DNA of 64,000 nt, taken from the NCBI RefSeq assembly GCF_019397265.1, contig NZ_CP068985.1:4692501-4756500 (forward strand), in the 5' to 3' direction. Source of the DNA: Nonomuraea coxensis DSM 45129. Its GTDB lineage: Bacteria > Actinomycetota > Actinomycetes > Streptosporangiales > Streptosporangiaceae. Numbering within the stretch: the stretch's first letter is position 1; each line of letters begins with the position of its first letter. Shown piece by piece: positions 1-64,000 of this stretch. The translations under genes were made by a program, and so were the position numbers. The notes beneath the pieces are model-generated. The model had not been told where the DNA came from and did no database searches. It saw only the letters and a program-made list of their open reading frames with translations.

Positions 1-776
1 GCCTCGGCATCACCCACATCGACACCAGCGACGCCTACGGGCCGCGCGTCACCAACCGGCTGATCCGCGAGGCGCTGCACCCGTACCCCGAGACGCTGCA
101 CATCGTGACCAAGGTCGGCGCGATCCGCGACGAGCAGGGCGGCTGGCCCCCCGCCCGGCGGCCCGAGGACGTGCGCCGCGCCGTCCTCGACAACCTCGAA
201 GCTCTCGGCCTCGACACGCTGGACGTGGTCAACCTCCGGCTCGGCGACGCCCGGGGCCCGCGGCCCGGCTCGCTCGCCGAGCCGTTCGAGACGCTCGTCG
301 AACTCCAGCGGCAGGGCCTGGTCCGGCACCTCGGTGTCAGCAACGCGACGGCCGGGCAGGTCGCCGAGGCCCGCTCGATCGCGCCGATCGTGTGCGTGCA
401 GAACATGTACAACCTCGCCCACCGCCAGGACGACGAGCTGATCGACGAGCTCGCCCGGCAGGACATCGCCTACGTGCCCTTCTTCCCCCTCGGCGGCTTC
501 AGCCCCCTGCAGTCCTCGGCGCTCACGGCCGTGGCCGCCCGGCTGGACAGCACGCCGATGTCGGTCGCCCTGGCCTGGCTGCTGCACCGCTCGCCCAACA
601 TCCTGCTCATCCCCGGCACCTCGTCCGTGGCGCACCTGCGCGAGAACGTCGCCGGCGCCGGGCTCTCCCTCTCCGGCGAGGACCTCGCCGAGCTGGACCA
701 GATCGGCCGCGGGCAGCACCAGACCGCCAGGAGCGCGCAGGCCGGCGGCATGGGCGGCGACTCCGGCCGCACCTGA
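1..776 (+). CDS. Aldo/keto reductase, 5'-truncated by the window edge
   Basis: The reading frame is open from base 3 to the stop at 774-776, so the start lies before the window. It encodes the C-terminal ~258 residues of an NADPH-dependent aldo/keto reductase of the oxidoreductase type. Visible family features are the DTSDAYG segment carrying the catalytic Asp and Tyr, the TKVG catalytic Lys segment, the HLGVSN strand, and the late IPGTSSVAHLRENV cofactor-binding segment. These proteins are soluble and reduce carbonyls with NADPH; the substrate cannot be read from sequence. A perfect hairpin directly follows the stop. The gene converges with the minus-strand gene at 804-1409. Confidence 0.9.
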   Translation, partial: LGITHIDTSDAYGPRVTNRLIREALHPYPETLHIVTKVGAIRDEQGGWPPARRPEDVRRAVLDNLEALGLDTLDVVNLRLGDARGPRPGSLAEPFETLVELQRQGLVRHLGVSNATAGQVAEARSIAPIVCVQNMYNLAHRQDDELIDELARQDIAYVPFFPLGGFSPLQSSALTAVAARLDSTPMSVALAWLLHRSPNILLIPGTSSVAHLRENVAGAGLSLSGEDLAELDQIGRGQHQTARSAQAGGMGGDSGRT

Positions 777-797
777 GCCCCGCCGTCTCGGCGGGGC
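777..797. terminator. Hairpin between convergent genes
   Basis: A perfect 9-bp stem, GCCCCGCCG / CGGCGGGGC with a 3-nt loop, begins on the base after the aldo/keto reductase stop and ends six bases before the stop of the convergent gene at 804. There is no clear T-run, so it is probably a bidirectional terminator of the actinobacterial type lacking a U tract. Confidence 0.65.
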
Positions 798-803
798 CGG
801 GGG

Positions 804-1409
804 TCATCCGGGTGTGCAGGGCTGCACGGGGGTGCCCGCCTGGGCCAGCCAGGCGCCGAGCCGCCAGGGCACGTGCGGGTTCCGGTTGTCGCGGAACTCC
901 ACCACCAGCGTCTCACCGGGCTTGATGTACCGCGGGGAGATCTGGATCGTCCGGACGGACGTCACCTGGGTGGCCTTGAACGAGCGCGACTCCTTCACGA
1001 GTGAACGCATCTCGGCCGCGTCCGCGGCCGGCGCCCCGTCGTAGGCCCGGTCCACGCTGACGAACCGAGGGGCCGCGCACCGCCCGTCCGGGCCCAGGAA
1101 GGTCACGTCGGCCTTGACGCCCGCCTCCGCCAGCTTGGCCTCCAGCCCCGAGGGGTCGCGCAGTTCGTTGACGGTGACCGTGACCGTGCCGTCCGGGCTC
1201 TTGGCCACCGCGTAGGCGGAGGTCCCGGTGCCGCTGATCAGCGGGGTGACGGCGAGTCCCGCCGCGACACCGGCCGCGACCAGCAGCCGTGGGCCGGTGA
1301 CGACACGTCGCCGGGGACGCATCCGGCGGAGCAGCCGCTGCCGTGCTCCGGCGAGTTCCTGCGGGGAGGCCGGGGGGACGTCCTGCCACATGGCCTTCAG
1401 CGCGTCCAT
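804..1409 (-). CDS. Membrane-anchored partner protein of the sigma-factor locus
   Basis: 201 residues. The N-terminal ~35 residues are charged and cytoplasmic (MDALKAMWQDVPPASPQ). A single membrane segment follows around residues 40-60 (LLVAAGVAAGLAVTPLIS), then an extracellular domain of ~140 residues with three Cys. The arrangement of a short cytoplasmic arm, one helix and an outer domain, encoded on the same strand beyond an ECF-type sigma gene, resembles proteins that often follow such sigma genes in actinomycetes. Whether it is an anti-sigma factor is inference; no ZAS motif is visible. GGAGG lies 6 nt before the ATG. The element at 1434-3005 now separates it from the sigma gene, so it may be poorly transcribed. 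Confidence 0.7.
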   Translation of the reverse strand: MDALKAMWQDVPPASPQELAGARQRLLRRMRPRRRVVTGPRLLVAAGVAAGLAVTPLISGTGTSAYAVAKSPDGTVTVTVNELRDPSGLEAKLAEAGVKADVTFLGPDGRCAAPRFVSVDRAYDGAPAADAAEMRSLVKESRSFKATQVTSVRTIQISPRYIKPGETLVVEFRDNRNPHVPWRLGAWLAQAGTPVQPCTPG

Positions 1410-1433
1410 CAGTACCTCCAGAGTGGACCGGCG

Positions 1434-1500
1434 GTTTCAGCCGTCGGGGGAATCGGGAGCGGGAGGGCCGCCAAGGCCCGAGCGTGCAGTGACCCGCCAG
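1434..1500 (+). repeat. Left-end block shared with the second TnpB element
   Basis: About 65 nt aligns with 23219-23290. The core at 1459-1487 differs from 23249-23277 at only three positions, reading GCGGGAGGGCCGCCAAGG and then CCCGAGCGTGC. The flanking part around TTTCAGCCG is a degraded form of the CCGGCC-TTCA-GGCCGG hairpin of the second copy. This is taken as the element left end, the site recognised by the Y1 transposase. Confidence 0.6.
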
Positions 1501-1561
1501 ATTCGGGCATCAGAGATCTCCGTTCATCACGTACTGGATATGTGACGCTGGATATGATCGT

Positions 1562-1786
1562 GTGACTCGTCAGGTGCGCACCTCCCCCGGTGCGGCGAGC
1601 CAGTTCAAGGGGTTCACCTCGCACCACCTGCGTGCCGGGTTCGGTCACCTGCGTTCCCGGTTGCCCACGCTGTGGTCGCGGTCCTGCTTCGTGGCCACCG
1701 CCGGCGCCGTGTCCGCAAAGACGGTGCGGCGTCACATCGTCGGGACGCGGTATGAGCGGGCGCCCAAGGCGGGTGGCCGTGCGTAG
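1562..1786 (+). pseudogene. tnpA: IS200-type Y1 transposase TnpA, C-terminal remnant
   Basis: 74 residues from a GTG match the C-terminal half of IS200/IS605 TnpA: SQFKGFTSHHLRAGFGHL, then LPTLWSRSCFVATAGAVS and KTVRRHI. The N-terminal half with the HUH metal-binding motif is missing. In the family the helix after the WS-YF-AT segment carries the catalytic Tyr (RRYI) and a metal-binding Gln; here the Tyr position is His and the Gln position appears to be Arg, with one inserted residue. The product cannot be active as a transposase. Its end overlaps the start of tnpB, the ancestral arrangement. Confidence 0.8.
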
Positions 1787-2969
1787 GTCTTACAAGTTCC
1801 TCATGCGTCCGACCGCGCACCAGCAGGCGGCGCTCACCGCGTGCCTGGACGACCACCGCGTCCTGTACAACGCGGCGCTTGAGGAGCGGCGCGAGGCGTA
1901 CAGGCGGTCCAGGGTGTCGATCCGGTACGGCGACCAGTCCGCCCAGCTCAAGGAGATCCGCGCCGGCGACCCCGATCGGGCGCGCTGGTCGTTCTCCTCC
2001 CAGCAGGCCACCCTGCGCCGCCTGGACAAGGCGTTCGGTGCGTTCTTCGGCCGCGTCAAGGCCGGTCGCACTCCGGGCTTCCCGCGTTTCAAGGGCCGGG
2101 GCTGGTTCGACACGGTTGAGTGGCCCAAGGACGGCGACGGCTGCCGGTGGGACTCCCAGCCCGAGCACCCTTCCGCCACGTTCGTCCGTCTTCAAGGCGT
2201 CGGGCAGGTCCGCGTGCACCGGCACCGCCCGGTGCGGGGCCGGGTGAAGACGATCAGCGTGAAGCGGGAAGGCTCCCGCTGGTACGTCGTCTTGTCGTGC
2301 GACGACGTGCCCGCCGAGATCCTGCCCGCCACGGGTGCGGTCGTCGGCGTGGACATGGGCGTGGCGTCGTTGTTGACCACCTCGGACGGCGAGCAGGTCG
2401 GCAACCCGCGACACCTTGAGGCGTCCGCCGGGAAGCTGGCGGCCGCTCAGCGGGACCTCGCCCGTAACAAGCGCGGGTCCAGACGCCGCCGTAAGGCGGT
2501 CGCCCGCGTCGCGGCCCTGCACGGCAAGGTCCGGCGTCAACGGCTCGACGGCGCGCACAAGGCCGCGAACGCGCTGATCCGCGACTACGACGTGATCGTG
2601 CACGAGGACCTGCGGATCGCGGACATGACCAGGAGCCCAGCCCCGAAACCGGACGGGGAAGGCGGCTACCTGCCCAATCGCGCGGCGGCCAAGGCCGGAT
2701 TGAACAAGAGCATCCTGGACGCGGGTTGGGGGGTGTTCCTGGGCATCCTCGCGCACAAGGCTGAAAGCGCCGGTCGAGAGCTGATCTCCGTGGACCCTCG
2801 CAACACCTCCCGCACGTGCGCCCGGTGCGGGCACCTGGCGAAAGACAACCGCGTCACCCAAGCCGAGTTCGCCTGTAGGGCGTGCGGTCACACCGCGCAC
2901 GCCGACGTCAACGCGGCGATCAACATTCTGAGGGCAGGGCTTGCCCTTCGCGAAGCCGCAGCGGCTTAG
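1752..2969 (+). CDS. tnpB: RNA-guided nuclease TnpB (IS605 family)
   Basis: 405 residues from ATG 1752; a GTG at 1779 (VRRSYKFLMRPT) is an equally likely start and matches the usual TnpB N terminus better. The RuvC-like active site is complete: Asp in VVGVDMGVA, Glu in VIVHEDLRIADM, and Asp in HADVNAAINIL. The zinc ribbon CARCGH...CRACGH lies between the last two. Family knowledge: TnpB is a DNA nuclease guided by an RNA derived from the element's right end and helps retain the element at donor sites. All catalytic residues are present, so nuclease function is plausible even though its TnpA is dead, which would leave a stranded, non-mobile guide-nuclease unit unless transposase is supplied in trans. 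Confidence 0.9.
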   Translation: MSGRPRRVAVRRSYKFLMRPTAHQQAALTACLDDHRVLYNAALEERREAYRRSRVSIRYGDQSAQLKEIRAGDPDRARWSFSSQQATLRRLDKAFGAFFGRVKAGRTPGFPRFKGRGWFDTVEWPKDGDGCRWDSQPEHPSATFVRLQGVGQVRVHRHRPVRGRVKTISVKREGSRWYVVLSCDDVPAEILPATGAVVGVDMGVASLLTTSDGEQVGNPRHLEASAGKLAAAQRDLARNKRGSRRRRKAVARVAALHGKVRRQRLDGAHKAANALIRDYDVIVHEDLRIADMTRSPAPKPDGEGGYLPNRAAAKAGLNKSILDAGWGVFLGILAHKAESAGRELISVDPRNTSRTCARCGHLAKDNRVTQAEFACRACGHTAHADVNAAINILRAGLALREAAAA

Positions 2970-3004
2970 CAAGAAGCCGCCCTCTTTTGGGGGCGGAGGA
3001 GTCA
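2946..3004 (+). ncRNA. Right end and probable 3' part of the TnpB guide RNA
   Basis: Consecutive hairpins occupy the last codons of tnpB and the right end: CTTCG/CGAAG (2946-2955), GCCGC/GCGGC (2955-2965) and CCGCCC/GGGCGG (2977-2996). In this family the guide-RNA scaffold spans the tnpB 3' end and right end, and the guide is the flanking DNA just outside. The guide here would therefore read into the 3' end of the sigma gene. RNA boundaries are inferred, not seen. Confidence 0.45.
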
Positions 3005-3007
3005 CGG

Positions 3008-3574
3008 TCATTCTCCTTGTCGGCTCAGGGCTTGACGGATCCGGAGACGGGCCCGGTTGAGGCGCGAGGCGACCGTCCCCGGCGGGATGGCCAGCGCGTC
3101 GGCCACCTCCTGGTAGCTCAGTTCGGCCCAGGCGACGAGCAGCAGCACGTCGCGGTCGGCCGGGGCGAGCTTCATCAGGGCCAGCGCCAGCGGCCGGTTG
3201 ACGGCCAGGGTGTCGGCGCCGTCCTCGACCGGGAACCCGGACCGCTCCGCCGGGTGCACGCCGCTGCGGACGTAGGCGCGGTAGAGGCTCATCTCGGTAC
3301 GCCGCCGGCGGCCGATCAGGTTGGAGGCGATGCCGTACAGCCACGGCCGGGCATCGGAGCGCCGCCGGTCATAGCGTCCGCGGTGCTGGAAGGCGGCCAG
3401 AAAGGTGTCGGCCACGACGTCCTCCGCCTCGCTGGGCCCGAGGCGCCTGGTCACGTAGCGATGCAGGAGCGGCGCGTGCCGGTCGAACAGCGTGGCGAAG
3501 ATCTCGGGCTCGTCGAGCGACCTCTCGATGAGGCGCGCGTCGTCGACCTCGACAGCTTCGCGAGGGATTGTCAT
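3008..3574 (-). CDS. ECF-type RNA polymerase sigma factor
   Basis: 188 residues with sigma region 2 near residues 25-95 (DRHAPLLHRYVTRR, then EDVVADTFLAAF and RPWLYGIASNLI) and region 4 near 135-185 (LAPADRDVLLLVAWAELS, PPGTVASRLNRARLRIRQAL). There is no region 1 or 3, so it is of the extracytoplasmic-function class. It should direct RNA polymerase to a small regulon in response to an envelope signal. AGGAAAGG lies upstream of the start; a second ATG at 3578 in another frame is not used. The upstream ~55 bp is repeated before the acyltransferase gene pair, suggesting co-regulation or autoregulation. The probable partner gene (804-1409) lies beyond an inserted TnpB element. Confidence 0.9.
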   Translation of the reverse strand: MTIPREAVEVDDARLIERSLDEPEIFATLFDRHAPLLHRYVTRRLGPSEAEDVVADTFLAAFQHRGRYDRRRSDARPWLYGIASNLIGRRRRTEMSLYRAYVRSGVHPAERSGFPVEDGADTLAVNRPLALALMKLAPADRDVLLLVAWAELSYQEVADALAIPPGTVASRLNRARLRIRQALSRQGE

Positions 3575-3582
3575 GCATGCGA

Positions 3583-3638
3583 CCTTTCCTGGCGTACGCG
3601 GTCACCCGGTCATTGCCACGCCAGGCCGAAATTCTTCA
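3583..3638 (-). promoter_or_regulatory. Leader/promoter repeat copy A, before the sigma gene
   Basis: Read on the minus strand this block contains TGAAGAATTTCGGCCTGGCG, then TGGCAATGACC, GGTGACCGC and CCAGGAAAGG. It is about 80% identical to 6365-6419 and lies in the same position and orientation relative to a start codon. It begins inside the stop codon of the AlgX-like gene. Conservation of the whole block, including the ribosome-binding site, suggests a shared promoter and leader, possibly recognised by the sigma factor itself. That recognition is inference. Confidence 0.6.
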
Positions 3639-4808
3639 CGGGAGTGTTGAGAGCGCTTCGTCGAGGGCGGCGAGCACGGCGTCGTCCAGCATCTCGGCGT
3701 GCCCGCCGACGAGATACCGCTCCACGATCTCGAACACCACCGTGTCACTCTCGGCGACCTTCTCCACGAGCTGGTCCAGCCCCGTCCTGGCCGGCGCGTC
3801 GCTGCGCAGATAGGTGAGGTCGGCGAAGTACGGCAGCACCCACGGCAGCGAGTTGCGCGTGAACGAGTCGCCGATGAGCAGCGTCCGGGGCTGGTAGAGC
3901 GGCGCCTGGTCCGACCGGTGGACGGTGCGGAACGACACGGGCAGGTCGCGATCGTCCTGCCGGACCCGGCGCACGCCGTCGCGGACCAGCCGCCACCGGT
4001 CGATGTCCTCCTCGACGGGGATGCCCAGCAGCCCGCCCAGGTCGCCGTTCCGCGGCGCCTGCCCGGTCCTGACCAGCCGGGTGTCCCGGGACAGGCCCGG
4101 CTGGAGTGCCCGGGCGAGTTCCGCGCCGTAGAGGCCGGCGGAGTGCTCGGTCCAGTGGCTGTCGGTCCGCCAGTACGCGGGCGTGCCTGACTCGCGCTGC
4201 GCCCGCTCCAACCGGTCCCGGAGATCGACGAACCCGGGCAGATCGGCGGCCCGGAGCGCGGCCCAGAACTCCTGCTTGCGCCGGCGGAGGCAGGACTGGC
4301 CAGGGAAGCGTTCCGGCAGCCGGTCAGGATGCACGGTGGTCTTGTCGGGAGCCACGGTGAACAGGAACCGCCTTCCGGACCTCTGTACGATCTCGGCCAG
4401 GCGGCGCACCCGCCATAAGGTCTCGGTGATGGACCAGCGCGGCCGGCACGCCTCGGTCACGTCGTCGCCGAAGTAGAGCCAGCCGTCACGCCCCTCGATC
4501 ACGCGAGGATAGCCCGGGGCCCCCGCCGTGCCGTACGACGGGGCCTCCTTGAACAGCAGCTCCGACAGGGCGGCGTTGGCGCGGACGGCGTGCTGCCGCA
4601 ACGGCAGGTGAGCCGACGCCCACGCCTCCACCTCCGGCACGACCGCCCAGCCGCGCGACAGCGCCGGGAACTCCGGCAGCCTGCGGTTCTCGATCTCCAC
4701 CGCCCGCTCGCCCGCGGCGAACGCCAGCGCGGGACCGCAGAAGAACAGCGCCGCCGCGAGCGCCGCCGATCGGGCCCGGCTCCGTACGAGGGTCATCGGT
4801 GTCCCCAT
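3636..4808 (-). CDS. AlgX/AlgJ-like SGNH acetyltransferase-hydrolase, exported
   Basis: 390 residues. An N-terminal signal/anchor (residues ~8-32, RSAALAAALFFCGPALAFAA) is followed by an AlgX/AlgJ-type SGNH domain. Visible motifs are DGWLYFGDD near residue 110, the DSHWT block carrying Asp and His near residue 215, and LLIGDSFTRNSLP with the Ser nucleophile near residue 310. Family members accept acetyl groups exported by an AlgI-type MBOAT protein and place them on exopolysaccharide or other cell-surface glycans outside the membrane. The gene lies 15 bp after the MBOAT gene on the same strand, which strongly supports a working pair. The glycan is unknown, and no polysaccharide synthase is nearby. 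Confidence 0.85.
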   Translation of the reverse strand: MGTPMTLVRSRARSAALAAALFFCGPALAFAAGERAVEIENRRLPEFPALSRGWAVVPEVEAWASAHLPLRQHAVRANAALSELLFKEAPSYGTAGAPGYPRVIEGRDGWLYFGDDVTEACRPRWSITETLWRVRRLAEIVQRSGRRFLFTVAPDKTTVHPDRLPERFPGQSCLRRRKQEFWAALRAADLPGFVDLRDRLERAQRESGTPAYWRTDSHWTEHSAGLYGAELARALQPGLSRDTRLVRTGQAPRNGDLGGLLGIPVEEDIDRWRLVRDGVRRVRQDDRDLPVSFRTVHRSDQAPLYQPRTLLIGDSFTRNSLPWVLPYFADLTYLRSDAPARTGLDQLVEKVAESDTVVFEIVERYLVGGHAEMLDDAVLAALDEALSTLP

Positions 4809-4823
4809 CAGAAGGTGTCCCCA

Positions 4824-6260
4824 TCAGAACTGGTAGTACAGGAAAGGGCTGAACGTGCCGGCGGCGACCAGCACCGCGGCGTAGGGGGCGGCCACCCACG
4901 TCACCGCGGCGCGCGCCAGCCGCGCCGCCGTCCCGCGGCCCGTCTGGATCAGCGGCCCGAGCGCCCGCGAGGCCGGCAGCGCCACCACGGCCAGCGCCAG
5001 CGCGAAGACGGCCGTCCGCTGGTGGTTGGCCGCCCAGGCGACGAACTCGTCGAGCTCGCCCGGCCGCCAGGTGAACATCGCCCGCAGCATGCCCCACGCC
5101 TGCGTCATGCTCTCCGCGCGGAAGAACACCCAGCCGACCACCACCAGCAGGAGTGTCGCGGCGCGGCGCAGCGCCAGGGCCCAGACGGCGCCCGGCGGAC
5201 GATCCCAGCCGAGCAGCCGTTCGACCACCAGCAGGGCGCCGTGGTACAGGCCCCACACCAGGAAGGTCCAGTCGGCCCCGTGCCAGAAGCCGCAGAGCAC
5301 GAAGATGATCAGCAGGTTGCGGTAGGTCCGCGGCGCGCCGCCCCGGTTGCCGCCGAGCGGGATGTAGACGTAGTCACGGAACCAGCGCGACAGCGACATG
5401 TGCCAGCGCCGCCAGAAGTCGGTGACGGAGTACGCCGAGTACGGCCGGTCGAAGTTCTCGGGCAGCCGGAACCCGAACATCAGGCCCAGGCCGACGGCCA
5501 TGTCGGAGTAGCCGGAGAAGTCGAAGTAGATCTGCAGGGCGAAGGCCGACGCTCCCAGCCACGCCGTCGGCGTGTTGACCGCCCCGCCGGCCTGCGCGAA
5601 CGCGGCGTCCGCGACGGAGGCGAGCGAGTCGGCGACGATCACCTTCTTGGCCAGGCCCAGGGCGAAGCGGGGGAAGCCGGCGGCGAGGTCGCCGAGGCGG
5701 TCCCTGCGGGTGTCGCCGAGTTGTTCGGCGATCTCGTGGTAGCGGACGATCGGTCCCGCCACGAGCTGCGGGAACATCGCGATGTAGGTGATGAACCGGA
5801 CGGGGCTTCGCTGGGCCGGCGTGCTGCCGCGGTAGACGTCCACCACGTACGACAGGTGGTGGAAGGTGAAGAACGAGATCCCGATCGGCAGCGCCAGGGT
5901 CACGATCGGGCTGTGGCCCAGACCCAGCGCGGCCGTCAGGGCGTCGATCTGCTCGGTGGCGAAACCGGCGTACTTCCACACCGCCAGCATCGCGACGTTC
6001 CAGCCGGCGGCCGCCAGGAGCACGCCGCGGCGGGCCCGGGGCCGACCCCGTAGCCGCGCCGAGTCCAGCGCCAGGCCGGCCCCGTAGTTGACGGCGATGG
6101 CCGACAGCAGGAGCAGGGTGTGCGGCCCGGCGCCCCAGGTGTAGAAGAGCAGGCTGGCCGCGGCGACCACCGCGTTGCGGTGACGGCTCGGGAGCGCCCA
6201 GAAGGTCAGGAGTGTGGCCGGCATGAAGAGCCACAGGAACAACGGGGAGGCGAACGACAT
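4824..6260 (-). CDS. AlgI-type MBOAT O-acyltransferase
   Basis: 478 residues with about ten membrane segments. The family-defining part is the YFDFSGYSDMAVGLGLMFGF stretch, the FWRRWHMSLSRWFRDYVYIP loop, and LCGFWHGADWTFLVWGLYHG with the invariant catalytic His. AlgI-like MBOAT proteins carry acetyl groups across the membrane for O-acetylation of extracellular polysaccharide. The gene is the first of a two-gene unit with the AlgX-like protein downstream. Upstream on the same strand lie a 19-codon open frame and a copy of the sequence found before the nearby sigma-factor gene, pointing to control by that sigma factor. Confidence 0.92.
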   Translation of the reverse strand: MSFASPLFLWLFMPATLLTFWALPSRHRNAVVAAASLLFYTWGAGPHTLLLLSAIAVNYGAGLALDSARLRGRPRARRGVLLAAAGWNVAMLAVWKYAGFATEQIDALTAALGLGHSPIVTLALPIGISFFTFHHLSYVVDVYRGSTPAQRSPVRFITYIAMFPQLVAGPIVRYHEIAEQLGDTRRDRLGDLAAGFPRFALGLAKKVIVADSLASVADAAFAQAGGAVNTPTAWLGASAFALQIYFDFSGYSDMAVGLGLMFGFRLPENFDRPYSAYSVTDFWRRWHMSLSRWFRDYVYIPLGGNRGGAPRTYRNLLIIFVLCGFWHGADWTFLVWGLYHGALLVVERLLGWDRPPGAVWALALRRAATLLLVVVGWVFFRAESMTQAWGMLRAMFTWRPGELDEFVAWAANHQRTAVFALALAVVALPASRALGPLIQTGRGTAARLARAAVTWVAAPYAAVLVAAGTFSPFLYYQF

Positions 6261-6299
6261 CGGTGTCCAGAGGGGTTCCGGTTCGTGCTCGGCTGCCCG

Positions 6300-6359
6300 T
6301 CAACCTCTGGCACGCCGTCGCGGGCCGGGGTCGGACGGCGTGGTGACGATCTCGTTCAT
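6300..6359 (-). CDS. Possible 19-residue leader ORF before the acyltransferase gene
   Basis: An ATG at 6359, in the same position relative to the repeat and its AGGAAAGG ribosome-binding site as the sigma gene start, opens a frame of 19 residues (MNEIVTTPSDPGPRRRARG) ending at 6300, 40 bp before the MBOAT start. It may be a leader peptide or just the truncated 5' end of a gene that was duplicated with the promoter block. Confidence 0.35.
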   Translation of the reverse strand: MNEIVTTPSDPGPRRRARG

Positions 6360-6364
6360 GGGGG

Positions 6365-6419
6365 CCTTTCCTGGTGTGTGCGGTCACCGGTCATTACCGC
6401 GCCAGGCCGCAATCCTTCA
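6365..6419 (-). promoter_or_regulatory. Leader/promoter repeat copy B, before the acyltransferase pair
   Basis: On the minus strand it reads TGAAGGATTGCGGCCTGGCG, then CGGTAATGACC, GGTGACCGC and CCAGGAAAGG, matching copy A at 3583-3638. Both copies point the same way and bracket the MBOAT/AlgX gene pair as 2.8-kb-spaced direct repeats. Confidence 0.6.
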
Positions 6420-6489
6420 GGCGAGTTTTACGGGAACCTTGGCCGTTCCCCGGGCGCGCCCCGGCGCCGCATGGGCATCATCACCGGTG

Positions 6490-6903
6490 ATGCACGCCGT
6501 CCGACCAGCCCGTTCCCGCCGTCCGGCCACGTCCCGCGCCCGCCGGCTGGCGGCGCATGTGCTGCTCGTGATCGTCTCGGTCGTCGGCACGGTGTTCGCC
6601 CACGGGGGCGCGTGCGCGGCCGTCGAACGCGCGGAAGGCGTCAGCCACGGCACAGCGGTGGAGAGCGCGGGCACCGCCTACCGGCAGCCGTGCCTGCACC
6701 GGAACCTGCCGCCCCGCCACCAGCACGGAACCGAGCAGGACTGCTCGGCGATCGGCTCGGCCGCCGCGCCCATCCTCCTGCTGCCGCAGGCGGCCCTGCC
6801 GGTGACCGCGGCGCGGGCTCTCGTCGAGGCGGCGTCCGGACCGTGCGGCAGCGGCCGTGCGGCCCTTCCCGCTCCGGGAAACCTCTGTGTGATGCGCCTG
6901 TAG
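6490..6903 (+). CDS. Small exported or membrane-anchored His/Cys-containing protein
   Basis: 137 residues from ATG 6490. After a basic N terminus (~20 residues) there is one hydrophobic segment ([20 protein letters not shown], about residues 20-40). The exported part has five Cys and a His-rich stretch ([19 protein letters not shown]). I do not recognise the family. It is divergent from the acyltransferase operon and lies 73 bp before the PLP-enzyme gene on the same strand, so it may belong to that unit. The His/Cys pattern would suit metal binding, which is speculation. No strong ribosome-binding site is visible, so the start is uncertain. Confidence 0.5.
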
Positions 6904-6976
6904 GGCGGACGACGCTTTCTCGTCGTCCATCGCTTCATGCCGTGAGATACGCGCATTCACTTCGGGGAAAAAATTC

Positions 6977-8059
6977 ATGTCGTCACCAGCTGCTTTCGCA
7001 CGCCCGTACGAGGTGCCGCCCGCCGGCTGTTCCTCCCTCTCCCTCACCGTCGGCAACACGCCGCTGGCCTACATCCCGGCAGCCGAGGGCGCGGGATTCT
7101 GGGCCAAGCTCGAAGGGTTCAACCCGGGCGGCATCAAGGACCGGCCCGCCCTCCACATGGTGCGCCGGGCCCTGGCCAGGGAAGACCTCCAGCCGGGGGC
7201 CACCGTCGTCGAGTCGACCAGCGGGACTCTGGGGCTCGGCCTGGCGCTGGCCGGCATCGTCTTCGGCCATCCGGTCGTGCTGGTGGGCGACCCCGGCATG
7301 GAGCCGCTGATGCGCCGGCTGCTCGCCTCCTACGGGGCCCGGCTGGAGATCGTGACCGAGCCGCATCCGACCGGCGGGTGGCAGCAGGCCCGCCGGGAGC
7401 GGGTCCAGCGGCTCCTGGCCGACAGCCCCGGCTCGTACTGCCCGGACCAGTACAACAACCCCGACAACGTCGACGCCTACGCGGGACTGGCGCACGAGCT
7501 GCTCGGCCGGCTTCCCCGCATCGACACGCTGGTGTGCTCGGTCGGCACCGGCGGGCACAGCGCCGGCATCCACGCCGTGCTGCGCCGGCACTTCCCGCGG
7601 CTGAAGCTCGTCGGCGTCGACACGATCGGCTCCACCATCTTCGGCCAGCCGGCACGGACCCGGCTGATGCGCGGCCTCGGCTCCAGCATCCATCCGCGCA
7701 ACGTCGCCTACGACGCCTTCAGCGAGGTGCACTGGGTCAGCCCCGCCGAAGCGGTGTGGGCCTGCCGCCGGCTGGCCGCCCGGCACTACGTCTCGGGCGG
7801 CTGGAGCACCGGCGCGGTCAGCCTGGTGGCCCGCTGGCTGGCCCGGACCAGGCCGGAGGAGACCATCGTCGCGATCTTCCCTGACGGGCCGTGGCGGTAC
7901 TGGGACACCGTCTTCGACGACGACTACTGCCGTGCTCACGGCCTGCTTGCCGCCGTCCCCGCCGACGAGCCGGACACACTGGCGGCGCCGTCCGAGCGCG
8001 AGGTGCACCGCTGGACGCGCTGCGCCACCGTGACCGACCCGCTGGCGGGCGCCCGATGA
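6977..8059 (+). CDS. Cysteine-synthase-family PLP-dependent enzyme
   Basis: 360 residues of fold type II PLP enzyme. The PLP Lys lies in [14 protein letters not shown] (about residue 55). The phosphate/substrate loop [12 protein letters not shown] and the glycine-rich [15 protein letters not shown] segment are present, as is the late GGWSTGAV segment. Such enzymes perform beta-replacement on serine or O-acyl-serine derivatives. Its C-terminal ~55 residues extend beyond typical CysK. The gene overlaps the next gene, an MFS transporter, by four bases (ATGA). A synthase joined to an exporter suggests production and export of a modified amino acid, as in metallophore loci; this is inference, since no other biosynthetic gene is beside it. 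Confidence 0.85.
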
Positions 8060-9306
8060 GGGGCACGCTGCGCGAGTTCCGTTCCTTCGAGCGGCCGATC
8101 CAGCTCCTGCAGATCAACCAGGCGGGCATCAACCTCGGCTTCTTCATGCTCATGCCCTACCTCGCCCAGTACCTCTCGGCCGGGGCCGGGCTGGCGGCCT
8201 GGACGATCGGGCTGGTCCTGGGGCTGCGGAACCTGAGTCAGCAGGGCATGTTCCTGATCGGCGGGACGCTGGCCGACCGGCTCGGCCACAAACCCGTGAT
8301 CATGGCGGGGTGCGCGCTGCGTACCGCCGGGTTCGCCCTGTTCGGGCTGACCACCTCGCTGCCGCTGCTCATCGTGGCCGCCGTCGTGACCGGCTTCGCC
8401 GGCGCGCTGTTCAACCCGGCGGCCCGCGCCTACCTGGCCGGCGCGGCCGGTGAGCGCAAGGTGGCGGCGTTCGCCGTCTTCAACGTGTTCTACCAGGCGG
8501 GCATCCTGCTCGGGCCGGTCGTCGGCGTCGTCCTGCTCACCACCGGGTTCACCGCGGTGTGCCTGTCGGCGGCGGCGATCTTCGCGGTCCTGACGGTCCT
8601 CCAGGGCCTGTGCCTGCCGGCCCGCCGGGCTCCGGCCGCCGACCGGCAGCCGGTGCTGCGGGACTGGCGGCAGGCGTTCGGCGACCGGGCCTTCGTCTCC
8701 TTCGCCGCGGCGATGATCGCCTCGTGCGCGCTGTCGTACCAGACGTATCTGGCTCTGCCGCTGGAGGTGCAGCGCTCGGGCGGCGGCGAGGCCGGCGTGA
8801 CGGCCATGTACGTGATCTCGGCGCTGCTCGGCATCGCCGGGCAGGTGCGGCTGACCGCGTGGTGCTCGAAGCGTTGGAGCCGCGGCCAGGCCATCAGCCG
8901 TGGACTGGCGCTCATGGGCATCGCGTTCCTCCCCCTGGCCGCCACGGCGGGGCTGCGGCTGCCGGCGGGGTGGGCGATGCTTCCCGTCGCCGGCTGTACC
9001 GTCCTGCTCACGGCGGGCACGCTGGTCGCCTTCCCGTTCGAGATGGCCACCATCGCCGACATGGCGGGAGACCGGCTGATCGGCACCTACTACGGTCTGT
9101 ACAACCTGTTGTCCGGCCTCGGGATCATGGTGGGGAACCTGCTGTCCGGCGTCCTCATCGACGCGGCCCGCGCCTCGCGGCTGGACGGTCTGCCCTGGCT
9201 GCTGCTGGCCGTCGCGGGGCTGATGTCGGCGGGGGCGGTCAGACGGCTGGACCGGCGCGGACGGCTGTCCCCGGCGGGCGAGGCCGCGGCCATCGGCCCT
9301 GCCTGA
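8056..9306 (+). CDS. MFS transporter coupled to the PLP enzyme
   Basis: 416 residues, start chosen at ATG 8056, which overlaps the upstream stop. About twelve hydrophobic segments; the MFS motif A appears between helices 2 and 3 as [18 protein letters not shown] second half begins after a central basic loop near residue 205 ([12 protein letters not shown]). The closest general type is the multidrug/metabolite efflux class. Its translational coupling to the cysteine-synthase-like gene suggests it exports that enzyme's product; the substrate is unknown. It is followed by ~90 bp without a gene and then the leader of the monooxygenase gene. Confidence 0.88.
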
Positions 9307-9394
9307 TCGTCACAGCCGGAAAAGGGTTGGACGGGGTGATGTGCGGGCTTGTAGCTTGCAGGCGACCGTGACACCGCCCGAGGAGGTGAGACCC

Positions 9395-10952
<1,558 letters not shown>

Positions 10953-11015
10953 TCTCGCCGACATTCCCGACGCCGGCCGGCGAAGGTCCTGTCGAGGGCC
11001 ACGAGCAGGCGGTTT

Positions 11016-11282
11016 ATGCACCTGGACTACACGCCGACGTTCACACCGCCGTTGTTGCGCAAGGACTTCGACCTGGGGCTCGCCGCCGCCCGCGCGCTGG
11101 ACGTGCCGATGCCGGTCACCGCCCTCACCGCCCAGCTCGTCCAGGCCAGCGTCGGCACGGGCCGGGTGGACGAGGACTTCGCCATTCTGCTCGACCTGCA
11201 GGCGACGGCGTCGGGGCTGCAGCTTGAGCCGGAGGACGTCGCGGTGGACGACGGTCTCGGAGAGTGCCGGCGTACGGCTTGA
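11016..11282 (+). pseudogene. C-terminal fragment of a 3-hydroxyisobutyrate-dehydrogenase-like protein
   Basis: The first ~75 codons match the C-terminal domain of beta-hydroxyacid dehydrogenases: TPTFTPPLLRKDFDLGLAAA with the substrate-binding Lys, then RALDVPMPVTALTAQL, DEDFAILLDLQA and SGLQLEPED. The entire N-terminal NAD-binding domain (~200 residues) is absent, and the last residues come from unrelated sequence. No ribosome-binding site precedes the apparent ATG. It is a remnant left by deletion. Confidence 0.7.
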
Positions 11283-11470
11283 GGGTGAGGGCGTTGGCGG
11301 CCTGCCGGACCGGTTGCATGATCTTCGCTATGACGTTGCGGGCGCCGGGCATGAACGGCAGCATCCGCAGCATCGTCAGCTGGAGCCAGGCGCGGGCGGG
11401 GGATCTCCGGCGAACGCGTCCGCCACGACGGCGAAGTCCGGCTCGTGGACGCCGAGACCTGCCGTTCAGG
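11245..11470 (-). pseudogene. Decayed minus-strand gene fragment
   Basis: Read on the minus strand, two frames carry protein-like sequence: HEPDFAVVADAFAGDPPPAP and, in another frame, AWLQLTMLRMLPFMPGARNV then IAKIMQPVRQAANALTLKPY. A frameshift separates them, and no start or full domain is present. I cannot name the parent family. Together with the fragment at 11016 it marks a deletion scar between the monooxygenase and the galactonate dehydratase. Confidence 0.35.
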
Positions 11471-11480
11471 ACCGACGCCG

Positions 11481-12626
11481 TCACCACTCGGCGAAGGAGC
11501 CGTCGGCGTGCCGCCACAGTGGGCTGCGCCAGCGGTGACCCTGCCGTGCCATCCGCTCCACCTCGGCCTCGTCGATCTCGATGCCGAGGCCGGGGCGGGT
11601 GGTGCGGGTGGCGTACCCGCCGGGGAAGGTCAGTGGGGCGGGATCGACGAGATAGTCCAGGACGTCGTTGCCCTCGTTGTAGTGGATGCCGACGCTCTGC
11701 TCCTGGATGAGGAAGTTGGGGATGGCGAAGGCCAGTTGCAGGCTGGCGGCCAGGGAGACGGGGCCGAGCGGGCAGTGCGGGGCCATGGTCACGTCGTAGG
11801 TCTCGGCCATGGCGGCGATCCGGCGGACCTCCGAGATTCCGCCGGCGTGGCTCACGTCCGGTTGGGCCACGGCGATGCCGTGCCCGATGACCTCGCGGAA
11901 GTCCCACCGCGAGAACAACCGCTCGCCGGTCGCGAGCGGGATCGAGGTGCTCACGGCGAGCGCGGCCAGGTTGCGCGAGTGCTCGGGCAGCACCGCCTCC
12001 TCCACGAACAGCGGCAGGTACGGCTCCAGCAGCGGCAGCAGCCGCCGCGCCATGGCGGTGGAGGCCCGGCCGTGCAGGTCCACCACCAGGTCGTGGTGCT
12101 CGCCGATGGCCTCGCGCACGGCGGCGACGCGCTGGACGATCTCCATGGTGCGGGCCGGGGTGTCGATGGCGGTCAGCTCGGCGGAGCCGTTCATCTTGAC
12201 GGCGGTGAACCCGGCCTCGATCTGGGTGGCGGCGAGCTCGGCCACCTCGGCGGGGCGGTCGCCGCCGATCCAGGCGTACATGCGGACCTTCTCGCGTACC
12301 GGGCCGCCGAGCAGCTGGTGCACGGGCAGCCCGGCGGCTTTGCCGGCGATGTCCCACAGCGCCTGGTCGATGCCGGCGACCGCGCTCGACAGCACCGGCC
12401 CGCCCCGGTAGAAGCCGCCCTTGGTGAGGACCTGCCAGTGGTCCTCGATGCGGAGCGGGTCCGCGCCGATCAGGTGGTCGGCCAGCTCCGCGACGGCGGC
12501 CCTGACGGTCTCGGCCCGGCCCTCGACGACCGGTTCGCCCCAGCCGGTGACCCCCTCGTCGGTGCGGACGCGCAGGAACAGCCAGCGCGGCGGGACGAGG
12601 AAGGTGTCCATGGACGCGATCTTCAT
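11481..12626 (-). CDS. dgoD: D-galactonate dehydratase
   Basis: 381 residues, enolase superfamily, mandelate-racemase subgroup. It shares with E. coli DgoD the start (PPRWLFLRVRTDEGVTGWGE), GFYRGGP, SAVAGIDQALWDI, the acid/base and metal segments DLHGR, FVEEAVL and GERLFSR, the catalytic His loop APHCPLGP, and the end WRSPLWRHADGSFAEW. It dehydrates D-galactonate to 2-keto-3-deoxygalactonate. The gene follows the SDR gene by 11 bp on the same strand. In the De Ley-Doudoroff pathway the SDR would supply galactono-lactone/galactonate, and the aldolase encoded at 14390 would act after phosphorylation. Confidence 0.95.
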   Translation of the reverse strand: MKIASMDTFLVPPRWLFLRVRTDEGVTGWGEPVVEGRAETVRAAVAELADHLIGADPLRIEDHWQVLTKGGFYRGGPVLSSAVAGIDQALWDIAGKAAGLPVHQLLGGPVREKVRMYAWIGGDRPAEVAELAATQIEAGFTAVKMNGSAELTAIDTPARTMEIVQRVAAVREAIGEHHDLVVDLHGRASTAMARRLLPLLEPYLPLFVEEAVLPEHSRNLAALAVSTSIPLATGERLFSRWDFREVIGHGIAVAQPDVSHAGGISEVRRIAAMAETYDVTMAPHCPLGPVSLAASLQLAFAIPNFLIQEQSVGIHYNEGNDVLDYLVDPAPLTFPGGYATRTTRPGLGIEIDEAEVERMARQGHRWRSPLWRHADGSFAEW

Positions 12627-12637
12627 GGGGCTCCGTT

Positions 12638-13390
12638 CTAGGAGGACGTGGTGGAGATGCTCCAGCCGCCGTCCACGTTGAGGCAGGCTCCGGTGATGAA
12701 CGAGGCCTCCGGCGCGGCGAGGAAGGCGACGGCGGCGGCCACCTCGTCGGGGGTGCCGAAGCGACCTGCCGGGGTTTCCGCGATGGTGGCGGCTCGGCCC
12801 TGCTCGTCGATGCCGTCCCAGGCGGGGCTCATGATCGGGCCGGGGACGATCGCGTTGACGCGCACCTGAGGGGCGTACTCGACGGCGAGCTGCCGGGTCA
12901 GCGACTGCAGGCCGCCCTTGGCGGCGGCGTACGGCGCGCAGCCCCGGATGCCGGTCTGCGCGTGCACCGAGGAGGTGATGACCAGGGCGCCGCGGGTCTC
13001 GGCCAGCAGCGGGCAGAACGTGCGCGCCGCCAGGTAGGCGGCCTTGAGCGAGACGTCGATCTGCAGGTCCCAGTCCGGCTCCGGCATCTCGTGCGCCGGG
13101 CGGGCCGGCACGACCCGGCCGGGGCCGTTGGCGTGGAGCACGTCGAGGCGGCCGAACCGATCACGCACCTCCTCCAGGACGGCCGTCCAGTCGCGGGCGG
13201 AGGAGACGTCCAGGTGCGCGAAGGCGGCCCGCCTCCCGATCGCGGCGGCGGCCTCGCGGCCCCGCTCGTCGGCGATGTCGGCCAGCAGCACCCGCGCGCC
13301 CTCGGCGGCCAGGCGGCGGGCGGTGGCCGCGCCGATGCCCGAGGCGGCGCCGGTGACCAGGGCCGTCCTGGCCTCGAAGCGGCCGTTCAT
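12638..13390 (-). CDS. SDR-family dehydrogenase, probable galactose 1-dehydrogenase
   Basis: 250 residues, start at ATG 13390 overlapping the stop of the remnant upstream. NAD(P)-binding TGAASGIGAATARRLA, catalytic Ser in VITSSVHAQTG, YAAAK catalytic pair, and the C-terminal GACLNVDGGWS typical of classical SDRs. An Asp-containing LLADIAD suggests NAD preference. The usual NNAG turn is replaced by HANGPG, an unusual change. Placement directly before dgoD suggests oxidation of galactose (or a related aldose) to the lactone. Substrate is inferred only from neighbours. Confidence 0.85.
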   Translation of the reverse strand: MNGRFEARTALVTGAASGIGAATARRLAAEGARVLLADIADERGREAAAAIGRRAAFAHLDVSSARDWTAVLEEVRDRFGRLDVLHANGPGRVVPARPAHEMPEPDWDLQIDVSLKAAYLAARTFCPLLAETRGALVITSSVHAQTGIRGCAPYAAAKGGLQSLTRQLAVEYAPQVRVNAIVPGPIMSPAWDGIDEQGRAATIAETPAGRFGTPDEVAAAVAFLAAPEASFITGACLNVDGGWSISTTSS

Positions 13391-13572
13391 CGCCGCTCCG
13401 CGAACAGCTCGAAGGTGGCGCGCAGCGGGGTGCGGCCGACCCCGCCCTCGCCGAACACCAGGGGCAGCGCCACCGCCTCGGTGAAGGCCCGGTCCAGGTC
13501 CTCGAACGCCTCTCCTGGGCCGGTCCTGGCGTACCGGGTGAAGTCCCAGAGCGTGATGGTCAACGCGGACAA
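13387..13572 (-). pseudogene. Internally deleted gene at the head of the galactonate operon
   Basis: 61 residues, MSALTITLWDFTRYARTGPG, then EAFEDLDRAFTEAVALPLVF and GEGGVGRTPLRATFELFAER. The first ~33 residues resemble the N terminus of the cellulase-like (GH5-clan) proteins often found in actinobacterial sugar operons, and the VFGEGGVGRTPL part resembles their C-terminal region, with several hundred residues missing between. The frame remains open and its stop overlaps the ATG of the SDR gene, so it may still be translated and couple translation of the operon. Confidence 0.5.
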
Positions 13573-13670
13573 GAGGTCGGCCCTCCATAAATGTGATTAC
13601 TTTTCGCACTAGTATGCTTACAAGTGGCGCCGGCGATCCATGGCGAGTACGGGCGTGGCATGATTCCGCC

Positions 13671-14384
13671 ATGACGGAGATCGGGAGATCCAGTGCGCAC
13701 GACCGGGTGGTCAACACCCTGGGCGCGGCCATCGTCAACGGCGACATCTCCCCTGACGACGACCTCGACATGGCGGGGCTGCAGGAACGTTTCTCCGTGA
13801 GCAGGACCGCCGTGCGTGAGGCGCTGCGCGTGCTGGCCGCCAAGGGCCTGGTGGGAGCCCGGCCCAGGCGAGGCACCTTCGTCGCGCCGCGCGAGCACTG
13901 GGCGCTCCTGGACGCCGACGTGCTGCGCTGGCGCTTCGCCGACCGCGTGGACGAGACCTTCCTGGACGAGCTGGGCGAGGTGCGGCTGACCGTCGAGCCG
14001 GCCGTGGCGCGCATGGCGGCGCAGCGCCGCACCGATCGCGACCTCGCCGACCTGGAGGACGCGCTGGCCGCCATGCGGGCCGCGGCGGGCAGACCGGCCG
14101 CCGATCACGTGGAGGCCGACCTGGCCTTCCACCACGCCCTGCTGCGCGCCGCCCACAACGAACTGATGGCGCAGATGGCCACCGCGATCGAGGCGGGGCT
14201 GCGGCTGCGTGACCAGTTCGTGCACGCGACGCTCACCGGCGAATCCACCGACAAGCACGCCGAGGTGCTGCTCGCCGTACGCAAGCAGCGGCCGAAGGCT
14301 GCCGAGACCGCGATGCGGGCGCTCGTCGAACGCTCCGTCGCGGACGTCGACCTGGCCAAGAAGGTGCACGCTCGCCCGAGCTGA
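13671..14384 (+). CDS. FadR-type GntR regulator of the galactonate cluster
   Basis: 237 residues from ATG 13671. The winged helix is N-terminal (residues ~8-75), with the recognition part LQERFSVSRTAVREALRVLA and the wing ARPRRGTFVAPR. The FCD effector domain follows, with metal-site residues in DLAFHHALLRAAHNE and a later His in DKHAEVL. FCD regulators of sugar-acid operons (DgoR, UxuR, LldR types) are released from DNA by the sugar acid. It is divergent from the SDR-dgoD operon and convergent with the aldolase-galactosidase operon, so it probably represses both. The 98-bp AT-richer gap at 13573-13670 should hold its operator; I see no clean palindrome. Confidence 0.9.
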   Translation: MTEIGRSSAHDRVVNTLGAAIVNGDISPDDDLDMAGLQERFSVSRTAVREALRVLAAKGLVGARPRRGTFVAPREHWALLDADVLRWRFADRVDETFLDELGEVRLTVEPAVARMAAQRRTDRDLADLEDALAAMRAAAGRPAADHVEADLAFHHALLRAAHNELMAQMATAIEAGLRLRDQFVHATLTGESTDKHAEVLLAVRKQRPKAAETAMRALVERSVADVDLAKKVHARPS

Positions 14385-14389
14385 CCGGC

Positions 14390-15028
14390 TCACCCATCCG
14401 AGCCCCTGACGATCTCGACCAGCCGCTCCGCGCGGGCGGCCAGCGCCGCCGTGTCGCCGTCCGCGCACGCGTCGCCCAGCAGCGGCGAGCCCATCCCCAC
14501 GGCGTGCGCCCCTGCCCGCAGGTAGCCCGGCACGTCCTCGATCCGGATGCCGCCGGTCGGCACCAGCGGGATCCGCGGCAACGGGGCCCGCACGTCCTTG
14601 ATGTAGCCGGGGCCGCCCGCCGCACCCGCGGGAAACACCTTGACCATGGCGGCCCCCTGCGACCACGCCTGTACGATCTCCGTCGGCGTGAACGCCCCCG
14701 GCAGGACGGGGACGCCGAGCCGCCGCCCTTCCCCGATCACCTCGGGCAGCACAGCCGGTGTGATCAGGTAACCGGCGCCGGCGTCCACGGCCTGGCGTGC
14801 CGAGGCCACGTCGAGCACCGTGCCCGCCCCGACCGCCACCCCCGGCAGCCCGCCCCCGGACGCCCATCGGATGGCCTCGGCCGCGCCAGGAGTCGTCATG
14901 GTGACCTCCACAGCGCGGACGCCGGCGCCGGCGAGGGTCTCCAGCACGGTCTTGAGGTGGCGGGATCCGGCGGCTCTGATGATGGCGATGACGGGCAGAG
15001 CGGCCAGCGCCTCGTCCAGTGTCGTCAT
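14390..15028 (-). CDS. dgoA: 2-dehydro-3-deoxy-6-phospho-sugar-acid aldolase (KDPG/KDPGal type)
   Basis: 212 residues, class I aldolase of the KDPG family. EVTMTTPGAAEAI carries the active-site Glu segment, VGAGTVLD the phosphate/pyruvate side, and MVKVFPAGAAGGPGYIKDV the Schiff-base Lys; PTGGIRIEDVPGYL completes the barrel. It cleaves KDPGal or KDPG to pyruvate and glyceraldehyde 3-phosphate. It overlaps the end of the GH35 gene by four bases. Placed with galactosidase and dgoD, the substrate is probably 2-dehydro-3-deoxy-6-phosphogalactonate. The kinase that would make this substrate is not in the window. Confidence 0.88.
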   Translation of the reverse strand: MTTLDEALAALPVIAIIRAAGSRHLKTVLETLAGAGVRAVEVTMTTPGAAEAIRWASGGGLPGVAVGAGTVLDVASARQAVDAGAGYLITPAVLPEVIGEGRRLGVPVLPGAFTPTEIVQAWSQGAAMVKVFPAGAAGGPGYIKDVRAPLPRIPLVPTGGIRIEDVPGYLRAGAHAVGMGSPLLGDACADGDTAALAARAERLVEIVRGSDG

Positions 15029-17376
15029 CGCCCGGCCTCCCCGATCACGGTGCGGGGCACCGGGACGAGGGTGACCGAGCGCAGTTCCAGGACGGAGCCG
15101 CCCGGGTAGGCGGCGGGCCGCGCCTTGGGCGAGACGAACACCGGGGCGTCCTCGCTCAGCGGCAGCAGCCGCACCTCGATCCCGTGCTCCACGATCTCCT
15201 CGCGGAAGCGGCGCAGCCCGATCTCCCAGGCCGGGCCGTACCAGAACTGGTCGGCCACCAGCCGGCCGCCGACGTGGGCGCGGCCCGCGTCGCCGACCCA
15301 GTCCAACCGCAACAGCAGCTCCTCCTCGCCCGTGAAAGCCTCCGCGGGGACGGTGACGCGGTACACCGCGGCCTGCTCGAAGTCCGCGTCGGTGGGCGCG
15401 GAGGCCCGCCCGGAGGCGGCATCGATCACCGGCCGCCGTGCCGGGCCCGCCTGCCCGACCTCCTCCACCTTCACCTCGGGCGCCTGGCAGGAGGCGGCGG
15501 GCACCGGCAGCAGGCCGAACACGCCGTCGCTCCGCGTCGCGAAGTCCGGAACAGGGAAGACCCGCACGTCGGAGGAGCCCTGACCGTAGGCCACCAGGCG
15601 GCCTTCCTCGATCACCACCGGCCGCTCGCTCAGCACCAGCCGGTCAGCCCCCCAGAGCCGCCCCCGGGCCGCGGTCAGGGCGCCGGCGGCGTCCAGGACC
15701 AGGACGGCCGCGCGGGCACCGGACGCGTCACGCACCCGCACCAGGCACCCGGGACCCGGCACGAGATCAGTGACCACGACGCGGCCGGCCTCGTGGACCA
15801 CGGTCGCGGGACCCTCGACCTCGGCTACGGTGACGGCGTCGAAGACGAGCTCCACCGGGATGCCGGCGGTCTGGCAGAAGACGTGGACCGGCTCGCCGGC
15901 GTCCAGCACCCCCATGGGCTGCGCGGTGGCGCTCAGCAGCAGGCTGCCGCCGACCGGACGCGCGAGCGGCCAGACGAAGTACGCCCCGGACGGCACCGTC
16001 ACCGGCTCACGCGGCACGACGAGCTCGCGGCCGTCCAGCTCGACCGCGAACCGCACCGCCTCGTGGGCGGGCAGGGACTCGACCGGCTGGTGATTGTTGA
16101 CGAACAAGAATCCCGAGCGACCGTCGGAACGTACGCACCAGCGCAGCGTCTCCCGGTCGGCCAGGTCGGCCGGGGCGTCCGGCGGCATCACCAGCGTCAT
16201 CGTCGCCAGCTCCGGTCCGTCGCAGGCCAGCCACAGATGCTGCAGCCGCAGGTGGTGGAAGGAGTCGCGGAACTGCCCGTACTCGCCGAGCGGCGCCTGG
16301 AAGTCGTAGCTGACCACCGGGCAGTCGTTGGGGTAACCGGTGGCGTGCGACTCCTGCAGCGTGGACAGCGCGCCGATCTTCTGGGACGCCCCGTGGTACA
16401 TGTAGTAGCCCTGCCACACCGACCCGCTGCCCAGCTTCACCAGTCCCAGCGCGGCGATGTCGGCGGCCTCGACGATCGGCCGGCGGTGGTAGGAGGTGTA
16501 CATTCCACCGCCCAGCTCGCAGGTGGCGAACGGGTAGCGGGCCAGCCGGCTCTGGTCCGAGCCGGTCACCTCGGTGGTACGCAGGTCCGCGCCGATGGAG
16601 TCGTCGTCCCGGCCGGGCCCGAAGAAGTAGTGGGCCCGGCTCTGCTGCGGCCAGCCGTCATGGGCGGTGTCCCACGCGGCCTCCGGGTACCCGCCGAACA
16701 ACGGGATCACCTCGTCAGGCGGCAGTTGCGCGTGCCCCCAGCCGGTCGCCGTCCACAGCGGCGCGTCGATGCCCGCCGCCCGCGCGAGGCGTTTGAGCGT
16801 GACGAGATGGCCCGGCTGGTCGTACAGCTCGTTCTCCACCTGCACCGCCACCACCGGACCGCCATGCTCGCGGGTCAGGCCGGCGAGCTGGGCTCCGATC
16901 TGCTCGAACAGCGGCCGGACCAGCTCGACGTAGCGGGGATCGTCGGTCCGTGGCACACAGTCGGCCTCCAGCACCCAGTCAGGGAAGCCGCCGTTGCGCG
17001 ACTCGCCGTGCCCCCACGGGCCGATCCGTACCACCACATCGAGCCCCAGCTCGGCACAGGTGGTCACGAACCTGCGCAGGTCGCGGTCGCCGCTCCAGTC
17101 GAAGACGCCGCGCCGCTCCTCGTGCAGGTTCCAGAAGACGTACGTGGAGACGACCGTGACCCCGCCCGCCCGCACCTTCAGCAGCTCTTCCCGCCATTCG
17201 GCCGCCGGGTAGCGGCCGTAGTGGAACTCCCCCATGATCGGGAACCACGGCTCGCCCCTCCGGCTCAGATACCGGGAGTTCACGGTGATCGCGTCCGGCC
17301 GGCGAGGGTCGTCGCCCAGCCGCAGATGGCCTTCCACGGGCGGAGGGATCCGGCTCGGGATCTCGAGTCGTCGCAC
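15025..17376 (-). CDS. GH35 beta-galactosidase
   Basis: 783 residues without a signal peptide. The N-terminal TIM barrel has the GH35 start PIMGEFHYGRYPAAEWREEL, FWNLHEERRGVFDWSG, the acid/base Glu in VVAVQVENELYDQPG (near residue 185), and the nucleophile Glu in ATCELGGGMYTSYHRRP (near 285). C-terminal beta domains follow. GH35 enzymes release terminal beta-galactose. As a cytoplasmic enzyme it would work on imported galactosides and feed the galactonate route encoded around it. The AT-rich stretch 17377-17430 upstream (AAAAAATACTACTATTTCAG) probably holds the promoter and the GntR operator. Confidence 0.92.
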   Translation of the reverse strand: MRRLEIPSRIPPPVEGHLRLGDDPRRPDAITVNSRYLSRRGEPWFPIMGEFHYGRYPAAEWREELLKVRAGGVTVVSTYVFWNLHEERRGVFDWSGDRDLRRFVTTCAELGLDVVVRIGPWGHGESRNGGFPDWVLEADCVPRTDDPRYVELVRPLFEQIGAQLAGLTREHGGPVVAVQVENELYDQPGHLVTLKRLARAAGIDAPLWTATGWGHAQLPPDEVIPLFGGYPEAAWDTAHDGWPQQSRAHYFFGPGRDDDSIGADLRTTEVTGSDQSRLARYPFATCELGGGMYTSYHRRPIVEAADIAALGLVKLGSGSVWQGYYMYHGASQKIGALSTLQESHATGYPNDCPVVSYDFQAPLGEYGQFRDSFHHLRLQHLWLACDGPELATMTLVMPPDAPADLADRETLRWCVRSDGRSGFLFVNNHQPVESLPAHEAVRFAVELDGRELVVPREPVTVPSGAYFVWPLARPVGGSLLLSATAQPMGVLDAGEPVHVFCQTAGIPVELVFDAVTVAEVEGPATVVHEAGRVVVTDLVPGPGCLVRVRDASGARAAVLVLDAAGALTAARGRLWGADRLVLSERPVVIEEGRLVAYGQGSSDVRVFPVPDFATRSDGVFGLLPVPAASCQAPEVKVEEVGQAGPARRPVIDAASGRASAPTDADFEQAAVYRVTVPAEAFTGEEELLLRLDWVGDAGRAHVGGRLVADQFWYGPAWEIGLRRFREEIVEHGIEVRLLPLSEDAPVFVSPKARPAAYPGGSVLELRSVTLVPVPRTVIGEAGR

Positions 17377-17503
17377 AGCCGCACAGTACTATGGCAATGA
17401 GAAAAAATACTACTATTTCAGTGGCGGGGCAGCAGGCGGCCATCCTCACGACCGTCGCGAGAGCTCTGGTCCGTCGCCCGCCGACCGGCCCGGGACATGG
17501 CTG

Positions 17504-18979
17504 TCATTCGGCGGGGCAGGTGGTGCCCGGCTCAGGCAGCCTCAAGTCGGTCAGGTACGTGGTGGCGTGCTGGATGGGGCACTTCCTGCCCGACAGGTAC
17601 ATGACGTGGCCAGGGCCGTCGTAGCCGACGGTCACTGATTCCGGGATCATCCGGGTGAAGCTCTCGGTCCACGCATAGTCGCCCCACGTGCTGCCGGCTC
17701 CCAGGAACGGCGGCAGGCCGCGAGCCGGCAGCGGCAGGGACGGGTTGGCCACCGGCAGCGGCCAGCCGGTGCATCCGAGCGCGTCGAACGAGGCGCCCCC
17801 GAAGTTCGGCGAGGTCTTCTGCGCCTGACGGCGGAACTTCCGCAGCTGCGCGTAGCCGCTGTAGCCACGGTCGTCCGCGCACGTCATCGCCAGCGCTCCG
17901 GGGGTGGCCCAGATCCGTGCGTTGCCGAGGGCGAAATCGGCGAAACCGGACCCATCACCGTCTCGGGCCTTGCCGACCGCCGCGGCGAAGGCCAGCCACC
18001 GCGCGTGGTCGGGTCCGGGGTCGCCGACGAAGCCGAAACTCCTCAGATGCCATCCGGTCAGCTCGCCCTTGCCGAACTCGGACGACGTGACCGGGATGGG
18101 CCGGCGGTCGGCGTCCCGGACGAGCTTGCGCCAGACCGCCCCGGCGTCCTGCCCGTGCAACGCGCAGGCAGGGGTGTCCGCGCACCAGGTGGTGAACCTG
18201 GTGAAGACCTTCTCCAGGACGGGCAGAGCACGCAGCGTCTGGTCGGGCCAGCCGTCGGTCTGGTTGACCGTCCCGTCGAGGTACATGGCTCGGATGCGCT
18301 GCGGGAACAGCCGGGCATAGGCGGCCGCGGGCACCCCGCCGTAGGAGTTGGCCATGAAGCTCAGCCGTTTCTCGCCCAGAGCCTCGCGAATGGCGTCCAG
18401 GTCCCTGGCCGCCGAGAGGGAGTCCATGTGGGCGAACAGTCCGGTCTTGTCCGCGTTCTGACAGGCTTTGAAGGCCCTGGTCATCGCCGCGGCCAATGCT
18501 CTGTACTGTTGCTTGTCCTGCGGCTCGAACAGTGACGTTCCGGGCTGCATGCAGGATGGGGGCATCTGTTCGCGCCACACGGCGGTGCGCGGCTTGTAGG
18601 CGACGAGGTCGAACCTGCGCCGCAGCTCGGTGAGGTCGCTCGCCGCGTGCTTCAGGTCGTCGATCCCGTCGGCCCCGGGGCCGCCGGGAACGCCCAGCAC
18701 GCTGCCGATCCGGTGCGCGGGCTCGGTGGCGGGCAGCCGGGCCAGGTCCAGCCTCACCTTCGGCCCGTCCGGTTCGGCCCAGTCCACCGGCACCTCGATC
18801 GCGGCGCACCGCATGCCCGCCGGTATGTCCTGGCCGGCGCAGTCCTGCCAGGCCGGCTGCGCGTCCCGGGCCCGAGTGGCGGAGGCCTCCGGGGTGATTC
18901 CCGCCAGCGCCGCCACCGTCGCACCGATGATCAGTGCGCTGGTCCTGCCGCGCCCGCGCCCTCGCTTGGTCGTCGTCAT
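17504..18979 (-). CDS. Exported S33-family (tripeptidyl aminopeptidase-like) alpha/beta hydrolase
   Basis: 491 residues from ATG 18979 (a GTG nine bases upstream is in frame). The signal peptide ends near ITPEASATRA. The oxyanion segment is VLGVPGGPGADG, the nucleophile elbow FMANSYGGVPAAAYARLFPQ, and the catalytic His DGPGHVMY near the C terminus; a TAP-like C-terminal domain with paired Cys follows. The elbow reads A-N-S-Y-G instead of the usual G-x-S-Y-G. Family members remove tripeptides or proline-containing N-terminal residues from secreted peptides. It is transcribed divergently from the sensor kinase at 19082, which may control it. Confidence 0.85.
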   Translation of the reverse strand: MTTTKRGRGRGRTSALIIGATVAALAGITPEASATRARDAQPAWQDCAGQDIPAGMRCAAIEVPVDWAEPDGPKVRLDLARLPATEPAHRIGSVLGVPGGPGADGIDDLKHAASDLTELRRRFDLVAYKPRTAVWREQMPPSCMQPGTSLFEPQDKQQYRALAAAMTRAFKACQNADKTGLFAHMDSLSAARDLDAIREALGEKRLSFMANSYGGVPAAAYARLFPQRIRAMYLDGTVNQTDGWPDQTLRALPVLEKVFTRFTTWCADTPACALHGQDAGAVWRKLVRDADRRPIPVTSSEFGKGELTGWHLRSFGFVGDPGPDHARWLAFAAAVGKARDGDGSGFADFALGNARIWATPGALAMTCADDRGYSGYAQLRKFRRQAQKTSPNFGGASFDALGCTGWPLPVANPSLPLPARGLPPFLGAGSTWGDYAWTESFTRMIPESVTVGYDGPGHVMYLSGRKCPIQHATTYLTDLRLPEPGTTCPAE

Positions 18980-19081
18980 GGTGGTCACTGTGATGGCACC
19001 GGCCGCATGGCCACCACCGGGACGTCCTCCCTTCTGGTTCGGGATGTCCCCCACGGGTTGTCCGGCTGTTCTCGCGCGGGC

Positions 19082-20353
19082 GTGTCCGTCAGGCTGGACG
19101 GCGTGCAGGCAGAGAGGTGGCGGGCGCTGATCACTGCTCCGGTGCGGGAGCGGTCGCGGCGTGAGCTCGCCTACGCGCTGATGTTGCCGTTCATGGTGGG
19201 AGCCGGCCTGGTCCATCTCGGTCTCGTGCTGCTGAGCGCGATCCTGACGGCGAATCTCGTCGGAGTGCCGATGCTGGCCCTGAGCGTGATGGCGGCCAGA
19301 GGGGTCGGCGCGGCCAATCGAGGGCTGGCACGAGCGTGGGCCGGGGTGCGGGTGCTCGATCCCGGCCCGTTCCGTGCCGGGCCGGGCCCGCTGAACCTGC
19401 TCGGCGCGGCGCTCGGCGACGTGACGGGGTGGCGCGCCGTCGCCCACGGCCTGCTCCGGCTGCCGGCGGCCGTGGTCGCCTGTACGGCCGCCGCCGGGTT
19501 GTGGGGAGGCGGCCTGTTCCTGCTCGGGTGCCCCCTGTGGGGGCGGTTCTCCGCCTTGCCGCAGCTGTCTCCCTCCGGCCTGCCGGTCGCGACGCTGGTG
19601 AGCGCCGCCGGGCTGGCGCTGCTGCTCCTCGCCCCGTGGGGCGTCCACCTCGCCCTGGCCCCCGAGCGCCTGCTCGCCCGTACGCTGCTCGGGCCCGCGC
19701 CGGGCGACACCCGGATCCGCCGGCTGGAGCAGGCGCGGGCGCTGGCCGCTGAGGACGCGGTCGCGAGGCTCCGCCGGATCGAGCGGGACCTGCACGACGG
19801 GACGGCGGCACGGCTGGTGACGCTGGCCATGAGCCTGGGCATGGCCCAGGACGAGCTCGAGCAGGCCGACCGGCCCGAACGCCTCCAGCGCGCCCGGGCC
19901 CTCGTCGACAGCGCGCACCGCAGCGCCAAGGAGACCGTGGCCGAGCTGCGTGACCTGATCCGCGGCATCCACCCGCCGGCACTCGACCAAGGGCTGGAGG
20001 TCGCCCTGGCCACGCTCGCCGCACGGAGCCCGATCCCCGCCCGGTTCGAGGCCGACCTGCCCGAGCGACCGGCTCCGGCCATCGAGGCCATCGCCTACTT
20101 CTGCACGACGGAACTGCTCGCCAACGTGGTCAGGCACAGCGGCGCCGGACACGCCACCGTCGAGGTACGGGCCCGTCACGGACTGCTGACCCTGCGGGTG
20201 CGCGACGACGGCATCGGCGGCGCGGTGATCGGCGCCGGATCAGGGTTACGCGGACTCGCCGCCCGCGTCCAGGTGTTGGACGGCGTGATCGACGTTCACA
20301 GCCCGGCCGGAGGACCTACGGTGATCACCGTCGAACTCCCCCTGCACATCTGA
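19082..20353 (+). CDS. NarL-family sensor histidine kinase
   Basis: About 423 residues from GTG 19082 (GTG 19103 is possible). A membrane sensor with four or five hydrophobic segments occupies roughly residues 30-210. The HisKA_3 dimer/phospho-acceptor motif is RIERDLHDGTAARLVTLAMS, and the ATPase has the N box CTTELLANVVRHSGAGHATV and G boxes VRDDGIGG and GSGLRGLAARV. It would autophosphorylate on His and pass phosphate to the response regulator encoded 12 bp downstream. The signal is unknown; divergence from an exported peptidase gene suggests an envelope or peptide cue. Confidence 0.9.
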   Translation: MSVRLDGVQAERWRALITAPVRERSRRELAYALMLPFMVGAGLVHLGLVLLSAILTANLVGVPMLALSVMAARGVGAANRGLARAWAGVRVLDPGPFRAGPGPLNLLGAALGDVTGWRAVAHGLLRLPAAVVACTAAAGLWGGGLFLLGCPLWGRFSALPQLSPSGLPVATLVSAAGLALLLLAPWGVHLALAPERLLARTLLGPAPGDTRIRRLEQARALAAEDAVARLRRIERDLHDGTAARLVTLAMSLGMAQDELEQADRPERLQRARALVDSAHRSAKETVAELRDLIRGIHPPALDQGLEVALATLAARSPIPARFEADLPERPAPAIEAIAYFCTTELLANVVRHSGAGHATVEVRARHGLLTLRVRDDGIGGAVIGAGSGLRGLAARVQVLDGVIDVHSPAGGPTVITVELPLHI

Positions 20354-20365
20354 ACGGAGCAGCGC

Positions 20366-21010
20366 ATGCGGATCGTGATCGCCGAGGACGCCGTGATGCT
20401 CAGGGAGGGCCTGTGCGTGCTGCTCACCTCCCGCGACCACGAGGTGGTGGCCGCCGTGGGCGACGGTGACGCGCTCCTGGCCGCCGTGGCGGACCACCGT
20501 CCCGACATCGCCGTGGTCGACGTACGCATGCCGCCCTCCCACACCGATGAGGGCCTGCGAGCCGCGATCCGGATCCGCCGTGACCATCCAGAGGTGGGCG
20601 TCCTGGTGTTCTCCCAGTACATCGAGACGCGTTACGCGGCCCAGTTGCTCGCCGGCGGCGCCCATGGCGTGGGATACCTGCTGAAGGAACGGGTCGCCGA
20701 CGTCAAGGACTTCCTGGCCGCGCTCGACCGGATCGCGGCCGGACAGACCGTCCTCGACCCCGAGGTCGTCACCCAGATCATGGGCGCGAGCCGTCGCACG
20801 GAAACCCTGGGCACGCTCACCCCGAGGGAGCGCGAGGTGCTGGCCATGATGGCGGAGGGGCGTTCCAACAACGCCATCGCCGCCGCGCTGTTCCTGTCGT
20901 ACGGCTCGGTGGAGAAGCACGTGACGCAGATCTTCACCAAGCTCGGCCTGTCTCCCTCGGACAACGACCACCGCCGGGTACTCGCCGTCCTGCGCTACCT
21001 GCAGGCCTGA
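20366..21010 (+). CDS. NarL/LuxR-type response regulator
   Basis: 214 residues. Receiver domain with acidic pair EDAVMLREG and phospho-acceptor Asp in IAVVDVRMPPSHTDEG (about residue 52), Lys in YLLKERVADV. The C-terminal LuxR HTH is LTPREREVLAMMAEGRSNNA followed by SVEKHVTQIFTKLGL. It pairs with the upstream kinase. Its last codons overlap by 16 bp the end of the convergent gene at 20995, so the two transcripts are antisense at their ends. Confidence 0.93.
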   Translation: MRIVIAEDAVMLREGLCVLLTSRDHEVVAAVGDGDALLAAVADHRPDIAVVDVRMPPSHTDEGLRAAIRIRRDHPEVGVLVFSQYIETRYAAQLLAGGAHGVGYLLKERVADVKDFLAALDRIAAGQTVLDPEVVTQIMGASRRTETLGTLTPREREVLAMMAEGRSNNAIAAALFLSYGSVEKHVTQIFTKLGLSPSDNDHRRVLAVLRYLQA

Positions 21011-21855
21011 CCTCCCGCCCTCGGGTACGGCGCGCGGGACCGCAGGACGGTGAGGGCGGCTGTGGGATCGTCGGCGAACAACCGGATCGTACGGACCTCC
21101 GCACGCCTGCCGAGCGGCCGGACCGCCGTGACCGGCTCGGTCAGCTCCAGGACCAGGTTGGTCTGGGACGCCACCGCCACCGCCAGCCGATCACCGTCCA
21201 CCTTGACCGTGCCGCTCTCGTTGTAGTTGCGGACGTGCCGCACCCCGGCGATCCGCTCCCGGGGGACACGCAGGTCGAAGAACGCCCCGTAGCGGATGCG
21301 CACCTCGTCGTCCGAGACGACGTGCGGACGGGTGACGCACGCCGCGATGACCGCGAGCACGATGAGGACCGTGTAGGCGTCGGCGACCAGCACCACGGCG
21401 CGCAGGCCGGCCGGCGCGCCGAACGCCCGCAGCAGCACTTCCGCCCCCACCAGCTCCACGACCATGGCCCCCAGGAAGATCACCATCGTGAGGGTCTGGG
21501 CGCGGGAGTAGGACACGGCGGCGGCGCCTTCGGGCACGCCGTGGCGGCGGCGGGCGACCCACAGGGCGAGGCTGATCACGCCCTTCATGTCGAACCCCGC
21601 GATCCGCCGCACCTGCTCGGGAACCAGCTGCTCGTAGGCGGCGCGCAACGCCGTCCAGCGGTCCGCGCCGGCCCGCCGCGCGGCCGCGAACAGCCGGTAC
21701 GCGGCCACCGCCTCCAGGACCAGCACCGCGACGACGACCATCTCGGCCACCGCGACCACGGGGAGCGGCAGCGGCACACCGGACACGAGCAGGGTCGCGA
21801 GCACCAGCTCCGCGGGGACCACGGCGAACAACACGGCACGCGCGACCCGCACCAT
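20995..21855 (-). CDS. Membrane protein co-encoded with a MerR regulator
   Basis: 286 residues; about four membrane segments near residues 5-25, 27-50, 115-140 and 150-172, followed by a soluble C-terminal domain of ~110 residues that resembles a PH-like membrane-linked fold (VVSDDEVRIRYGAFFDLRVP, RHVRNYNESGTVKVDGDRLA). I do not recognise a named family. The ATG overlaps the stop of the MerR gene by one base, so the two are translated together, and this protein is a probable output or sensor partner of that regulator. Confidence 0.7.
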   Translation of the reverse strand: MVRVARAVLFAVVPAELVLATLLVSGVPLPLPVVAVAEMVVVAVLVLEAVAAYRLFAAARRAGADRWTALRAAYEQLVPEQVRRIAGFDMKGVISLALWVARRRHGVPEGAAAVSYSRAQTLTMVIFLGAMVVELVGAEVLLRAFGAPAGLRAVVLVADAYTVLIVLAVIAACVTRPHVVSDDEVRIRYGAFFDLRVPRERIAGVRHVRNYNESGTVKVDGDRLAVAVASQTNLVLELTEPVTAVRPLGRRAEVRTIRLFADDPTAALTVLRSRAPYPRAGGQACR

Positions 21856-22607
21856 CACCCTCGCTCCTTCAGCTGTGTCACGAGCAGCCGGAAGACCTCG
21901 CCCTGGGCGGCGGGCAGCTCCCGCAGCAGCTCCTCCAGCCACTGGCCGTTGCGGGCGTCCTCAAGGCTCGCGAGCATCACCGACACCATCTCGTCGGGAA
22001 GGTGGTCCGCGAGGTCACGCGCGACCACGGCGACGAGCGGATCACCGGGGTCGGCGTCGGCGAGCTCGTCCAGGCGGGCGATGAGGGCATGCCCTCGCGC
22101 GTACGCCTCAGGCTCGGTGAGGGGCCGCAACAGCTCGGCGAACCCGGCTCCGCCCTCCGGGTCGCTCGTGGTGGCGGCCAGGGTCAGCAGTTCGCGGTCG
22201 AGCTGGGCGAACGCCGAGCTCCCGGTGGGAAGGCCGCGCAGCACCTCCGCCATGTCGGGCGACACCGTGGAGTCGGGATGCAGGTCCGCCTCCGCCAGCA
22301 ACGCCGCCAGCCGGGCCCTTCTGGCGGCGATCGCCGCCTGCTCCCTGGCCAGGTCGGCGTACAGTTCCAGAAGCATCTCGCGCAGTTCCCGGCCCTGGTC
22401 GTCGGCCAGCACGTCGCGGACCTCGTCGAGAGACAGGCCCAGTTCGGCCAGCCGCCGCACGCGGGCGAGCGCCACCGCGTCGCGCAGCCGGTACTCGCGG
22501 TAGCCGTTGGCCAGCCGTTCGGGCTCGGGGAGAAGCCCCAGGTGGTGGTAGTGGCGTACGGTCCGGGTGGACACCCCGACCATCGTCGCGAGCTCGCTGA
22601 TCCTCAT
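21855..22607 (-). CDS. MerR-family transcriptional regulator
   Basis: 250 residues. The N-terminal MerR winged helix (MRISELATMVGVSTRTVRHY, LLPEPERLANGYREYRL) and a coiled dimer helix are followed by an unusually long C-terminal effector domain (~140 residues) with no Cys, so it is not a metal or SoxR-type sensor. These regulators twist promoters with 19-bp spacers. A TTGAC/GTCAA inverted repeat lies 17 bp upstream and is its likely autoregulatory site. It is cotranscribed with the membrane protein at 20995. Confidence 0.88.
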   Translation of the reverse strand: MRISELATMVGVSTRTVRHYHHLGLLPEPERLANGYREYRLRDAVALARVRRLAELGLSLDEVRDVLADDQGRELREMLLELYADLAREQAAIAARRARLAALLAEADLHPDSTVSPDMAEVLRGLPTGSSAFAQLDRELLTLAATTSDPEGGAGFAELLRPLTEPEAYARGHALIARLDELADADPGDPLVAVVARDLADHLPDEMVSVMLASLEDARNGQWLEELLRELPAAQGEVFRLLVTQLKERG

Positions 22608-22623
22608 GCGGTCATTAGAAACG

Positions 22624-22644
22624 TTGACGCTACGTCATGGTCAA
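22624..22644 (-). promoter_or_regulatory. Probable MerR operator
   Basis: The inverted repeat TTGAC ... GTCAA has an 11-nt centre containing GACGTAGCG on the minus strand. It lies just upstream of the MerR gene start and matches the general form of MerR-family promoters in actinomycetes. Confidence 0.5.
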
Positions 22645-22675
22645 GCTCCGTGATCTTCCCGCTTCAGATTGACAT

Positions 22676-22711
22676 GGCTAGTTATTTCAGTCATCTTTGA
22701 AATAACTAGCC
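22676..22711 (+). promoter_or_regulatory. Perfect 14-bp-arm operator palindrome before the GbsR-type gene
   Basis: GGCTAGTTATTTCA (22676-22689) is mirrored exactly by TGAAATAACTAGCC (22698-22711) around an 8-nt centre. A consensus -35 TTGACA lies at 22669-22674, so a repressor bound here would cover the promoter. The regulator gene starts 40 bp downstream, and autoregulation is expected. Confidence 0.7.
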
Positions 22712-22751
22712 AGCACGTACGAAGCAAGCCCTGGAAAAGGAGGTTGCGACC

Positions 22752-23240
22752 ATGAGCACCGAGGAACAGCAGGACCGGCTGCTCCGCTGGGTGGAGCGGG
22801 TGGCCGCCTTCTGCGTCGAGGAGTGGGGGCTGCCGCCCATCACCGGACGCATCCTCGGTTGGCTCATGATCTGCGATCCGGCCGAGCAGTCCGCCGGGCA
22901 GATCGCGGAGGCCATCCAGGCCAGCAGGGCCTCGCTCACCTCGAACATGCGGTTCCTCACGGCCATCGGCCTGGTCAAGAAGGTGAGAAGGCCCGGCGAC
23001 CGCGTCTCCTACTACCGCATCGAGGACGACGCCTGGCAGAAGGTCATCCAGCGCAAGCTCGCGAGCCTGAGCGCGTTCGGCGAGATCGCCGGCGAAGGGC
23101 TCGACATCGCGGGCGGCGAGGGGCGCCGCACCGAACGCATCAAGGCCGCCCACGACTCCCTGACGTGGCTGCAGGACCTCGCGGCCCGTCATCCGCTACC
23201 GAGGTGCGGGCCAGCGCTCCGGCCTTCAGGCCGGGGGTGA
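22752..23240 (+). CDS. GbsR/MarR-type transcriptional regulator, C terminus altered by an insertion element
   Basis: 162 residues. GbsR-type winged helix: WGLPPITGRILGWLMICDPA, QSAGQIAEAIQASRASLTSN and LVKKVRRPGDRVSYYRIEDD. AAAAGGAGG precedes the ATG. The last ~14 residues (LPRCGPALRPSGRG) are encoded by the left end of the TnpB element, so the native C terminus has been replaced, and whatever followed in the original operon, usually a transporter for this family, is gone. The DNA-binding and dimer regions look complete, so it may still bind its operator. Confidence 0.88.
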   Translation: MSTEEQQDRLLRWVERVAAFCVEEWGLPPITGRILGWLMICDPAEQSAGQIAEAIQASRASLTSNMRFLTAIGLVKKVRRPGDRVSYYRIEDDAWQKVIQRKLASLSAFGEIAGEGLDIAGGEGRRTERIKAAHDSLTWLQDLAARHPLPRCGPALRPSGRG

Positions 23241-23291
23241 AGGCCCGCGCGGGAGGGCCGCTGAGGCCCGAGTGTGCCCTGACCCCCAGTA

Positions 23292-23468
23292 TCAGCGGTG
23301 CTCGCCGTGCGCATGTTCAGCGGTCTCCGCGACCGGTACCGGAACGATGGCGGCGATCCTGCGTCCCCGGTTGGTGATGTACGTGATCTGTCCACGTACA
23401 GCGGCGTCGTTGAGGACGTCGGCGAATAGTTTGCGGGCTTCGGCGACGCTCTTCTCTTGCGGCTCCAT
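23292..23468 (-). CDS. Phd/YefM-type antitoxin without a toxin partner
   Basis: 58 residues from ATG 23468 (MEPQEKSVAEARKLFADVLN, then the strand pair QITYITNRGRRIAAIVPV). This is the conserved Phd/YefM N-terminal DNA-binding fold, where residues SVAEARK..FA.VLN and the ITNRGR..A..VP strand are diagnostic. The C-terminal toxin-neutralising tail is only ~15 residues. Phd proteins repress their own promoters and inhibit a Doc, Fic or RelE-type toxin. No toxin gene follows: 50 bp downstream is the element's left end. It is divergent from tnpB over a ~50-bp gap with repeated TGTAC half-sites, so it may now repress tnpB. Confidence 0.8.
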   Translation of the reverse strand: MEPQEKSVAEARKLFADVLNDAAVRGQITYITNRGRRIAAIVPVPVAETAEHAHGEHR

Positions 23469-23477
23469 ACATGTCAG

Positions 23478-23513
23478 TGTACGTGGACGTATCTTTATGT
23501 ACATGGATGTACA
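23478..23513. promoter_or_regulatory. Shared operator region between the antitoxin gene and tnpB
   Basis: TGTACG at 23478 and TGTACA at 23498 and 23508 lie 20 and 10 bp apart, on one face of the helix. The gap between the two divergent starts is only 53 bp, so any protein bound here affects both genes. Phd-family autorepression suggests the antitoxin is the binding protein. Confidence 0.5.
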
Positions 23514-23521
23514 ATTGATGG

Positions 23522-24673
23522 GTGCAACTCCGGTACAATTTCCGCCTCTACCCGTCGCCGGGTCAGCGCGCCGCGCTGGCCAAGGCGTTCGGGTGTGCGC
23601 GGACGGTGTTCAACGACGGGCTGCGCATAAGGCAGGAAGCCCGCGAGAACGGCCTGCCATACGTCTCGGATGGGGACCTGTCCAAGCGGGTCATCACCCA
23701 GGCGAAGCAGACCCCGGAACGCTCCTGGCTCGGCGAGGTCTCCGCTGTCGTACTCCAGCAGGCGCTGGCAGACTTGAACACCGCCTACCGCAACTTCTTC
23801 GCCTCGCTGTCCGGCAAGCGCAAGGGACCGAAGATCGCCGCGCCCCGGTTCCGGTCCCGCAAGGACAATCGGCAGGCGATCCGCTTCACGAAGAACGCCC
23901 GGTTCACGGTCACGGCGGGTGGGAAGCTGCGCCTGCCGAAGATCGGCGACCTCAAGGTGAAGTGGTCACGAGACCTGCCGTCAGAGCCGTCATCAGTGAC
24001 GGTCATCAAGGACGCCTCCGGCCGGTACTTCGCGTCGTTCGTGGTCGGGGCGGGCGGCGAGTCGCTGCCAGAGATCGCTTCGGAGGTTGGGATCGATCTC
24101 GGGCTGACGCACTTCGCGGTCCTGTCGGACGGCCGGAAAATCGACAACCCGCGCTGGCTGCGCCGTGCCGAACGCCGGTTGAAGAAGGCCCAGCAAACCC
24201 TGTCCCGGAAGGCGAAAGGGTCGAACAACCGGAAGAAAGCCGTCGTCAAGGTCGCCAAGGCGCACGCCGAGGTGGCCGACACGCGCCGCGACTGGGCACA
24301 CAAGCTCTCCACGGAACTGGTTCGCGACAACCAAGCGATCTACGTGGAGAACCTTGCCGTGTCCGGCCTCGGCCGTACTCGTCTGGCGAAGTCCGTCCAC
24401 GACGCCGGATGGGCGCAGTTCACGGCGATGCTCGCCTACAAGGCCGCCCGGTATGGGCGGCACTTTGTGAAGGTGGATCGCTGGTTCCCCAGCTCGAAAC
24501 TCTGCTCGGCCTGCGGAGCGCTGCAAGAAAAGATGCCGTTGAACGTCCGGTCGTGGGCCTGCTCGTGCGGGGCGGTCCACGACCGGGACGTGAACGCCGC
24601 CGTGAACATCCTCGCCGCCGGACGGGCGGAGAGGCTAAACGCCTGCGGAGGGACCGTAAGACCCGCCGCCTAG
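23522..24673 (+). CDS. tnpB: RNA-guided nuclease TnpB (second, divergent subtype)
   Basis: 383 residues from GTG 23522. N terminus QLRYNFRLYPSPGQRAALAK is typical. The RuvC residues are complete: Asp in VGIDLGLTHFAV, Glu in AIYVENLAVSGLG, Asp in HDRDVNAAVNILAAG. The zinc ribbon is CSACGALQEK...CSCGAVH. It shares little outside the core with the TnpB at 1752 and belongs to the IS1341-like group that travels without its own tnpA. Family knowledge predicts guide-RNA-dependent DNA cleavage; the guide would come from DNA just past 24767, which is the 5' leader of the methyltransferase gene. Confidence 0.9.
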   Translation: MQLRYNFRLYPSPGQRAALAKAFGCARTVFNDGLRIRQEARENGLPYVSDGDLSKRVITQAKQTPERSWLGEVSAVVLQQALADLNTAYRNFFASLSGKRKGPKIAAPRFRSRKDNRQAIRFTKNARFTVTAGGKLRLPKIGDLKVKWSRDLPSEPSSVTVIKDASGRYFASFVVGAGGESLPEIASEVGIDLGLTHFAVLSDGRKIDNPRWLRRAERRLKKAQQTLSRKAKGSNNRKKAVVKVAKAHAEVADTRRDWAHKLSTELVRDNQAIYVENLAVSGLGRTRLAKSVHDAGWAQFTAMLAYKAARYGRHFVKVDRWFPSSKLCSACGALQEKMPLNVRSWACSCGAVHDRDVNAAVNILAAGRAERLNACGGTVRPAA

Positions 24674-24710
24674 CGGAGGGCAGGACCCGGTGAAACAGGA
24701 AGCCACAGAG

Positions 24711-24757
24711 GTGCCGCACGCGCGGCACAGGCTGAATCCTCAGCCTTCAGGCTGGGG
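24711..24757 (+). ncRNA. Right-end hairpins, probable TnpB guide-RNA scaffold
   Basis: Two stems, GTGCCGC/GCGGCAC (24711-24728) and CCTCAGCC-TTCA-GGCTGGGG (24738-24757), lie between the tnpB stop and the right boundary. Guide-RNA scaffolds in this family are made from this region plus the tnpB 3' end. The RNA limits are inferred. Confidence 0.45.
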
Positions 24758-24784
24758 AGCGCGTCAAGCCGTTGAGGAATCCCC

Positions 24785-25597
24785 ATGCACCGCCGGCAAC
24801 CCAAGCTCGGGCTGATCCAGGAAACGCTGCTGCTCACTCTGCACGCCAGAGCCCTGGACGCGGGGCGGCCCAGCCCGGTCCTCGGCGACACGCACTCCGC
24901 CGACCTGGCCGGCGCCATCGATTACGACTTCGGCAGGCTGAAGGTCAAGCCCAGCCTCGTCCTCACGACGGCGCTGCGCGCCAAGAAGCTCGACGGTGTC
25001 GTCCGCGCCTACGTCGCCGCTCACCCCGGATGCGTGGTGCTCGACCTGGGCTGCGGCCTGGACACCAGGATGCTCCGCTGCGATCCCCCGCCCGGCGTCG
25101 ACTGGTACGACATCGACTTCCCGGAAGTGGTGCGCCTGCGGGCTGAATGTCTGCCCGGCCGTTCCCGCCTGGTAGAAGCCGACCTCACCAGCTCCGAATG
25201 GCTCACCGCCATCCCCGGTGACCGGCCGGCGATGATCGTCGCCGAGGGGCTGCTCCCCTTCATGCCCGGCGACTCCTTCCAGGCGATGAGCCGCGCGCTG
25301 ACCGGCCATTTCCCTTCGGGCGAGCTCGCGCTCAACGGCTACACCCGCTTCGCCGCCTGGGCCATGAAGTATCACCCGGCCATCAAGGCACTCGGCATCA
25401 CGGCCGCCCAGGGCTTCGACGACCCGCGCGAACCAGAGTCCTGGGACGCGGGCCTCGAACTGGTCGAGGAGCAGATCCTCGCCCGCGCACCGGAGGTGGC
25501 CTGGTTCCCTCAACCGCTCCGCGCGCTCACCCGTCTCACCGCCCGCAGCACAGTCCTGTCGCGGCAGGGGGCCCGCGTCCTCCGCTACCGATTCTGA
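24785..25597 (+). CDS. Class I SAM-dependent methyltransferase, TcmP/LCM type
   Basis: 270 residues. It begins with the family's N-terminal helix (LGLIQETLLLTLHARALDAG) and DYDFGRLKVKPSL, then SAM-binding motif I VVLDLGCGLDTRMLRCDPPP and the acidic VDWYDIDFPEVV; LVEADLTSSEWL and MIVAEGLLPFMPG follow. TcmP-like enzymes O-methylate carboxylates or phenols in natural-product pathways, but this copy stands alone. TTGAGGA before the ATG is the ribosome-binding site, immediately next to the TnpB element's right end, so the native promoter has probably been replaced. Confidence 0.85.
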   Translation: MHRRQPKLGLIQETLLLTLHARALDAGRPSPVLGDTHSADLAGAIDYDFGRLKVKPSLVLTTALRAKKLDGVVRAYVAAHPGCVVLDLGCGLDTRMLRCDPPPGVDWYDIDFPEVVRLRAECLPGRSRLVEADLTSSEWLTAIPGDRPAMIVAEGLLPFMPGDSFQAMSRALTGHFPSGELALNGYTRFAAWAMKYHPAIKALGITAAQGFDDPREPESWDAGLELVEEQILARAPEVAWFPQPLRALTRLTARSTVLSRQGARVLRYRF

Positions 25598-25791
25598 CCG
25601 TCCCCCTTCTGGGGCTGCGGGCGCGGATGGGCCTCGCGAAGGGGAGTTCCAGCTACCGCGTGCGGCCTGCTCACCATGACCGCCGTCACCGCGACCATGA
25701 CCAGCGATCGCCGCGTCGAGGCCGCGCTGCGTCACGCGCGCCCGCCGGCCGGCCCGGCAGTGCCCGCGGGCGGTACTTATCCGCTTGTCCC

Positions 25792-25811
25792 CCTACCTAT
25801 TGGTAGGTAGG
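25792..25811. promoter_or_regulatory. TetR-type operator before the efflux regulator gene
   Basis: CCTACCTATTGGTAGGTAGG is a perfect palindrome with 8-bp arms and a 4-bp centre, 65 bp before the TetR start. Arms of this kind are typical for TetR-family regulators that control adjacent exporters. The preceding ~190 bp (25598-25790) holds no gene that I can see. Confidence 0.7.
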
Positions 25812-25876
25812 CTGCGTCGCCGTCCCCGGAAAAAGCCTCACCTCGGGCTCAGGACGAGAACAGGAGACGAACGGTC

Positions 25877-26521
25877 GTGACCCAGCAGGTCGACACCCGC
25901 ACCCGCGCCCGTGACGAGTTCGCGCGGCTCCTGGCCGAACGCGGTTACCTCGGAGTCTCCCTCGAAGAGGTCGCCACGCTGGTGGAGGTGAAGAAGGCCA
26001 GCCTCTACCACCACTTCCCCGGCGGGAAGGCGGCCCTGTTCGCCGCGGTCGCCCACCATTACATCCGCGAGTCCGGCGCCGGCCTGCGGGCGGCGCTGGA
26101 CTCGGGCGACACCGTCCGCGACCGGCTCCTGGCCCTGGCCGGCGCCTACGCACAAGGCGCCTTCGACTCCGTCCTCGGTGACCGCATCTACGACGCCACC
26201 CGCCACGTGGACGACGCCACGCGCGCCGAGATCTCGCACGCCTACCTGCAGGCTCTGGTGGCCCCCGTCACCGAGCTGATGGAACGGGCGGTCGAGGCCG
26301 GCGAACTGCGGCAGGCCGACCCGGGGTTTCTGGCTCTGGCCTTCATGGAACTGGCCGCCGTTGCCCAGCCACTGCCGCCGGAGGTGGCCCTGCCTCCGCA
26401 GGAACGCCCGGCGCCCACCCCCCGCCGGCAACTGGCTCAGGACGTCGTCGATCTCTTCCTGTACGGGGCCGCGACCGACCGGCGACCGACCACGTCCAGC
26501 CCGAAGCGGAGAAAGATCTGA
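25877..26521 (+). CDS. TetR-family regulator of the adjacent MFS exporter
   Basis: 214 residues from GTG 25877. The N-terminal TetR HTH is DEFARLLAERGYLGVSLEEV, VEVKKASLYHHFPGGKAALF; the C-terminal ligand domain contains YDATRHVDDATRAEISHAYL. Family members are repressors released by small ligands. The perfect palindrome at 25792-25811 is its likely site. Its stop overlaps the ATG of the MFS gene by one base, giving one transcript and a simple autoregulated efflux unit. Confidence 0.9.
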   Translation: MTQQVDTRTRARDEFARLLAERGYLGVSLEEVATLVEVKKASLYHHFPGGKAALFAAVAHHYIRESGAGLRAALDSGDTVRDRLLALAGAYAQGAFDSVLGDRIYDATRHVDDATRAEISHAYLQALVAPVTELMERAVEAGELRQADPGFLALAFMELAAVAQPLPPEVALPPQERPAPTPRRQLAQDVVDLFLYGAATDRRPTTSSPKRRKI

Positions 26522-27777
26522 TGACCACGACCACCCGCTGGCGGCGTAACGTCGCCCTCTTCCTGACCGGCCAGACCGTGTCGTTGTTCGGCTCGATGAT
26601 CGCGCAGTACGCGGTGATGTGGTGGGTGACCCTGCAGACCCGATCCGGGCTGGCGGTGGCGCTCTACGCGGTGGCCGCCTTCCTGCCCCAGGGCGTGGTG
26701 TCGATCTTCGGCGGGGTGCTCGCCGACCGGATGAACCGCCGGGTGCTGGTCATGATCGCCGATGGCGCCATCGCCCTGGCGACGCTGGTGCTCGGCCTGC
26801 TCATGGCCAACGGCGTGACCGACCTGTGGATCGTTCTGCTGGCCGTGGCGGTCCGGTCGCTGGGAGCCGGGGTGCAGACGCCCGCCGTACAGGCGATGAT
26901 CCCGCAGATCGTGCCGGGCGAGCAGCTGATGCGCGTCAACGGGATCTTCCAGACCATCCACTCGGCGATGGCGCTGCTCGCCCCTGCCGTCGCTGCCGCG
27001 ATCTTCGCCTCCTTCGGGCTCGTCTCCGTCTTCTTCCTGGACGTGGTCACGGCGGTGATCGGGATCGGGCTGCTCGCCCTGGTCGCCGTACCGAGCCTGG
27101 AGCGCGTGGCCGAGGCCCGCGTCTCCTACCGGCAGGATCTGGTCGACGGGTTGCGATACGTCCGTTCCCACCCCATCGTGCGCTGGCTGCTCATCGTGTA
27201 CGCCGTCATCTTCCTGCTCACCGTGGCGCCGTCGTTCGTCACGCCCCTGATGGTCGCGCGCAGTTTCGGCACCGAGGAGTGGATGCTGGCGGCGCTGGAG
27301 ATCGCCTTCAGCCTGGGCATGTTGCTCGGCGGCGTCCTGATGTCCACGGTGCTGGCCAACCGCAGCCGGATAGGGCTGATCCTGGTCGCCGTCCACGGCT
27401 TCGGGCTCGCGACCGTGGCGCTCGGGCTGAGCGGCAACCTGTGGGTCTTCTACGGCTTCATGTTCGTGTTCGGACTGCTGGTGCCGCCGTTCTCGACCCC
27501 GTTCATGACGCTGATCCAGGAGACCGTCGAACCGGCCATGCACGGGCGCGTGTTCAGTTACGTCGGCATCGTGATGGCGCTGGCCACTCCGGTCGGCATG
27601 GCCGTGTTCGGCCCGCTGGCCGACGTGGTCAGCGTGCAGATCCTGCTGATCGCCGCGGGGCTGGCCGCCATCGCCGTGATCGCGATCGCGTCCCGCCTGC
27701 CCTCGGGCCGGGCCACCATCGCCGCCGCCCGCGTCACCCGCGCCTCCGATGCCGAGGCCGCCCCCGCGGACGCCTGA
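26521..27777 (+). CDS. MFS multidrug-type exporter
   Basis: 418 residues, about twelve membrane helices. It is of the MefA/enterobactin-exporter-like MFS_3 class: FLTGQTVSLFGSMIAQYAVM, motif A variant GGVLADRMNRRVLVMIADG, VPGEQLMRVNGIFQTIHSAM, and EPAMHGRVFSYVGIVMALAT. Such proteins export macrolides, siderophores and other amphiphiles. It is cotranscribed with its TetR regulator. Its substrate is not known. Confidence 0.9.
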   Translation: MTTTTRWRRNVALFLTGQTVSLFGSMIAQYAVMWWVTLQTRSGLAVALYAVAAFLPQGVVSIFGGVLADRMNRRVLVMIADGAIALATLVLGLLMANGVTDLWIVLLAVAVRSLGAGVQTPAVQAMIPQIVPGEQLMRVNGIFQTIHSAMALLAPAVAAAIFASFGLVSVFFLDVVTAVIGIGLLALVAVPSLERVAEARVSYRQDLVDGLRYVRSHPIVRWLLIVYAVIFLLTVAPSFVTPLMVARSFGTEEWMLAALEIAFSLGMLLGGVLMSTVLANRSRIGLILVAVHGFGLATVALGLSGNLWVFYGFMFVFGLLVPPFSTPFMTLIQETVEPAMHGRVFSYVGIVMALATPVGMAVFGPLADVVSVQILLIAAGLAAIAVIAIASRLPSGRATIAAARVTRASDAEAAPADA

Positions 27778-27809
27778 CCAACGCGGAGCCGTTCTCCTCC
27801 TGAGCGGGT

Positions 27810-28496
27810 TCAGCCGGTCGGGTGGAGGCGGACGCAGCAGTGCTCGGGTGCGGGCTCCAGGCGGGCGGTGACGTCCGTCGCGGCCAGCCCTTCGAGCAGG
27901 CCGGTCAGCAGGCACAGGTTCATGCCGCAGACCATCGCGGTGTGCTGCCGGGCCAGGCTGTGGAAGGGGCAGTTGACCAGGGCGATGGCGTCGCCGGTCG
28001 CGCGCGGCTCGAAGCCGAGGGCCTCCAATGCCTGGACGAGGCCGGTACGGGTGCCCCGCGCCGGAGCGTCGCGGCCGAGGTCGCGGCCCAGCTCGCGGGC
28101 GCGGCGGTCGAGCACGTCGCGCGGCGGCTCCCCCGACGTCTGGGCCTCCTGGAGGGCGTCGGCGAGCAGGTGGGCGGCCATCTCGTAGTGCCGGTCCGGC
28201 AGGGAGACGGCGATCTGCCCGGGCGCGCGGCGGTAGAGCTTGGAGGGACGGCCGGCGCCGGGGCCGGTGCGGCCGGTGCGGCGCTGGTAAACGGCTTCGA
28301 GCAGCCCTTCGGCGACCAGTTTGTCGAGGTGGAAGGAGACGGTGTTGCGCGGCGTCTGCAGGGCGTCGGCGGCCTGGTCGCGGCTCACGGGAGCGGGCTG
28401 CCGTACCACGAACTCGTACAGGCGGCGCCGGGTCGGCTCGTCCAGCGCCGCGACGGCGGAGATGCGTGCTTGCCATGCGCCGTTGACCTCGCCCAT
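27810..28496 (-). CDS. Helix-turn-helix regulator with a Cys-rich C terminus (SufR-like)
   Basis: 228 residues. The N-terminal ArsR-type winged helix (residues ~15-95) includes DEPTRRRLYEFVVRQ, RNTVSFHLDKLVAEGLLEAV and the wing GAGRPSKLYRR. The C-terminal domain has Cys at 176, 190, 195, 220 and 221 within LVNCPFHS, VCGMNLCLL and EHCCVRL. The 176-190-220 spacing closely resembles the Fe-S ligands of SufR-type regulators, so a redox- or iron-sensing cluster is likely but unproven. It is divergent from folE and the ferredoxin-reductase-like gene and presumably controls them. TAGAA directly precedes the ATG, so the mRNA may be leaderless. Confidence 0.8.
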   Translation of the reverse strand: MGEVNGAWQARISAVAALDEPTRRRLYEFVVRQPAPVSRDQAADALQTPRNTVSFHLDKLVAEGLLEAVYQRRTGRTGPGAGRPSKLYRRAPGQIAVSLPDRHYEMAAHLLADALQEAQTSGEPPRDVLDRRARELGRDLGRDAPARGTRTGLVQALEALGFEPRATGDAIALVNCPFHSLARQHTAMVCGMNLCLLTGLLEGLAATDVTARLEPAPEHCCVRLHPTG

Positions 28497-28514
28497 TTCT
28501 AAAACCCACTTCTG

Positions 28515-28542
28515 TTGACTGAATCACCGGCCACCTTCTAAT
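28515..28542 (+). promoter_or_regulatory. Probable sigma-70-type promoter of folE
   Basis: TTGACT at 28515-28520 and TCTAAT at 28537-28542 are separated by 16 bp. The site lies between the two divergent genes, and a regulator bound there would affect both. The start of transcription would be near 28550, about 65 bp before folE. Confidence 0.45.
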
Positions 28543-28615
28543 GTTAACGAAACTAGTCGATAGAAAAAGGGGATGGCGTGATGCGGGACGCATGCGACGA
28601 TCGCGGGCGGGCAGC

Positions 28616-29245
28616 GTGAGCGAGACCCTCGCGCCTCCGGCCGCCGCCCCCGACCAGCAGCACCGGCGCCTGCGAGTGGTCCGCAGCGGCGGCGGCGTGG
28701 ACGTCGAGGCCGCGCGGCAGGCGGTGGCCGACCTGCTGACCGCGCTGGGCCGGGACGCGGAGTCCGAGCACCTGGCCGACACACCCAGGCGGGTCGCGCA
28801 CGCGTACGCCGAACTGCTGGCGCCGCGCGAGTTCAACCTGACGACCTTCCCCAACGAGGAGGGGTACGACGAGCTCGTGCTGGCCCGCGACATCCCGGTG
28901 CTTTCGTTGTGCGAGCACCACCTGCTGCCGTTCCAGGGCGTGGCACACGTGGGCTACCTGCCCGGCGACCGTATCCTGGGGCTGTCGAAGCTGGCCCGCG
29001 TCGTCGAGCTGTTCGCCCGCGACCTGCAGGTGCAGGAACGGCTGACCAAGCAGGTCGCCGACTGGTTGCAGCAGCACCTGGAGCCCAAAGGGGTCGGCGT
29101 GGTGATCGAGGCCGAGCATCTGTGCATGTCGATGCGCGGCGTACGCGTGCGTGGGTCCCGCACGGTGACCTCCGCCCTGCAGGGGCTGCTGCGCGAGGAC
29201 CCGCGCTCCCGGCAGGAGTTCTTCGCGCTGTCCGGGGTCCACTGA
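28616..29245 (+). CDS. folE: GTP cyclohydrolase I
   Basis: 209 residues from GTG 28616; ATG 28592 is an alternative. All FolE hallmarks are present: ADTPRRVAHAYAEL, zinc Cys/His in LSLCEHHLLPFQGVAHVGYL, GLSKLARVVELFARDLQVQE, and the second Cys in EAEHLCMSMRGVRVRGSRT. It converts GTP to 7,8-dihydroneopterin triphosphate, the first step toward folate or tetrahydrobiopterin. A 12-codon ORF at 28581-28619 with a better ribosome-binding site ends in GTGA overlapping this start, suggesting translational coupling. Its placement with a flavoprotein reductase and a Cys-rich regulator, away from folate genes, suggests a specialised pterin role or a zinc/iron-responsive second copy. Confidence 0.93.
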   Translation: MSETLAPPAAAPDQQHRRLRVVRSGGGVDVEAARQAVADLLTALGRDAESEHLADTPRRVAHAYAELLAPREFNLTTFPNEEGYDELVLARDIPVLSLCEHHLLPFQGVAHVGYLPGDRILGLSKLARVVELFARDLQVQERLTKQVADWLQQHLEPKGVGVVIEAEHLCMSMRGVRVRGSRTVTSALQGLLREDPRSRQEFFALSGVH

Positions 29246-29307
29246 GGCAGGTACGTCCAGCCTCCCTCACACCGACGCGTTGCCGACGAACAGACAGGAG
29301 ATCGACG

Positions 29308-30540
29308 ATGCCCGCCACTTTTGTGATCGCCGGAGGCGGACTCGCCGCGGCCAAGGCCGCCGAGGCCCTCCGCGCCGAAGGCTTCGACGGCGCGATCATT
29401 CTCGCGGGACGCGAGCCGCACCTGCCCTATGAGCGGCCCCCGCTGTCGAAGGGCTACCTGCAGGGCAGCGACGAACGGCAGAAGATCTTCGTGCACGACG
29501 CGGACTGGTACCGCGACCACGCCGTGGACCTGCGCACCGGAGTGTCGGTCACGGGCATCGACCCGGCCACGCACCACGTGACGCTCTCCGACGGCGAACG
29601 CCTCCGCTACGACAAGCTCCTGCTGGCCACCGGCGCCGGCCCGCGCCGCCTGACCGTCCCCGGCCACGACCGCGACAACGTGCTGTACCTGCGTACCGTG
29701 GACGACTGCGAGCGGCTGCGCGCCACCCTGTCCGCCGCCGGCCGCATCGCCGTCATCGGCGCGGGCTGGATCGGCCTGGAGACCGCCGCCGCCGCCCGCG
29801 CGGCCGGGGTCGAGGTCACCGTGATCGAGCAGGAGCGGCAGCCGCTGCTCGGCGCCCTCGGCCCCGAGATCGGCGCCGTCTTCGCGGACCTGCACCGCGA
29901 GCACGGGGTCGACCTGCGGCTCGGCGCCCGCCTTGCCGAGATCACCGGGGCCGGCGTACGCCTGGCCGACGGCACCCCCATCGACGCGGACGCCGTGGTG
30001 GCCGGCATCGGCGCCGTCCCCGACACCGAACTGGCCGCCGCCGCGGGCCTGACGATCGACAACGGCGTCAAGACCACCGCCGACCTGCGCACCAGCGACC
30101 CCGACATCTTCGCCGCCGGCGACGTCGCCAACGCCTACCACCCCCGCCTGGGCCGGCACGTCCGCGTCGAGCACTGGGCCAACGCGCTCAACCAGCCCGC
30201 CGTCGCCGCCCGCGCCATGCTCGGCCGAAAGGCCGCCTACGACGAGCCGCCCTACTTCTTCACCGACCAGTACGACCTGGGCATGGAGTACCTCGGCCAC
30301 GTCCCGCCCGGCGTTGCCCATGATGTCGTCATCCGCGGCGATGTGGCTGGTCGGGAGTTCCTCGCCTTCTGGCTGCGCGACGATGACACCGTGGCCGCGG
30401 CGATGAACGTCAACATCTGGGACCAGGGCGACCAGCTCAAGGCCCTCGTCCTGTCCGGCTCCCCCGTGGACCGGGGCACGCTGGCCGATCCCACGGTGCC
30501 GCTGGACGGGCTGGGCGGTCCGGGCCGCCCTCTCAGCTGA
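29308..30540 (+). CDS. Ferredoxin-reductase-type FAD/NAD(P) oxidoreductase
   Basis: 410 residues. FAD-binding FVIAGGGLAAAKAAEALRAE at the N terminus, ERPPLSKGYLQG, LLLATGAGPRRLTVPG, NAD-binding IAVIGAGWIGLETAAAARAA near residue 150, and IFAAGDVANAYHPRLGRHVR near 265; the C-terminal reductase domain follows. It belongs to the rubredoxin/ferredoxin reductase group that moves electrons from NAD(P)H to a small Fe-S protein. No ferredoxin gene is beside it. It lies 62 bp after folE and is probably in the same transcript. Confidence 0.9.
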   Translation: MPATFVIAGGGLAAAKAAEALRAEGFDGAIILAGREPHLPYERPPLSKGYLQGSDERQKIFVHDADWYRDHAVDLRTGVSVTGIDPATHHVTLSDGERLRYDKLLLATGAGPRRLTVPGHDRDNVLYLRTVDDCERLRATLSAAGRIAVIGAGWIGLETAAAARAAGVEVTVIEQERQPLLGALGPEIGAVFADLHREHGVDLRLGARLAEITGAGVRLADGTPIDADAVVAGIGAVPDTELAAAAGLTIDNGVKTTADLRTSDPDIFAAGDVANAYHPRLGRHVRVEHWANALNQPAVAARAMLGRKAAYDEPPYFFTDQYDLGMEYLGHVPPGVAHDVVIRGDVAGREFLAFWLRDDDTVAAAMNVNIWDQGDQLKALVLSGSPVDRGTLADPTVPLDGLGGPGRPLS

Positions 30541-30651
30541 CAGGGCAGAGAGGCGGGGCGGTGCCGGAGGCGTACGTGAGGAAGCCGACCAGGTAGGGGT
30601 AAGGCCGGAATACGAGCGAAACGTGCCACATGGCCCTCGCCGCCCGGCAGG

Positions 30652-30894
30652 TTACGCGAGCGCGGAACCGAGTGCGGGCGCCCGGCAGTGCGGGGCGTGC
30701 GCCTTGATCTGCCGGGCCAGGGCGAGCGCCGCCTCGAACTGCGGGCGCACCTTGACCCGAGAGAAGATCTTCTCGGAGAAGATCGTCTCGCGCGGAATGC
30801 CCTGCTCGGCGAGTGCGTCCAGTTGCGACTGCAGTTCCTGGGTGCGGGCGGAGCAGCGGGCGTAGCCGGCTCTCACAGAGGGAAAGTTGACCAC
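30652..30894 (-). pseudogene. Serine resolvase/invertase N-terminal fragment
   Basis: 80 residues. RAGYARCSARTQELQSQLDA has the catalytic Ser, followed by EQGIPRETIFSEKI and RPQFEAALALARQIKAHAPH. An intact resolvase of this group continues for over 100 more residues, including the Arg residues of the active site and the HTH; here the match ends after HCR and the frame runs into unrelated sequence. It is a remnant of a small recombinase, consistent with past insertion events at this locus. Confidence 0.75.
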
Positions 30895-31334
30895 TGGCGG
30901 CGGATCCTAGCCGAGGTGTGCTGACGCTGAGCGGGTGTTCTCGAACGGCGATCTTCACGGTCGTCGGTGACCTTGTTCAGTTGGCCTGGTCTCACAAGAG
31001 GTGAGGTTTCAGCTTAGGTGGAGATGCCATGAGTGAAGGTCAGGATCCACGGCGAGATCCGCGCTGAGGAGATGCGCCTGCTGGACGGTGAGCGCAGGCT
31101 CGCGGCGACCAGAACCGGGCTGCCCGGTCATGCCGCCGCCGGCAGGCCGTGACGACGTACGCCTGGTCCAGGGTTTGCGCGGCGGAGGCGGTTCGACTTC
31201 GGGTGGCTGTCCCACCGTGGCGTGTTTTTCCTGGTCAGCCGTCTGGTCATCATGGTCACGGTGGCGTATTTATCCGCTGCCGTGATTATCCCGATGGCGA
31301 CGGCGATCGCGGTCGCTGTGGCGCCGAGGCCACC
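30895..31334. other. Interval without a supported gene
   Basis: No frame here shows recognisable protein sequence, ribosome-binding site and start together. A stretch around 31030-31330 has weak protein-like character on the plus strand (EEMRLLDGERRLAATRTG and, further on, a hydrophobic FLVSRLVIMVTVAYLSA) broken by stops, which may be decayed coding sequence. Confidence 0.5.
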
Positions 31335-32234
31335 TCAAGGGGCGGGGACCGACGGAAGGGGGCCCAGATCGCGGATGACCCCGGCCAGGGCCCGGATGAG
31401 CTCGCTCTCAGCCTCGCTCCGCCACACCAGCGCGTACGACAGCGGCTCCATATCGGTGACCGGCAGGTAGGCGATGTCCGGCCGTACCCAGTAGCGGGTG
31501 ACGTGGGCGGGGAAGAACACGACAAACCCGTCCATGCTGGCGAGGGTCATGGCCTCTTCCGCGTCCCGCACCACGGGACCGCGCTCGATCTGACGGCCTC
31601 GCCGGGTAAGGCGCGGGGCGTAGGCGTCGTACCAGTAGCCGGGCCCGGTGTCGGCGTGCGGGTGCTGGTAGTCGGAGGCCATCTCCAGCGAGACCGACGC
31701 GCGCTGGGCGAGCTGGTGGTCGGTGGCGACGGCCAGCACGCGCTGCTCGGCGAACACGACCGGCCCCACGGTGAGGTCGGGTTCGTCGACGGGGAGCCAG
31801 CTCACCAGGACGTCGATGTCTCCGCGCCGCAGCGCGGGAAAGGCTTCCCCCACCTGTGCTTTGTGGACGCGCAGCTTCCACAGCGGGTGGCGCAGGCGGA
31901 AGACGTCCCAGTAGGGGCGAAGGTCATGGGCGTTGAGCGGGAGCATGCCGACCCGCAGGACGCCGGTGATGCCCTGGCCGGCGAGCTGGGCGCGTTCCAT
32001 GCTGTCCTTCAGCCCGGCATACAGCGGCCGGAGGTCGTCCCGGAGCTGCCGCCCGACCTGTGTCAGCCGGACCGTGCGGTTGTTGCGCTCGAACAGCGGA
32101 GCACCGACCTGCCGTTCCTGCTTCTGGATCGCCTGGGTGACCCGAGCGGGTGACAGGCACAGCCGGGTGGCGGTGCGGCCGAAGTGCAGTTCCTCGGCCA
32201 GGGTCAGGAAGATCTCGATGTCCCGCAGTTCCAC
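31335..32234 (-). CDS. LysR-family transcriptional regulator
   Basis: 299 residues from GTG 32234. The LysR HTH is N-terminal (LRDIEIFLTLAEELHFGRTA, LSPARVTQAIQKQERQVGAP LFER). The effector domain follows with GVLRVGMLPLNAHDL and VLVSWLPVDEPDLTVG. It is divergent from the monooxygenase pseudogene at 32355, its probable former target, over a ~120-bp gap. The operon at 33195-37404 is the next candidate target on that side. It resembles the LysR proteins often paired with FAD monooxygenases in actinomycetes. Confidence 0.9.
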   Translation of the reverse strand: MELRDIEIFLTLAEELHFGRTATRLCLSPARVTQAIQKQERQVGAPLFERNNRTVRLTQVGRQLRDDLRPLYAGLKDSMERAQLAGQGITGVLRVGMLPLNAHDLRPYWDVFRLRHPLWKLRVHKAQVGEAFPALRRGDIDVLVSWLPVDEPDLTVGPVVFAEQRVLAVATDHQLAQRASVSLEMASDYQHPHADTGPGYWYDAYAPRLTRRGRQIERGPVVRDAEEAMTLASMDGFVVFFPAHVTRYWVRPDIAYLPVTDMEPLSYALVWRSEAESELIRALAGVIRDLGPLPSVPAP

Positions 32235-32354
32235 GCCTGACCTGCTCCGTTCACTCCCACTGAAGGTGATCTTTCGGTGTTCGTCGTTGTTTCGGGTGTT
32301 CACCGTACTTGATCCTCGATGCGTACGATTTCGCCTGGTCGAGGGAGCACGTGG

Positions 32355-33059
32355 ATGGACGTCCTGGTTTGCGGTGCCGGCGTCGCCGGGGCCGCACTGG
32401 CGTACTGGCTGCGCCACCACGGGCTCACCCCGACCGTGGTGGAGCGCGCCCCGCGGGCGCGCGCGGGCGGGTGTGCGGCGGGCCTGCGCGGCGAGGCGCT
32501 GGACCTGCGGCTGGGTGATGCGGCGATGGCGGACGAGTACGCCGCGCGGCCCGTGGCGGTCCGTGCGGGCGACCTGGAGATCCTCAGGGACGACCTGGCC
32601 GGCCTGCTGTACCAGGCCACCCGCCGGGAGGTCGAGTATGTCTTCGGCGACTCGATCGCCACACTGGAGCAGACGGTCGGCGACGTGCGGGTCACCTTCG
32701 ACCGGGGCCGGCCGCGGCGCTCGGCACTCGCGGCGGCGCCCGAGCCCGGGCTGCGCTGCACTTCGCCTCCGGGCCGCTGGCCTACGACCGCGATGACGCC
32801 GGGCAGCACCGCTGGTTCTCGGGCCGGGTGGTGCTGCTCGGGGACGCCGGGTACTGTGCGGCGCCGGCCTCGGGTCGCGGCGCCTCCCAGGCGTTGATCG
32901 GCGCCTACATCCTGGGGCGCCGACCAGTTCTTCCTGGGCACGCCTCCGCAGAAGGGGCTCGATCGCACGACGGCGGCCCGCCCGCGCCTGATGCGGCTCA
33001 AGGACTATGTTCCCGGCTTCGCCGCGGAGCGGCCTTCACCCGGCTGGGCCGCCCGCTGA
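32355..33059 (+). pseudogene. Decayed FAD-dependent monooxygenase
   Basis: The N terminus is good: MDVLVCGAGVAGAALAYWLR with the FAD-binding glycines, then TPTVVERAPRARAGG. From about 32730 the coding frame shifts; the continuation VVLLGDAGYCAAPASGRGAS QALIGAYIL, the second FAD segment, lies in another frame, and a further shift near 32915 leads to ADQFFLGTPPQK and KDYVPGFAAERP before the stop at 33057. The middle of the substrate domain is missing (about 700 bp in total against ~1,200 expected). At least two frameshifts plus a deletion make it non-functional. Confidence 0.8.
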
Positions 33060-33194
33060 CCTGGCGCTGCCGTGTCAGCGGCGGCGTCAGGGCGGCGACG
33101 GCCCGATGTCGGGCCCATTCGCGAGGGTGAATGCACGAACGCCGGATCGGAACGGAACCGGCGGACCAATCATGACGACAAGGAGACAAGGATC

Positions 33195-34424
33195 ATGGCA
33201 ATCGGCGGAAACGGCTTCTCTGAGCAGGGGCTGCGCAGGCTGCGTGAGGTGCTGGCCCGGCATGTCGATTCGGGGAAGATCCCCGGGCTGGTGGCCCTGG
33301 TCAGCCGGGGCGGCCAGACGCACGTGGAGGCGCTGGGCACGATGCGGCATGACGGTGGCGCGCCGATGCGCCGGGACACGATCTTCCGGATGGCGTCCAC
33401 GTCCAAGCCGGTGTCGATCGCGGCGGCGATGGTGCTGCTGGATGAGTGCCGGCTGCGGCTGGACGACGTGGTCGACCCGTGGCTGCCGGAGCTGTCGGGC
33501 CGGCAGGTGCTCAGGAGCATCGACGCCGGGCTGGACGACACGGTGCCGGCCCGCCGCCCGATCACCGTGCGGGACGTGCTGACCTCCACGTTCGGCCTGG
33601 GTATGGACATGACCGCGCTGGGCACCCCGATCCTGAACGCCGTCTTCGAGCGGGGGCTGACGCCGAACCTGCCGGCCGAGGTGCCCGAGCAGGACGAGTG
33701 GATGCGCCGCCTGGGCGAGCTGCCGCTGATGCACCAGCCCGGCGAGCAGTGGCAGTACCAGATCAGCAGCGACCTGGCCGGCGTGCTGGTGTCCCGGGTG
33801 ACCGGCCAGAGCTTCGGGGAGTTCCTGCGTGAGCGCATCTTCGAGCCTCTGGGCATGGCCGACACCGGCTTCCACGTGCCCGCCGACCGGATCGACCGGC
33901 TGCCTGCCCTGTATGCCCCCGACCCGGCCACGGGTGAGTTCCTCGTGTGGGACGAGCCCGCCGGCGGCCGGTGGAGCAAGCCGCCGGCGTTCCAGGGCGG
34001 CGGTGGCGGCCTGGTCTCCACCGCCGACGACTATCACGCCTACTTCCGGATGCTGCTCAACGGCGGGGTTCACGAGGGCCGGCGGATCCTGTCGCGGCCG
34101 GCGGTGGAGCTGATGACCACCAACCGGCTCACCCCGGAGCAGAACGCCGCCCGCACCGCGCTGGCCCGCAACGCCGTGCACATCTCCTTCGGCCAGGGCC
34201 AGCAGGGCGGCTGGGGCCTGGGCATGGCGGTGCGCACCTACCGCGGCGACTACGCGCCCGTCGGCCAGTTCGGCTGGGATGGCGGCAGCGGCACCTCCGC
34301 CTACGCCGACCCGGCCAACCAGCTCACCGGCATCCTGCTCTGCCAGCTCGGCTACACCGTGCCGGACCCGGCCCACCTGATGAGCGACTTCTGGACCACC
34401 GTCTACCAGGCCATCGAAGACTGA
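33195..34424 (+). CDS. Beta-lactamase-fold serine hydrolase (class C/esterase type)
   Basis: 409 residues without a signal peptide, so probably cytoplasmic. The catalytic S-x-x-K is MASTSKPVSIAAAMVL near residue 70; the Tyr motif is YQISSDLAG near 190; the third motif region is FGWDGGSGTSAYADP near 360. This pattern fits esterases and peptidases of the beta-lactamase superfamily, such as EstB/LovD types, rather than true beta-lactamases. It is the first gene of a unit with SDR, FAD monooxygenase and VOC genes and is preceded by AAGGAG. In such a set it may hydrolyse or transfer an acyl group on a small metabolite. Confidence 0.88.
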   Translation: MAIGGNGFSEQGLRRLREVLARHVDSGKIPGLVALVSRGGQTHVEALGTMRHDGGAPMRRDTIFRMASTSKPVSIAAAMVLLDECRLRLDDVVDPWLPELSGRQVLRSIDAGLDDTVPARRPITVRDVLTSTFGLGMDMTALGTPILNAVFERGLTPNLPAEVPEQDEWMRRLGELPLMHQPGEQWQYQISSDLAGVLVSRVTGQSFGEFLRERIFEPLGMADTGFHVPADRIDRLPALYAPDPATGEFLVWDEPAGGRWSKPPAFQGGGGGLVSTADDYHAYFRMLLNGGVHEGRRILSRPAVELMTTNRLTPEQNAARTALARNAVHISFGQGQQGGWGLGMAVRTYRGDYAPVGQFGWDGGSGTSAYADPANQLTGILLCQLGYTVPDPAHLMSDFWTTVYQAIED

Positions 34425-34441
34425 TGCAAGGAGTGAGTGTC

Positions 34442-35254
34442 ATGCGTGTCTGGTTCATCACGGGCGCGTCCAGAGGGCTGGGCAGGGCGTTCGCGGAGGC
34501 TGCGCTGAGCAGGGGAGATCGCGTCGTGGCCGCGGCCCGCGACATGGCGCCGCTGGAGGGCCTGCGGGCCCGCCATCCCGACACCCTGGCGTGCGTTCCG
34601 CTCGACGTCTCCAACCGCGCCGCGGTGCACGAGGGTGTGGATCGGGCGGTGGCCGCGTTCGGCAGGCTCGACATCGTGGTCAACAACGCCGGCGCGATGT
34701 TGTACGGCATGGTCGAAGAGGCCACGGAGACCCAGATCCGAGCCCACTTCGACGTCAACGTCCTCGGGCCGATCTGGGTCACCCAGGCCGTGCTGCCCCA
34801 CCTGCGCGCCCAGGGCTCGGGCCACATCCTCCTGGTGACGACGATGGGCACGGGCGGCGGGATGGCCTCGGCCGGCCTGTACGCGGCCGGCAAGTCGGCC
34901 ATCGACTCCCTCGGCCAGGCGCTGGCCATGGAGGTCGAACCCTTCGGCGTCAAGGTCACCATCGTCCAGCCGGGCGGCTACGACACTGGTCTGTTCACGA
35001 TCGGCACGACGGCCACCACGCCCGACCCGGCGTACGACCCGCTGCGGGCGAAGCTGACCGAGATGTGGGGCGACGAAGCGGGTCCCGACCCGAGCACGGC
35101 CGCGCCGGTCGTCATGCGGCTCGTGGACCTGCCCGACCCGCCCCTGCGGCTGATCGTCGGCAGCCGGTCCTTCGATCTGGTTCAGCAGATGAACCAGGCC
35201 AGGGCCGAAGAGTACCGCGCCTGGGAACACCTCAGCCGCCTGGCACCCGGCTGA
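34442..35254 (+). CDS. SDR-family oxidoreductase
   Basis: 270 residues from ATG 34442, behind AAGGAG. FITGASRGLGRAFAEAALSR cofactor motif, DIVVNNAGAMLYGMVE, and YAAGKSAIDSLGQALAMEVE with the Tyr and Lys. The catalytic Ser position reads LLVTTMGTGGG, with Thr in place of Ser. PGGYDTGLF is typical for the classical group that includes ketoreductases acting on aromatic or polyketide-like substrates. It follows the hydrolase gene by 17 bp and precedes an FAD monooxygenase gene. Confidence 0.88.
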   Translation: MRVWFITGASRGLGRAFAEAALSRGDRVVAAARDMAPLEGLRARHPDTLACVPLDVSNRAAVHEGVDRAVAAFGRLDIVVNNAGAMLYGMVEEATETQIRAHFDVNVLGPIWVTQAVLPHLRAQGSGHILLVTTMGTGGGMASAGLYAAGKSAIDSLGQALAMEVEPFGVKVTIVQPGGYDTGLFTIGTTATTPDPAYDPLRAKLTEMWGDEAGPDPSTAAPVVMRLVDLPDPPLRLIVGSRSFDLVQQMNQARAEEYRAWEHLSRLAPG

Positions 35255-35313
35255 CAACTCCGTCCCGATTCGCGCGTTCCGACGCGACGAACGACACGAT
35301 CGAAAGGTCATAG

Positions 35314-36903
35314 ATGATGAAGCACCACGATGCCGCCCGGCCCGCGGAAGAAGACCTGCGAGAAGAGCGGCCGGCGGGGGACGCCGACGTGATCGTCGTG
35401 GGGGCCGGTCCGACGGGTTTGATGCTGGCCGCCGAGCTGTGCCTGGCCGGAGTGCGGCCGCTGGTGCTGGAACGACAGCCCCGCCCCCGCGACACCCCCA
35501 AAGCCGGGGGCCTGGGCGGGCAGATCCTGGAGCTGCTGCGCTACCGGGGCTTGCTGGAACGTTTCGAAGCGGCCTGCACCGGCCCTGCGCCGGCTCCCCG
35601 GTTCCCGTTCGGCGGCGTACACCTGGATTTCACCCAGCTGCCGGATCCCCCGATGCACGCCCTGCCGCTGCCGCAGCAACTGCTCGAGCGGCTGCTCGGC
35701 GAACGAGCAGGAGAACTCGGCGTCGACCTCCGCCGAGGACACGAGGTGACCGCGGTAAGCCAGGACGACGACGCGGTCACCGTGGACGTGCGCGGCCCGG
35801 ACGGCCCTTACCGGACGAGCACGCGGTACCTCGTGGGGTGCGACGGCGCGCGCAGCCACATCCGTGGCTGGGCCGGCATTCCGTTCCCCGGCACCACCTA
35901 TCCCGAGGTCAACCGCCTGGCCCAGGTCACCCTGCCCCACACGGTCACCGTTCTGGGCAACGGCGATCTCGACATCCCCGGCTTCGGCACGATCCGCGCC
36001 GGTTTCACCCGCACGAACCATGGCCTGCTCGGCGTCGGCTCCTCACCCGGCACCCAGTCCGTCTCCCTCTACACCGTCGAGGACGAGACCACCGAATACG
36101 ACGACGACGTCCCCATGACCCTGGCCGAATTGCAGGACAGCGTCCACCGCGTGCTCGGCGCACACCTGCCCCTGGCCGGATCGACCCGGCTGTCCCGGTT
36201 CACCTTCAAAGCCCACCAGGCCGAGCGATACCGTGCCGGTCGCATCCTGCTCGCCGGCGACGCGGCACACCTGTTCCCCGCCACCGGAGTGGCGCTCAAC
36301 GCCGGCATGCTGGACGCGGTCAACCTGGCCTGGAAGCTGGCCGCCGACCTCCACGGCACGGCCCCGGCCGGCCTGCTGGACACCTACCACACCGAACGTC
36401 ACCTGGCCGGCGCCCGTACCCTGCTGCATACCCGAGCACAGGTAGCACTGCGGCGGGGGCACGACGCGGCCGCCGAAGCACTCCGCGACGTCTTCACCGA
36501 ACTGCTCACCGACGAGCAGCCGCTACGCCGGATGGGAGCCCTCGTCGCCGGAACCGACATCCGCTACCCGATGCCCGGCTCCCACCACCACCCGCTGACC
36601 GGCACCTTCGCCCCCGACCTCACCCTGCACACCGACCAGGGCGTCACCAGCGTCGCCGACCTCCTGCACACCGCCCGGCCCGTCCTCCTCGACCTGGCCG
36701 GCCGCCCAGAGCTCCGCCAGATCGCCCGGGACTGGCGGCATCTCCTCGACGTCCACACCGCCAAGACCGACGATCGGCCGGCTGACGCGCTGCTGATCCG
36801 CCCGGACGGCCACGTCGCCTGGGCCGCCGGCCTCGACGAATCCACGGACAGCGCCGTGCCCCCGCTGCGCGAGGCACTCTCCGCATGGTTCGGAACGCCG
36901 TGA
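35314..36903 (+). CDS. FAD-dependent aromatic monooxygenase
   Basis: 529 residues. After a ~22-residue acidic N-terminal extension come VIVVGAGPTGLMLAAELCLA, the middle FAD segment LVGCDGARSHIRGWAGIPFP, and [20 protein letters not shown]. The C-terminal thioredoxin-like domain ends [15 protein letters not shown]. This is the polyketide/phenol hydroxylase class (PheA/TfdB, Rox-like) and is distinct from the enzyme at 9504. Together with the neighbouring SDR, hydrolase and VOC genes it suggests modification or detoxification of an aromatic compound. No polyketide or peptide synthase is nearby. Confidence 0.9.
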   Translation: MMKHHDAARPAEEDLREERPAGDADVIVVGAGPTGLMLAAELCLAGVRPLVLERQPRPRDTPKAGGLGGQILELLRYRGLLERFEAACTGPAPAPRFPFGGVHLDFTQLPDPPMHALPLPQQLLERLLGERAGELGVDLRRGHEVTAVSQDDDAVTVDVRGPDGPYRTSTRYLVGCDGARSHIRGWAGIPFPGTTYPEVNRLAQVTLPHTVTVLGNGDLDIPGFGTIRAGFTRTNHGLLGVGSSPGTQSVSLYTVEDETTEYDDDVPMTLAELQDSVHRVLGAHLPLAGSTRLSRFTFKAHQAERYRAGRILLAGDAAHLFPATGVALNAGMLDAVNLAWKLAADLHGTAPAGLLDTYHTERHLAGARTLLHTRAQVALRRGHDAAAEALRDVFTELLTDEQPLRRMGALVAGTDIRYPMPGSHHHPLTGTFAPDLTLHTDQGVTSVADLLHTARPVLLDLAGRPELRQIARDWRHLLDVHTAKTDDRPADALLIRPDGHVAWAAGLDESTDSAVPPLREALSAWFGTP

Positions 36904-36921
36904 AACAGAGGGAATTGAGAC

Positions 36922-37404
36922 ATGACCAGTAGATTCACCGAGTTGGCCGTCGACTGCCACGATCCGGAGAGACTCGCGGCCTTCTGGTGCGCGGTCCTGG
37001 ACTTCAAGGTGATCGACCGGAACGAGGGCAAGGTCGAGATAGGCTCCTGGGAGCCGACCATCGAGGAAGTCCGGGCCCGTCAGATGCCGCCCACCCTGGT
37101 GTTCATTCAGGTGCCCGAGGACAAGACCGTGAAGAACCGGCTCCACCTCGACATCAGCCCCATTGACGGCAGCACCGACGACGAGGTGACCAGGCTGCTG
37201 GGCCTCGGCGCCACCAAGAGAGACGTGGGCCAAGGCCCAGACCGAAGCTGGGTGGTCATGGCCGACCCCGAGGGCAACGAGTTCTGCGTCCTGCGCACCC
37301 TGGCGGTGACGCGCCACGGTGGTCATGAAGACCCGCCCGGCCACGATCAGTACCAGGGGGTCCCAGGTGGTGTCGTGGCCCAGGCTGATCAACGGCACCA
37401 GTAG
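36922..37404 (+). CDS. VOC-family (glyoxalase-like) protein with read-through C terminus
   Basis: 160 residues. The conserved part covers the first ~128: FTELAVDCHDPERLAAFWCA, PPTLVFIQVPEDKTVKNRLH, LHLDISPIDGS and VVMADPEGNEFCVLRTLA, a glyoxalase/bleomycin-resistance-type fold. The usual stop just after CVLRTLA is missing and ~30 extra residues are read from the decayed minus-strand gene beyond. Such proteins bind or isomerise small substrates. It is the last gene of the operon that begins at 33195. Confidence 0.85.
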   Translation: MTSRFTELAVDCHDPERLAAFWCAVLDFKVIDRNEGKVEIGSWEPTIEEVRARQMPPTLVFIQVPEDKTVKNRLHLDISPIDGSTDDEVTRLLGLGATKRDVGQGPDRSWVVMADPEGNEFCVLRTLAVTRHGGHEDPPGHDQYQGVPGGVVAQADQRHQ

Positions 37405-37600
37405 GTCCAGGCAGTACATGAAGGGGTCCAGGCCGGGTACTCGTCGGCCTGGACCGGGCACACGCCCGCACGTCGCGCAGGAGAAGAGGGCTGTGCCAGC
37501 CAGAAGCCGACGGTGATGTCCTGCAGCAAACTCCATGCCTGCCAGGTCCGTCCGCGCATGTGTGGTGCGGTGCGGCACTTCTCCCGCAGCACCGGCCGGC
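37318..37600 (-). pseudogene. C-terminal remnant of a membrane-associated protein
   Basis: On the minus strand the residues PGLDPFMYCLDLLVPLISLG and then VFMTTVA match the C-terminal membrane segment (NPFVYSLD-LLP--LGQ type) of large actinobacterial membrane-associated proteins sometimes labelled oxidoreductases. The rest of that gene is absent and the frame is broken on both sides. It lies between the VOC gene and the end of the large regulator. Confidence 0.4.
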
Positions 37601-37736
37601 TCCCTACGGTGGATGGCGGGGAGTGTCAGCGTTCGATCATCTGCCTCTCCTGCTCGTTGTGGTCCGCGCCGGCGGCTGGGCGAACAGGGCACGAAGCCGA
37701 TGCCCAGCTCGCGCACGGCCGGCAGCAGCTCCGCCG

Positions 37737-40613
37737 CTACGGCGGCTCTCGGACCTGATCGGCGCGCCGGCCGGTTCCGCGTCCGGGGTGGCCGTTGTCA
37801 TGCGGAAGAACGATCGTCGGTGCCGGAGCCATCGGGGCGAGGCCGAGGCCGGCGAGCGCCTCCGCGCCGCGCTCGGCATGCTCCCCGCCGGCGAGCACCA
37901 TGGTCCGTGCGGACTGGTAGCGGCAGCCGGCGGCGTCGAACGCCTTCGCGGTGGCGAGCAGCGCCTCCTGGTCGCCGTTCAGCAGGGCTTCGGCTCGCTC
38001 CACGATGGCGGCGCAGACCGGGTTGCCGACCACGACGGCCCCGGCCTCGGCCACTCGGTCGCGAGCGCCGGGGCTCCCGTCGAGCACGGCGGCCTCGGCG
38101 CGCAACGCGACATACCAGTGGTGCCAGATCCAGGTCACCCATTTCCACACCTGCCCCGGCTCGGGGCCCATCCGCCGCAGGGCCTCCCGCGCCTGCCCGC
38201 GGTGCAGGAGGAGCATCGCGTCGAAGACCGCACCGTAGCCGTGGAAATACTCCGGCGGGGCGCCGAGCTGGTTCAGGACCTGCTGCCACTCGCGCCGGGC
38301 CTCATCGTCGCCGCGAAGGCCGTGGATCATCGCCACCCCGGCCACCGCAGGGCCGAGCCCCGACCGGGCGGGGCTGCCCGCCCCCCGCCACGCGCTGAGG
38401 AGCCGGATGCTGCCGGTGAGCACCTCACCGGCGTCGCCCGCCAGCGCGTCGACCATCAGCGGAGCGCGGTGACCGACCTCCGCCAGCGACGGATGCTCGG
38501 CGAGCCGGCGGGCCCAGCGGCGGGCGCCCGGCAGGTCCCCCACGCCGAGTTCGGCCTCGGTGACCATGCCGAGCGCGTCGATCAGCTCCAGGGTGCCGGT
38601 CGGCGAGTCGGGCACCGGCGACAGGAGCGTGATCCGGCGCCTGGCGGTGGCCGCGGCGGCGAACGTCTCGCCGGCCCAGCTCTGAGCGGAGGCGAGCGCG
38701 TCGAGTGCGGCCGACTCGGCGAGCGGGTCGCCGGTCCGGCGGGCCAGCTCGACCGCCCGCCCGGCGTAGGCCATCGTCTCCGGCACGGCATTGCCGGGCG
38801 GCCCCTGCACGGCGCCGAACGCGTCGGCGAGCACCGCGGCCTCGGCCAGGGCGACCGCGGCCCGCGCCGCCGGATCGTCGCCCGCCAGTCTCCGCGCCTC
38901 CATGATGAGCGCGAGCGCCTCCTCCCCTGAAGGGTGGCGCACGAACCTGGGCGAGAACCGGAACGCGGCGGTGGCGGCGGTCGCCAGGTCGGCGGCGGCG
39001 CCGGCGGTGTCGCCGGACCCGCGGGCGGCCTCCGCTGCCGCGCGATGAAGGCGGTACATGTCATCACCGACCGTCCGGCAGCCGGCGACCGCCGCGGCCT
39101 GCCGGAGCATCGGCGCGCTGTCGGCGGGGTCGATCGCGAGTTCGGCCGCCTGCTCGTAGTGCCGCTGCGACTCCCCGACCAGATGACGGGTGAAGGTCAG
39201 CTCCGCCAGGTGCCGGGCCAGCTCGTAGGCGTCCTTGCGCAGCTCCGGCCGGCCGGCCGCCCACGCCAGGGCCGCGCGGAGGTCGTCGGCCACCAGGTCG
39301 AACCGGGCGCGCCAGTCCGGTTGCGGCGATGCCAGGGCGGCGGCCTTGGCCAGGCACCAGCGGAGGTGCCTGGACCGGGCCTCGGCCAGCTCACCGGCCT
39401 CGGCGAGCCGTTCGGTCCCGTACTGGCGGATGGTCTCCAGCGCCCGGTACTCCGTACCGCGTGGGGTGGTCGTCACCACCAGCAGGCTCTGTTCGGCGAG
39501 CCGGGCCAGGAGGTCGACGACCAGATTTTCCTCCGTCCCGGTCACCTCCGCCGCCGCGGCGGCGGTGAACGGCGCCGCGAAGACCGACACCCGGCGCAGC
39601 AGCGCCCGGTCGGCCGGTTCCAGCAGGGCATGGCTCCAGTCCAGCGCCGCCCGCACCGACCGGTGCCGCTCGTCGGCGCGGGAGCCGCCGGTGAGCATCC
39701 GCAGCGGGTGGGACAGAGCGGCGGTGATGCCGTCCAGCCCGAGCATGGGATACCGGGCGGCGGCCAGCTCGATCGCCAGCGCCATACCGTCCAGCCGCTC
39801 ACAGATCGCAGCGACCTGCTCGCGCAGCGGAGAATCGAGCGGCCGGCCGGCCGCCGCCGCCCGCTCCATGAACAGCGCGACCGCGTCCGAGTCGCCGTCG
39901 GCGGCCAGCGACAGCGGCGGGACCGGGTACACCCGCTCGAACGGCACCATCAGCCGCGCCCGGCTGGTCGCCAGCACCGTCACGGCGGGGCAGGCCGTCA
40001 GCAGCCGCTCAAGGAACAGCGCCACCCCGTCCACCACGTGCTCACAGTTGTCCAGCACCAGCAGGACGTGACGGTCGGCCAGCGCGGCGACCACGGACGC
40101 GGTCATGTCGCGGCCGGGCCGTTCGCCGAGGCCGAGCGCTCCGGCGACGGCGGTCGCGACCAGGTCGGGATCGGTGACCGGGACCAGGTCGACGAACCAC
40201 ACCCCATCGGCGTACTCGCCGGCCGCCTGCGCGGCGACGGCCAGCGCGAGCCGGGTCTTACCCACCCCGCCGGGGCCGGTCGCGGTCACCTGCCGGTGTG
40301 CCCTGATCCTGCCGGCCAGCTCGGCCCGCTCGCTCACCCGGCCGACGAACGAGGTCAGCGTGGCCGGCAGCACCGGCGCGGGACGAGACGTTCCCGCGCC
40401 GGCCGGCTCGGGGGCACGCCGAGCCAGTGCACGCCGGTCCGGCACCTCCAGCTTGCGCAGCAGCGAGGAGACATGACTCTCCACGGTACGTACCGAGATG
40501 AGCAGGCGGGCCGCGATCTCGGCGTTGCTGAGATGGGCTCCGACCAGTTCCAGCACCTCGGCTTCCCGAGGTGAGATCTCCGCCGCTGTCCCCACCGCGC
40601 CAGTCTGCCGCAT
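37737..40613 (-). CDS. Large LuxR-type ATPase regulator (N-terminal HTH, NB-ARC-like ATPase, TPR-like repeats)
   Basis: 958 residues from ATG 40613. The LuxR HTH is at the N terminus (residues ~12-65: SPREAEVLELVGAHLSNAEI, SVRTVESHVSSLLRKL) instead of the C terminus. The ATPase follows with Walker A GPGGVGKTR at 112-120, Walker B VLLVLDNCEHVVDG, and ATSRARL; from about residue 430 to the end helical repeats are likely to bind an effector. These are ATP-dependent activators, often of metabolite clusters. The divergent DoxX-family gene at 40782 is the closest candidate target. C-terminal residues past LAPTIVLP are low complexity. Confidence 0.9.
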   Translation of the reverse strand: MRQTGAVGTAAEISPREAEVLELVGAHLSNAEIAARLLISVRTVESHVSSLLRKLEVPDRRALARRAPEPAGAGTSRPAPVLPATLTSFVGRVSERAELAGRIRAHRQVTATGPGGVGKTRLALAVAAQAAGEYADGVWFVDLVPVTDPDLVATAVAGALGLGERPGRDMTASVVAALADRHVLLVLDNCEHVVDGVALFLERLLTACPAVTVLATSRARLMVPFERVYPVPPLSLAADGDSDAVALFMERAAAAGRPLDSPLREQVAAICERLDGMALAIELAAARYPMLGLDGITAALSHPLRMLTGGSRADERHRSVRAALDWSHALLEPADRALLRRVSVFAAPFTAAAAAEVTGTEENLVVDLLARLAEQSLLVVTTTPRGTEYRALETIRQYGTERLAEAGELAEARSRHLRWCLAKAAALASPQPDWRARFDLVADDLRAALAWAAGRPELRKDAYELARHLAELTFTRHLVGESQRHYEQAAELAIDPADSAPMLRQAAAVAGCRTVGDDMYRLHRAAAEAARGSGDTAGAAADLATAATAAFRFSPRFVRHPSGEEALALIMEARRLAGDDPAARAAVALAEAAVLADAFGAVQGPPGNAVPETMAYAGRAVELARRTGDPLAESAALDALASAQSWAGETFAAAATARRRITLLSPVPDSPTGTLELIDALGMVTEAELGVGDLPGARRWARRLAEHPSLAEVGHRAPLMVDALAGDAGEVLTGSIRLLSAWRGAGSPARSGLGPAVAGVAMIHGLRGDDEARREWQQVLNQLGAPPEYFHGYGAVFDAMLLLHRGQAREALRRMGPEPGQVWKWVTWIWHHWYVALRAEAAVLDGSPGARDRVAEAGAVVVGNPVCAAIVERAEALLNGDQEALLATAKAFDAAGCRYQSARTMVLAGGEHAERGAEALAGLGLAPMAPAPTIVLPHDNGHPGRGTGRRADQVREPP

Positions 40614-40781
40614 TCCCGCCTTATCCCATCCGTGCCGTCGATCAGTGCCGTCGATCAGTGGCCGCGTTCCGTGGCCGCCACGGATGCGGCCGGGCCAGGC
40701 CGGGAGGAAGGCTGTGCACGTGGCCGTGCCCGGCCCCGCGCCCCAGCTCGACCAGACCTCTGAGAAAGGCAGTGACAGAAC

Positions 40782-41357
40782 ATGAACGTGCACGTCAGCG
40801 ACGACCCGCTCGGCGTCAAGGACATGAAGCTGCAGACCAGGAAGCGCGGAATCAGGTTCACGCTCAACGGCGTGCTCTGGTCGCTCCAAGCGTTGTCCGG
40901 CTTCTTCTTCGTCGGCAGCGGCTTCGGCAAGGTGCTGCTGTACGACGAAGTCCTGTACGCGGCAGCGCCCCAGGCTGTGGCTTGGTACGCCGCGGTGTCG
41001 CAGCCCCTGATCGTCTTCATCGGGATCTGTGAGGTGCTGGGCGGCGTCGGCCTGATCCTGCCGGCGATGACGAGGGTCAGACCGATGCTGACGCCGCTCG
41101 CCGCCGCCGGCCTGACGCTGACGATGATCCTCGCGGCCGGTTTTCACATCGTGCGCGGCGAGTACGAGCTGGTGCCCGCGAACCTCCTGCTGGGAGGCGT
41201 CTCCGCGTTCATCGCGGCCGGACGGTGGAAGACGAGACCCGTCGCACCCGCGACCCTGACCACCTCACGCGCACTCGCGTCGTTCGCGGTCCTCGGCGCA
41301 CTGGCCCTGCTGGCCTGCGCCCCGACGTGGTACACGATGACCGACGCGCGCTTCTGA
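40782..41357 (+). CDS. DoxX-family membrane protein
   Basis: 191 residues with four membrane helices (approx. residues 28-48, 62-95, 100-120, 165-182). FFFVGSGFGKVLL and FIGICEVLGGVGLILPAMTR are typical DoxX features. The first ~25 residues form a hydrophilic tail, and an internal ATG (MKLQTRKRG) is a possible start. DoxX proteins are small membrane proteins linked to respiratory or redox modules. It is divergent from the large LuxR ATPase gene, which may regulate it. Confidence 0.85.
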   Translation: MNVHVSDDPLGVKDMKLQTRKRGIRFTLNGVLWSLQALSGFFFVGSGFGKVLLYDEVLYAAAPQAVAWYAAVSQPLIVFIGICEVLGGVGLILPAMTRVRPMLTPLAAAGLTLTMILAAGFHIVRGEYELVPANLLLGGVSAFIAAGRWKTRPVAPATLTTSRALASFAVLGALALLACAPTWYTMTDARF

Positions 41358-41424
41358 TCGTCCCGGACGGCATGGGCCTCGTCGAGGGCGACAGACGACC
41401 GCATGGAGGCCCCGGCGGGGGATC

Positions 41425-43188
41425 TCACGGTCGCGTCCCGGCGAGGTCGTTGGCGGCGATGTAGCCGAACGTCATGGCCGGGCCGATCGTCGAGCCGGAG
41501 CCGGCGTAGCTGTGGCCCATGACCGCGCCGCTGGCGTTGCCGGCCGCGTACAGGCCGGGGACCGCCGAGCCGTCCGCCCGCAGGACGCGGGCGCGGGCGT
41601 CGGTGCGCAGGCCGCCCTTCGTGCCCAGATCACCGGGGACGATCTTGAAGGCGTAGAAGGGCGGCAGCCAGAGCGGCGCCAGGCACGGGTTGGGCCGCAC
41701 GTACGGGTCGGCGTAGTAGTGGTCGTAGGCGCTGTCGCCGCGGTGGAAGTCGGGGTCCCGTCCGGTCAGGGCGAACCCGTTGAAGCGGGTGACCGTGGCG
41801 CGCAGGGCCGCCTCGGGCACGCCGATCTTCCGGGCGAGCTGCTCGATCGTCGGGGCCCTGAACAGGGCGCCGCTGTCGTACCAGGAGTCGGGGAAGGGCA
41901 GCAGCGGGGCGAGGTCCTTGAACAGGTACTTGTTGCGGTACTGCTGGTCGATGATCAGCCAGGCGGGGATGTGCGGGTCGGACGGGGTGTTGCGGTCGTA
42001 CATGACGTGCACGACGTCGCTGTAGGGGGCGGCCTCGTTGACGAAGCGGCGGCCGCTGCCGTTGACGATGACGCAGCCCGGCAGCGTACGTTCGGCCAGG
42101 CAGAAGTACGGCTCGCCGGGCAGCGGGATCACCGGCCCCCACCAGGCGTCGTCCATCAGGTCCAGGGCAGCCCCGGCCCGCTCACCGGCCTCGATGCCGT
42201 CGCCGGTGTTCTCCTTGGCGCCGACGGTCCAGCTCGTCCCGATGGGCTGGCGCTGGAACTCGGCGCGCATGGCGGCGCTGTGCTCGAACCCGCCCGACCC
42301 GACGATCACCCCGCGCCTGGCCCTGACCAGCCCGGCCGAGGTGACCACGCCCGCGACCCGGCCGTTCTCGACGTGCAGATCGAGCAGCGGGGTGTTCAGC
42401 CACACGGGGACCCCGGCCGCCAGCAGTCCGGCCCGCAGTCCCCCGGCCAGCGCCTGGCCCATGGTGAGCGGCTTCTCGCCGCGCAGCGCGGCCTGCGTGC
42501 CGCGCAGCAGGCACGCGGCCGACACCGCCGCCCCTTGCGGGTTGACCAGGGCGAGCGTCAGCCATTTGTAGTCGGCGCTGAAGACGACCATGCCCGCCGG
42601 GGTCGGGATGTACGGCGGGTTGAGCCGGGCCAGCTCCGGCCCGAGGAGGTTGCCGTCGAACTGGTCGGGCTCGATGGAACGCCCGCCCGGCATGCCGCCG
42701 GGGAACTCCGGATAGTAGTCGGAGTAACCGTCCATGAACCGGAAGCGCAGCGGGCTGTTGCGCATCACGAACGAGATCATCTCCGGTCCCGCGGCGAGGA
42801 ACGCCTGCTGCCGCTCCACCGGGACGGCGCCGCCCACCACGCGGGCGAGGTAGGCGGCGGCCTTGGCCGGGGTGTCCGGCACGCCGGCGTCGAGGATCAC
42901 CTCGTTGCACGGGATCCAGATGCCCGCTCCCGACCGGGCCGCCGACCCGCCGAACGTCGGCGCCTTCTCCAGCACGACCGTGCTCAGTCCGCGCTTGGCG
43001 GCGGTCAGGGCCGCGGTCATCCCGGCGGCTCCCGAGCCGACCACCACCACGTCGTAGTCGGCGTCGGCGTAGGCCAGGTTCTGGCCGAGGGCCGTGCCGG
43101 TGACCATGATCCCGCCCGCGATGAGCAGGGAACGGCGGCTGCGTCCGCGAGGGGTGAGGTCGTCGGAGGCCGGTACGGCAGGTCGCAT
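41425..43188 (-). CDS. FAD-dependent 3-ketosteroid-dehydrogenase-like oxidoreductase with Tat-type leader
   Basis: 587 residues from ATG 43188. A leader RGRSRRSLLIAGGIMVTGTA has the twin-arginine pattern, suggesting export of a folded flavoprotein. The FAD motif is VVVVGSGAAGMTAALTAAKR. The KstD-type active-site residues appear as Tyr in FMDGYSDYYPEFPGG and the C-terminal GLYAAGNASGAVMGHSYAGS, GSTIGPAMTFGYIAAN. KstD enzymes introduce the 1,2 double bond in 3-ketosteroids; fumarate-reductase-like relatives act on other enones. Typical KstD is cytoplasmic, so the leader is unusual. No other steroid-degradation genes are present. Confidence 0.85.
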   Translation of the reverse strand: MRPAVPASDDLTPRGRSRRSLLIAGGIMVTGTALGQNLAYADADYDVVVVGSGAAGMTAALTAAKRGLSTVVLEKAPTFGGSAARSGAGIWIPCNEVILDAGVPDTPAKAAAYLARVVGGAVPVERQQAFLAAGPEMISFVMRNSPLRFRFMDGYSDYYPEFPGGMPGGRSIEPDQFDGNLLGPELARLNPPYIPTPAGMVVFSADYKWLTLALVNPQGAAVSAACLLRGTQAALRGEKPLTMGQALAGGLRAGLLAAGVPVWLNTPLLDLHVENGRVAGVVTSAGLVRARRGVIVGSGGFEHSAAMRAEFQRQPIGTSWTVGAKENTGDGIEAGERAGAALDLMDDAWWGPVIPLPGEPYFCLAERTLPGCVIVNGSGRRFVNEAAPYSDVVHVMYDRNTPSDPHIPAWLIIDQQYRNKYLFKDLAPLLPFPDSWYDSGALFRAPTIEQLARKIGVPEAALRATVTRFNGFALTGRDPDFHRGDSAYDHYYADPYVRPNPCLAPLWLPPFYAFKIVPGDLGTKGGLRTDARARVLRADGSAVPGLYAAGNASGAVMGHSYAGSGSTIGPAMTFGYIAANDLAGTRP

Positions 43189-43264
43189 CGGTGATCCCTT
43201 CGGACAGGGGCGAGCCGGTCGGCCCACCCGCCGAAGGCGAGCATGCGCTTGGTTGGTTTCCCTG

Positions 43265-43449
43265 TCAACGCCCCCGGGACACCGGCGCGCCGGCTGTCAC
43301 TCGCGCGGCCTGGATCAGTGCGTCGAACGCGCGCTCTTGCAGGTTGAGGAGGACCTCCTGGCCGCCGCGGTCGGACGCCTTCTTCGCAAGGATCCTGACC
43401 TCCAGCCCGCCGCCGGTGCCGCGCCGTCGATGGCGCTCAGGTCCTCCAT
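43265..43449 (-). pseudogene. Possible small frameshifted gene
   Basis: An ATG at 43449 with a strong GGAAAGGAG ribosome-binding site opens MEDLSAIDGAAPAAGW. The more protein-like continuation, LEVRILAKKASDRGGQ then EVLLNLQERAFDALIQAARV and a stop at 43265, is in another frame. One shift near 43400 would restore a ~60-residue protein. I do not recognise the family; it could also be chance. Confidence 0.3.
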
Positions 43450-43573
43450 CAGCGCTCCTTTCCCGGCCTCGAGATGCGGTGAGCCGGTCGGCAGCGGCAT
43501 GCCCGCCGACGCCACGGAGCGCACGCAGAGCGGCTGCCACCCTTTTCGGATTGTTGCGCGCCACCAGAAAATA

Positions 43574-43585
43574 GGACTACAGTCC
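43574..43585. promoter_or_regulatory. TetR operator candidate (site 1)
   Basis: GGACTACAGTCC, a palindrome with 5-bp arms and a 2-bp centre, lies directly before the TetR gene. Nearly the same sequence recurs twice before the azoreductase gene (45116-45161). Confidence 0.55.
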
Positions 43586-43606
43586 GCTTACATGGAGGAG
43601 CTGGAG

Positions 43607-44209
43607 ATGCTGGGCGCGCGGCCGCCCAAGGAGCGCGCGGACGCGGCCCGTAACCGGCGTAAGGTGCTGGCCGCCGCGGCCAGTCTGTTCGCCGAGAAGG
43701 GCGTGGAGTCGGTCTCCATGGACGCGGTCGCCGCGGCGGCCGGGGTGGGCAAGGGCACGCTCTTCCGCCGCTTCGGCGACAAGTCGGGCCTCGCGGCGGC
43801 GCTGCTCGACGAGCGTGAACGCGACCTGCAGCAACGCATCCTGTCCGGCCCGCCGCCGCTGGGACCGGGAGCGCCCGCCCGCGACCGGCTGGCCGCCTTC
43901 TTCGCCGCCTACCTGGAGTACGTGCTCGGGCACCTGGACCTGGTCAGGATGTCCGAGACCGCCAGCCCCGGCGCCAGGTTCCGCATCGGCGCCTACCGGT
44001 TCTGGCATCGCCACGTCGCCATTCTGCTGGCCGAGGCCCGTCCGGACGCCGACGCCGAGCCGCTGTCCCACGCCCTCCTGGCGGCCGTGAGCGCGGAGGT
44101 GGCGGGGGTCCTGCGGGCCGAGTACGGCGCCGGCCGCGCCGCCGCCGCCGTCACCTGCCTGGTGGAGTCGGTCTCTCACCAGCCGCGGGTGGCCCACGAT
44201 TCCAGGTGA
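43607..44209 (+). CDS. TetR-family regulator
   Basis: 200 residues from ATG 43607, chosen because GGAGGAG lies 6 bp upstream; ATG 43592 adds five residues. N-terminal TetR HTH: RRKVLAAAASLFAEKGVESV, DAVAAAAGVGKGTLFRRFGD. The C-terminal ligand domain ends in residues that overlap a decayed minus-strand gene, so the last ~10 residues may be non-native. The site GGACTACAGTCC just upstream and its two relatives before the azoreductase gene suggest it represses itself and that gene. Confidence 0.88.
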   Translation: MLGARPPKERADAARNRRKVLAAAASLFAEKGVESVSMDAVAAAAGVGKGTLFRRFGDKSGLAAALLDERERDLQQRILSGPPPLGPGAPARDRLAAFFAAYLEYVLGHLDLVRMSETASPGARFRIGAYRFWHRHVAILLAEARPDADAEPLSHALLAAVSAEVAGVLRAEYGAGRAAAAVTCLVESVSHQPRVAHDSR

Positions 44210-44376
44210 GGGCGTTCCTCCGCGACCGTCGTGCCAGGGCCGTGTCCGGGGTGGACGCGGCCCGTCCCCGGCAGGTCCAGCAGCCGGCGCGCGTGGTCGC
44301 CGCGCATGTGCGGAATCCGGCAGTTGGTGGTGAGCACCCCCACCGCCACCCGCTCGGGCACGAGCCCGCCGCTCAC
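44176..44376 (-). pseudogene. Metallo-beta-lactamase-fold hydrolase, C-terminal remnant
   Basis: RLLDLPGTGRVHPGHGPGTT VAEERPHLESWATRGW on the minus strand matches the C terminus of MBL-fold hydrolases (xxHxGHGxxTTIxxE...W type), including the late metal-binding His. The N-terminal HxHxDH part is absent, and the fragment overlaps the 3' end of the TetR gene. The 85 bp between it and the azoreductase stop hold nothing recognisable. Confidence 0.55.
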
Positions 44377-44463
44377 GGGGCCGCGCGCTTGAGCTCTGGA
44401 CGGCGCCTGCCGCGACCGGCGACGCGGCGGGACCGCAGCCGCAACCCTCGTCGCCGAGAGCCG

Positions 44464-45090
44464 TCAGAAGTTCTTGGCCAGCTCTCGGGCGTGCGCCTCG
44501 GCCTGCCGGCGCGTCTCGTCGCGGTCCCCGGTGAGCATGGGGTGGAAGCGGATCTCGCTGATGTCGGTCAGGCCGGTCCAGCGCAGCCAGTCGGTGAAGT
44601 ACGTGGACTGGAAGTCGCTGCCGAACTCCGGGCCGAGCCCCGGCCCCCACACGGCGCTGGTGTAGACGACGGCGACGCGGGTGCCGCGCCCCTCCAGCAG
44701 GTGGCTGTAGCCCTTCTCCGGGTCGACGCCGAAGATCCAGCCGGGCTGGCTGACGACGTCGATGAGCTGCTTGAGCACGTACGGCACCGACCCGTTCCAC
44801 ATCGGGACGCTGAACAGCAGCCGCTCGGCGGAGGCGAAGCGCTCGAACGCGCGCCGGGCGGCGGCCCACGCCGCGGCCTCCTCGCCCTGCGGCTCGCCGC
44901 CGCCGAAGACGGTCATCTTGGCGCGCGCGCCGGCGGCGAAGTCGGGCACGGAGCCGTCCCACAGGTCCCAGTGCTCGATCTCGTCGCTCTCGTGGGCGTC
45001 GCGGTAGGCGTCCGTGAACGTGCGGGCGATGCGCAGCGAATCGGAGTTCTCGCCGCGCGGGGAGGCGGAGATGTGCAGGAGCTTCGGCAT
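44464..45090 (-). CDS. FMN-dependent NADH-azoreductase/quinone reductase
   Basis: 208 residues, flavodoxin-like fold. The FMN phosphate loop is HISASPRGENSDSLRIARTF at the N terminus; FSVPMWNGSVPYVLKQLIDV is the family's FMN-ring segment, followed by VAVVYTSAVWGPG. These enzymes reduce quinones, azo or nitro compounds with NAD(P)H and protect against electrophiles. Two GGACC-NN-GGTCC palindromes lie upstream at 45116-45161, so expression is probably repressed by a TetR protein and induced by quinone-like compounds. The nearest TetR gene is at 43607. Confidence 0.9.
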   Translation of the reverse strand: MPKLLHISASPRGENSDSLRIARTFTDAYRDAHESDEIEHWDLWDGSVPDFAAGARAKMTVFGGGEPQGEEAAAWAAARRAFERFASAERLLFSVPMWNGSVPYVLKQLIDVVSQPGWIFGVDPEKGYSHLLEGRGTRVAVVYTSAVWGPGLGPEFGSDFQSTYFTDWLRWTGLTDISEIRFHPMLTGDRDETRRQAEAHARELAKNF

Positions 45091-45115
45091 GGGAGCACCT
45101 CTTCCTCGACAGTAT

Positions 45116-45161
45116 CGGACCGTGGTCCGGTTAGTTGCGAGAACTATATGGACCACGGTCC
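45116..45161. promoter_or_regulatory. Two TetR operators before the azoreductase gene
   Basis: CGGACCGTGGTCCG (45116-45129) and GGACCACGGTCC (45150-45161) are perfect palindromes, each followed by CGGTTA (or GGTTA), with centres 33 bp apart, about three helical turns. They lie 26-71 bp upstream of the azoreductase start. Confidence 0.75.
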
Positions 45162-45176
45162 GGTTACGTCAAGCGG

Positions 45177-46331
45177 TCAGATGCGGGTCCAGCGCTGGTT
45201 GGCGGCGCCGCTGCAGGACCAGATCTGGAGCCTGACGCCGTTGGCCGTGGAGTAGTTGGGCACGTCCAGGCATTTGTTCGCGCCGATCGCGGTGATGCTG
45301 CCGTCGGCGTTGAAGCGCCACTGCTGGTTGTTCTGGCCGTTGCAGTCCCAGATCAGCACCTGGGTGCCGTCGGCGGTGCCGCGGCCGGACACGTCCAGGC
45401 ACTTGCCGCCGAAGACCCGCAGCTCGGCCGCGCCGGTGGCCTCCCAGCGCTGGTTGGCCTGGCCGTTGCAGTCGTAGATCTGCACCGGCGTGCCGTTCGT
45501 CTGCGAGGCGCCGGACACGTCGAGGCAGCGGCCCGACCCCACGCCCCTGATCGCGCCGGCCGTGGAGCCGGGGTCTCCGGGCTCGCCGATGCTGCCGGGC
45601 GCCGACTGCAGCGCGGCGTACCAGGCGGCGGCCATCTTGTCGTAGCCGCCGGCGGTGGGGTGGACGCCGTCGATCAGGTCGGCGGTGGTGAGCTTGCTGT
45701 GCATGTCGACCAGGTGGACGCGCTTGCCGGCGCTCACCTTGCTCTGGACGATGCCGGGGATCGCCGCGTTGAAGGCGCGGGCGGCCGACTCCTGGCCGGC
45801 GTTGGACAGCGGGATGATCGTCGCGACGAAGACGTCCGCGTTCGGCACGCCCGCGGTGATGCGGTCGATCAGCGTGGACAGCCGTTGCGGCGCGCCGGCC
45901 AGGTTGTAGTTCTGCAGGACGTCGTTGGTGCCGAGATGCAGCAGCACCGTGCGCGGCGTGTACGAGCGCAGCCAGCCGGAGATGTTCGCGTCGATCTGGT
46001 CGATCCGCCAGCCCGGATGGCCCTCGTGGTCGTGGTCGCCGAGGCCGGCGGGCCCGTTGAACTGCGAGCCGACGAAGTCGACCGTGTACCGGCCGCCGAG
46101 CAGGCGCTGCCACAGCCCGATCCGGTACCCGCCCGGCACCTGGGTGCCCTCGGTGATGGAGTCGCCGAGCGGCATGACCCGCGTCCCGCCGTTGGACTCG
46201 GCGGCGGCGGTCCCCGTCCCCGTCGCCATGGCGGCCACGACGAGTGCCAGTGCCGTGAGCGCGGCGGCGCAGCGGCGTCTCCAGGCGCGCGGGCCCGCCG
46301 TCCGGGCAGGGGCCGAATCGATTGGGGTCAA
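45177..46331 (-). CDS. Secreted SGNH/GDSL esterase with ricin-type lectin domain
   Basis: 384 residues. The start is uncertain: TTG 46331 has GGGAGG six bases upstream, while ATG 46364 has none. A signal peptide ends near GTGTAAA. SGNH domain: VMPLGDSITEGTQVPGG with the Ser, LLHLGTNDVLQNY, and DGVHPTAGGYDKMA with Asp and His. From about residue 260 a beta-trefoil ricin-type lectin (CBM13) with three QxW repeats follows: QRWEA, QQWRF, QRWTRI. The enzyme probably deacylates plant or microbial polysaccharide while bound to sugar. It follows that its substrate is extracellular carbohydrate. Confidence 0.9.
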   Translation of the reverse strand: MTPIDSAPARTAGPRAWRRRCAAALTALALVVAAMATGTGTAAAESNGGTRVMPLGDSITEGTQVPGGYRIGLWQRLLGGRYTVDFVGSQFNGPAGLGDHDHEGHPGWRIDQIDANISGWLRSYTPRTVLLHLGTNDVLQNYNLAGAPQRLSTLIDRITAGVPNADVFVATIIPLSNAGQESAARAFNAAIPGIVQSKVSAGKRVHLVDMHSKLTTADLIDGVHPTAGGYDKMAAAWYAALQSAPGSIGEPGDPGSTAGAIRGVGSGRCLDVSGASQTNGTPVQIYDCNGQANQRWEATGAAELRVFGGKCLDVSGRGTADGTQVLIWDCNGQNNQQWRFNADGSITAIGANKCLDVPNYSTANGVRLQIWSCSGAANQRWTRI

Positions 46332-46349
46332 GGGAACCTCCCGACGTGT

Positions 46350-46363
46350 TGTTAGCGTTAACA
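46350..46363. promoter_or_regulatory. LacI-type operator candidate before the GDSL esterase gene
   Basis: TGTTAGCGTTAACA, with TGTTA/TAACA arms, lies in the leader of the esterase gene. It has the size and CG centre of LacI-family sugar operators but differs from the CGAAA-type site used by the LacI protein encoded at 50790, so another regulator is implied. Confidence 0.4.
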
Positions 46364-46629
46364 TTTCGCCGCCCAATGCGGCGCTCCTTACGTGAGGGCT
46401 GCTGGGGCGGTGGTGTGTGGCGGAGCAAATACCTCGCGGCGGCATCCGTCAAGCGCCCGCCCCCACCTGTGACGGCCCTGCCGGCCCGCCGGGACGCCCT
46501 CACCAGGCATGAACCGGTTACGGGCGCGCGGCGGCGTTCGATGAAACGTTCACGCCGCGGCGGCCGGTCGTCGAACCGATTCACTGATGGCTTGACAGCG
46601 TTCGTGGTGGTTTTCACACTGAGCCGCAA

Positions 46630-46985
46630 GGCGGCCCCCGCCTGCCGGCGTCGGCGGCGACCGCGCCGACGGCAGCTACGTCGCGCTGCGCTCCCCCTCC
46701 ACCTCGGACTACAGCGTCGTCGTCGATACGATGGACGCCGCCGCGGCCCAGCAGCTCAACCTGCCCTCACCGGCGGCCTGACCACCGGCACGGTCCACGT
46801 CTGGGCGACCAACGTCAACTTCTCGAACCCCGCCGACCACTTCGTCCGCGCCGCCGGCCTGAACGCCTACTGTCACCGACGTCGGCGCCTGGCAGATCCA
46901 GCGCAACACCATCGACGCCAACCTCACGACACTGTGCAGCGGCTCGGCCGCCGCCCTGGGCACCGGCCGCCGGCACACCCCGGCG
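46630..46985 (+). pseudogene. Remnant of a GH59-type (galactocerebrosidase-like) glycosidase
   Basis: Three pieces in different frames match the C-terminal half of actinobacterial GH59-like proteins: DGSYVALRSPSTSDYSVVVD then TMDAAAAQQLN; GGLTTGTVHVWATNVNFSNP followed by ADHFVRAA; and TDVGAWQIQRNTIDANLTTL then CSGSAAALGTG from the terminal laminin-G-like domain. The N-terminal catalytic barrel is absent. Frameshifts and deletions make it non-functional. Its location between a lectin esterase and a sugar ABC operon suggests a once larger glycan-degrading locus. Confidence 0.6.
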
Positions 46986-47179
46986 AGGGGCATGAGGGCC
47001 ATTCCTCGGATGGTCGGGAGGTGTGTGCCGTCGGCATCGGCGGGGCGATGGCTTCGCCCGCGCGTCCCCCACACCCTAGAGCGCAGTCTCGCCCCCTCGG
47101 CACAGTGTCAAGGCCGGCATGAGGACAACCGGCTATCTGTGAACGATAGGTGGCCTTTGGGGGCGGGCGGCCGGCGGTT

Positions 47180-47365
47180 ATGAAGTCGCTGGACGCCTGG
47201 CACCGGTCGCTACGTCAGGTCAGTGACACGCTGGTGGCCATTCATCAGATGTACGGCTCAGTCCCGCACAACGCCGTGCTGCTGATCCCGGCCGCCGAAC
47301 CACTGCTCCTCGACCTGGAGGACGCGGAGGATACCGGGGAGGGGGGAGCGCCCAGCCCGGAATGA
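47180..47365 (+). CDS. Small hypothetical protein
   Basis: 61 residues from ATG 47180: MKSLDAWHRSLRQVSDTLVA and IHQMYGSVPHNAVLLIPAAE, with an acidic C terminus. No family is recognised, and the ribosome-binding site is weak. It may be real or a residue of degraded sequence; the surrounding 46985-47430 shows no other coding signal. Confidence 0.3.
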   Translation: MKSLDAWHRSLRQVSDTLVAIHQMYGSVPHNAVLLIPAAEPLLLDLEDAEDTGEGGAPSPE

Positions 47366-47432
47366 TGGCCGACACGAGCACGACGCTGCGCGGCCGACGT
47401 CCCGAATAGCCTCCTCCCTGCAGCGCAGTGCA

Positions 47433-47475
47433 GGGCGGGTGTGTCCAGGGTTTTCACCCCTGGACACACCCGCCC
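47433..47475. terminator. Perfect 18-bp inverted repeat, probable bidirectional terminator
   Basis: GGGCGGGTGTGTCCAGGG (47433-47450) is mirrored exactly at 47458-47475 around the 7-nt loop TTTTCAC. It lies 92 bp beyond the 3' end of the ABC operon and after the small plus-strand frame. An arm of this length without mismatch is unusual for a terminator in this window and could also be a protein-binding or processing site. Confidence 0.6.
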
Positions 47476-47567
47476 AGAACAGCGGCGATAGGGCGCGCCG
47501 CCCGCAGGGCACGCATGAACCTCTCATCGGCGGAGCCGGCACCGAAGTGCCGGCAGTCGCCGATCCT

Positions 47568-48395
47568 TCAGCCCTTGAAGGCACCGTCCATGATCCCGGC
47601 AACCATGCGCCTGCCGACGAAGACGAACAGCACGAGCAGCGGCAGCGTGGCCAGGAACGAGCCCGACATGGCCAGGCCCAGGTCGACCACATAGTTGTTC
47701 TGCAGCGCCTTGATCGCGATCTGGGCGGTGTACATCTCGGGTGACTTCAGGACGATGAACGGCCACAAGAAGTCGTTCCAGGCGGTGACGAACCCGAGCA
47801 GCCCCAGCACGAACGCGGCCGGCCGCACCAGCGGGAACGCGATCCGCCAGAAGATCTGCCAGGTGGTCGCCCCGTCGATGCGCGCGGCCTGGAGGATCTC
47901 GTCACTGATGGTGGTGGACAGGTGCTGACGCATCCAGAAGATGCCGAACGCGCTGGCCAGCCCCGGCACGATGAGCGCCTGCAACGTGTCCACCCATCCC
48001 AGCGACGAGATGATCATGTATTGCGGGATGACAGCGAGCTGGGTCGGCACGGTCATGGTCAGCACGACGACGAGGAACAGCGCGTTCCGGCCGCGGAAGC
48101 GCAGCTTGGCGAAGGCGAACCCGGCCAGCGAGCACAGCACGGCGTGCCCCACGCCGATCGAGCCGGCCACGATGACGCTGTTGATGATCGAGCGGACGAA
48201 CGGCACGGTCGAGAACACCAGCCCGGCCAGGTGGAAGAAGTTCCCGCCGGGGATGATCTCCGGCGGCATCCGGGTGGCGGCCGCGGTGTCCGTCGTGGCC
48301 ACCACGAACATCCAGTACAGCGGGAACACGCAGGCCAGCGTGGCCACCGCGAGCAGCAGATAGGTCCACCAGCGGACTCTGTCGGCCTTCTTCAT
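47568..48395 (-). CDS. Sugar ABC transporter permease (MalG type)
   Basis: 275 residues, six membrane helices. The C-terminal EAA loop that contacts the ATPase is EILQAARIDGATTWQIFWRI. N terminus KKADRVRWWTYLLLAVATLA and the PTQLAVIPQYMIISSLGWVD region are typical of the MalG/CUT1 group. It overlaps the upstream permease gene by four bases and forms the second membrane subunit of an oligosaccharide importer. No ATPase gene is in the operon, so a shared MsiK-type ATPase is likely. Confidence 0.95.
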   Translation of the reverse strand: MKKADRVRWWTYLLLAVATLACVFPLYWMFVVATTDTAAATRMPPEIIPGGNFFHLAGLVFSTVPFVRSIINSVIVAGSIGVGHAVLCSLAGFAFAKLRFRGRNALFLVVVLTMTVPTQLAVIPQYMIISSLGWVDTLQALIVPGLASAFGIFWMRQHLSTTISDEILQAARIDGATTWQIFWRIAFPLVRPAAFVLGLLGFVTAWNDFLWPFIVLKSPEMYTAQIAIKALQNNYVVDLGLAMSGSFLATLPLLVLFVFVGRRMVAGIMDGAFKG

Positions 48396-49339
48396 CCTCG
48401 CTCCGGGCGGATTCGCGTGGACAGGACATAGTTGAGCGACGCGATGGCGATGATCAGTACGAACAGGGCCACGCCGATGGCGGAGCCGTAGCCGAACTGG
48501 AACTGGCCGAAGCCCTGCTCGTACAGGAAGAGCGTGAGCGTCTGGCACTGCCGGACGGGCCCGCAGGTCAGCGGCGAGGTGGTGGTGACGAGCAGCGGCT
48601 CGGTGAATATCTGCAGGCCGCCGATGGTGGAGGTGACGATCGTGAACACGATGACCGGGCGCAGCGACGGGATGGAGATGTGCCGGAACTGTTTCCAGGC
48701 GCCCGCGCCGTCCACCGCCGCGGCCTCGTAGATCGTCCGCGGAACGGCCTGCAGCGAGGCCAGGTAGAGCAGGGTGGTGTAGCCGAACCAGCGCCAGGCC
48801 ACCATCACGGCGATCATGGTGTGGCTCCCCCACCCCGACTGCAGGAAGTCGATCGGCCCGACGCCGACGAGCCCGAGCAACCAGTTGAGCAGGCCGTAGT
48901 CGCGATCGAACATCTGGGCGAAGACGATCGTGGTGGCCGCCACCGAGGTGATGTACGGCACCAGCATCGACATCCGCCAGAACAGCGCGAGCCGCAGCCG
49001 CGCATGGTTGAGCAGGTGCGCCAGCAGGAGCGCGACCAGGAGCTGCGGCACGGTGGACAGCAGCCAGATGCTGATCGTGTTCCAGGCCGCGTTCCAGAAC
49101 CGGGTGTCGCCCAGCAGCCGGGTGAAGTTGTCGAAGCCGACGAAGACGTGCTCGCCGATGGGGTTCCAGTCGAACAGCGCGACGTAGAACGTGAACAGCA
49201 GCGGGACGAGGCCGAAGATCGCGAAGATGAGGAAGAACGGGGCGATGTAGGCGTACGGCGCCAGCCGCTCGGACCAGTTCTGCCGCACCTGCGTCTCGGA
49301 CTCGGGCCGTGCCTGCGGCGGGCTGACCGTCGTCGTCAC
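48392..49339 (-). CDS. Sugar ABC transporter permease (MalF type)
   Basis: 315 residues with six helices after a ~30-residue cytoplasmic tail. YAYIAPFFLIFAIFGLVPLL and the EAA loop TIYEAAAVDGAGAWKQFRHI mark it as a CUT1 inner-membrane subunit of the MalF/UgpA type. It is one base downstream of the binding-protein gene and overlaps the MalG-type gene, so all three are one transcript. Confidence 0.95.
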   Translation of the reverse strand: MTTTVSPPQARPESETQVRQNWSERLAPYAYIAPFFLIFAIFGLVPLLFTFYVALFDWNPIGEHVFVGFDNFTRLLGDTRFWNAAWNTISIWLLSTVPQLLVALLLAHLLNHARLRLALFWRMSMLVPYITSVAATTIVFAQMFDRDYGLLNWLLGLVGVGPIDFLQSGWGSHTMIAVMVAWRWFGYTTLLYLASLQAVPRTIYEAAAVDGAGAWKQFRHISIPSLRPVIVFTIVTSTIGGLQIFTEPLLVTTTSPLTCGPVRQCQTLTLFLYEQGFGQFQFGYGSAIGVALFVLIIAIASLNYVLSTRIRPERG

Positions 49340-49340
49340 G

Positions 49341-50612
49341 TCACTTGCCGATCGAGGTCTTGATGTTGGCCAGTGCCGTGTCCCACGCCTTGGCTGGATC
49401 GCCCTTGCCCTGTTCGACGTTGGTGATCGCGTTCAGGAACTCCTGGCCGATGGCGGCGCTGTCCGGGCCGATGAGGAAGGGCTTGAGCCCGAGCAGCGAC
49501 TCGGTGTAGATCTTCCCGGTCGGCGCGTCGGAGAAGAACGGGTCCTTGCGGCCGAGGAGCTTCGGGTCCTGGTAGGCGGACGGGGTGGTGGGCAACGCGC
49601 CGGAGTCGACGAAATGATCGAGCTGGCCCTGCGGCGACTGGGTCTTGGAGATGTAGTCCCAGGCCGCCTTGGGGTTGGCCGCGCCCTTGGGAATGGCCAG
49701 GTAGCTGCCGCCCCAGTTGCCGGCGCCGCCGGGGATCTTGGCGACGTCCCACTTGCCCTTGGTGTCGGGGGCGTTGTTGCGGATCTGTTCGAGCAGCCAC
49801 GACGGCGCGGAGATGACGGCGTAGTCGCCCTTGCTCATCGCCGCGCTCCAGCCGTCCTCGAAGGAGCTCAGCCTGGCGGTGATCCCGGACTGCGCCGTCT
49901 TGATCGCCAGGTCGAACGCCGTCTTGACCTGGGGGCTGGTGGCGTAGACGACATTGCCGGAGGGGTCGTAGTACTTCTGCGGCCCCTGGTTGACGGCCTG
50001 GTAGAAGACGCTGGTGGCGGCGTTGTCGACGAACGCCTTGCCGGTCGCGGCGGTGTACTTCTTGCCGGTCTCGATGAAGGCGTCCCAGGTCGGCCAGAGC
50101 TTGCTCACCTCGTCCCGGTCGGTGGGCAGGCCGGCCTGCTTGAACAGGTCGGTCCGGTAGGCGACGGCCATGCCGCCGACGTCGGTGGGAATGCCGATGA
50201 TCTCGCCGGACCTGGCCGTGGACTGGCTGATCACCCAGTCCAGGTAGTCGCTCTTGATCTTGTCGGCGCCATACTGGCGCAGGTCCTGGAAGTTCTGCGG
50301 CTGCTGGACGAACTTGGGCAGGTCATCCCCCTGGATGAGCACCAGGTCGGGCACCTTGCCCCCGGCCAGCGCCGTGGTGAGCGCCTGCGCGGTCTCCGTC
50401 GAGCCGCCCACCTCGGTGAGCTTCACCTGCACGCCCGGATTGGCCTTCTGATAGTCCTCGACGGACTTCTTCTGGTTGATGCCGCTGAACGACCAGAACT
50501 CGAACGATTTGCCGTCGCCCGAGGGCTGGGCCGAGCCGCCGCCGCCTCCGCAGGCGGCGGTCAGGGCGAGAGCCGCGGCAAGAACGACCGGGGTGGTTCT
50601 ACGGAGCTTCAC
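49341..50612 (-). CDS. Sugar ABC transporter substrate-binding lipoprotein
   Basis: 423 residues from GTG 50612, preceded by GAGGGAGA. The lipoprotein signal has the lipobox LTAAC. The mature protein is a cluster B solute-binding fold (FEFWSFSGINQKKSVEDYQK, GKVPDLVLIQGDDLPKFVQQ, SKGDYAVISAPSWLLEQI, NPKAAWDYI). It should capture an oligosaccharide outside the membrane and deliver it to the two permeases. The GH39 gene under the same LacI operator suggests xylo-oligosaccharide or a related plant-cell-wall sugar. The operator CGAAACTTTTTCG lies at 50667. Confidence 0.95.
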   Translation of the reverse strand: MKLRRTTPVVLAAALALTAACGGGGGSAQPSGDGKSFEFWSFSGINQKKSVEDYQKANPGVQVKLTEVGGSTETAQALTTALAGGKVPDLVLIQGDDLPKFVQQPQNFQDLRQYGADKIKSDYLDWVISQSTARSGEIIGIPTDVGGMAVAYRTDLFKQAGLPTDRDEVSKLWPTWDAFIETGKKYTAATGKAFVDNAATSVFYQAVNQGPQKYYDPSGNVVYATSPQVKTAFDLAIKTAQSGITARLSSFEDGWSAAMSKGDYAVISAPSWLLEQIRNNAPDTKGKWDVAKIPGGAGNWGGSYLAIPKGAANPKAAWDYISKTQSPQGQLDHFVDSGALPTTPSAYQDPKLLGRKDPFFSDAPTGKIYTESLLGLKPFLIGPDSAAIGQEFLNAITNVEQGKGDPAKAWDTALANIKTSIGK

Positions 50613-50666
50613 AGGTGATCTCCCTCTGGGGGTCGGGAGCGGCGGGAGGGGACAGGCGACACGATC

Positions 50667-50679
50667 CCGAAACTTTTTC
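50667..50679. promoter_or_regulatory. LacI operator, site before the ABC transporter operon
   Basis: CGAAACTTTTTCG has CGAAA/TTTCG arms and a 3-bp centre. The same arms and spacing occur at 51853 and 51953. It lies 55 bp upstream of the binding-protein start, where it would block transcription of the three-gene operon. Confidence 0.75.
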
Positions 50680-50789
50680 GTAATAGTTTCGATCGTTGCT
50701 GCCGGACCATATTCGCGAAGCTCGAAATTCGTCAAGAACCTCCGTGAAAGTACGCCGTAACGTGCGAAGGCCGAGGACCCGAACCCGGG

Positions 50790-51833
50790 TCAGGACCGCG
50801 GGACGGGGCCCGTCGAGTCGCGGACGCTGAGGGTGGTCGCCAGCTGGAGGTGCCTGGAGGCAGGCTGGACGCCGTCGGCCATGCCGAGGACGGTCTCGAC
50901 GGCCATCCGGCCCATGCCGACCAGAGGCTGCCGGACGGAGGTGAGCCTGGGCGTGGTCCACTCGGTCTGCGGCGTGTCGTCGAAACCGGTGACCGACAGC
51001 TCCCCCGGCACGGAGATGCCGAAGTCCTTCGCCGCGGCGAGGACCCCGAGGGCTATCTCGTCGTTGCCCGCGACGATCGCGGTCGGACGCTCGTCGAGCG
51101 CGAGGAGGTCGCGCCCGTGCCGATGCCCCGCCTCGACGGAGAAGGCCTCATGGCGGATCAGCGCGCCGTCCGGCGCGATGCCGGCCGAGCTGAGCGCGGC
51201 CTGGTACCCGTGGAAGCGCTCCAGCGAGGGGGCGGAGCCGAGCGGGCCGCCGATCCAGCCGATCCTGCGGTGGCCGAGCGTGATGACGTGCTCGGTCGCC
51301 GAGCGGCCGCCCGCCCAGTTCGTGGATCCGATGCTGACGAGGCGCGACTCGGAGGTGTCGATCGGGTCGATCGTCACGACGGGGACCATGAGCTCCTCCG
51401 CGGCCAGCAGCAGCGAGCCTGGTACGGCGACGGCGAGCGCGATGATGCCGACGACGCCGGACGCCTTCTCCCTCTCCATCCAGGCGCGGGCCGCCGTGGG
51501 GCTCGTGGCGGCCGCCCCGTCGGACGGCAGGCGGAGGAGCAGCTCGGCCTGCGCGGAGGTCGCGGCCACGAGGATGCCTTGAAGCACCGTCCCGGCGTAA
51601 CGGGACTCCACGATGTCGAGCACGGTGACGAGGGTGCGGCCCCGGGTCTGCTCGTGCCGTGCCGCGGTCGGCATGTAGCCGATCTCGGCCATGGCCTCCA
51701 GGACGAGCTCGCGCGTCCTCGGCCCGACGTCGCTGCGGCCGTTGAGCACTTTCGAAGCGGTCGCCAGGGAGACTCCGGCCATCCGGGCGACATCCGCCAA
51801 GGTGACGCGCTCAGAACGACCTCGCGATCGCAT
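50790..51833 (-). CDS. LacI-family regulator of the GH39/ABC module
   Basis: 347 residues from ATG 51833, with AGGAGG upstream. N-terminal HTH VTLADVARMAGVSLATASKV LNGRSDVGPRT and a hinge, then the periplasmic-binding-like core (GVVGIIALAVAVPGSLLLAA, IVAGNDEIALGVLAAAKDFG, VTGFDDTPQTEWTTPRLTSV). It should bind the three CGAAA-NNN-TTTCG sites and be released by the imported sugar or its product. It lies between the operon it controls and the divergent GH39 gene. Confidence 0.93.
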   Translation of the reverse strand: MRSRGRSERVTLADVARMAGVSLATASKVLNGRSDVGPRTRELVLEAMAEIGYMPTAARHEQTRGRTLVTVLDIVESRYAGTVLQGILVAATSAQAELLLRLPSDGAAATSPTAARAWMEREKASGVVGIIALAVAVPGSLLLAAEELMVPVVTIDPIDTSESRLVSIGSTNWAGGRSATEHVITLGHRRIGWIGGPLGSAPSLERFHGYQAALSSAGIAPDGALIRHEAFSVEAGHRHGRDLLALDERPTAIVAGNDEIALGVLAAAKDFGISVPGELSVTGFDDTPQTEWTTPRLTSVRQPLVGMGRMAVETVLGMADGVQPASRHLQLATTLSVRDSTGPVPRS

Positions 51834-51852
51834 GAGGATTCCTCCTGGGGCT

Positions 51853-51865
51853 CGAAACTCTTTCG
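51853..51865. promoter_or_regulatory. LacI operator, site before its own gene
   Basis: CGAAACTCTTTCG, extended to a 15-bp perfect palindrome with flanking T/A (51852-51866), lies 20 bp before the LacI start. It implies autorepression. Confidence 0.75.
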
Positions 51866-51900
51866 AACCTACCACGAACCCTTTTCTCCAGTTGCAAGCG

Positions 51901-51930
51901 TTGACACGGCACAGACGCGGCACCTACTGT
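51901..51930 (+). promoter_or_regulatory. Promoter of the GH39 gene
   Basis: A consensus -35 TTGACA (51901-51906) and TACTGT (51925-51930) are 18 bp apart. Transcription would start near 51937, placing the operator at 51953 in the early transcribed leader, a classic repressor position. Confidence 0.5.
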
Positions 51931-51952
51931 CCTCGCAGCACCGAACAAGTTG

Positions 51953-51965
51953 CGAAATGTTTTCG
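51953..51965. promoter_or_regulatory. LacI operator, site before the GH39 gene
   Basis: CGAAATGTTTTCG has the same arms and spacing as the sites at 50667 and 51853 and lies exactly 100 bp from the latter. It sits between the GH39 promoter and its ATG at 51990. Confidence 0.75.
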
Positions 51966-51989
51966 GAACTCAACGCGAGGGTTGAGACC

Positions 51990-53618
51990 ATGGACGCTTG
52001 CAGATCCTCGATCCGCATCGACGGCGAGGCACGCGACGAGAGCGCGCTCCCGCACGTCTGGAGCCGGTGTGTCGGCGCCGGGCGGGCCAACGAGGCGCTG
52101 CGCGCGGACTGGCAGCGGCAGTTCGCTGAAGCGGTCGCCGCCGCCGGATTCCGGTACGTCCGGTTTCACGGCATCTTTCATGACGACATGTTCGTGTACC
52201 GGGAGCGGTACGGCGGCGGTTTCGGCGAGGACGCGCCCCTCGCCTCGCCCGTGTACACGTTCAGCTACGTCGACAAGGTGTTCGACTTCATCCTGGAGTG
52301 CGGGGCCCGCCCGTTCGTCGAGCTGGGCTTCATGCCACGCGATCTGGCGACGGTGACCGAGACGCTGTTCTGGTGGGGCGCTCACTGCAGCCCGCCCAAA
52401 GACGCGGCGCGCTGGGTCGAGCTGGTGACGAGGTCGATCGAGCACTGGATCGACCGGTACGGCCTCGACGAGGTGCGGGAGTGGCGCTTCGAGGTGTGGA
52501 ACGAGCCGAACCTCGTCCCGCACTTCTGGACCGGGACGAAGACCGAGTACTTCGAGCTCTACGAGCAGACCGTCCGGGCGATCAAGACGATCGATCCCGC
52601 GTTGCGGGTGGGCGGGCCCGCGACGAGTGTCTTCGTTCCCGACGACCGCTACAAGGGCGAGACCGAGGACCGCTCCGCGATGCTCGCGACGGCCACCGCC
52701 GCCGACGTGGACGCGCTCGACTGGCGCCCGGTGTGGATCGAGGACTTCATCTCCTGGTGCGCGGAGCGCGAGCTGCCGATCGACTTCATCTCGACCCACA
52801 CCTACCCCACGGACTACGCCTTCGGCGCCGACGGCGAGGCGGTGCAGATCACCAGGTACGCCGACGCGACCTTCGACGACCTGACCCTGCTCGGCGAACT
52901 CGTGAAGGACAGCCCGTATCCCGATGCGGAAATCCACGTCACCGAGTGGTCGACGTCGCCGTCGGGCCGCGACTTCATCCACGACACGCTGTTCGCGGCG
53001 ACCTACATCACCCGGTCGTACCTGAAGTGCGCCACCCTCGCCGACTCGATCTCCTACTGGGCCTTCACCGACGTCTTCGAGGAGGGCGGCGCCGGGATCG
53101 GCCCGTTCCACGGCGGGTTCGGCCTGGTGAACGAGGCCGGCATCCACAAACCGGCCTTCCACGCGTTCACGATGCTGGGACGGCTCGGCGACCGGCTGCT
53201 CCTCGCCACGCCCGACGGTGTCGTGACCCGGGACAGCCGGACGTCGGCCGTGTCGGCGGTGTTCTTCAACTACCCCGAGGACATGGCCTTGAGAGGTCTC
53301 AGCTCGCAGGGCTCCTACGCCGCGACCCGCGCGCTGGCCGAAGTGGGGCCGAGCCGCAGGATCCGCCACGCGATCGGCGGCTTGGAGCCCGGCACCACCT
53401 TCCTCGTCGAGATCATGGACTGGGAACACGGGAACGCGGCCGAGGCCTGGTACCGGCTCGGCTCCCCCCTCAACCCGTCCCCCGCCGAGAGCGAGCACCT
53501 GCGCAGGGTCGGGGACTCGCTCCTCAGGTTCACGCTGACCGTGTCCGGCACCGGCGTTCTGGACCTCGATGTCGAGCTCGCCCCCTGGGGCGTGATGTCG
53601 CTGAGGCAGTCGTCCTGA
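51990..53618 (+). CDS. GH39 glycosidase (beta-xylosidase type)
   Basis: 542 residues from ATG 51990 (GAGGG upstream). No signal peptide, so it is cytoplasmic. The TIM barrel shows YVRFHGIFHDDMFVY, the acid/base Glu in WRFEVWNEPNLVPHFW (near residue 170) and the nucleophile Glu in IHVTEWSTSPSGRDF (near 315); a beta-sandwich domain follows. GH39 enzymes release xylose or related sugars from the non-reducing end of oligosaccharides. With the divergent LacI gene and the sugar importer under the same operators it completes an import-and-hydrolyse module. Alpha-iduronidase-like or other specificity in the family cannot be excluded. Confidence 0.9.
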   Translation: MDACRSSIRIDGEARDESALPHVWSRCVGAGRANEALRADWQRQFAEAVAAAGFRYVRFHGIFHDDMFVYRERYGGGFGEDAPLASPVYTFSYVDKVFDFILECGARPFVELGFMPRDLATVTETLFWWGAHCSPPKDAARWVELVTRSIEHWIDRYGLDEVREWRFEVWNEPNLVPHFWTGTKTEYFELYEQTVRAIKTIDPALRVGGPATSVFVPDDRYKGETEDRSAMLATATAADVDALDWRPVWIEDFISWCAERELPIDFISTHTYPTDYAFGADGEAVQITRYADATFDDLTLLGELVKDSPYPDAEIHVTEWSTSPSGRDFIHDTLFAATYITRSYLKCATLADSISYWAFTDVFEEGGAGIGPFHGGFGLVNEAGIHKPAFHAFTMLGRLGDRLLLATPDGVVTRDSRTSAVSAVFFNYPEDMALRGLSSQGSYAATRALAEVGPSRRIRHAIGGLEPGTTFLVEIMDWEHGNAAEAWYRLGSPLNPSPAESEHLRRVGDSLLRFTLTVSGTGVLDLDVELAPWGVMSLRQSS

Positions 53619-53649
53619 CGCTCACGCGCCAGACAGGTCAGCGCAGACC

Positions 53650-53832
53650 TCAGCGCCGTGACGCGAGCGCGCCAGTGAGCTGATGAAGGCGCAAGGGGGG
53701 TTCGCCGCCGAGTCGGCCGACCTCATGCTGGGCTTCGTCGAGTACGGCGGCGATGCCGAGCTGGTGGATGGCCAGCACCTGGGCGGCGTGCCCGGCCGTC
53801 ATGGCGGCGATCTGCACGGTCGTGCTCGTCAT
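53650..53832 (-). pseudogene. GNAT acetyltransferase N-terminal fragment
   Basis: MTSTTVQIAAMTAGHAAQVL AIHQLGIA on the minus strand matches the start of phosphinothricin-acetyltransferase-like GNAT proteins. After ~28 residues the frame continues in unrelated sequence and stops at 60 residues, far short of ~170. The acetyl-CoA motif is absent. Confidence 0.5.
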
Positions 53833-53880
53833 GCCGGTTCCTGGGCGGTGTGCGTGGCGCCGGGGTTGCCCGGTCGTGTG

Positions 53881-54564
53881 TCAGCCGGTGCCGCCGGGGG
53901 AGATCAGGCCGGTCTCGTAGGCGACCACCACGGCTTGGACGCGGTCACGCAGGCCGAGCTTGGACAGGATGCGCGCGACGTGGGTCTTCACCGTGGCCAC
54001 GCTGAGGGTCAGCTGGTCGGCGAGTTCGGCGTTGCTCAGGCCGGTGGCGAGCAGGCGCAGCACGTCCAGTTCCCGAGGCGTCAGCTGGGACAGATTGCGG
54101 TGGAGGGTGGGCGTCACGTTGTCGCGGCGGGCGAAACGTTCGACCAGGCGACGGGTGATGGTGGGCGCGAGCAGGGCGTCGCCGGAGCGCACCAGGCGTA
54201 CCGCGGCCACCAGGTGTTCGGGTGTGACGTCCTTGAGCAGGAACCCGCTCGCCCCCGCGGCGAGCGCGGCGTACACGTAGTGGTCGAGGTCGTAGGTGGT
54301 CAGGATCAGCACGCGGGTGTCCTCGGCGCCGCCCACGAGGATCCGCCGGGTGGCTTCGAGGCCGTCCATCTGCGGCATCCGGATGTCCATGAGCACGACG
54401 TCGGGCCTGGTACGGCGGACCGCGGCGACGGCTTCGTCCCCGTTGGCGGCCTCGGCAGCCACTTCGATGCCGTCGGCGGCGAGGATCATGCGGAATCCCG
54501 TGCGAACCAGTGCCTGGTCGTCGACGATGACAGCGCGCAGCCGCTCGGTCATGTTGTCCTCCAT
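53881..54564 (-). CDS. NarL/LuxR-type response regulator
   Basis: 227 residues. Receiver with VIVDDQALVRTGFRMILAAD, phospho-acceptor Asp in DVVLMDIRMPQMDGLEATRR and Lys in GFLLKDVTPEHLV; C-terminal HTH LTPRELDVLRLLATGLSNAE, SVATVKTHVARILSKL. It partners with the kinase at 54549, whose gene end it overlaps by 16 bp. The following ABC/peptidase operon, encoded divergently from the kinase, is a plausible target. Confidence 0.93.
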   Translation of the reverse strand: MEDNMTERLRAVIVDDQALVRTGFRMILAADGIEVAAEAANGDEAVAAVRRTRPDVVLMDIRMPQMDGLEATRRILVGGAEDTRVLILTTYDLDHYVYAALAAGASGFLLKDVTPEHLVAAVRLVRSGDALLAPTITRRLVERFARRDNVTPTLHRNLSQLTPRELDVLRLLATGLSNAELADQLTLSVATVKTHVARILSKLGLRDRVQAVVVAYETGLISPGGTG

Positions 54565-56030
54565 GAGACGCGGGCCTTGATCCGGAATCCGCCCCCGGCA
54601 GTCCGTCCGGCGTCCAGGGTCCCGCCGTAGGCACGGAGCCGCTCGCGCAACCCGATCAGCCCCCTGCCGTCGCCGGTCCGCGGCCCGGCGCTCCGTGCCC
54701 CGCCTGTGTCAGTGACCTCGATCTCCAGCCAGTCGCCGTCATGACCGATCGTCACGCACGCGGCGGCCCCGGCTGCGTGCTTGATCGTGTTGGTGAGGGC
54801 CTCCTGCACGACGCGGTAGGCGGTGAGGTCGATCCCGGGAGGCAGCGGCCCAGGAGGCGACACCTCGACGCTCACCGGCACGCCGGCCGCGCGGACCCGT
54901 TCCACCAGGGCTTCGAGCTGGTCGAGCCCGGGTTGGGGTTCGAGCCCGTCGGAAGGCCCGTCGAGACGCTCACCACCCGGGCCGGCGAGCAGGCCCATGA
55001 CGTGGCGCAGTTCGGCCATGGCGGCCCGGCCGCCGGACTCGATCGCGATCAGAGCCTGCTTCGACTGCTCCGGCTCCACGTCCATGACCTTGCGGGCCGC
55101 GCCGGCCTGGATCACCATCACGCTGACATTGTGGGTCACCACATCGTGGAGCTCGGCGGCGATCCGGGAGCGCTCCTCCGCGACAGCCCTGCGCATGGCG
55201 TCGGCCTGCGCCCGCTGCAGCTCGGCGAGCCGATGCCGGCTGGCTCCCTGCTGTCGCCGCCAGAAACGGACGAAGCTCCCGAAGACGCCGACGCTCAGCA
55301 GGACGACGAACGGTCCCATCCAATTCGGCAGCCCAGGCGCGACGTCCCGGAAGGCGCCACCGGCGAGCCCGGCCGCGAGCACAAGGCCACCCATCGCCAG
55401 GAACCTGTTACGGCTGTGGACGACGGCACCGTACGCGGCGACAGCGCAGGTCAGTACGGTGATCCAGGTCGCACCCGCGTGGGTGGCCAGCGCCGCGGCC
55501 AGCACCACCCAGAAGGTGATGAGCGGGTACCGGCGCCGCGCCGCCAGCGGCAACGCCGTCAGCGCCACGAGGAACGCGGGCGGGTCGTAGGGCTGAGGCT
55601 GAGCAGGAGCGTTGCCGGGCGGGTCGCCAGAGGGTGGGAGTGGGTCGTTGGACAGGGCGCCAGGGGGTGGTGAGTAGCCGGTCGTGGAATCAGGAGCTGG
55701 CTGAAGATCAGGAGTCGGCGGGAGATCAGGAACCGGCGGTCGGGGCGAGGGGGCAGGTCGGAGCCGCAAGTACTCGATCACTTCGGGCTGATCCGCGACA
55801 GGGCCGATCACTGGATATTTCACCGATAAGGTCACCGCGATGACCGTCAGGACGATCGCGACCACCGCGTCGGCCGCGAGTGCTCTGCGAGACGGCCTCG
55901 GGGGTCCGTCGCCGCTCAGCCCCGGCGTGCCCTGCATGCCACGCCGGTCCGGGTAGTCCTCGTCCAACCGGCTGCCCAGGCCGAGCACATATCGCCACCA
56001 TGGTAGTCGTTCACCGGTTTCCACCGGCAC
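54549..56030 (-). CDS. Sensor histidine kinase with proline-rich external loop
   Basis: 493 residues. The first helix is near residue 55-75, followed by a ~70-residue extracytoplasmic loop of Pro-rich low complexity (RPAPSPRPPVPDLPPTPDLQ and similar), then four further helices to about 260. HisKA_3 motif RSRIAAELHDVVTHNVSVMV, ATPase N box VVQEALTNTIKHAAGAAACV and DGRGLIGLRERLRAYGGT. The Pro-rich loop probably spans the wall or senses it; such loops are rare in NarL-type kinases. It phosphorylates the regulator encoded directly downstream. Confidence 0.92.
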   Translation of the reverse strand: MPVETGERLPWWRYVLGLGSRLDEDYPDRRGMQGTPGLSGDGPPRPSRRALAADAVVAIVLTVIAVTLSVKYPVIGPVADQPEVIEYLRLRPAPSPRPPVPDLPPTPDLQPAPDSTTGYSPPPGALSNDPLPPSGDPPGNAPAQPQPYDPPAFLVALTALPLAARRRYPLITFWVVLAAALATHAGATWITVLTCAVAAYGAVVHSRNRFLAMGGLVLAAGLAGGAFRDVAPGLPNWMGPFVVLLSVGVFGSFVRFWRRQQGASRHRLAELQRAQADAMRRAVAEERSRIAAELHDVVTHNVSVMVIQAGAARKVMDVEPEQSKQALIAIESGGRAAMAELRHVMGLLAGPGGERLDGPSDGLEPQPGLDQLEALVERVRAAGVPVSVEVSPPGPLPPGIDLTAYRVVQEALTNTIKHAAGAAACVTIGHDGDWLEIEVTDTGGARSAGPRTGDGRGLIGLRERLRAYGGTLDAGRTAGGGFRIKARVSWRTT

Positions 56031-56178
56031 ATTGTCACACCTGCCTGCCCGTCAGGCATCGGCCGTTGTGACGGGACTCGCGGTCTTCGGGAGTACATCG
56101 CAGGGATGACCTGGCGGCCCTTCGTTCTCAGGCAGTACGCGATCTCGGTATGACGGCCGACGCGCACCGGCACGGGCA

Positions 56179-56304
56179 GTGCCTAGTTTCGTTCCCACCA
56201 TCACGCCGCTCTGGAGCCGTTACCTCGACCTCGAGCTCGACGAAAGCGTCGAGGCGCTGTTCATGACCACCTTTCGGACCACCTCTCAGGAAGACATAGC
56301 GTGA
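56179..56304 (+). CDS. Short ORF translationally joined to the ABC operon
   Basis: 41 residues from GTG 56179 (VPSFVPTITPLWSRYLDLEL, DESVEALFMTTFRTTSQED). Its TGA overlaps the GTG start of the ATPase gene. I do not recognise it; it may be the tail of a lost regulator gene or a coupling leader. No clear ribosome-binding site is present. Confidence 0.3.
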   Translation: MPSFVPTITPLWSRYLDLELDESVEALFMTTFRTTSQEDIA

Positions 56305-57191
56305 CTTTTGTCCTGCAGGCCCAGGCACTGGGCAAGAAGTACGGCAAGCGCTGGGCACTGAGCGACTGCTCCATCGACATCCCGGCAGGCCACGTCGTGG
56401 GGCTGGTGGGCCCCAACGGAGCAGGGAAGACCACGTTGCTGAAGCTGGCGAGCGGTCAGCTCGAACCGACGGCGGGCGACATCTCGGTGCTCGGCGGGCG
56501 GCCCGGGGGCACGCCCGGGCAACTGGCCAGGGTCGGGTTCGTCGCCCAGGACACCCCCCTCTACGCCGGGCTGACCATCGCCGAACACCTGCGATTAGGC
56601 GCCCGGCTCAACCCCCGCTGGGACGCCGACATGGCGCGCGAGCGGATCGCGCGGCTCGGTCTCGCGCCCTCGCGTCGGGCGGGCAGGCTGTCGGGCGGCG
56701 AGCGCGCCCAGCTCGCCCTCACCCTGGGCCTGGCCAAGCGACCGGAGCTGCTGATCCTCGACGAGCCGGTCGCCTCGCTCGACCCGCTGGCGCGCCGGGA
56801 GTTCATGCAGAGGCTGGTGGAGGCCACGGTCGAGCACGAGTTCAGCGTGGTGCTCTCCTCCCACCTGATCTCCGACCTGGAACGGATCTGCGATTACGTG
56901 ATCGTGCTCGTCGACTCCCGCGTCCAGGTGACCGGTGAGGTCGACGGGCTGCTGGCCACCCACTACCGGCTCACCGGCCCGCGCCGTACCCTCGATCGGC
57001 TCCCCTCCGACCAGCACGTGGTCTCCGCCGGAGAGACCGACCGGCAGAGCACCGTCGTCGTCCGTGGCGACGCCGCGATCCTCGACCCCGCCTGGACGGT
57101 CAGCCGGCTCAGCCTGGAAGACCTCGTCCTCGCCTACATGGACAAGCACGCCGCAGGGAACCGGCGGGCCGCCGTGGAGGTGCAGCGATGA
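56301..57191 (+). CDS. ABC transporter ATP-binding protein
   Basis: 296 residues from GTG 56301. Walker A GLVGPNGAGKTTLLKLASGQ, signature LSGGERAQLALTLGL, Walker B ELLILDEPVASLDP, and switch His in LSSHLISDLERI. A ~70-residue C-terminal extension follows, as in drug/lantibiotic-type (CcmA/YhaQ-like) ATPases. It overlaps the next gene, an ABC-2-type permease, by four bases. The pair would export a peptide or lipid-like compound, or act in resistance. Confidence 0.93.
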   Translation: MTFVLQAQALGKKYGKRWALSDCSIDIPAGHVVGLVGPNGAGKTTLLKLASGQLEPTAGDISVLGGRPGGTPGQLARVGFVAQDTPLYAGLTIAEHLRLGARLNPRWDADMARERIARLGLAPSRRAGRLSGGERAQLALTLGLAKRPELLILDEPVASLDPLARREFMQRLVEATVEHEFSVVLSSHLISDLERICDYVIVLVDSRVQVTGEVDGLLATHYRLTGPRRTLDRLPSDQHVVSAGETDRQSTVVVRGDAAILDPAWTVSRLSLEDLVLAYMDKHAAGNRRAAVEVQR

Positions 57192-58240
57192 TCTGGCTGA
57201 CCTGGCGTCAGTTCCGCGGGTCGGCCGTGATGATGGCGGCCGTGCTCGTCGTCCTCACCGTCGTGCTGGCCCTGACCGGCCCGGACCTGGCCTCCCGCTA
57301 CGCTGCCGGGATCGCCGGCTGTACCCCGGACGACACCTGCGACCAGTTCTTCGACGGGTTCTTCGACGAATACGAGCTCCTCTTCGTGGCCGTCAGCTTC
57401 GTCGTGCTGGCCCTGCCCGCTCTGGTCGGGTTCTTCTGGGGCGCGCCGCTGATCACCCGTGAGCTGGAGGCGGGCACGCACCTGCTGGTGTGGAACCAGA
57501 GCATCACCCGCGGCCGCTGGCTGGCGGTCAAGCTCGGGCTTGTCGGCCTGGTGGCCATGGCCGCGGCCTGCGTGTGCGGCCTCGTGGTGACCTGGTGGTC
57601 CGATCCCCTGGACAAGTCAGCCGTTCCGGAGCTGGCTTTGATGGCGCCCCTGGTGTTCGGCGCGCGGGGCATCGCCCCGATGGGGTATGCGGCCTTCGCC
57701 TTCGTCTTGGGCGTGACCGTGGGCATACTGGTGCGCCGCACACTGCCCGCCATGGCTCTCACCCTGGCCGCCTTCGCCGCGATCCAGATCGCCATGCCGC
57801 TGCTGGTCCGGCCCCACCTGATGCCCCCGGTCTCCGCGACCTTCGAGGTCAGCCGCGTGAACGGGATGGGGCCCCACATAAAGGAGCGGGGAGGCGGATC
57901 CGTGTACATATCCATGCGGCCGGCCGTTCCCGGCCACCTGGGCGCCTGGGTCCTGTCCAGCGACCTCCTCGATCCGTCCGGACGCACGATCGCCGGCATG
58001 GGGGAAGAAGCGCCCATCCCCGTATCCGCGACGTCAGGGCCCTGCGCACCGGCAGGCGGACCACCGAATCTGGACGCGTGCTGGCTCGAGATCAACCGCC
58101 TCGGCTACCGGCAGCAGGCGACCTACCAGCCTTTGGAGCGCTTCTGGCCCTTCCAGTGGATCGAGACCGGGATCTACGCCCTGCTCACGCTCGGGCTCAC
58201 GTGGTTCTCGTTCTGGTGGCTCCGAAGGCGCCTGTCATGA
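57188..58240 (+). CDS. ABC-2-type permease protein
   Basis: 350 residues with six hydrophobic segments (about 14-34, 65-90, 117-140, 148-170, 177-197, 325-343). The start MIWLTWRQFRGSAVMMAAVL is typical of actinobacterial permeases paired with such ATPases. A large extracytoplasmic domain of ~120 residues with paired Cys (TSGPCAPAGGPPNLDACWLE) lies before the last helix. It overlaps both neighbouring genes, so the four genes from 56301 to 60852 form one operon. Confidence 0.88.
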   Translation: MIWLTWRQFRGSAVMMAAVLVVLTVVLALTGPDLASRYAAGIAGCTPDDTCDQFFDGFFDEYELLFVAVSFVVLALPALVGFFWGAPLITRELEAGTHLLVWNQSITRGRWLAVKLGLVGLVAMAAACVCGLVVTWWSDPLDKSAVPELALMAPLVFGARGIAPMGYAAFAFVLGVTVGILVRRTLPAMALTLAAFAAIQIAMPLLVRPHLMPPVSATFEVSRVNGMGPHIKERGGGSVYISMRPAVPGHLGAWVLSSDLLDPSGRTIAGMGEEAPIPVSATSGPCAPAGGPPNLDACWLEINRLGYRQQATYQPLERFWPFQWIETGIYALLTLGLTWFSFWWLRRRLS

Positions 58241-59658
58241 CCGTCCTCAGGACCGCGGCCGCCGTTCTCGCCGTCCTCCTGGCGGCGGCCTGCACGGCGC
58301 CGACGCCGCCGCGCATCCAGGCGGGCACGGCGGGCGCAACGGCCTGCACGCCGCCCCACGGCCCGCGGGAACCGGAGACGGCCACCACGATCGACGTCAT
58401 CGAGCAGGCGTACTTCTGCATCCTCGGCAACTACTACAGCGGCGCCACGCTGGACGCCCGATCGCTGCTGACCGTCGGGTTCCTCGCCCTGACGCAGGAG
58501 ATCAACCGCGACGGGCGCGACGTGCCCGATGCGATCATGCCGGCGCTGACCGGTGACCGGAAAGCCGACTGGGCCGCCTTCGAGACCGCCTACCGGAAGA
58601 TCACCGACCAGGTCCCCGACCTGCGCGACAAGCTGGCCGTCGTCACCTTGGAAGCCATCGTGGCCGCCCTCGGTGACAACCACGCCAACTGGACGCACGA
58701 CGTCAAGCGACCGCTCGACTACTACGACGGCGACGGCTACGGCCTGGGCCTTGAGGCGAACGTGGACGTCTCGCAGGCCGACGGCGACACTCCCCGCGTC
58801 GCCCTCGCCCCGCTATTCGTCACCACCGTGCTCGGCGGCGCGGCACAGGCCGCCGGGCTGCTTCCCGGCGACGTCATCGAGTCGATCAACGGGACGCCGC
58901 CCTTCTTCGACGGGAAGGCCACCCCGGCGATCGCCGCCCTCTACCCCGAATATCCAAAGGTGCGCCCGGTCGAGTTGCGGCTCCTTCGGCAGGCCACCGG
59001 CCGCCGCTGGACGGTCACGCTCACGCCCGGCCCCTACGAGCGTGATCTGGCCGCGCTGCAGGTGGTGCGGTCGAAGCTGCTGGACGACGACGTCGCCTAC
59101 GTACGGATGACCGGATTCGCCCCCGACTCCGCGAACAGGGTGCTCAAGGCGATCACCAGGCTGCGCACCGGCCGGACCCTGTCCGGCGTCGTGCTGGACC
59201 TGCGCGGCAACAGCGGCGGCAGCCCCGCGGAGGCGACCCGGCTGCTGAGCGCGTTCGTCCACGGCAAGGTCACCGCCTACCAGTGCGCCGTGGACGGAAA
59301 ATGCTCGACCTCCCGGACCGACGACACCGTGCAACTGCTCCACCTGCCCCTGGTCGTGCTCGTCGACCAGGGCTGCGCCTCGGCGTGCGAGCACACCAGC
59401 GCCGCGGTCAAAGACCTGCGCATCGGCCAACTGGTCGGCACCAGAACCGCCGGCGTGATCTCCGGCCCGGCCCGGTCGTACCTGCTCGCCAACAACACCC
59501 TCCTGACTTTCCCTGACAGGCACCACCTGGGGCCCGGCCGCGAGGTGATCGACCGGATCGGCGTGCCGCCCGACCACTACGTGCCCCTGACCCCGAAGGA
59601 CGCGGCCGCCGGGCGCGACCCCGCGCTGGCCAAGGCCCTGACCTTGCTGCACAAGTGA
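58237..59658 (+). CDS. Lipoprotein S41 (C-terminal-processing-type) peptidase
   Basis: 473 residues. The lipobox is LLAAACTA near residue 20. A PDZ-like domain is at about 180-270 (GGAAQAAGLLPGDVIESING). The S41 core follows: VAYVRMTGFAPDSANRVLKA, VVLDLRGNSGGSPAEA, and VVLVDQGCASACEHTSAAVK with the catalytic Ser near residue 385 and Lys in GTRTAGV. Such peptidases trim or degrade extracytoplasmic proteins and peptides. Coupled to an ABC exporter, it may process an exported peptide or remove a peptide stress agent. Confidence 0.9.
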   Translation: MTVLRTAAAVLAVLLAAACTAPTPPRIQAGTAGATACTPPHGPREPETATTIDVIEQAYFCILGNYYSGATLDARSLLTVGFLALTQEINRDGRDVPDAIMPALTGDRKADWAAFETAYRKITDQVPDLRDKLAVVTLEAIVAALGDNHANWTHDVKRPLDYYDGDGYGLGLEANVDVSQADGDTPRVALAPLFVTTVLGGAAQAAGLLPGDVIESINGTPPFFDGKATPAIAALYPEYPKVRPVELRLLRQATGRRWTVTLTPGPYERDLAALQVVRSKLLDDDVAYVRMTGFAPDSANRVLKAITRLRTGRTLSGVVLDLRGNSGGSPAEATRLLSAFVHGKVTAYQCAVDGKCSTSRTDDTVQLLHLPLVVLVDQGCASACEHTSAAVKDLRIGQLVGTRTAGVISGPARSYLLANNTLLTFPDRHHLGPGREVIDRIGVPPDHYVPLTPKDAAAGRDPALAKALTLLHK

Positions 59659-59670
59659 ACGGACCTCTCC

Positions 59671-60852
59671 ATGAGACAGATCCTGGCCGTCACCGCGGGA
59701 CTGGCCGTCCTGGCCGCGTCCGCCTGCTCCGCACCCGCACCGCCCCGATCCGACGCCCCGCCGGTCACGCCAGCCGGCCCCGCCACCCTGCCCGCCCCCA
59801 CCGGCCCCCACCCTGTCGGCACCATAGCCCTGTACCTGAAGGACATCTCCCGCCCCGACCCCTGGAATCTCGACGCCGATGCCAGAGAGCTCAAGGTCAC
59901 CCTGTGGTATCCGACCGAGCAGCGCGACGGGCAGCACGCGCCGTACATGACACCCAAGGAATCGGAACTCCTGCTCAAGGGCACCGGGATCGCGAGCGCG
60001 CCGTACGACACGCTGAGCAAGACCCGCACCAACGCCATCCTCAACGCCGAACCCGCAGGGAAGAAGCTGCCGCTGGTGGTAGTCTCCCCCGGCTTCACCA
60101 AGCCGATGAGCACACTGACGTCCCTGGCCGAGGACCTGGCCAGCCGGGGGTACGTCGTGGCGGGGATCGACCACACCTACGAGAGCTACGCCACCACCTT
60201 CCCGGACGGGCGGGTCGCGGAATGCCTCGCCTGCGACAGCGACACCGACCCCGGCTTCGGCACAGGGACGGTCCAGGGCCGGGTGGCCGACGTCTCCTTC
60301 GTCCTCGACCAGCTGCCATCGAAGTGGGACGACTCCAGCCTGATCGACCGCTCCAGAATCGCGATGGCGGGCCAGTCGCTCGGCGGGGCCACCGCCCTGG
60401 CGGCCATGGTGAAGGAGCCCCGGATACGCGCCGGGATCGACATGGACGGCACCACCTACGCCCGCATCCCGAAGAGCGGGTTGTCTCGGCCGTTCCTGTT
60501 CATGGGGACGAAGCAGCATGTCCCCAGCGGCCCCGACAACTCCTGGGACCGCGACTGGAACCTGCTGACAGGATGGAAGCGCTGGATCGTCCTGACGGGC
60601 ACCGAACACACGTCCTTCACCGACAGCCCGCTGCTGGCGGACGCCCTCGCCATCAAGCCCCTGCCCGGTACCCTGCCCGCGGCCCGCGCTGCCGAGCTCA
60701 CCCGCACCTACGTGGCGGCCTTCCTCGACCGGCACCTGAAGTCGCAGCCGCAATCCCTCATGGAGGGGCCGTCATCCCGCTACCCCGAGGTCAAGTTCTG
60801 CACCTCCCCGCCAGAACCCCGTTGGCGCGCTCGACGACATAAGCCTGCGTGA
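59671..60852 (+). CDS. Lipoprotein alpha/beta hydrolase (PAF-acetylhydrolase-like)
   Basis: 393 residues. Lipobox LAASACSAP; then a PAF-AH/dienelactone-hydrolase-like fold: LKVTLWYPTEQRDGQHAPYM, VVVSPGFTKPMSTLTSLAED, GYVVAGIDHTYESYATTFPD, the nucleophile elbow AMAGQSLGGATALAAM, and the catalytic His in TGTEHTSFTD. The last ~18 residues after YPEVKFC are basic and probably read-through of degraded sequence. It follows the S41 peptidase gene by 12 bp and would act outside the membrane on esters or lipids. Confidence 0.88.
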   Translation: MRQILAVTAGLAVLAASACSAPAPPRSDAPPVTPAGPATLPAPTGPHPVGTIALYLKDISRPDPWNLDADARELKVTLWYPTEQRDGQHAPYMTPKESELLLKGTGIASAPYDTLSKTRTNAILNAEPAGKKLPLVVVSPGFTKPMSTLTSLAEDLASRGYVVAGIDHTYESYATTFPDGRVAECLACDSDTDPGFGTGTVQGRVADVSFVLDQLPSKWDDSSLIDRSRIAMAGQSLGGATALAAMVKEPRIRAGIDMDGTTYARIPKSGLSRPFLFMGTKQHVPSGPDNSWDRDWNLLTGWKRWIVLTGTEHTSFTDSPLLADALAIKPLPGTLPAARAAELTRTYVAAFLDRHLKSQPQSLMEGPSSRYPEVKFCTSPPEPRWRARRHKPA

Positions 60853-61005
60853 CGATGATCCTGCTCGAATCGCCGCCCAGGGCCCGCAGCGCACTGCCCT
60901 CCGCGCAGAAGACGTCGCATCCCGGGACGGCCTGCGACCAGCCTGCCGGCGCCGACTCGACCTTCACGATCGCCGCCTTGTTCCCGACGGTCCCCGCATA
61001 TCGCC

Positions 61006-61036
61006 TTGACCTGGAGCGCGCTCCAATTCCTAGCCT
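61006..61036 (+). promoter_or_regulatory. MerR-type promoter of the aldo/keto reductase gene
   Basis: -35 TTGACC (61006-61011) and -10 TAGCCT (61031-61036) are separated by 19 bp, the over-long spacer typical of MerR-controlled promoters. A perfect 14-bp palindrome TGGAGCGCGCTCCA (61012-61025) fills the spacer. The regulator gene is not in the neighbourhood. Confidence 0.75.
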
Positions 61037-61071
61037 CGGTCCCACCGGGGATCGACGACAGGAGAACTCGC

Positions 61072-62079
61072 GTGAGGACCGTACAACTCGGCCGTACCGG
61101 CGAACAGGTCAGCCAGCTCGCCCTGGGCTGCATGATCATGGGCACCGTCACGCCGGAGGACGAAGCCGTCACGATGCTGGACCGGTACGCGGAGGCCGGC
61201 GGCACCTTCCTGGACACCGCCGACTGCTACGCCTGGTGGGAGCGCCGGGGCAGTCACGGAGGAGAGAGCGAGGAGCTGATCGGCCGCTGGCTGGCGAGGT
61301 CCGGCCGGCGCGACCAGATGTTCCTGGCCACCAAGGGCAGCGCGGTCGTACGGGACCTGGACGCGGTCTGGGCCGGCGGCCGTCCGGACTGGGACGTCGC
61401 CTACCGCACCTTCGTCGGGGCCGGGGCGAAGACGTTGCGCGAGGCGATCGACGGCAGCCTGCGCAGGCTCGGCACCGATCACGTAGATCTCTACTATGTG
61501 CACGTCGACGACCGGGCCACGCCCCTGGAGGAGACGCTGGAGGCGCTCGCCGGCATCGTCCAAGCCGGCAAGGCCCGCTACATCGGCTGGTCCAACGTAC
61601 GGACGTGGCGGCTGGAGCGCATCCGGCAGTTGTGCGCCCAGCACGGGTGGCCGGCGCCGGTCGCGCTCCAGCAGCAGCACTCCTACCTGCGGCGCCGGGC
61701 CGGGCTACGGCACGCGTCCATCGTGGACGACGAGCAGCTCGACTACCTGGAGACGCACGACGACCTGACCCTGGTCGCGTACTCCCCCATCCTCAAGGGC
61801 ATCTACGACGACCCGGGCAAGCGGCGGGGCCACGGGGCGATGGACCCTTACCAGGGCCCGGACTCCGAGGCCCGGCTCGCGGTGGTCGCCGAGGTGGCCG
61901 CGGAGGTCGGCGTCACCCCGAACGCGCTGGTCCTGGCGTGGCTGATGTACCAGAGCTCGCCGGCGATCGTGCCGCTGATCGGGCCCCGAACCCTCCAGCA
62001 GTACGAGGCCGCGCTCCCGGCGCTCGACGTCAAACTCACGGACGAGCAGCTCAGCCGGCTCGACGCGGCCGACGCCTGA
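61072..62079 (+). CDS. Aldo/keto reductase
   Basis: 335 residues from GTG 61072 with GGAG upstream. TFLDTADCYAWWERR carries the catalytic Asp/Tyr, FLATKGSAV the Lys, and DLYYVHVDDRATPLEET the His; YIGWSNVRTWRLERIRQLCA and VPLIGPRTLQQYEAAL complete the NADPH site. It is a cytoplasmic AKR of the Gfo-like oxidoreductase group reducing aldehydes or ketones. The MerR-type promoter suggests induction by electrophiles or a drug-like ligand. It is a different subtype from the partial reductase at the left edge. Confidence 0.92.
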   Translation: MRTVQLGRTGEQVSQLALGCMIMGTVTPEDEAVTMLDRYAEAGGTFLDTADCYAWWERRGSHGGESEELIGRWLARSGRRDQMFLATKGSAVVRDLDAVWAGGRPDWDVAYRTFVGAGAKTLREAIDGSLRRLGTDHVDLYYVHVDDRATPLEETLEALAGIVQAGKARYIGWSNVRTWRLERIRQLCAQHGWPAPVALQQQHSYLRRRAGLRHASIVDDEQLDYLETHDDLTLVAYSPILKGIYDDPGKRRGHGAMDPYQGPDSEARLAVVAEVAAEVGVTPNALVLAWLMYQSSPAIVPLIGPRTLQQYEAALPALDVKLTDEQLSRLDAADA

Positions 62080-62287
62080 CGCGGCATGGCCCCGAGGCGG
62101 CGGGGTCAAGGATGGCCCGTCCAAGGGCCGGGGGAAGAACCGCCGGGCCGAGATCAGCTACGGCGCCCAGTCCCTCTGGCGGGCGGCACGCCGGTCACCG
62201 CGCCGATGCCCGGCATCGGCGGGTTCACCGCCCCGTGCGGGCGCTGCTCACAGGTCCCGCGATGACAGACGCGGCGTTGTCGCGCCC

Positions 62288-63691
62288 TCAGTCGGGGGCT
62301 GCGGCGGTGACGGCCTGGAGGGCGGCACTCAGGGTCCGGGCCTGTGTCGGCGACTGCTGGGCGTCGGCGAGGGCGATGGCACTGTCGTTGTGGTGCAGCA
62401 TCACGATGCCGTCGTGCAGGGTGACGGCGTGGAAGGCGCAGCCGGGCAGCCGCACCCCGGGTTGACCGTCGACGTCGGCCAGCGGCGGCACGATCAGGCC
62501 GGTGGTCGCTTGGGCGGCGGCGAGCTGACGGCGTAGGGTCTGCAGTTCGCGTTCGGTCATCTCCAGGCGGGTTTCGGCGGTGGCCCGGTCCAGGCGGGCT
62601 TGGTCGTGCTGGGCCCGTAGGCGGTCGCGTTCCTCCTCGAAGCGGCGCTGGGCCTCGGCTAGGGTGTCGCGTGCCGCGCGGGTTTCTGCGCGGGCCTGCT
62701 CGGCGGCGCTGCCGGCCTGCTGGAGTTGCTGGCGGGTGGTGGCGAGGTGCGCGCCGGTCTGTTCCAGGTTGTCGTTCAGGCGGCGGACGTCGGCATTGGC
62801 CTGGTGCAGCTGACGGTCGCGTTCGGCCAGGGCCTCGGCGCGTTCCTCGGCCAGGGCCTCGGCGCGCGACAGGTCCGCGGCCAGGCGGTTGAGCTGCTCG
62901 GCCTGGCGGGTGGTCACGAGCTGCTCGTCGTTCAGCCGGGTGGTGAGGTTGCCGATCTGGACGCCGAGGCGTTCGGTATGGGTGCGGGCCTCGATGTGGA
63001 TGCGGTCGCGGTGGTCCTCGGCCACGCGCTGGGCGTGGAGGGCTTCCTGCTGGGCGTTCAGCGCCGCGTCGCGTTCCTGCTCGGCCGTCTGGCGGCCGGC
63101 GTGGGCGGCGCGCATCGCGGTGCGGGCCTGCTCGGCGTCGGCTTCGGCCTGCTGCACGCGCGCCTCGGCCTGGGCCAGCTGGGCGGCGACTGCCTGCCAC
63201 ACCTGCTCCAGACGCTCGTCGAGGCGGTGCAGGTCCTCGCGTTCGGCGGCCAGCTGGGCGTCGCGCTGGTGCAGAGCGGCGCGGATCTGAACGGCCTCGG
63301 CGGTGAAGGCGCTGACCGCGGTGTGCGTGGCCACCGCGGCGGGAGCGCTGTCGGCGGCGCGGCTGGCCTCGTTGCCGCACAGCTTGCAGCAGTACTTGCT
63401 GGGGCGGCCGCCCTTGCCGGGCTCGCGCTCGGGCTTGGCGCGGCCGCAGCCGGGCCGGGCGCATTGGCGCAGGACGTCGTCGGTGGCCAGGGCCGGACAC
63501 TCGCGGGTGTGTCCCCGGCCGCCGCGGGGCGGCTCCTCCCCGCTCGGGCTTGCCGGCGGTGGCGACACCTCTTCCCGTCCGGCGGCGGATCCGGCAGGCG
63601 AGGTCGGCGGCGGAACGGGCAAGGCGCCGGCGTCGTCCTGGCCCGGGGTCGTGCCGCTCGGTTCGCTGGGGTCGAAGCTGATCTCCTCCAC
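62288..63691 (-). CDS. Zinc-ribbon/coiled-coil protein divergent from a tyrosine recombinase
   Basis: 467 residues from GTG 63691. Residues 1-60 are Pro/Ser-rich and disordered. A Cys cluster at 77, 82, 101, 102 and 105 (QCARPGCGRA, GRPSKYCCKLCGN) looks like a small zinc-binding fold of the kind found in actinobacterial plasmid-associated proteins. Residues ~130-405 form one long coiled coil rich in Ala, Glu, Gln and Arg; the last ~60 residues are a compact folded end (GVRLPGCAFHAVTLHDGIVM). The general architecture recalls KfrA-type plasmid proteins, although those begin with an HTH. It may be a DNA-binding or segregation-like factor of a mobile element. Confidence 0.75.
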   Translation of the reverse strand: MEEISFDPSEPSGTTPGQDDAGALPVPPPTSPAGSAAGREEVSPPPASPSGEEPPRGGRGHTRECPALATDDVLRQCARPGCGRAKPEREPGKGGRPSKYCCKLCGNEASRAADSAPAAVATHTAVSAFTAEAVQIRAALHQRDAQLAAEREDLHRLDERLEQVWQAVAAQLAQAEARVQQAEADAEQARTAMRAAHAGRQTAEQERDAALNAQQEALHAQRVAEDHRDRIHIEARTHTERLGVQIGNLTTRLNDEQLVTTRQAEQLNRLAADLSRAEALAEERAEALAERDRQLHQANADVRRLNDNLEQTGAHLATTRQQLQQAGSAAEQARAETRAARDTLAEAQRRFEEERDRLRAQHDQARLDRATAETRLEMTERELQTLRRQLAAAQATTGLIVPPLADVDGQPGVRLPGCAFHAVTLHDGIVMLHHNDSAIALADAQQSPTQARTLSAALQAVTAAAPD

Positions 63692-63701
63692 GAAGGTAAT
63701 T

Positions 63702-63794
63702 TAGCATCAGCACATGCTAGAAGATTTGCCGATTCACATATCGCATGTGCGTTTTATTGATGATCACTGAGAAGTGGAGTTCTCAAAGATCATC
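63702..63794. promoter_or_regulatory. Repeat-rich control region between the coiled-coil and recombinase genes
   Basis: This AT-rich 120-bp gap contains TAGCAT/ATGCTA (63702-63719), GCACATGC at 63710 mirrored by GCATGTGC at 63743-63750, and a long imperfect palindrome at 63759-63794 with arms GATGATC-NNN-GAGAA and TTCTC-NNN-GATCATC. Nested operators for divergent promoters are likely. Confidence 0.55.
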
Positions 63795-63811
63795 TCTGCT
63801 AGGGTGGATCC

Positions 63812-64000
63812 GTGATCGAGCCCGAGTCCGAGCCGGCCCTGGGGCCGGGATCCCGCCCGCTCCCCGCAACCGCCTTCCCCGCCTCCGCCGCCGGACTGGT
63901 GCCGGCCACCGCCGCGGCGGTCGCGCCCGCCCGCGACCCGTACCTGCTCTACCTGGGGCGCCTCGGCAGCGCCGACTCCCGCCGCGCCATGCAGATCTGC
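63812..64000 (+). CDS. Tyrosine recombinase (XerC/XerD-type), 3'-truncated by the window edge
   Basis: 63 residues from GTG 63812 are visible. After a ~43-residue Ala/Pro-rich N terminus come RDPYLLYLGRLGSADSRRAM, the start of the SAM-like core-binding domain of actinobacterial phage-type integrases. The catalytic R-H-R-Y residues lie outside the window. The assignment rests on this short segment and on its divergent mobile-element-like neighbour. Confidence 0.6.
   Translation, partial: MIEPESEPALGPGSRPLPATAFPASAAGLVPATAAAVAPARDPYLLYLGRLGSADSRRAMQIC

Follow-up and report, generated by a model that had tools for sequence, protein, structure and literature searches.

The window (the whole stretch of DNA analyzed, 64,000 nucleotides from Nonomuraea coxensis DSM 45129) hosts a mobile element of the IS200/IS605 type, in which a phd-like gene and tnpB diverge from a short spacer, and no further gene is recognized (Table 1). 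The element was delimited on the basis of empty sites, because left and right flank matches abut in relatives lacking the insertion. The segment 22700-25650 was used as query against 54 members of the genus; matches stop at query position 500 and resume at query position 2069. The matches of the two flanks meet at the identical base in eight relatives (genomes G207, G240, G253, G212, G272, G264, G275 and G195); in G217 and G237, they do so to within 1 bp. No toxin gene was found next to phd in the element, which is flanked by a MarR-like gene, scoring below the Pfam cut-off, and, on the other side, by an LCM methyltransferase gene. Rfam models gave no match at gathering scores across positions 22500-25500.

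Exact empty sites, left-end (LE) and right-end (RE) motifs and the GCTAC motif are those of a site-specific insertion without target duplication. GCTAC lies 5' of the left end in most of the related copies listed, irrespective of the gene found in the divergent slot (exceptions are L018, L021, L076 and L128), and the terminus GCGCGTCAA is common to the window element and to most copies in which the RE was found. The two end motifs, identified by sequence alone, stand for the hairpin-like ends of IS200/IS605 elements. The right end is taken here to belong to the omega-RNA scaffold, and the flank next to it is presumably the guide, as suggested by TnpB biology. The tnpB ORF carries the domains expected by profile (OrfB_IS605, Cas12f1-like_TNB and HTH_OrfB_IS605 in Pfam), features the IS605 OrfB signature of the family, and is predicted to encode an RNA-guided nuclease. 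TnpB proteins are guided to the empty site of the element. PADLOC matched the window TnpB to Cas12f-like models, and gave no match for either of two phd proteins. A Y1 transposase (TnpA) of its own is absent from the window element, which is filed as a non-autonomous IS200/IS605 derivative.

Table 1. Features of the phd-tnpB element and of its spacer, in window coordinates
Feature	Positions	Strand	Basis
GCTAC target motif, left of the element	23195-23199	+	precedes the left end in most related copies
Whole mobile element, IS200/IS605-type, without tnpA (1568 bp)	23200-24767		empty sites
Left-end (LE) motif CTCCGGCCTTCAGGCCGGGGGTGAAGGCC	23217-23245	+	found upstream of many related tnpB genes, with at most 7 substitutions
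phd-like gene (PhdA type), 58 aa plus stop	23292-23468 (mechanical ORF to 23504)	-	Pfam/NCBIfam, homologue start, fold, omega
Putative -10 of phd, TACACT, 7 nt from ATG (leaderless)	23476-23481	-	sequence; GTAC here in 10 of 11 aligned spacers
Operator-like O1 TGTACGTGGACGTA, TGTAC half-site plus TACGT-GG-ACGTA palindrome	23478-23491		spacer alignment
Operator-like O2 TGTACATGGATGTACA, perfect 7-bp arms flanking GG	23498-23513		spacer alignment
Putative -10 of tnpB, TACAAT, overlapping O2, 6 nt before GTG (leaderless)	23510-23515	+	sequence
tnpB, 383 aa, GTG start, full-length	23522-24673	+	NCBIfam guided_TnpB, 344.5 bits; Pfam domains
RE motif CAGCCTTCAGGCTGGGGAGCGCGTCAA, where the omega-RNA scaffold is expected to end	24741-24767	+	shared end
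Flank GCCGTTGAGGAATCCCCATG, expected TnpB guide	24768-24787	+	starts where the empty-site right flank starts

The window Phd protein passes the NCBIfam phd_fam cut-off (21.7 vs. 20.8 bits), and scores 21 bits against Pfam PF02604, under the gathering score of 29.8. The ATG at 23468 is the more likely start than that of the mechanical ORF, since M or V is found at that place in the 14 homologues from other records; 53 bp (23469-23521) are therefore left between the two start codons. The AlphaFold model of the 58-aa protein, obtained from a 15-row alignment including other Phd relatives, has a pLDDT of 89.7, which falls to 66 in the last block of the C-terminal tail, and displays the Phd N-terminal fold. 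The best Foldseek matches are Phd/YefM-type antitoxins and their kin (2odk, 4zlx, 3hs2; TM about 0.6-0.76), with a best E value of 6.4e-3 and none below 0.001; a profile made from the same 15 rows matches P1 Phd with an E value of about 1e-8. The phd_fam match, the fold and the empty sites bear out the first-pass annotation, which had placed a Phd/YefM-like protein, with no toxin gene, inside a TnpB element and divergent from tnpB over 53 bp; the start of the protein has been refined to 23468. The dN/dS values of PhdA genes, ranging from 0.06 to 0.21 (10 pairs among 5 loci, 51 codons), indicate that proteins of the window type are under purifying selection. In its own genome this type is single copy, the next match having an E value of 0.005.

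The nearest relatives found in an intact operon (L055, L058, L059, L062, L064, L067) are 87-92 aa long, and a ParE-type gene follows them at -1; the copy scanned, that of L055, scores 48.2 bits for ParE_toxin. TnpB-linked Phd proteins end about 35 residues before the ParE-linked ones, and the 58-aa window protein thus lacks the C-terminal toxin-neutralizing segment which is a hallmark of type II toxin-antitoxin systems. The C-terminal part of Phd-type antitoxins binds the toxin. Since this is the segment missing, TnpB-linked Phd proteins seem to have kept the DNA-binding half and lost the neutralizing half. Shortness alone is not specific, since the short toxin-less Phd proteins of L053 (57 aa) and L070 (52 aa) lie away from tnpB.

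Recurrence of the pairing and occupants of the divergent slot

The window protein has matches in 42 of the 250 genomes of the family at E<=1e-4. Among the 30 matching loci listed, the seven strongest (L009, L043-L048) adjoin TnpB, the other 23 (L049-L071) do not. The GTDB contig collection was scanned with five PhdA proteins, and 14 PhdA loci were detected in Microbispora, Nonomuraea, Planomonospora, Sinosporangium, Actinomadura and Microtetraspora. Each of the 14 phd genes faces a tnpB sequence, either whole or broken. The two genes are 53 bp apart in ten loci, 52 bp apart in L198 and L200, and the tnpB start is missing in L187 and L188; truncated tnpB genes are found in L187-L189, and in L193 and L200 the gene extends past the contig end. 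The phd genes of L194 and L200 are interrupted by an in-frame stop. GTDB and family counts are not independent, since several loci correspond to the same contigs. The divergent antitoxin-tnpB pair, which the first-pass annotation had suggested seeking in other genomes, is therefore recurrent, and this rules out that phd is a chance neighbour of tnpB in a single copy.

A second Phd type, PhdB, was monitored by profile search in 345 genomes of the order, and 28 matches were found. TnpB sequences reside on the divergent side in 24 of them, reduced to a 36% C-terminal piece in L212 and to short starts at the contig edge in L227 and L228. Divergent TnpB sequences are missing in four loci, L216, L220, L217 and L225, the last two ending at a contig edge. 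The TnpB facing PhdB in L219 and L221 is only 28-30% identical to the window TnpB; the PhdB module therefore occurs with another TnpB lineage too. In a search of 394 genomes at class level, four contained PhdB, all within the GTDB family of the window. No PhdA match was found in plasmids, and one weak PhdB match was found in a plasmid of Streptomyces decoyicus. TnpB loci examined outside the family, in which phd was sought by eye, have tnpA, partial tnpA or nothing recognized in the slot. Three of the five PhdB proteins scanned pass the Pfam Phd cut-off (38.7, 36 and 32 bits), and PhdB dN/dS values range from 0.08 to 0.75, being lower than 0.5 in 19 of 21 pairs (7 loci).

The content of the divergent slot was surveyed starting from TnpB in the 250 genomes of the family, scoring no more than seven candidates per genome. 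At least 125 matches were found at E<=1e-150, and 113 loci were classed. Near-full tnpA genes are found in 25 and partial ones in 31 (56 loci with tnpA or part of it), PhdA in seven (one of which, L114, is counted on a match spanning 25 residues only), PhdB in ten, PhdB remnants in seven (L087 and L110 being weak matches), RHH-like proteins in three, and nothing is recognized in 30. The 12 of 125 matches left outside the classes include seven partial and four near-full TnpB matches, plus that of G194, which is the same as L047 from the antitoxin search; one of the 12, G169:C3, carries PhdB (L224). Among the three RHH-like proteins, that of L097 scores above the Pfam cut-offs for HicB and Arc, while those of L074 and L105 give weak VapB- or FitA/Arc-like matches, under the cut-offs. 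The genome of the window holds 42 TnpB-like stretches. Within the close clade, a divergent Y1 tnpA fills the slot in L014, L015, L018, L019, L021 and L042 (Pfam Y1_Tnp was confirmed on the L014 protein), the other Phd protein in L017 and a decayed relative of the latter in L016; nothing is recognized in L020.

A quick maximum-likelihood tree was built from 115 TnpB proteins, with SH-aLRT as only support and L021 on a long branch; L042, L047, L160, L165, L178 and L180 were left out as too short. The tnpA, PhdA, PhdB and RHH labels are interleaved on the tree, as expected if the slot had been swapped by recombination. The fewest slot changes on the tree are six for PhdA, nine for PhdB with remnants and three for RHH, those forced by starred branches three, four and two, respectively, gain and loss being indistinguishable. 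Copies L113 and L120, residing at different places in G142, share 97.4% identity over 1566 bp, and the same genome also holds a tnpA-bearing copy, L116. Four PhdB left ends, 98-99% identical, are found in G069. To judge from these copies, phd-tnpB elements devoid of tnpA have multiplied.

Operator-like boxes in the spacer

The spacer contains the three phased TGTAC sites already noticed in the first-pass annotation, at 23478, 23498 and 23508, in steps of 20 and 10 bp. The second and the third make up the palindrome TGTACATGGATGTACA; around the first lies a weaker one, TACGTGGACGTA (23480-23491). Since -10-like hexamers sit 7 nt from the ATG of phd and 6 nt from the GTG of tnpB, both genes look leaderless, with the boxes lying over their putative -10 elements. 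In the alignment of 11 spacers of 53 bp, GTAC is found at position 11 in 10, at position 31 in 8 and at position 41 in 10 of the rows, and at none of them in L189, the tnpB of which is truncated. The second arm of O1 is weaker in the Actinomadura rows. The mean pairwise identity of the O2 block (spacer positions 29-47) is 0.85 in ten rows and 0.84 in all 11, vs. 0.58 at tnpB fourfold sites, 0.54 at phd fourfold sites and 0.60 in the rest of the spacer, O1 and O2 excluded. O2 is both the strongest palindrome and the most conserved block, and lies over the predicted tnpB -10. Part of the conservation of GTAC may be promoter conservation, since GTAC overlaps the -10 hexamers; the left arm of O2 is outside both -10s, and has GTAC in 8 of 11 rows. 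TANNNT hexamers are found at the place expected for the tnpB -10 in 10/10 PhdB, 3/3 RHH and 21/25 tnpA loci, in only 3/7 PhdA loci. At the sequence level, the phd spacer carries conserved operator-like boxes, at which autorepression via promoter palindromes may take place.

Pairs of GTAC spaced 9-11 bp were counted in the 55 bp before tnpB, a statistic picked after the motif had been seen, and thus not blind. In the family-level TnpB survey, phased pairs are found in 10 of 17 PhdA/PhdB loci (3/7 PhdA, 7/10 PhdB) and in none of the 96 others (25 tnpA, 31 partial tnpA, 7 PhdB-remnant, 3 RHH and 30 empty-slot loci), related loci not being independent in these counts. The strict pair is missing in four PhdA loci of the survey, all of genome G142, and in three PhdB loci. 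When the 14 GTDB loci and the window are taken together, the pair occurs in 9 of 15 rows, again not independent, vs. a mean of 0.13 pairs in shuffled sequences and at most two pairs per set in 500 shuffles. A general 7-bp palindrome score is above shuffles for PhdB (6.3 vs. 5.36), weakly above for PhdA (5.8 vs. 5.54), and not above for RHH (5.33 vs. 5.43) and tnpA loci (5.19 vs. 5.29). The score being weak for PhdA, it is the GTAC-pair statistic that carries the argument.

PhdB loci and the HicB/Arc-like L097 have repeats over the tnpB -10 too. GGTACC-like boxes recur every 9 bp as far as the tnpB start in six PhdB spacers, those of the L017 kind (L017, L122, L079, L108, L118 and L203); in L097, an 11-bp inverted repeat, GGTCCCATTCT/AGAATGGGACC, is found around the tnpB -10. 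The repeats of the L097 locus read GGTCCCATT.

Two further candidates were discarded. A conserved operator inside phd (TGTACGTG..CACGTACA, about 23378-23400) is not conserved, as no more than 4 of the 14 genes compared (the window, L187, L189 and L190) have GTAC at the two places. Nor do the GTAC boxes appear to be ancestral to the nearest toxin-antitoxin antitoxins, as only L049, of the 14 promoters listed, has a 10-bp GTAC pair; in the same set, most of the ParE-linked promoters show CCAACTTGGC-like repeats.

Presumed repression of tnpB and relation to known systems

The most economical reading of the locus would be an autorepressor which also silences tnpB. With a probability of about 0.7, an antitoxin reduced to its DNA-binding half represses both its own gene and tnpB, in an IS200/IS605-type element devoid of tnpA. 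The shortened Phd/YefM protein, found in the place of tnpA, would form dimers able to bind the phased GTAC boxes in the 53-bp spacer; as the boxes cover the putative -10 elements of both leaderless divergent promoters, phd and tnpB would be repressed together. The most likely benefit would be keeping the RNA-guided nuclease low after the element is established; tnpB could still be expressed in a newly entered cell devoid of repressor, or upon depletion of the small protein. Low steady expression and a burst on arrival would fit this scheme, because TnpB is guided to the empty site. Movement would be ensured by the TnpA of tnpA-bearing relatives in the same genome. The idea that Phd had been recruited as regulator of tnpB, put forward in the first-pass annotation, gains from the divergent pairing, the boxes over the -10s, the loss of the C-terminal segment, selection, and the presence of a second Phd and of a HicB/Arc-like protein in the slot; binding and repression themselves we infer.

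The same annotation went on to propose an addiction-like arrangement, in which loss of the labile antitoxin would release TnpB and damage the cell. Antitoxins are typically protease-sensitive, and the C-terminal tail is the less confident part of the Phd model. Full-length tnpB genes of the same clade persist, however, beside a decayed phd (L016, L082, L085, L109 and, on weaker matches, L087 and L110), without phd (L084), or with a near-full tnpA and no phd (25 of 113 loci). As tnpB stands without an intact phd in the same clade, absence of the repressor would be tolerated; moreover, TnpB is guided to the empty site, and loss of the whole element removes tnpB as well. This part of the proposal is thus considered highly improbable. 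Neutralization of a toxin encoded elsewhere, by an orphan or anti-addiction antitoxin only secondarily paired with tnpB, would agree with membership in the Phd family, but the segment present in ParE-linked relatives is missing, no toxin is found in the element and tnpB lies alongside in every GTDB locus, so that this role looks very unlikely.

Residence in the tnpA slot, in an element which should move by TnpA from elsewhere, might rather suggest an action on transposition, Phd repressing in trans the tnpA of other copies, or working at the element ends. Phased GTAC boxes are, however, missing from the 55 bp before tnpB, which include the tnpA promoter region, in all near-full (0/25) and partial (0/31) tnpA loci; regulation of tnpA copies in trans was rejected on these grounds, and an action on transposition is overall distinctly unlikely. 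Phd might also regulate itself only, tnpB being unaffected or even activated, and conservation reflecting a compact divergent promoter. That O1 covers the putative phd -10, and that GTAC partly coincides with -10 hexamers, would fit self-control; yet it is O2, the strongest palindrome and the most conserved block, that covers the tnpB -10, and PhdB loci and the HicB/Arc-like L097 likewise carry repeats there, which makes regulation of phd alone very improbable.

Repression of tnpB by a former antitoxin may be part of a broader scheme, proposed tentatively and at somewhat less than even odds. In one actinomycete family, the tnpA slot could be a regulator socket, repeatedly filled by DNA-binding proteins of antitoxin type (Phd of two types, one HicB/Arc-like protein and perhaps VapB- or FitA-like ones), each having an operator of its own over the tnpB promoter, and the elements would make up a class of repressor-governed, transposase-less homing-nuclease elements. 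If so, entry into a repressor-free recipient would result in a TnpB burst, comparable to the zygotic induction of a prophage. An unregulated programmable nuclease should be costly to the host. A dedicated repressor derived from an antitoxin, acting on a 53-bp spacer with three GTAC boxes, would be a directly testable switch, and a small natural regulator on offer for TnpB tools. By the same token, the annotation 'orphan antitoxin' next to tnpB can stand for a tnpB repressor.

Phd, RHH or other antitoxin-type partners of TnpB were not found described in the portions of the literature covered by the search (including PMC8987985, PMC6006769, PMC6452270 and PMC12737573), the scope of which leaves aside the main TnpB diversity survey (Altae-Tran 2023). 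The new part, for which an earlier description was not found in this search, is an exapted antitoxin as presumed nuclease regulator on a non-autonomous IS605-type element. The window element resembles IS200/IS605 elements carrying divergent tnpA and tnpB in its TnpB, in its end motifs, in being inserted after GCTAC and in having a gene in the divergent slot; it differs in having, instead of tnpA, an antitoxin-type DNA-binding protein. Transcription control is tied to the TnpB family also in TldR proteins, which are TnpB-derived RNA-guided repressors; there a nuclease-dead TnpB relative does the repressing, whereas in the window the target would be tnpB. In restriction-modification systems, controller proteins are small autoregulators residing beside a DNA-cutting enzyme, the expression of which they can limit or delay. 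The predicted window regulator similarly adjoins the gene of a DNA-cutting enzyme, but its fold is different, and no protective methylase is found in the element.

The tnpB-only non-autonomous IS605-like elements described in PMC6452270 likewise lack tnpA and are expected to move in trans; in contrast to them, the window element has a second conserved gene and operator-like boxes. YefM and Axe recognize palindromes that come in pairs, each with TGTACA at its core and spaced by 12 bp; in E. coli, one of the two overlaps the -10 (PMC7730913, PMC4803016). Sites proposed in the Streptomyces yefM/yoeB promoter are TCGTACGA, over the -10, and TGTACC (PMC3303803). The window boxes are of the YefM/Axe kind, with steps of 10 and 20 bp instead of 12. 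The fold, the N-terminal DNA-binding half and GTAC-core sites over a putative -10 are features which the window protein has in common with P1 Phd, E. coli YefM and Axe. Unlike these antitoxins, the window Phd is devoid of both toxin gene and C-terminal segment, and its promoter partner is the gene of a predicted RNA-guided nuclease; if the proposed repression holds true, this would be an example of an antitoxin exapted to guard a nuclease gene rather than a toxin.

TnpB copies and the insertion site in Nonomuraea coxensis

A MarR-like ORF runs at its 3' end into the inserted element carrying the divergent phd-like and tnpB genes; the final residues of the ORF are now encoded by the left end of the element. 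No tnpA- or phd-like gene was noticed facing the second TnpB of the window.

Additional features of the window
Feature	Positions	Strand	Remarks
Second, distant TnpB	1590-2969	+	28-42% identity, in pieces
Stretch resembling left end of the element	1459-1500		near second TnpB
MarR-like ORF	22752-23240	+	element inserted at its 3' end

Fourteen further TnpB copies (L022-L035; 50-52% identity) reside in the same genome, and their alignment to the window crosses one in-frame TGA. In the three copies inspected (L022, L023, L028) the TGA is found near the C-terminus and the sequence beyond it is still similar, which would be expected if the scaffold of the guide RNA overlapped the end of the tnpB gene.

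Variation of PhdA and PhdB loci

PhdA, the Phd/YefM-type protein of the window and its close kin, varied in the number of in-frame DVL/EVL repeats among three copies of genome G142 (L111, L113, L120), perhaps by slippage of a 9-bp unit. Four element left ends that carry PhdB, the second Phd type, located in the tnpA slot of TnpB loci, are 98-99% identical in genome G069 (L217, L225, L227, L228), and stop at contig edges, at or shortly before the tnpB start; these are probably copies of a multiplied element left unseparated by the assembly. In L219 and L221, PhdB-type antitoxin genes with a GGTACC box face, in divergent orientation, tnpB genes of a remote lineage, the products of which share 28-30% identity with the TnpB of the window element.

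A Phd relative facing an endonuclease VII-like gene

A Phd relative, about 51% identical, is encoded at L049 (G122:C27, around 4175-4366), and no toxin gene was found directly downstream. On its divergent side stands a gene resembling that of recombination endonuclease VII (PF02945, 42.1 bits), and TGTACACGAGTGTAC lies between the two. The locus may feature the same arrangement as phd-tnpB, with another nuclease as partner.
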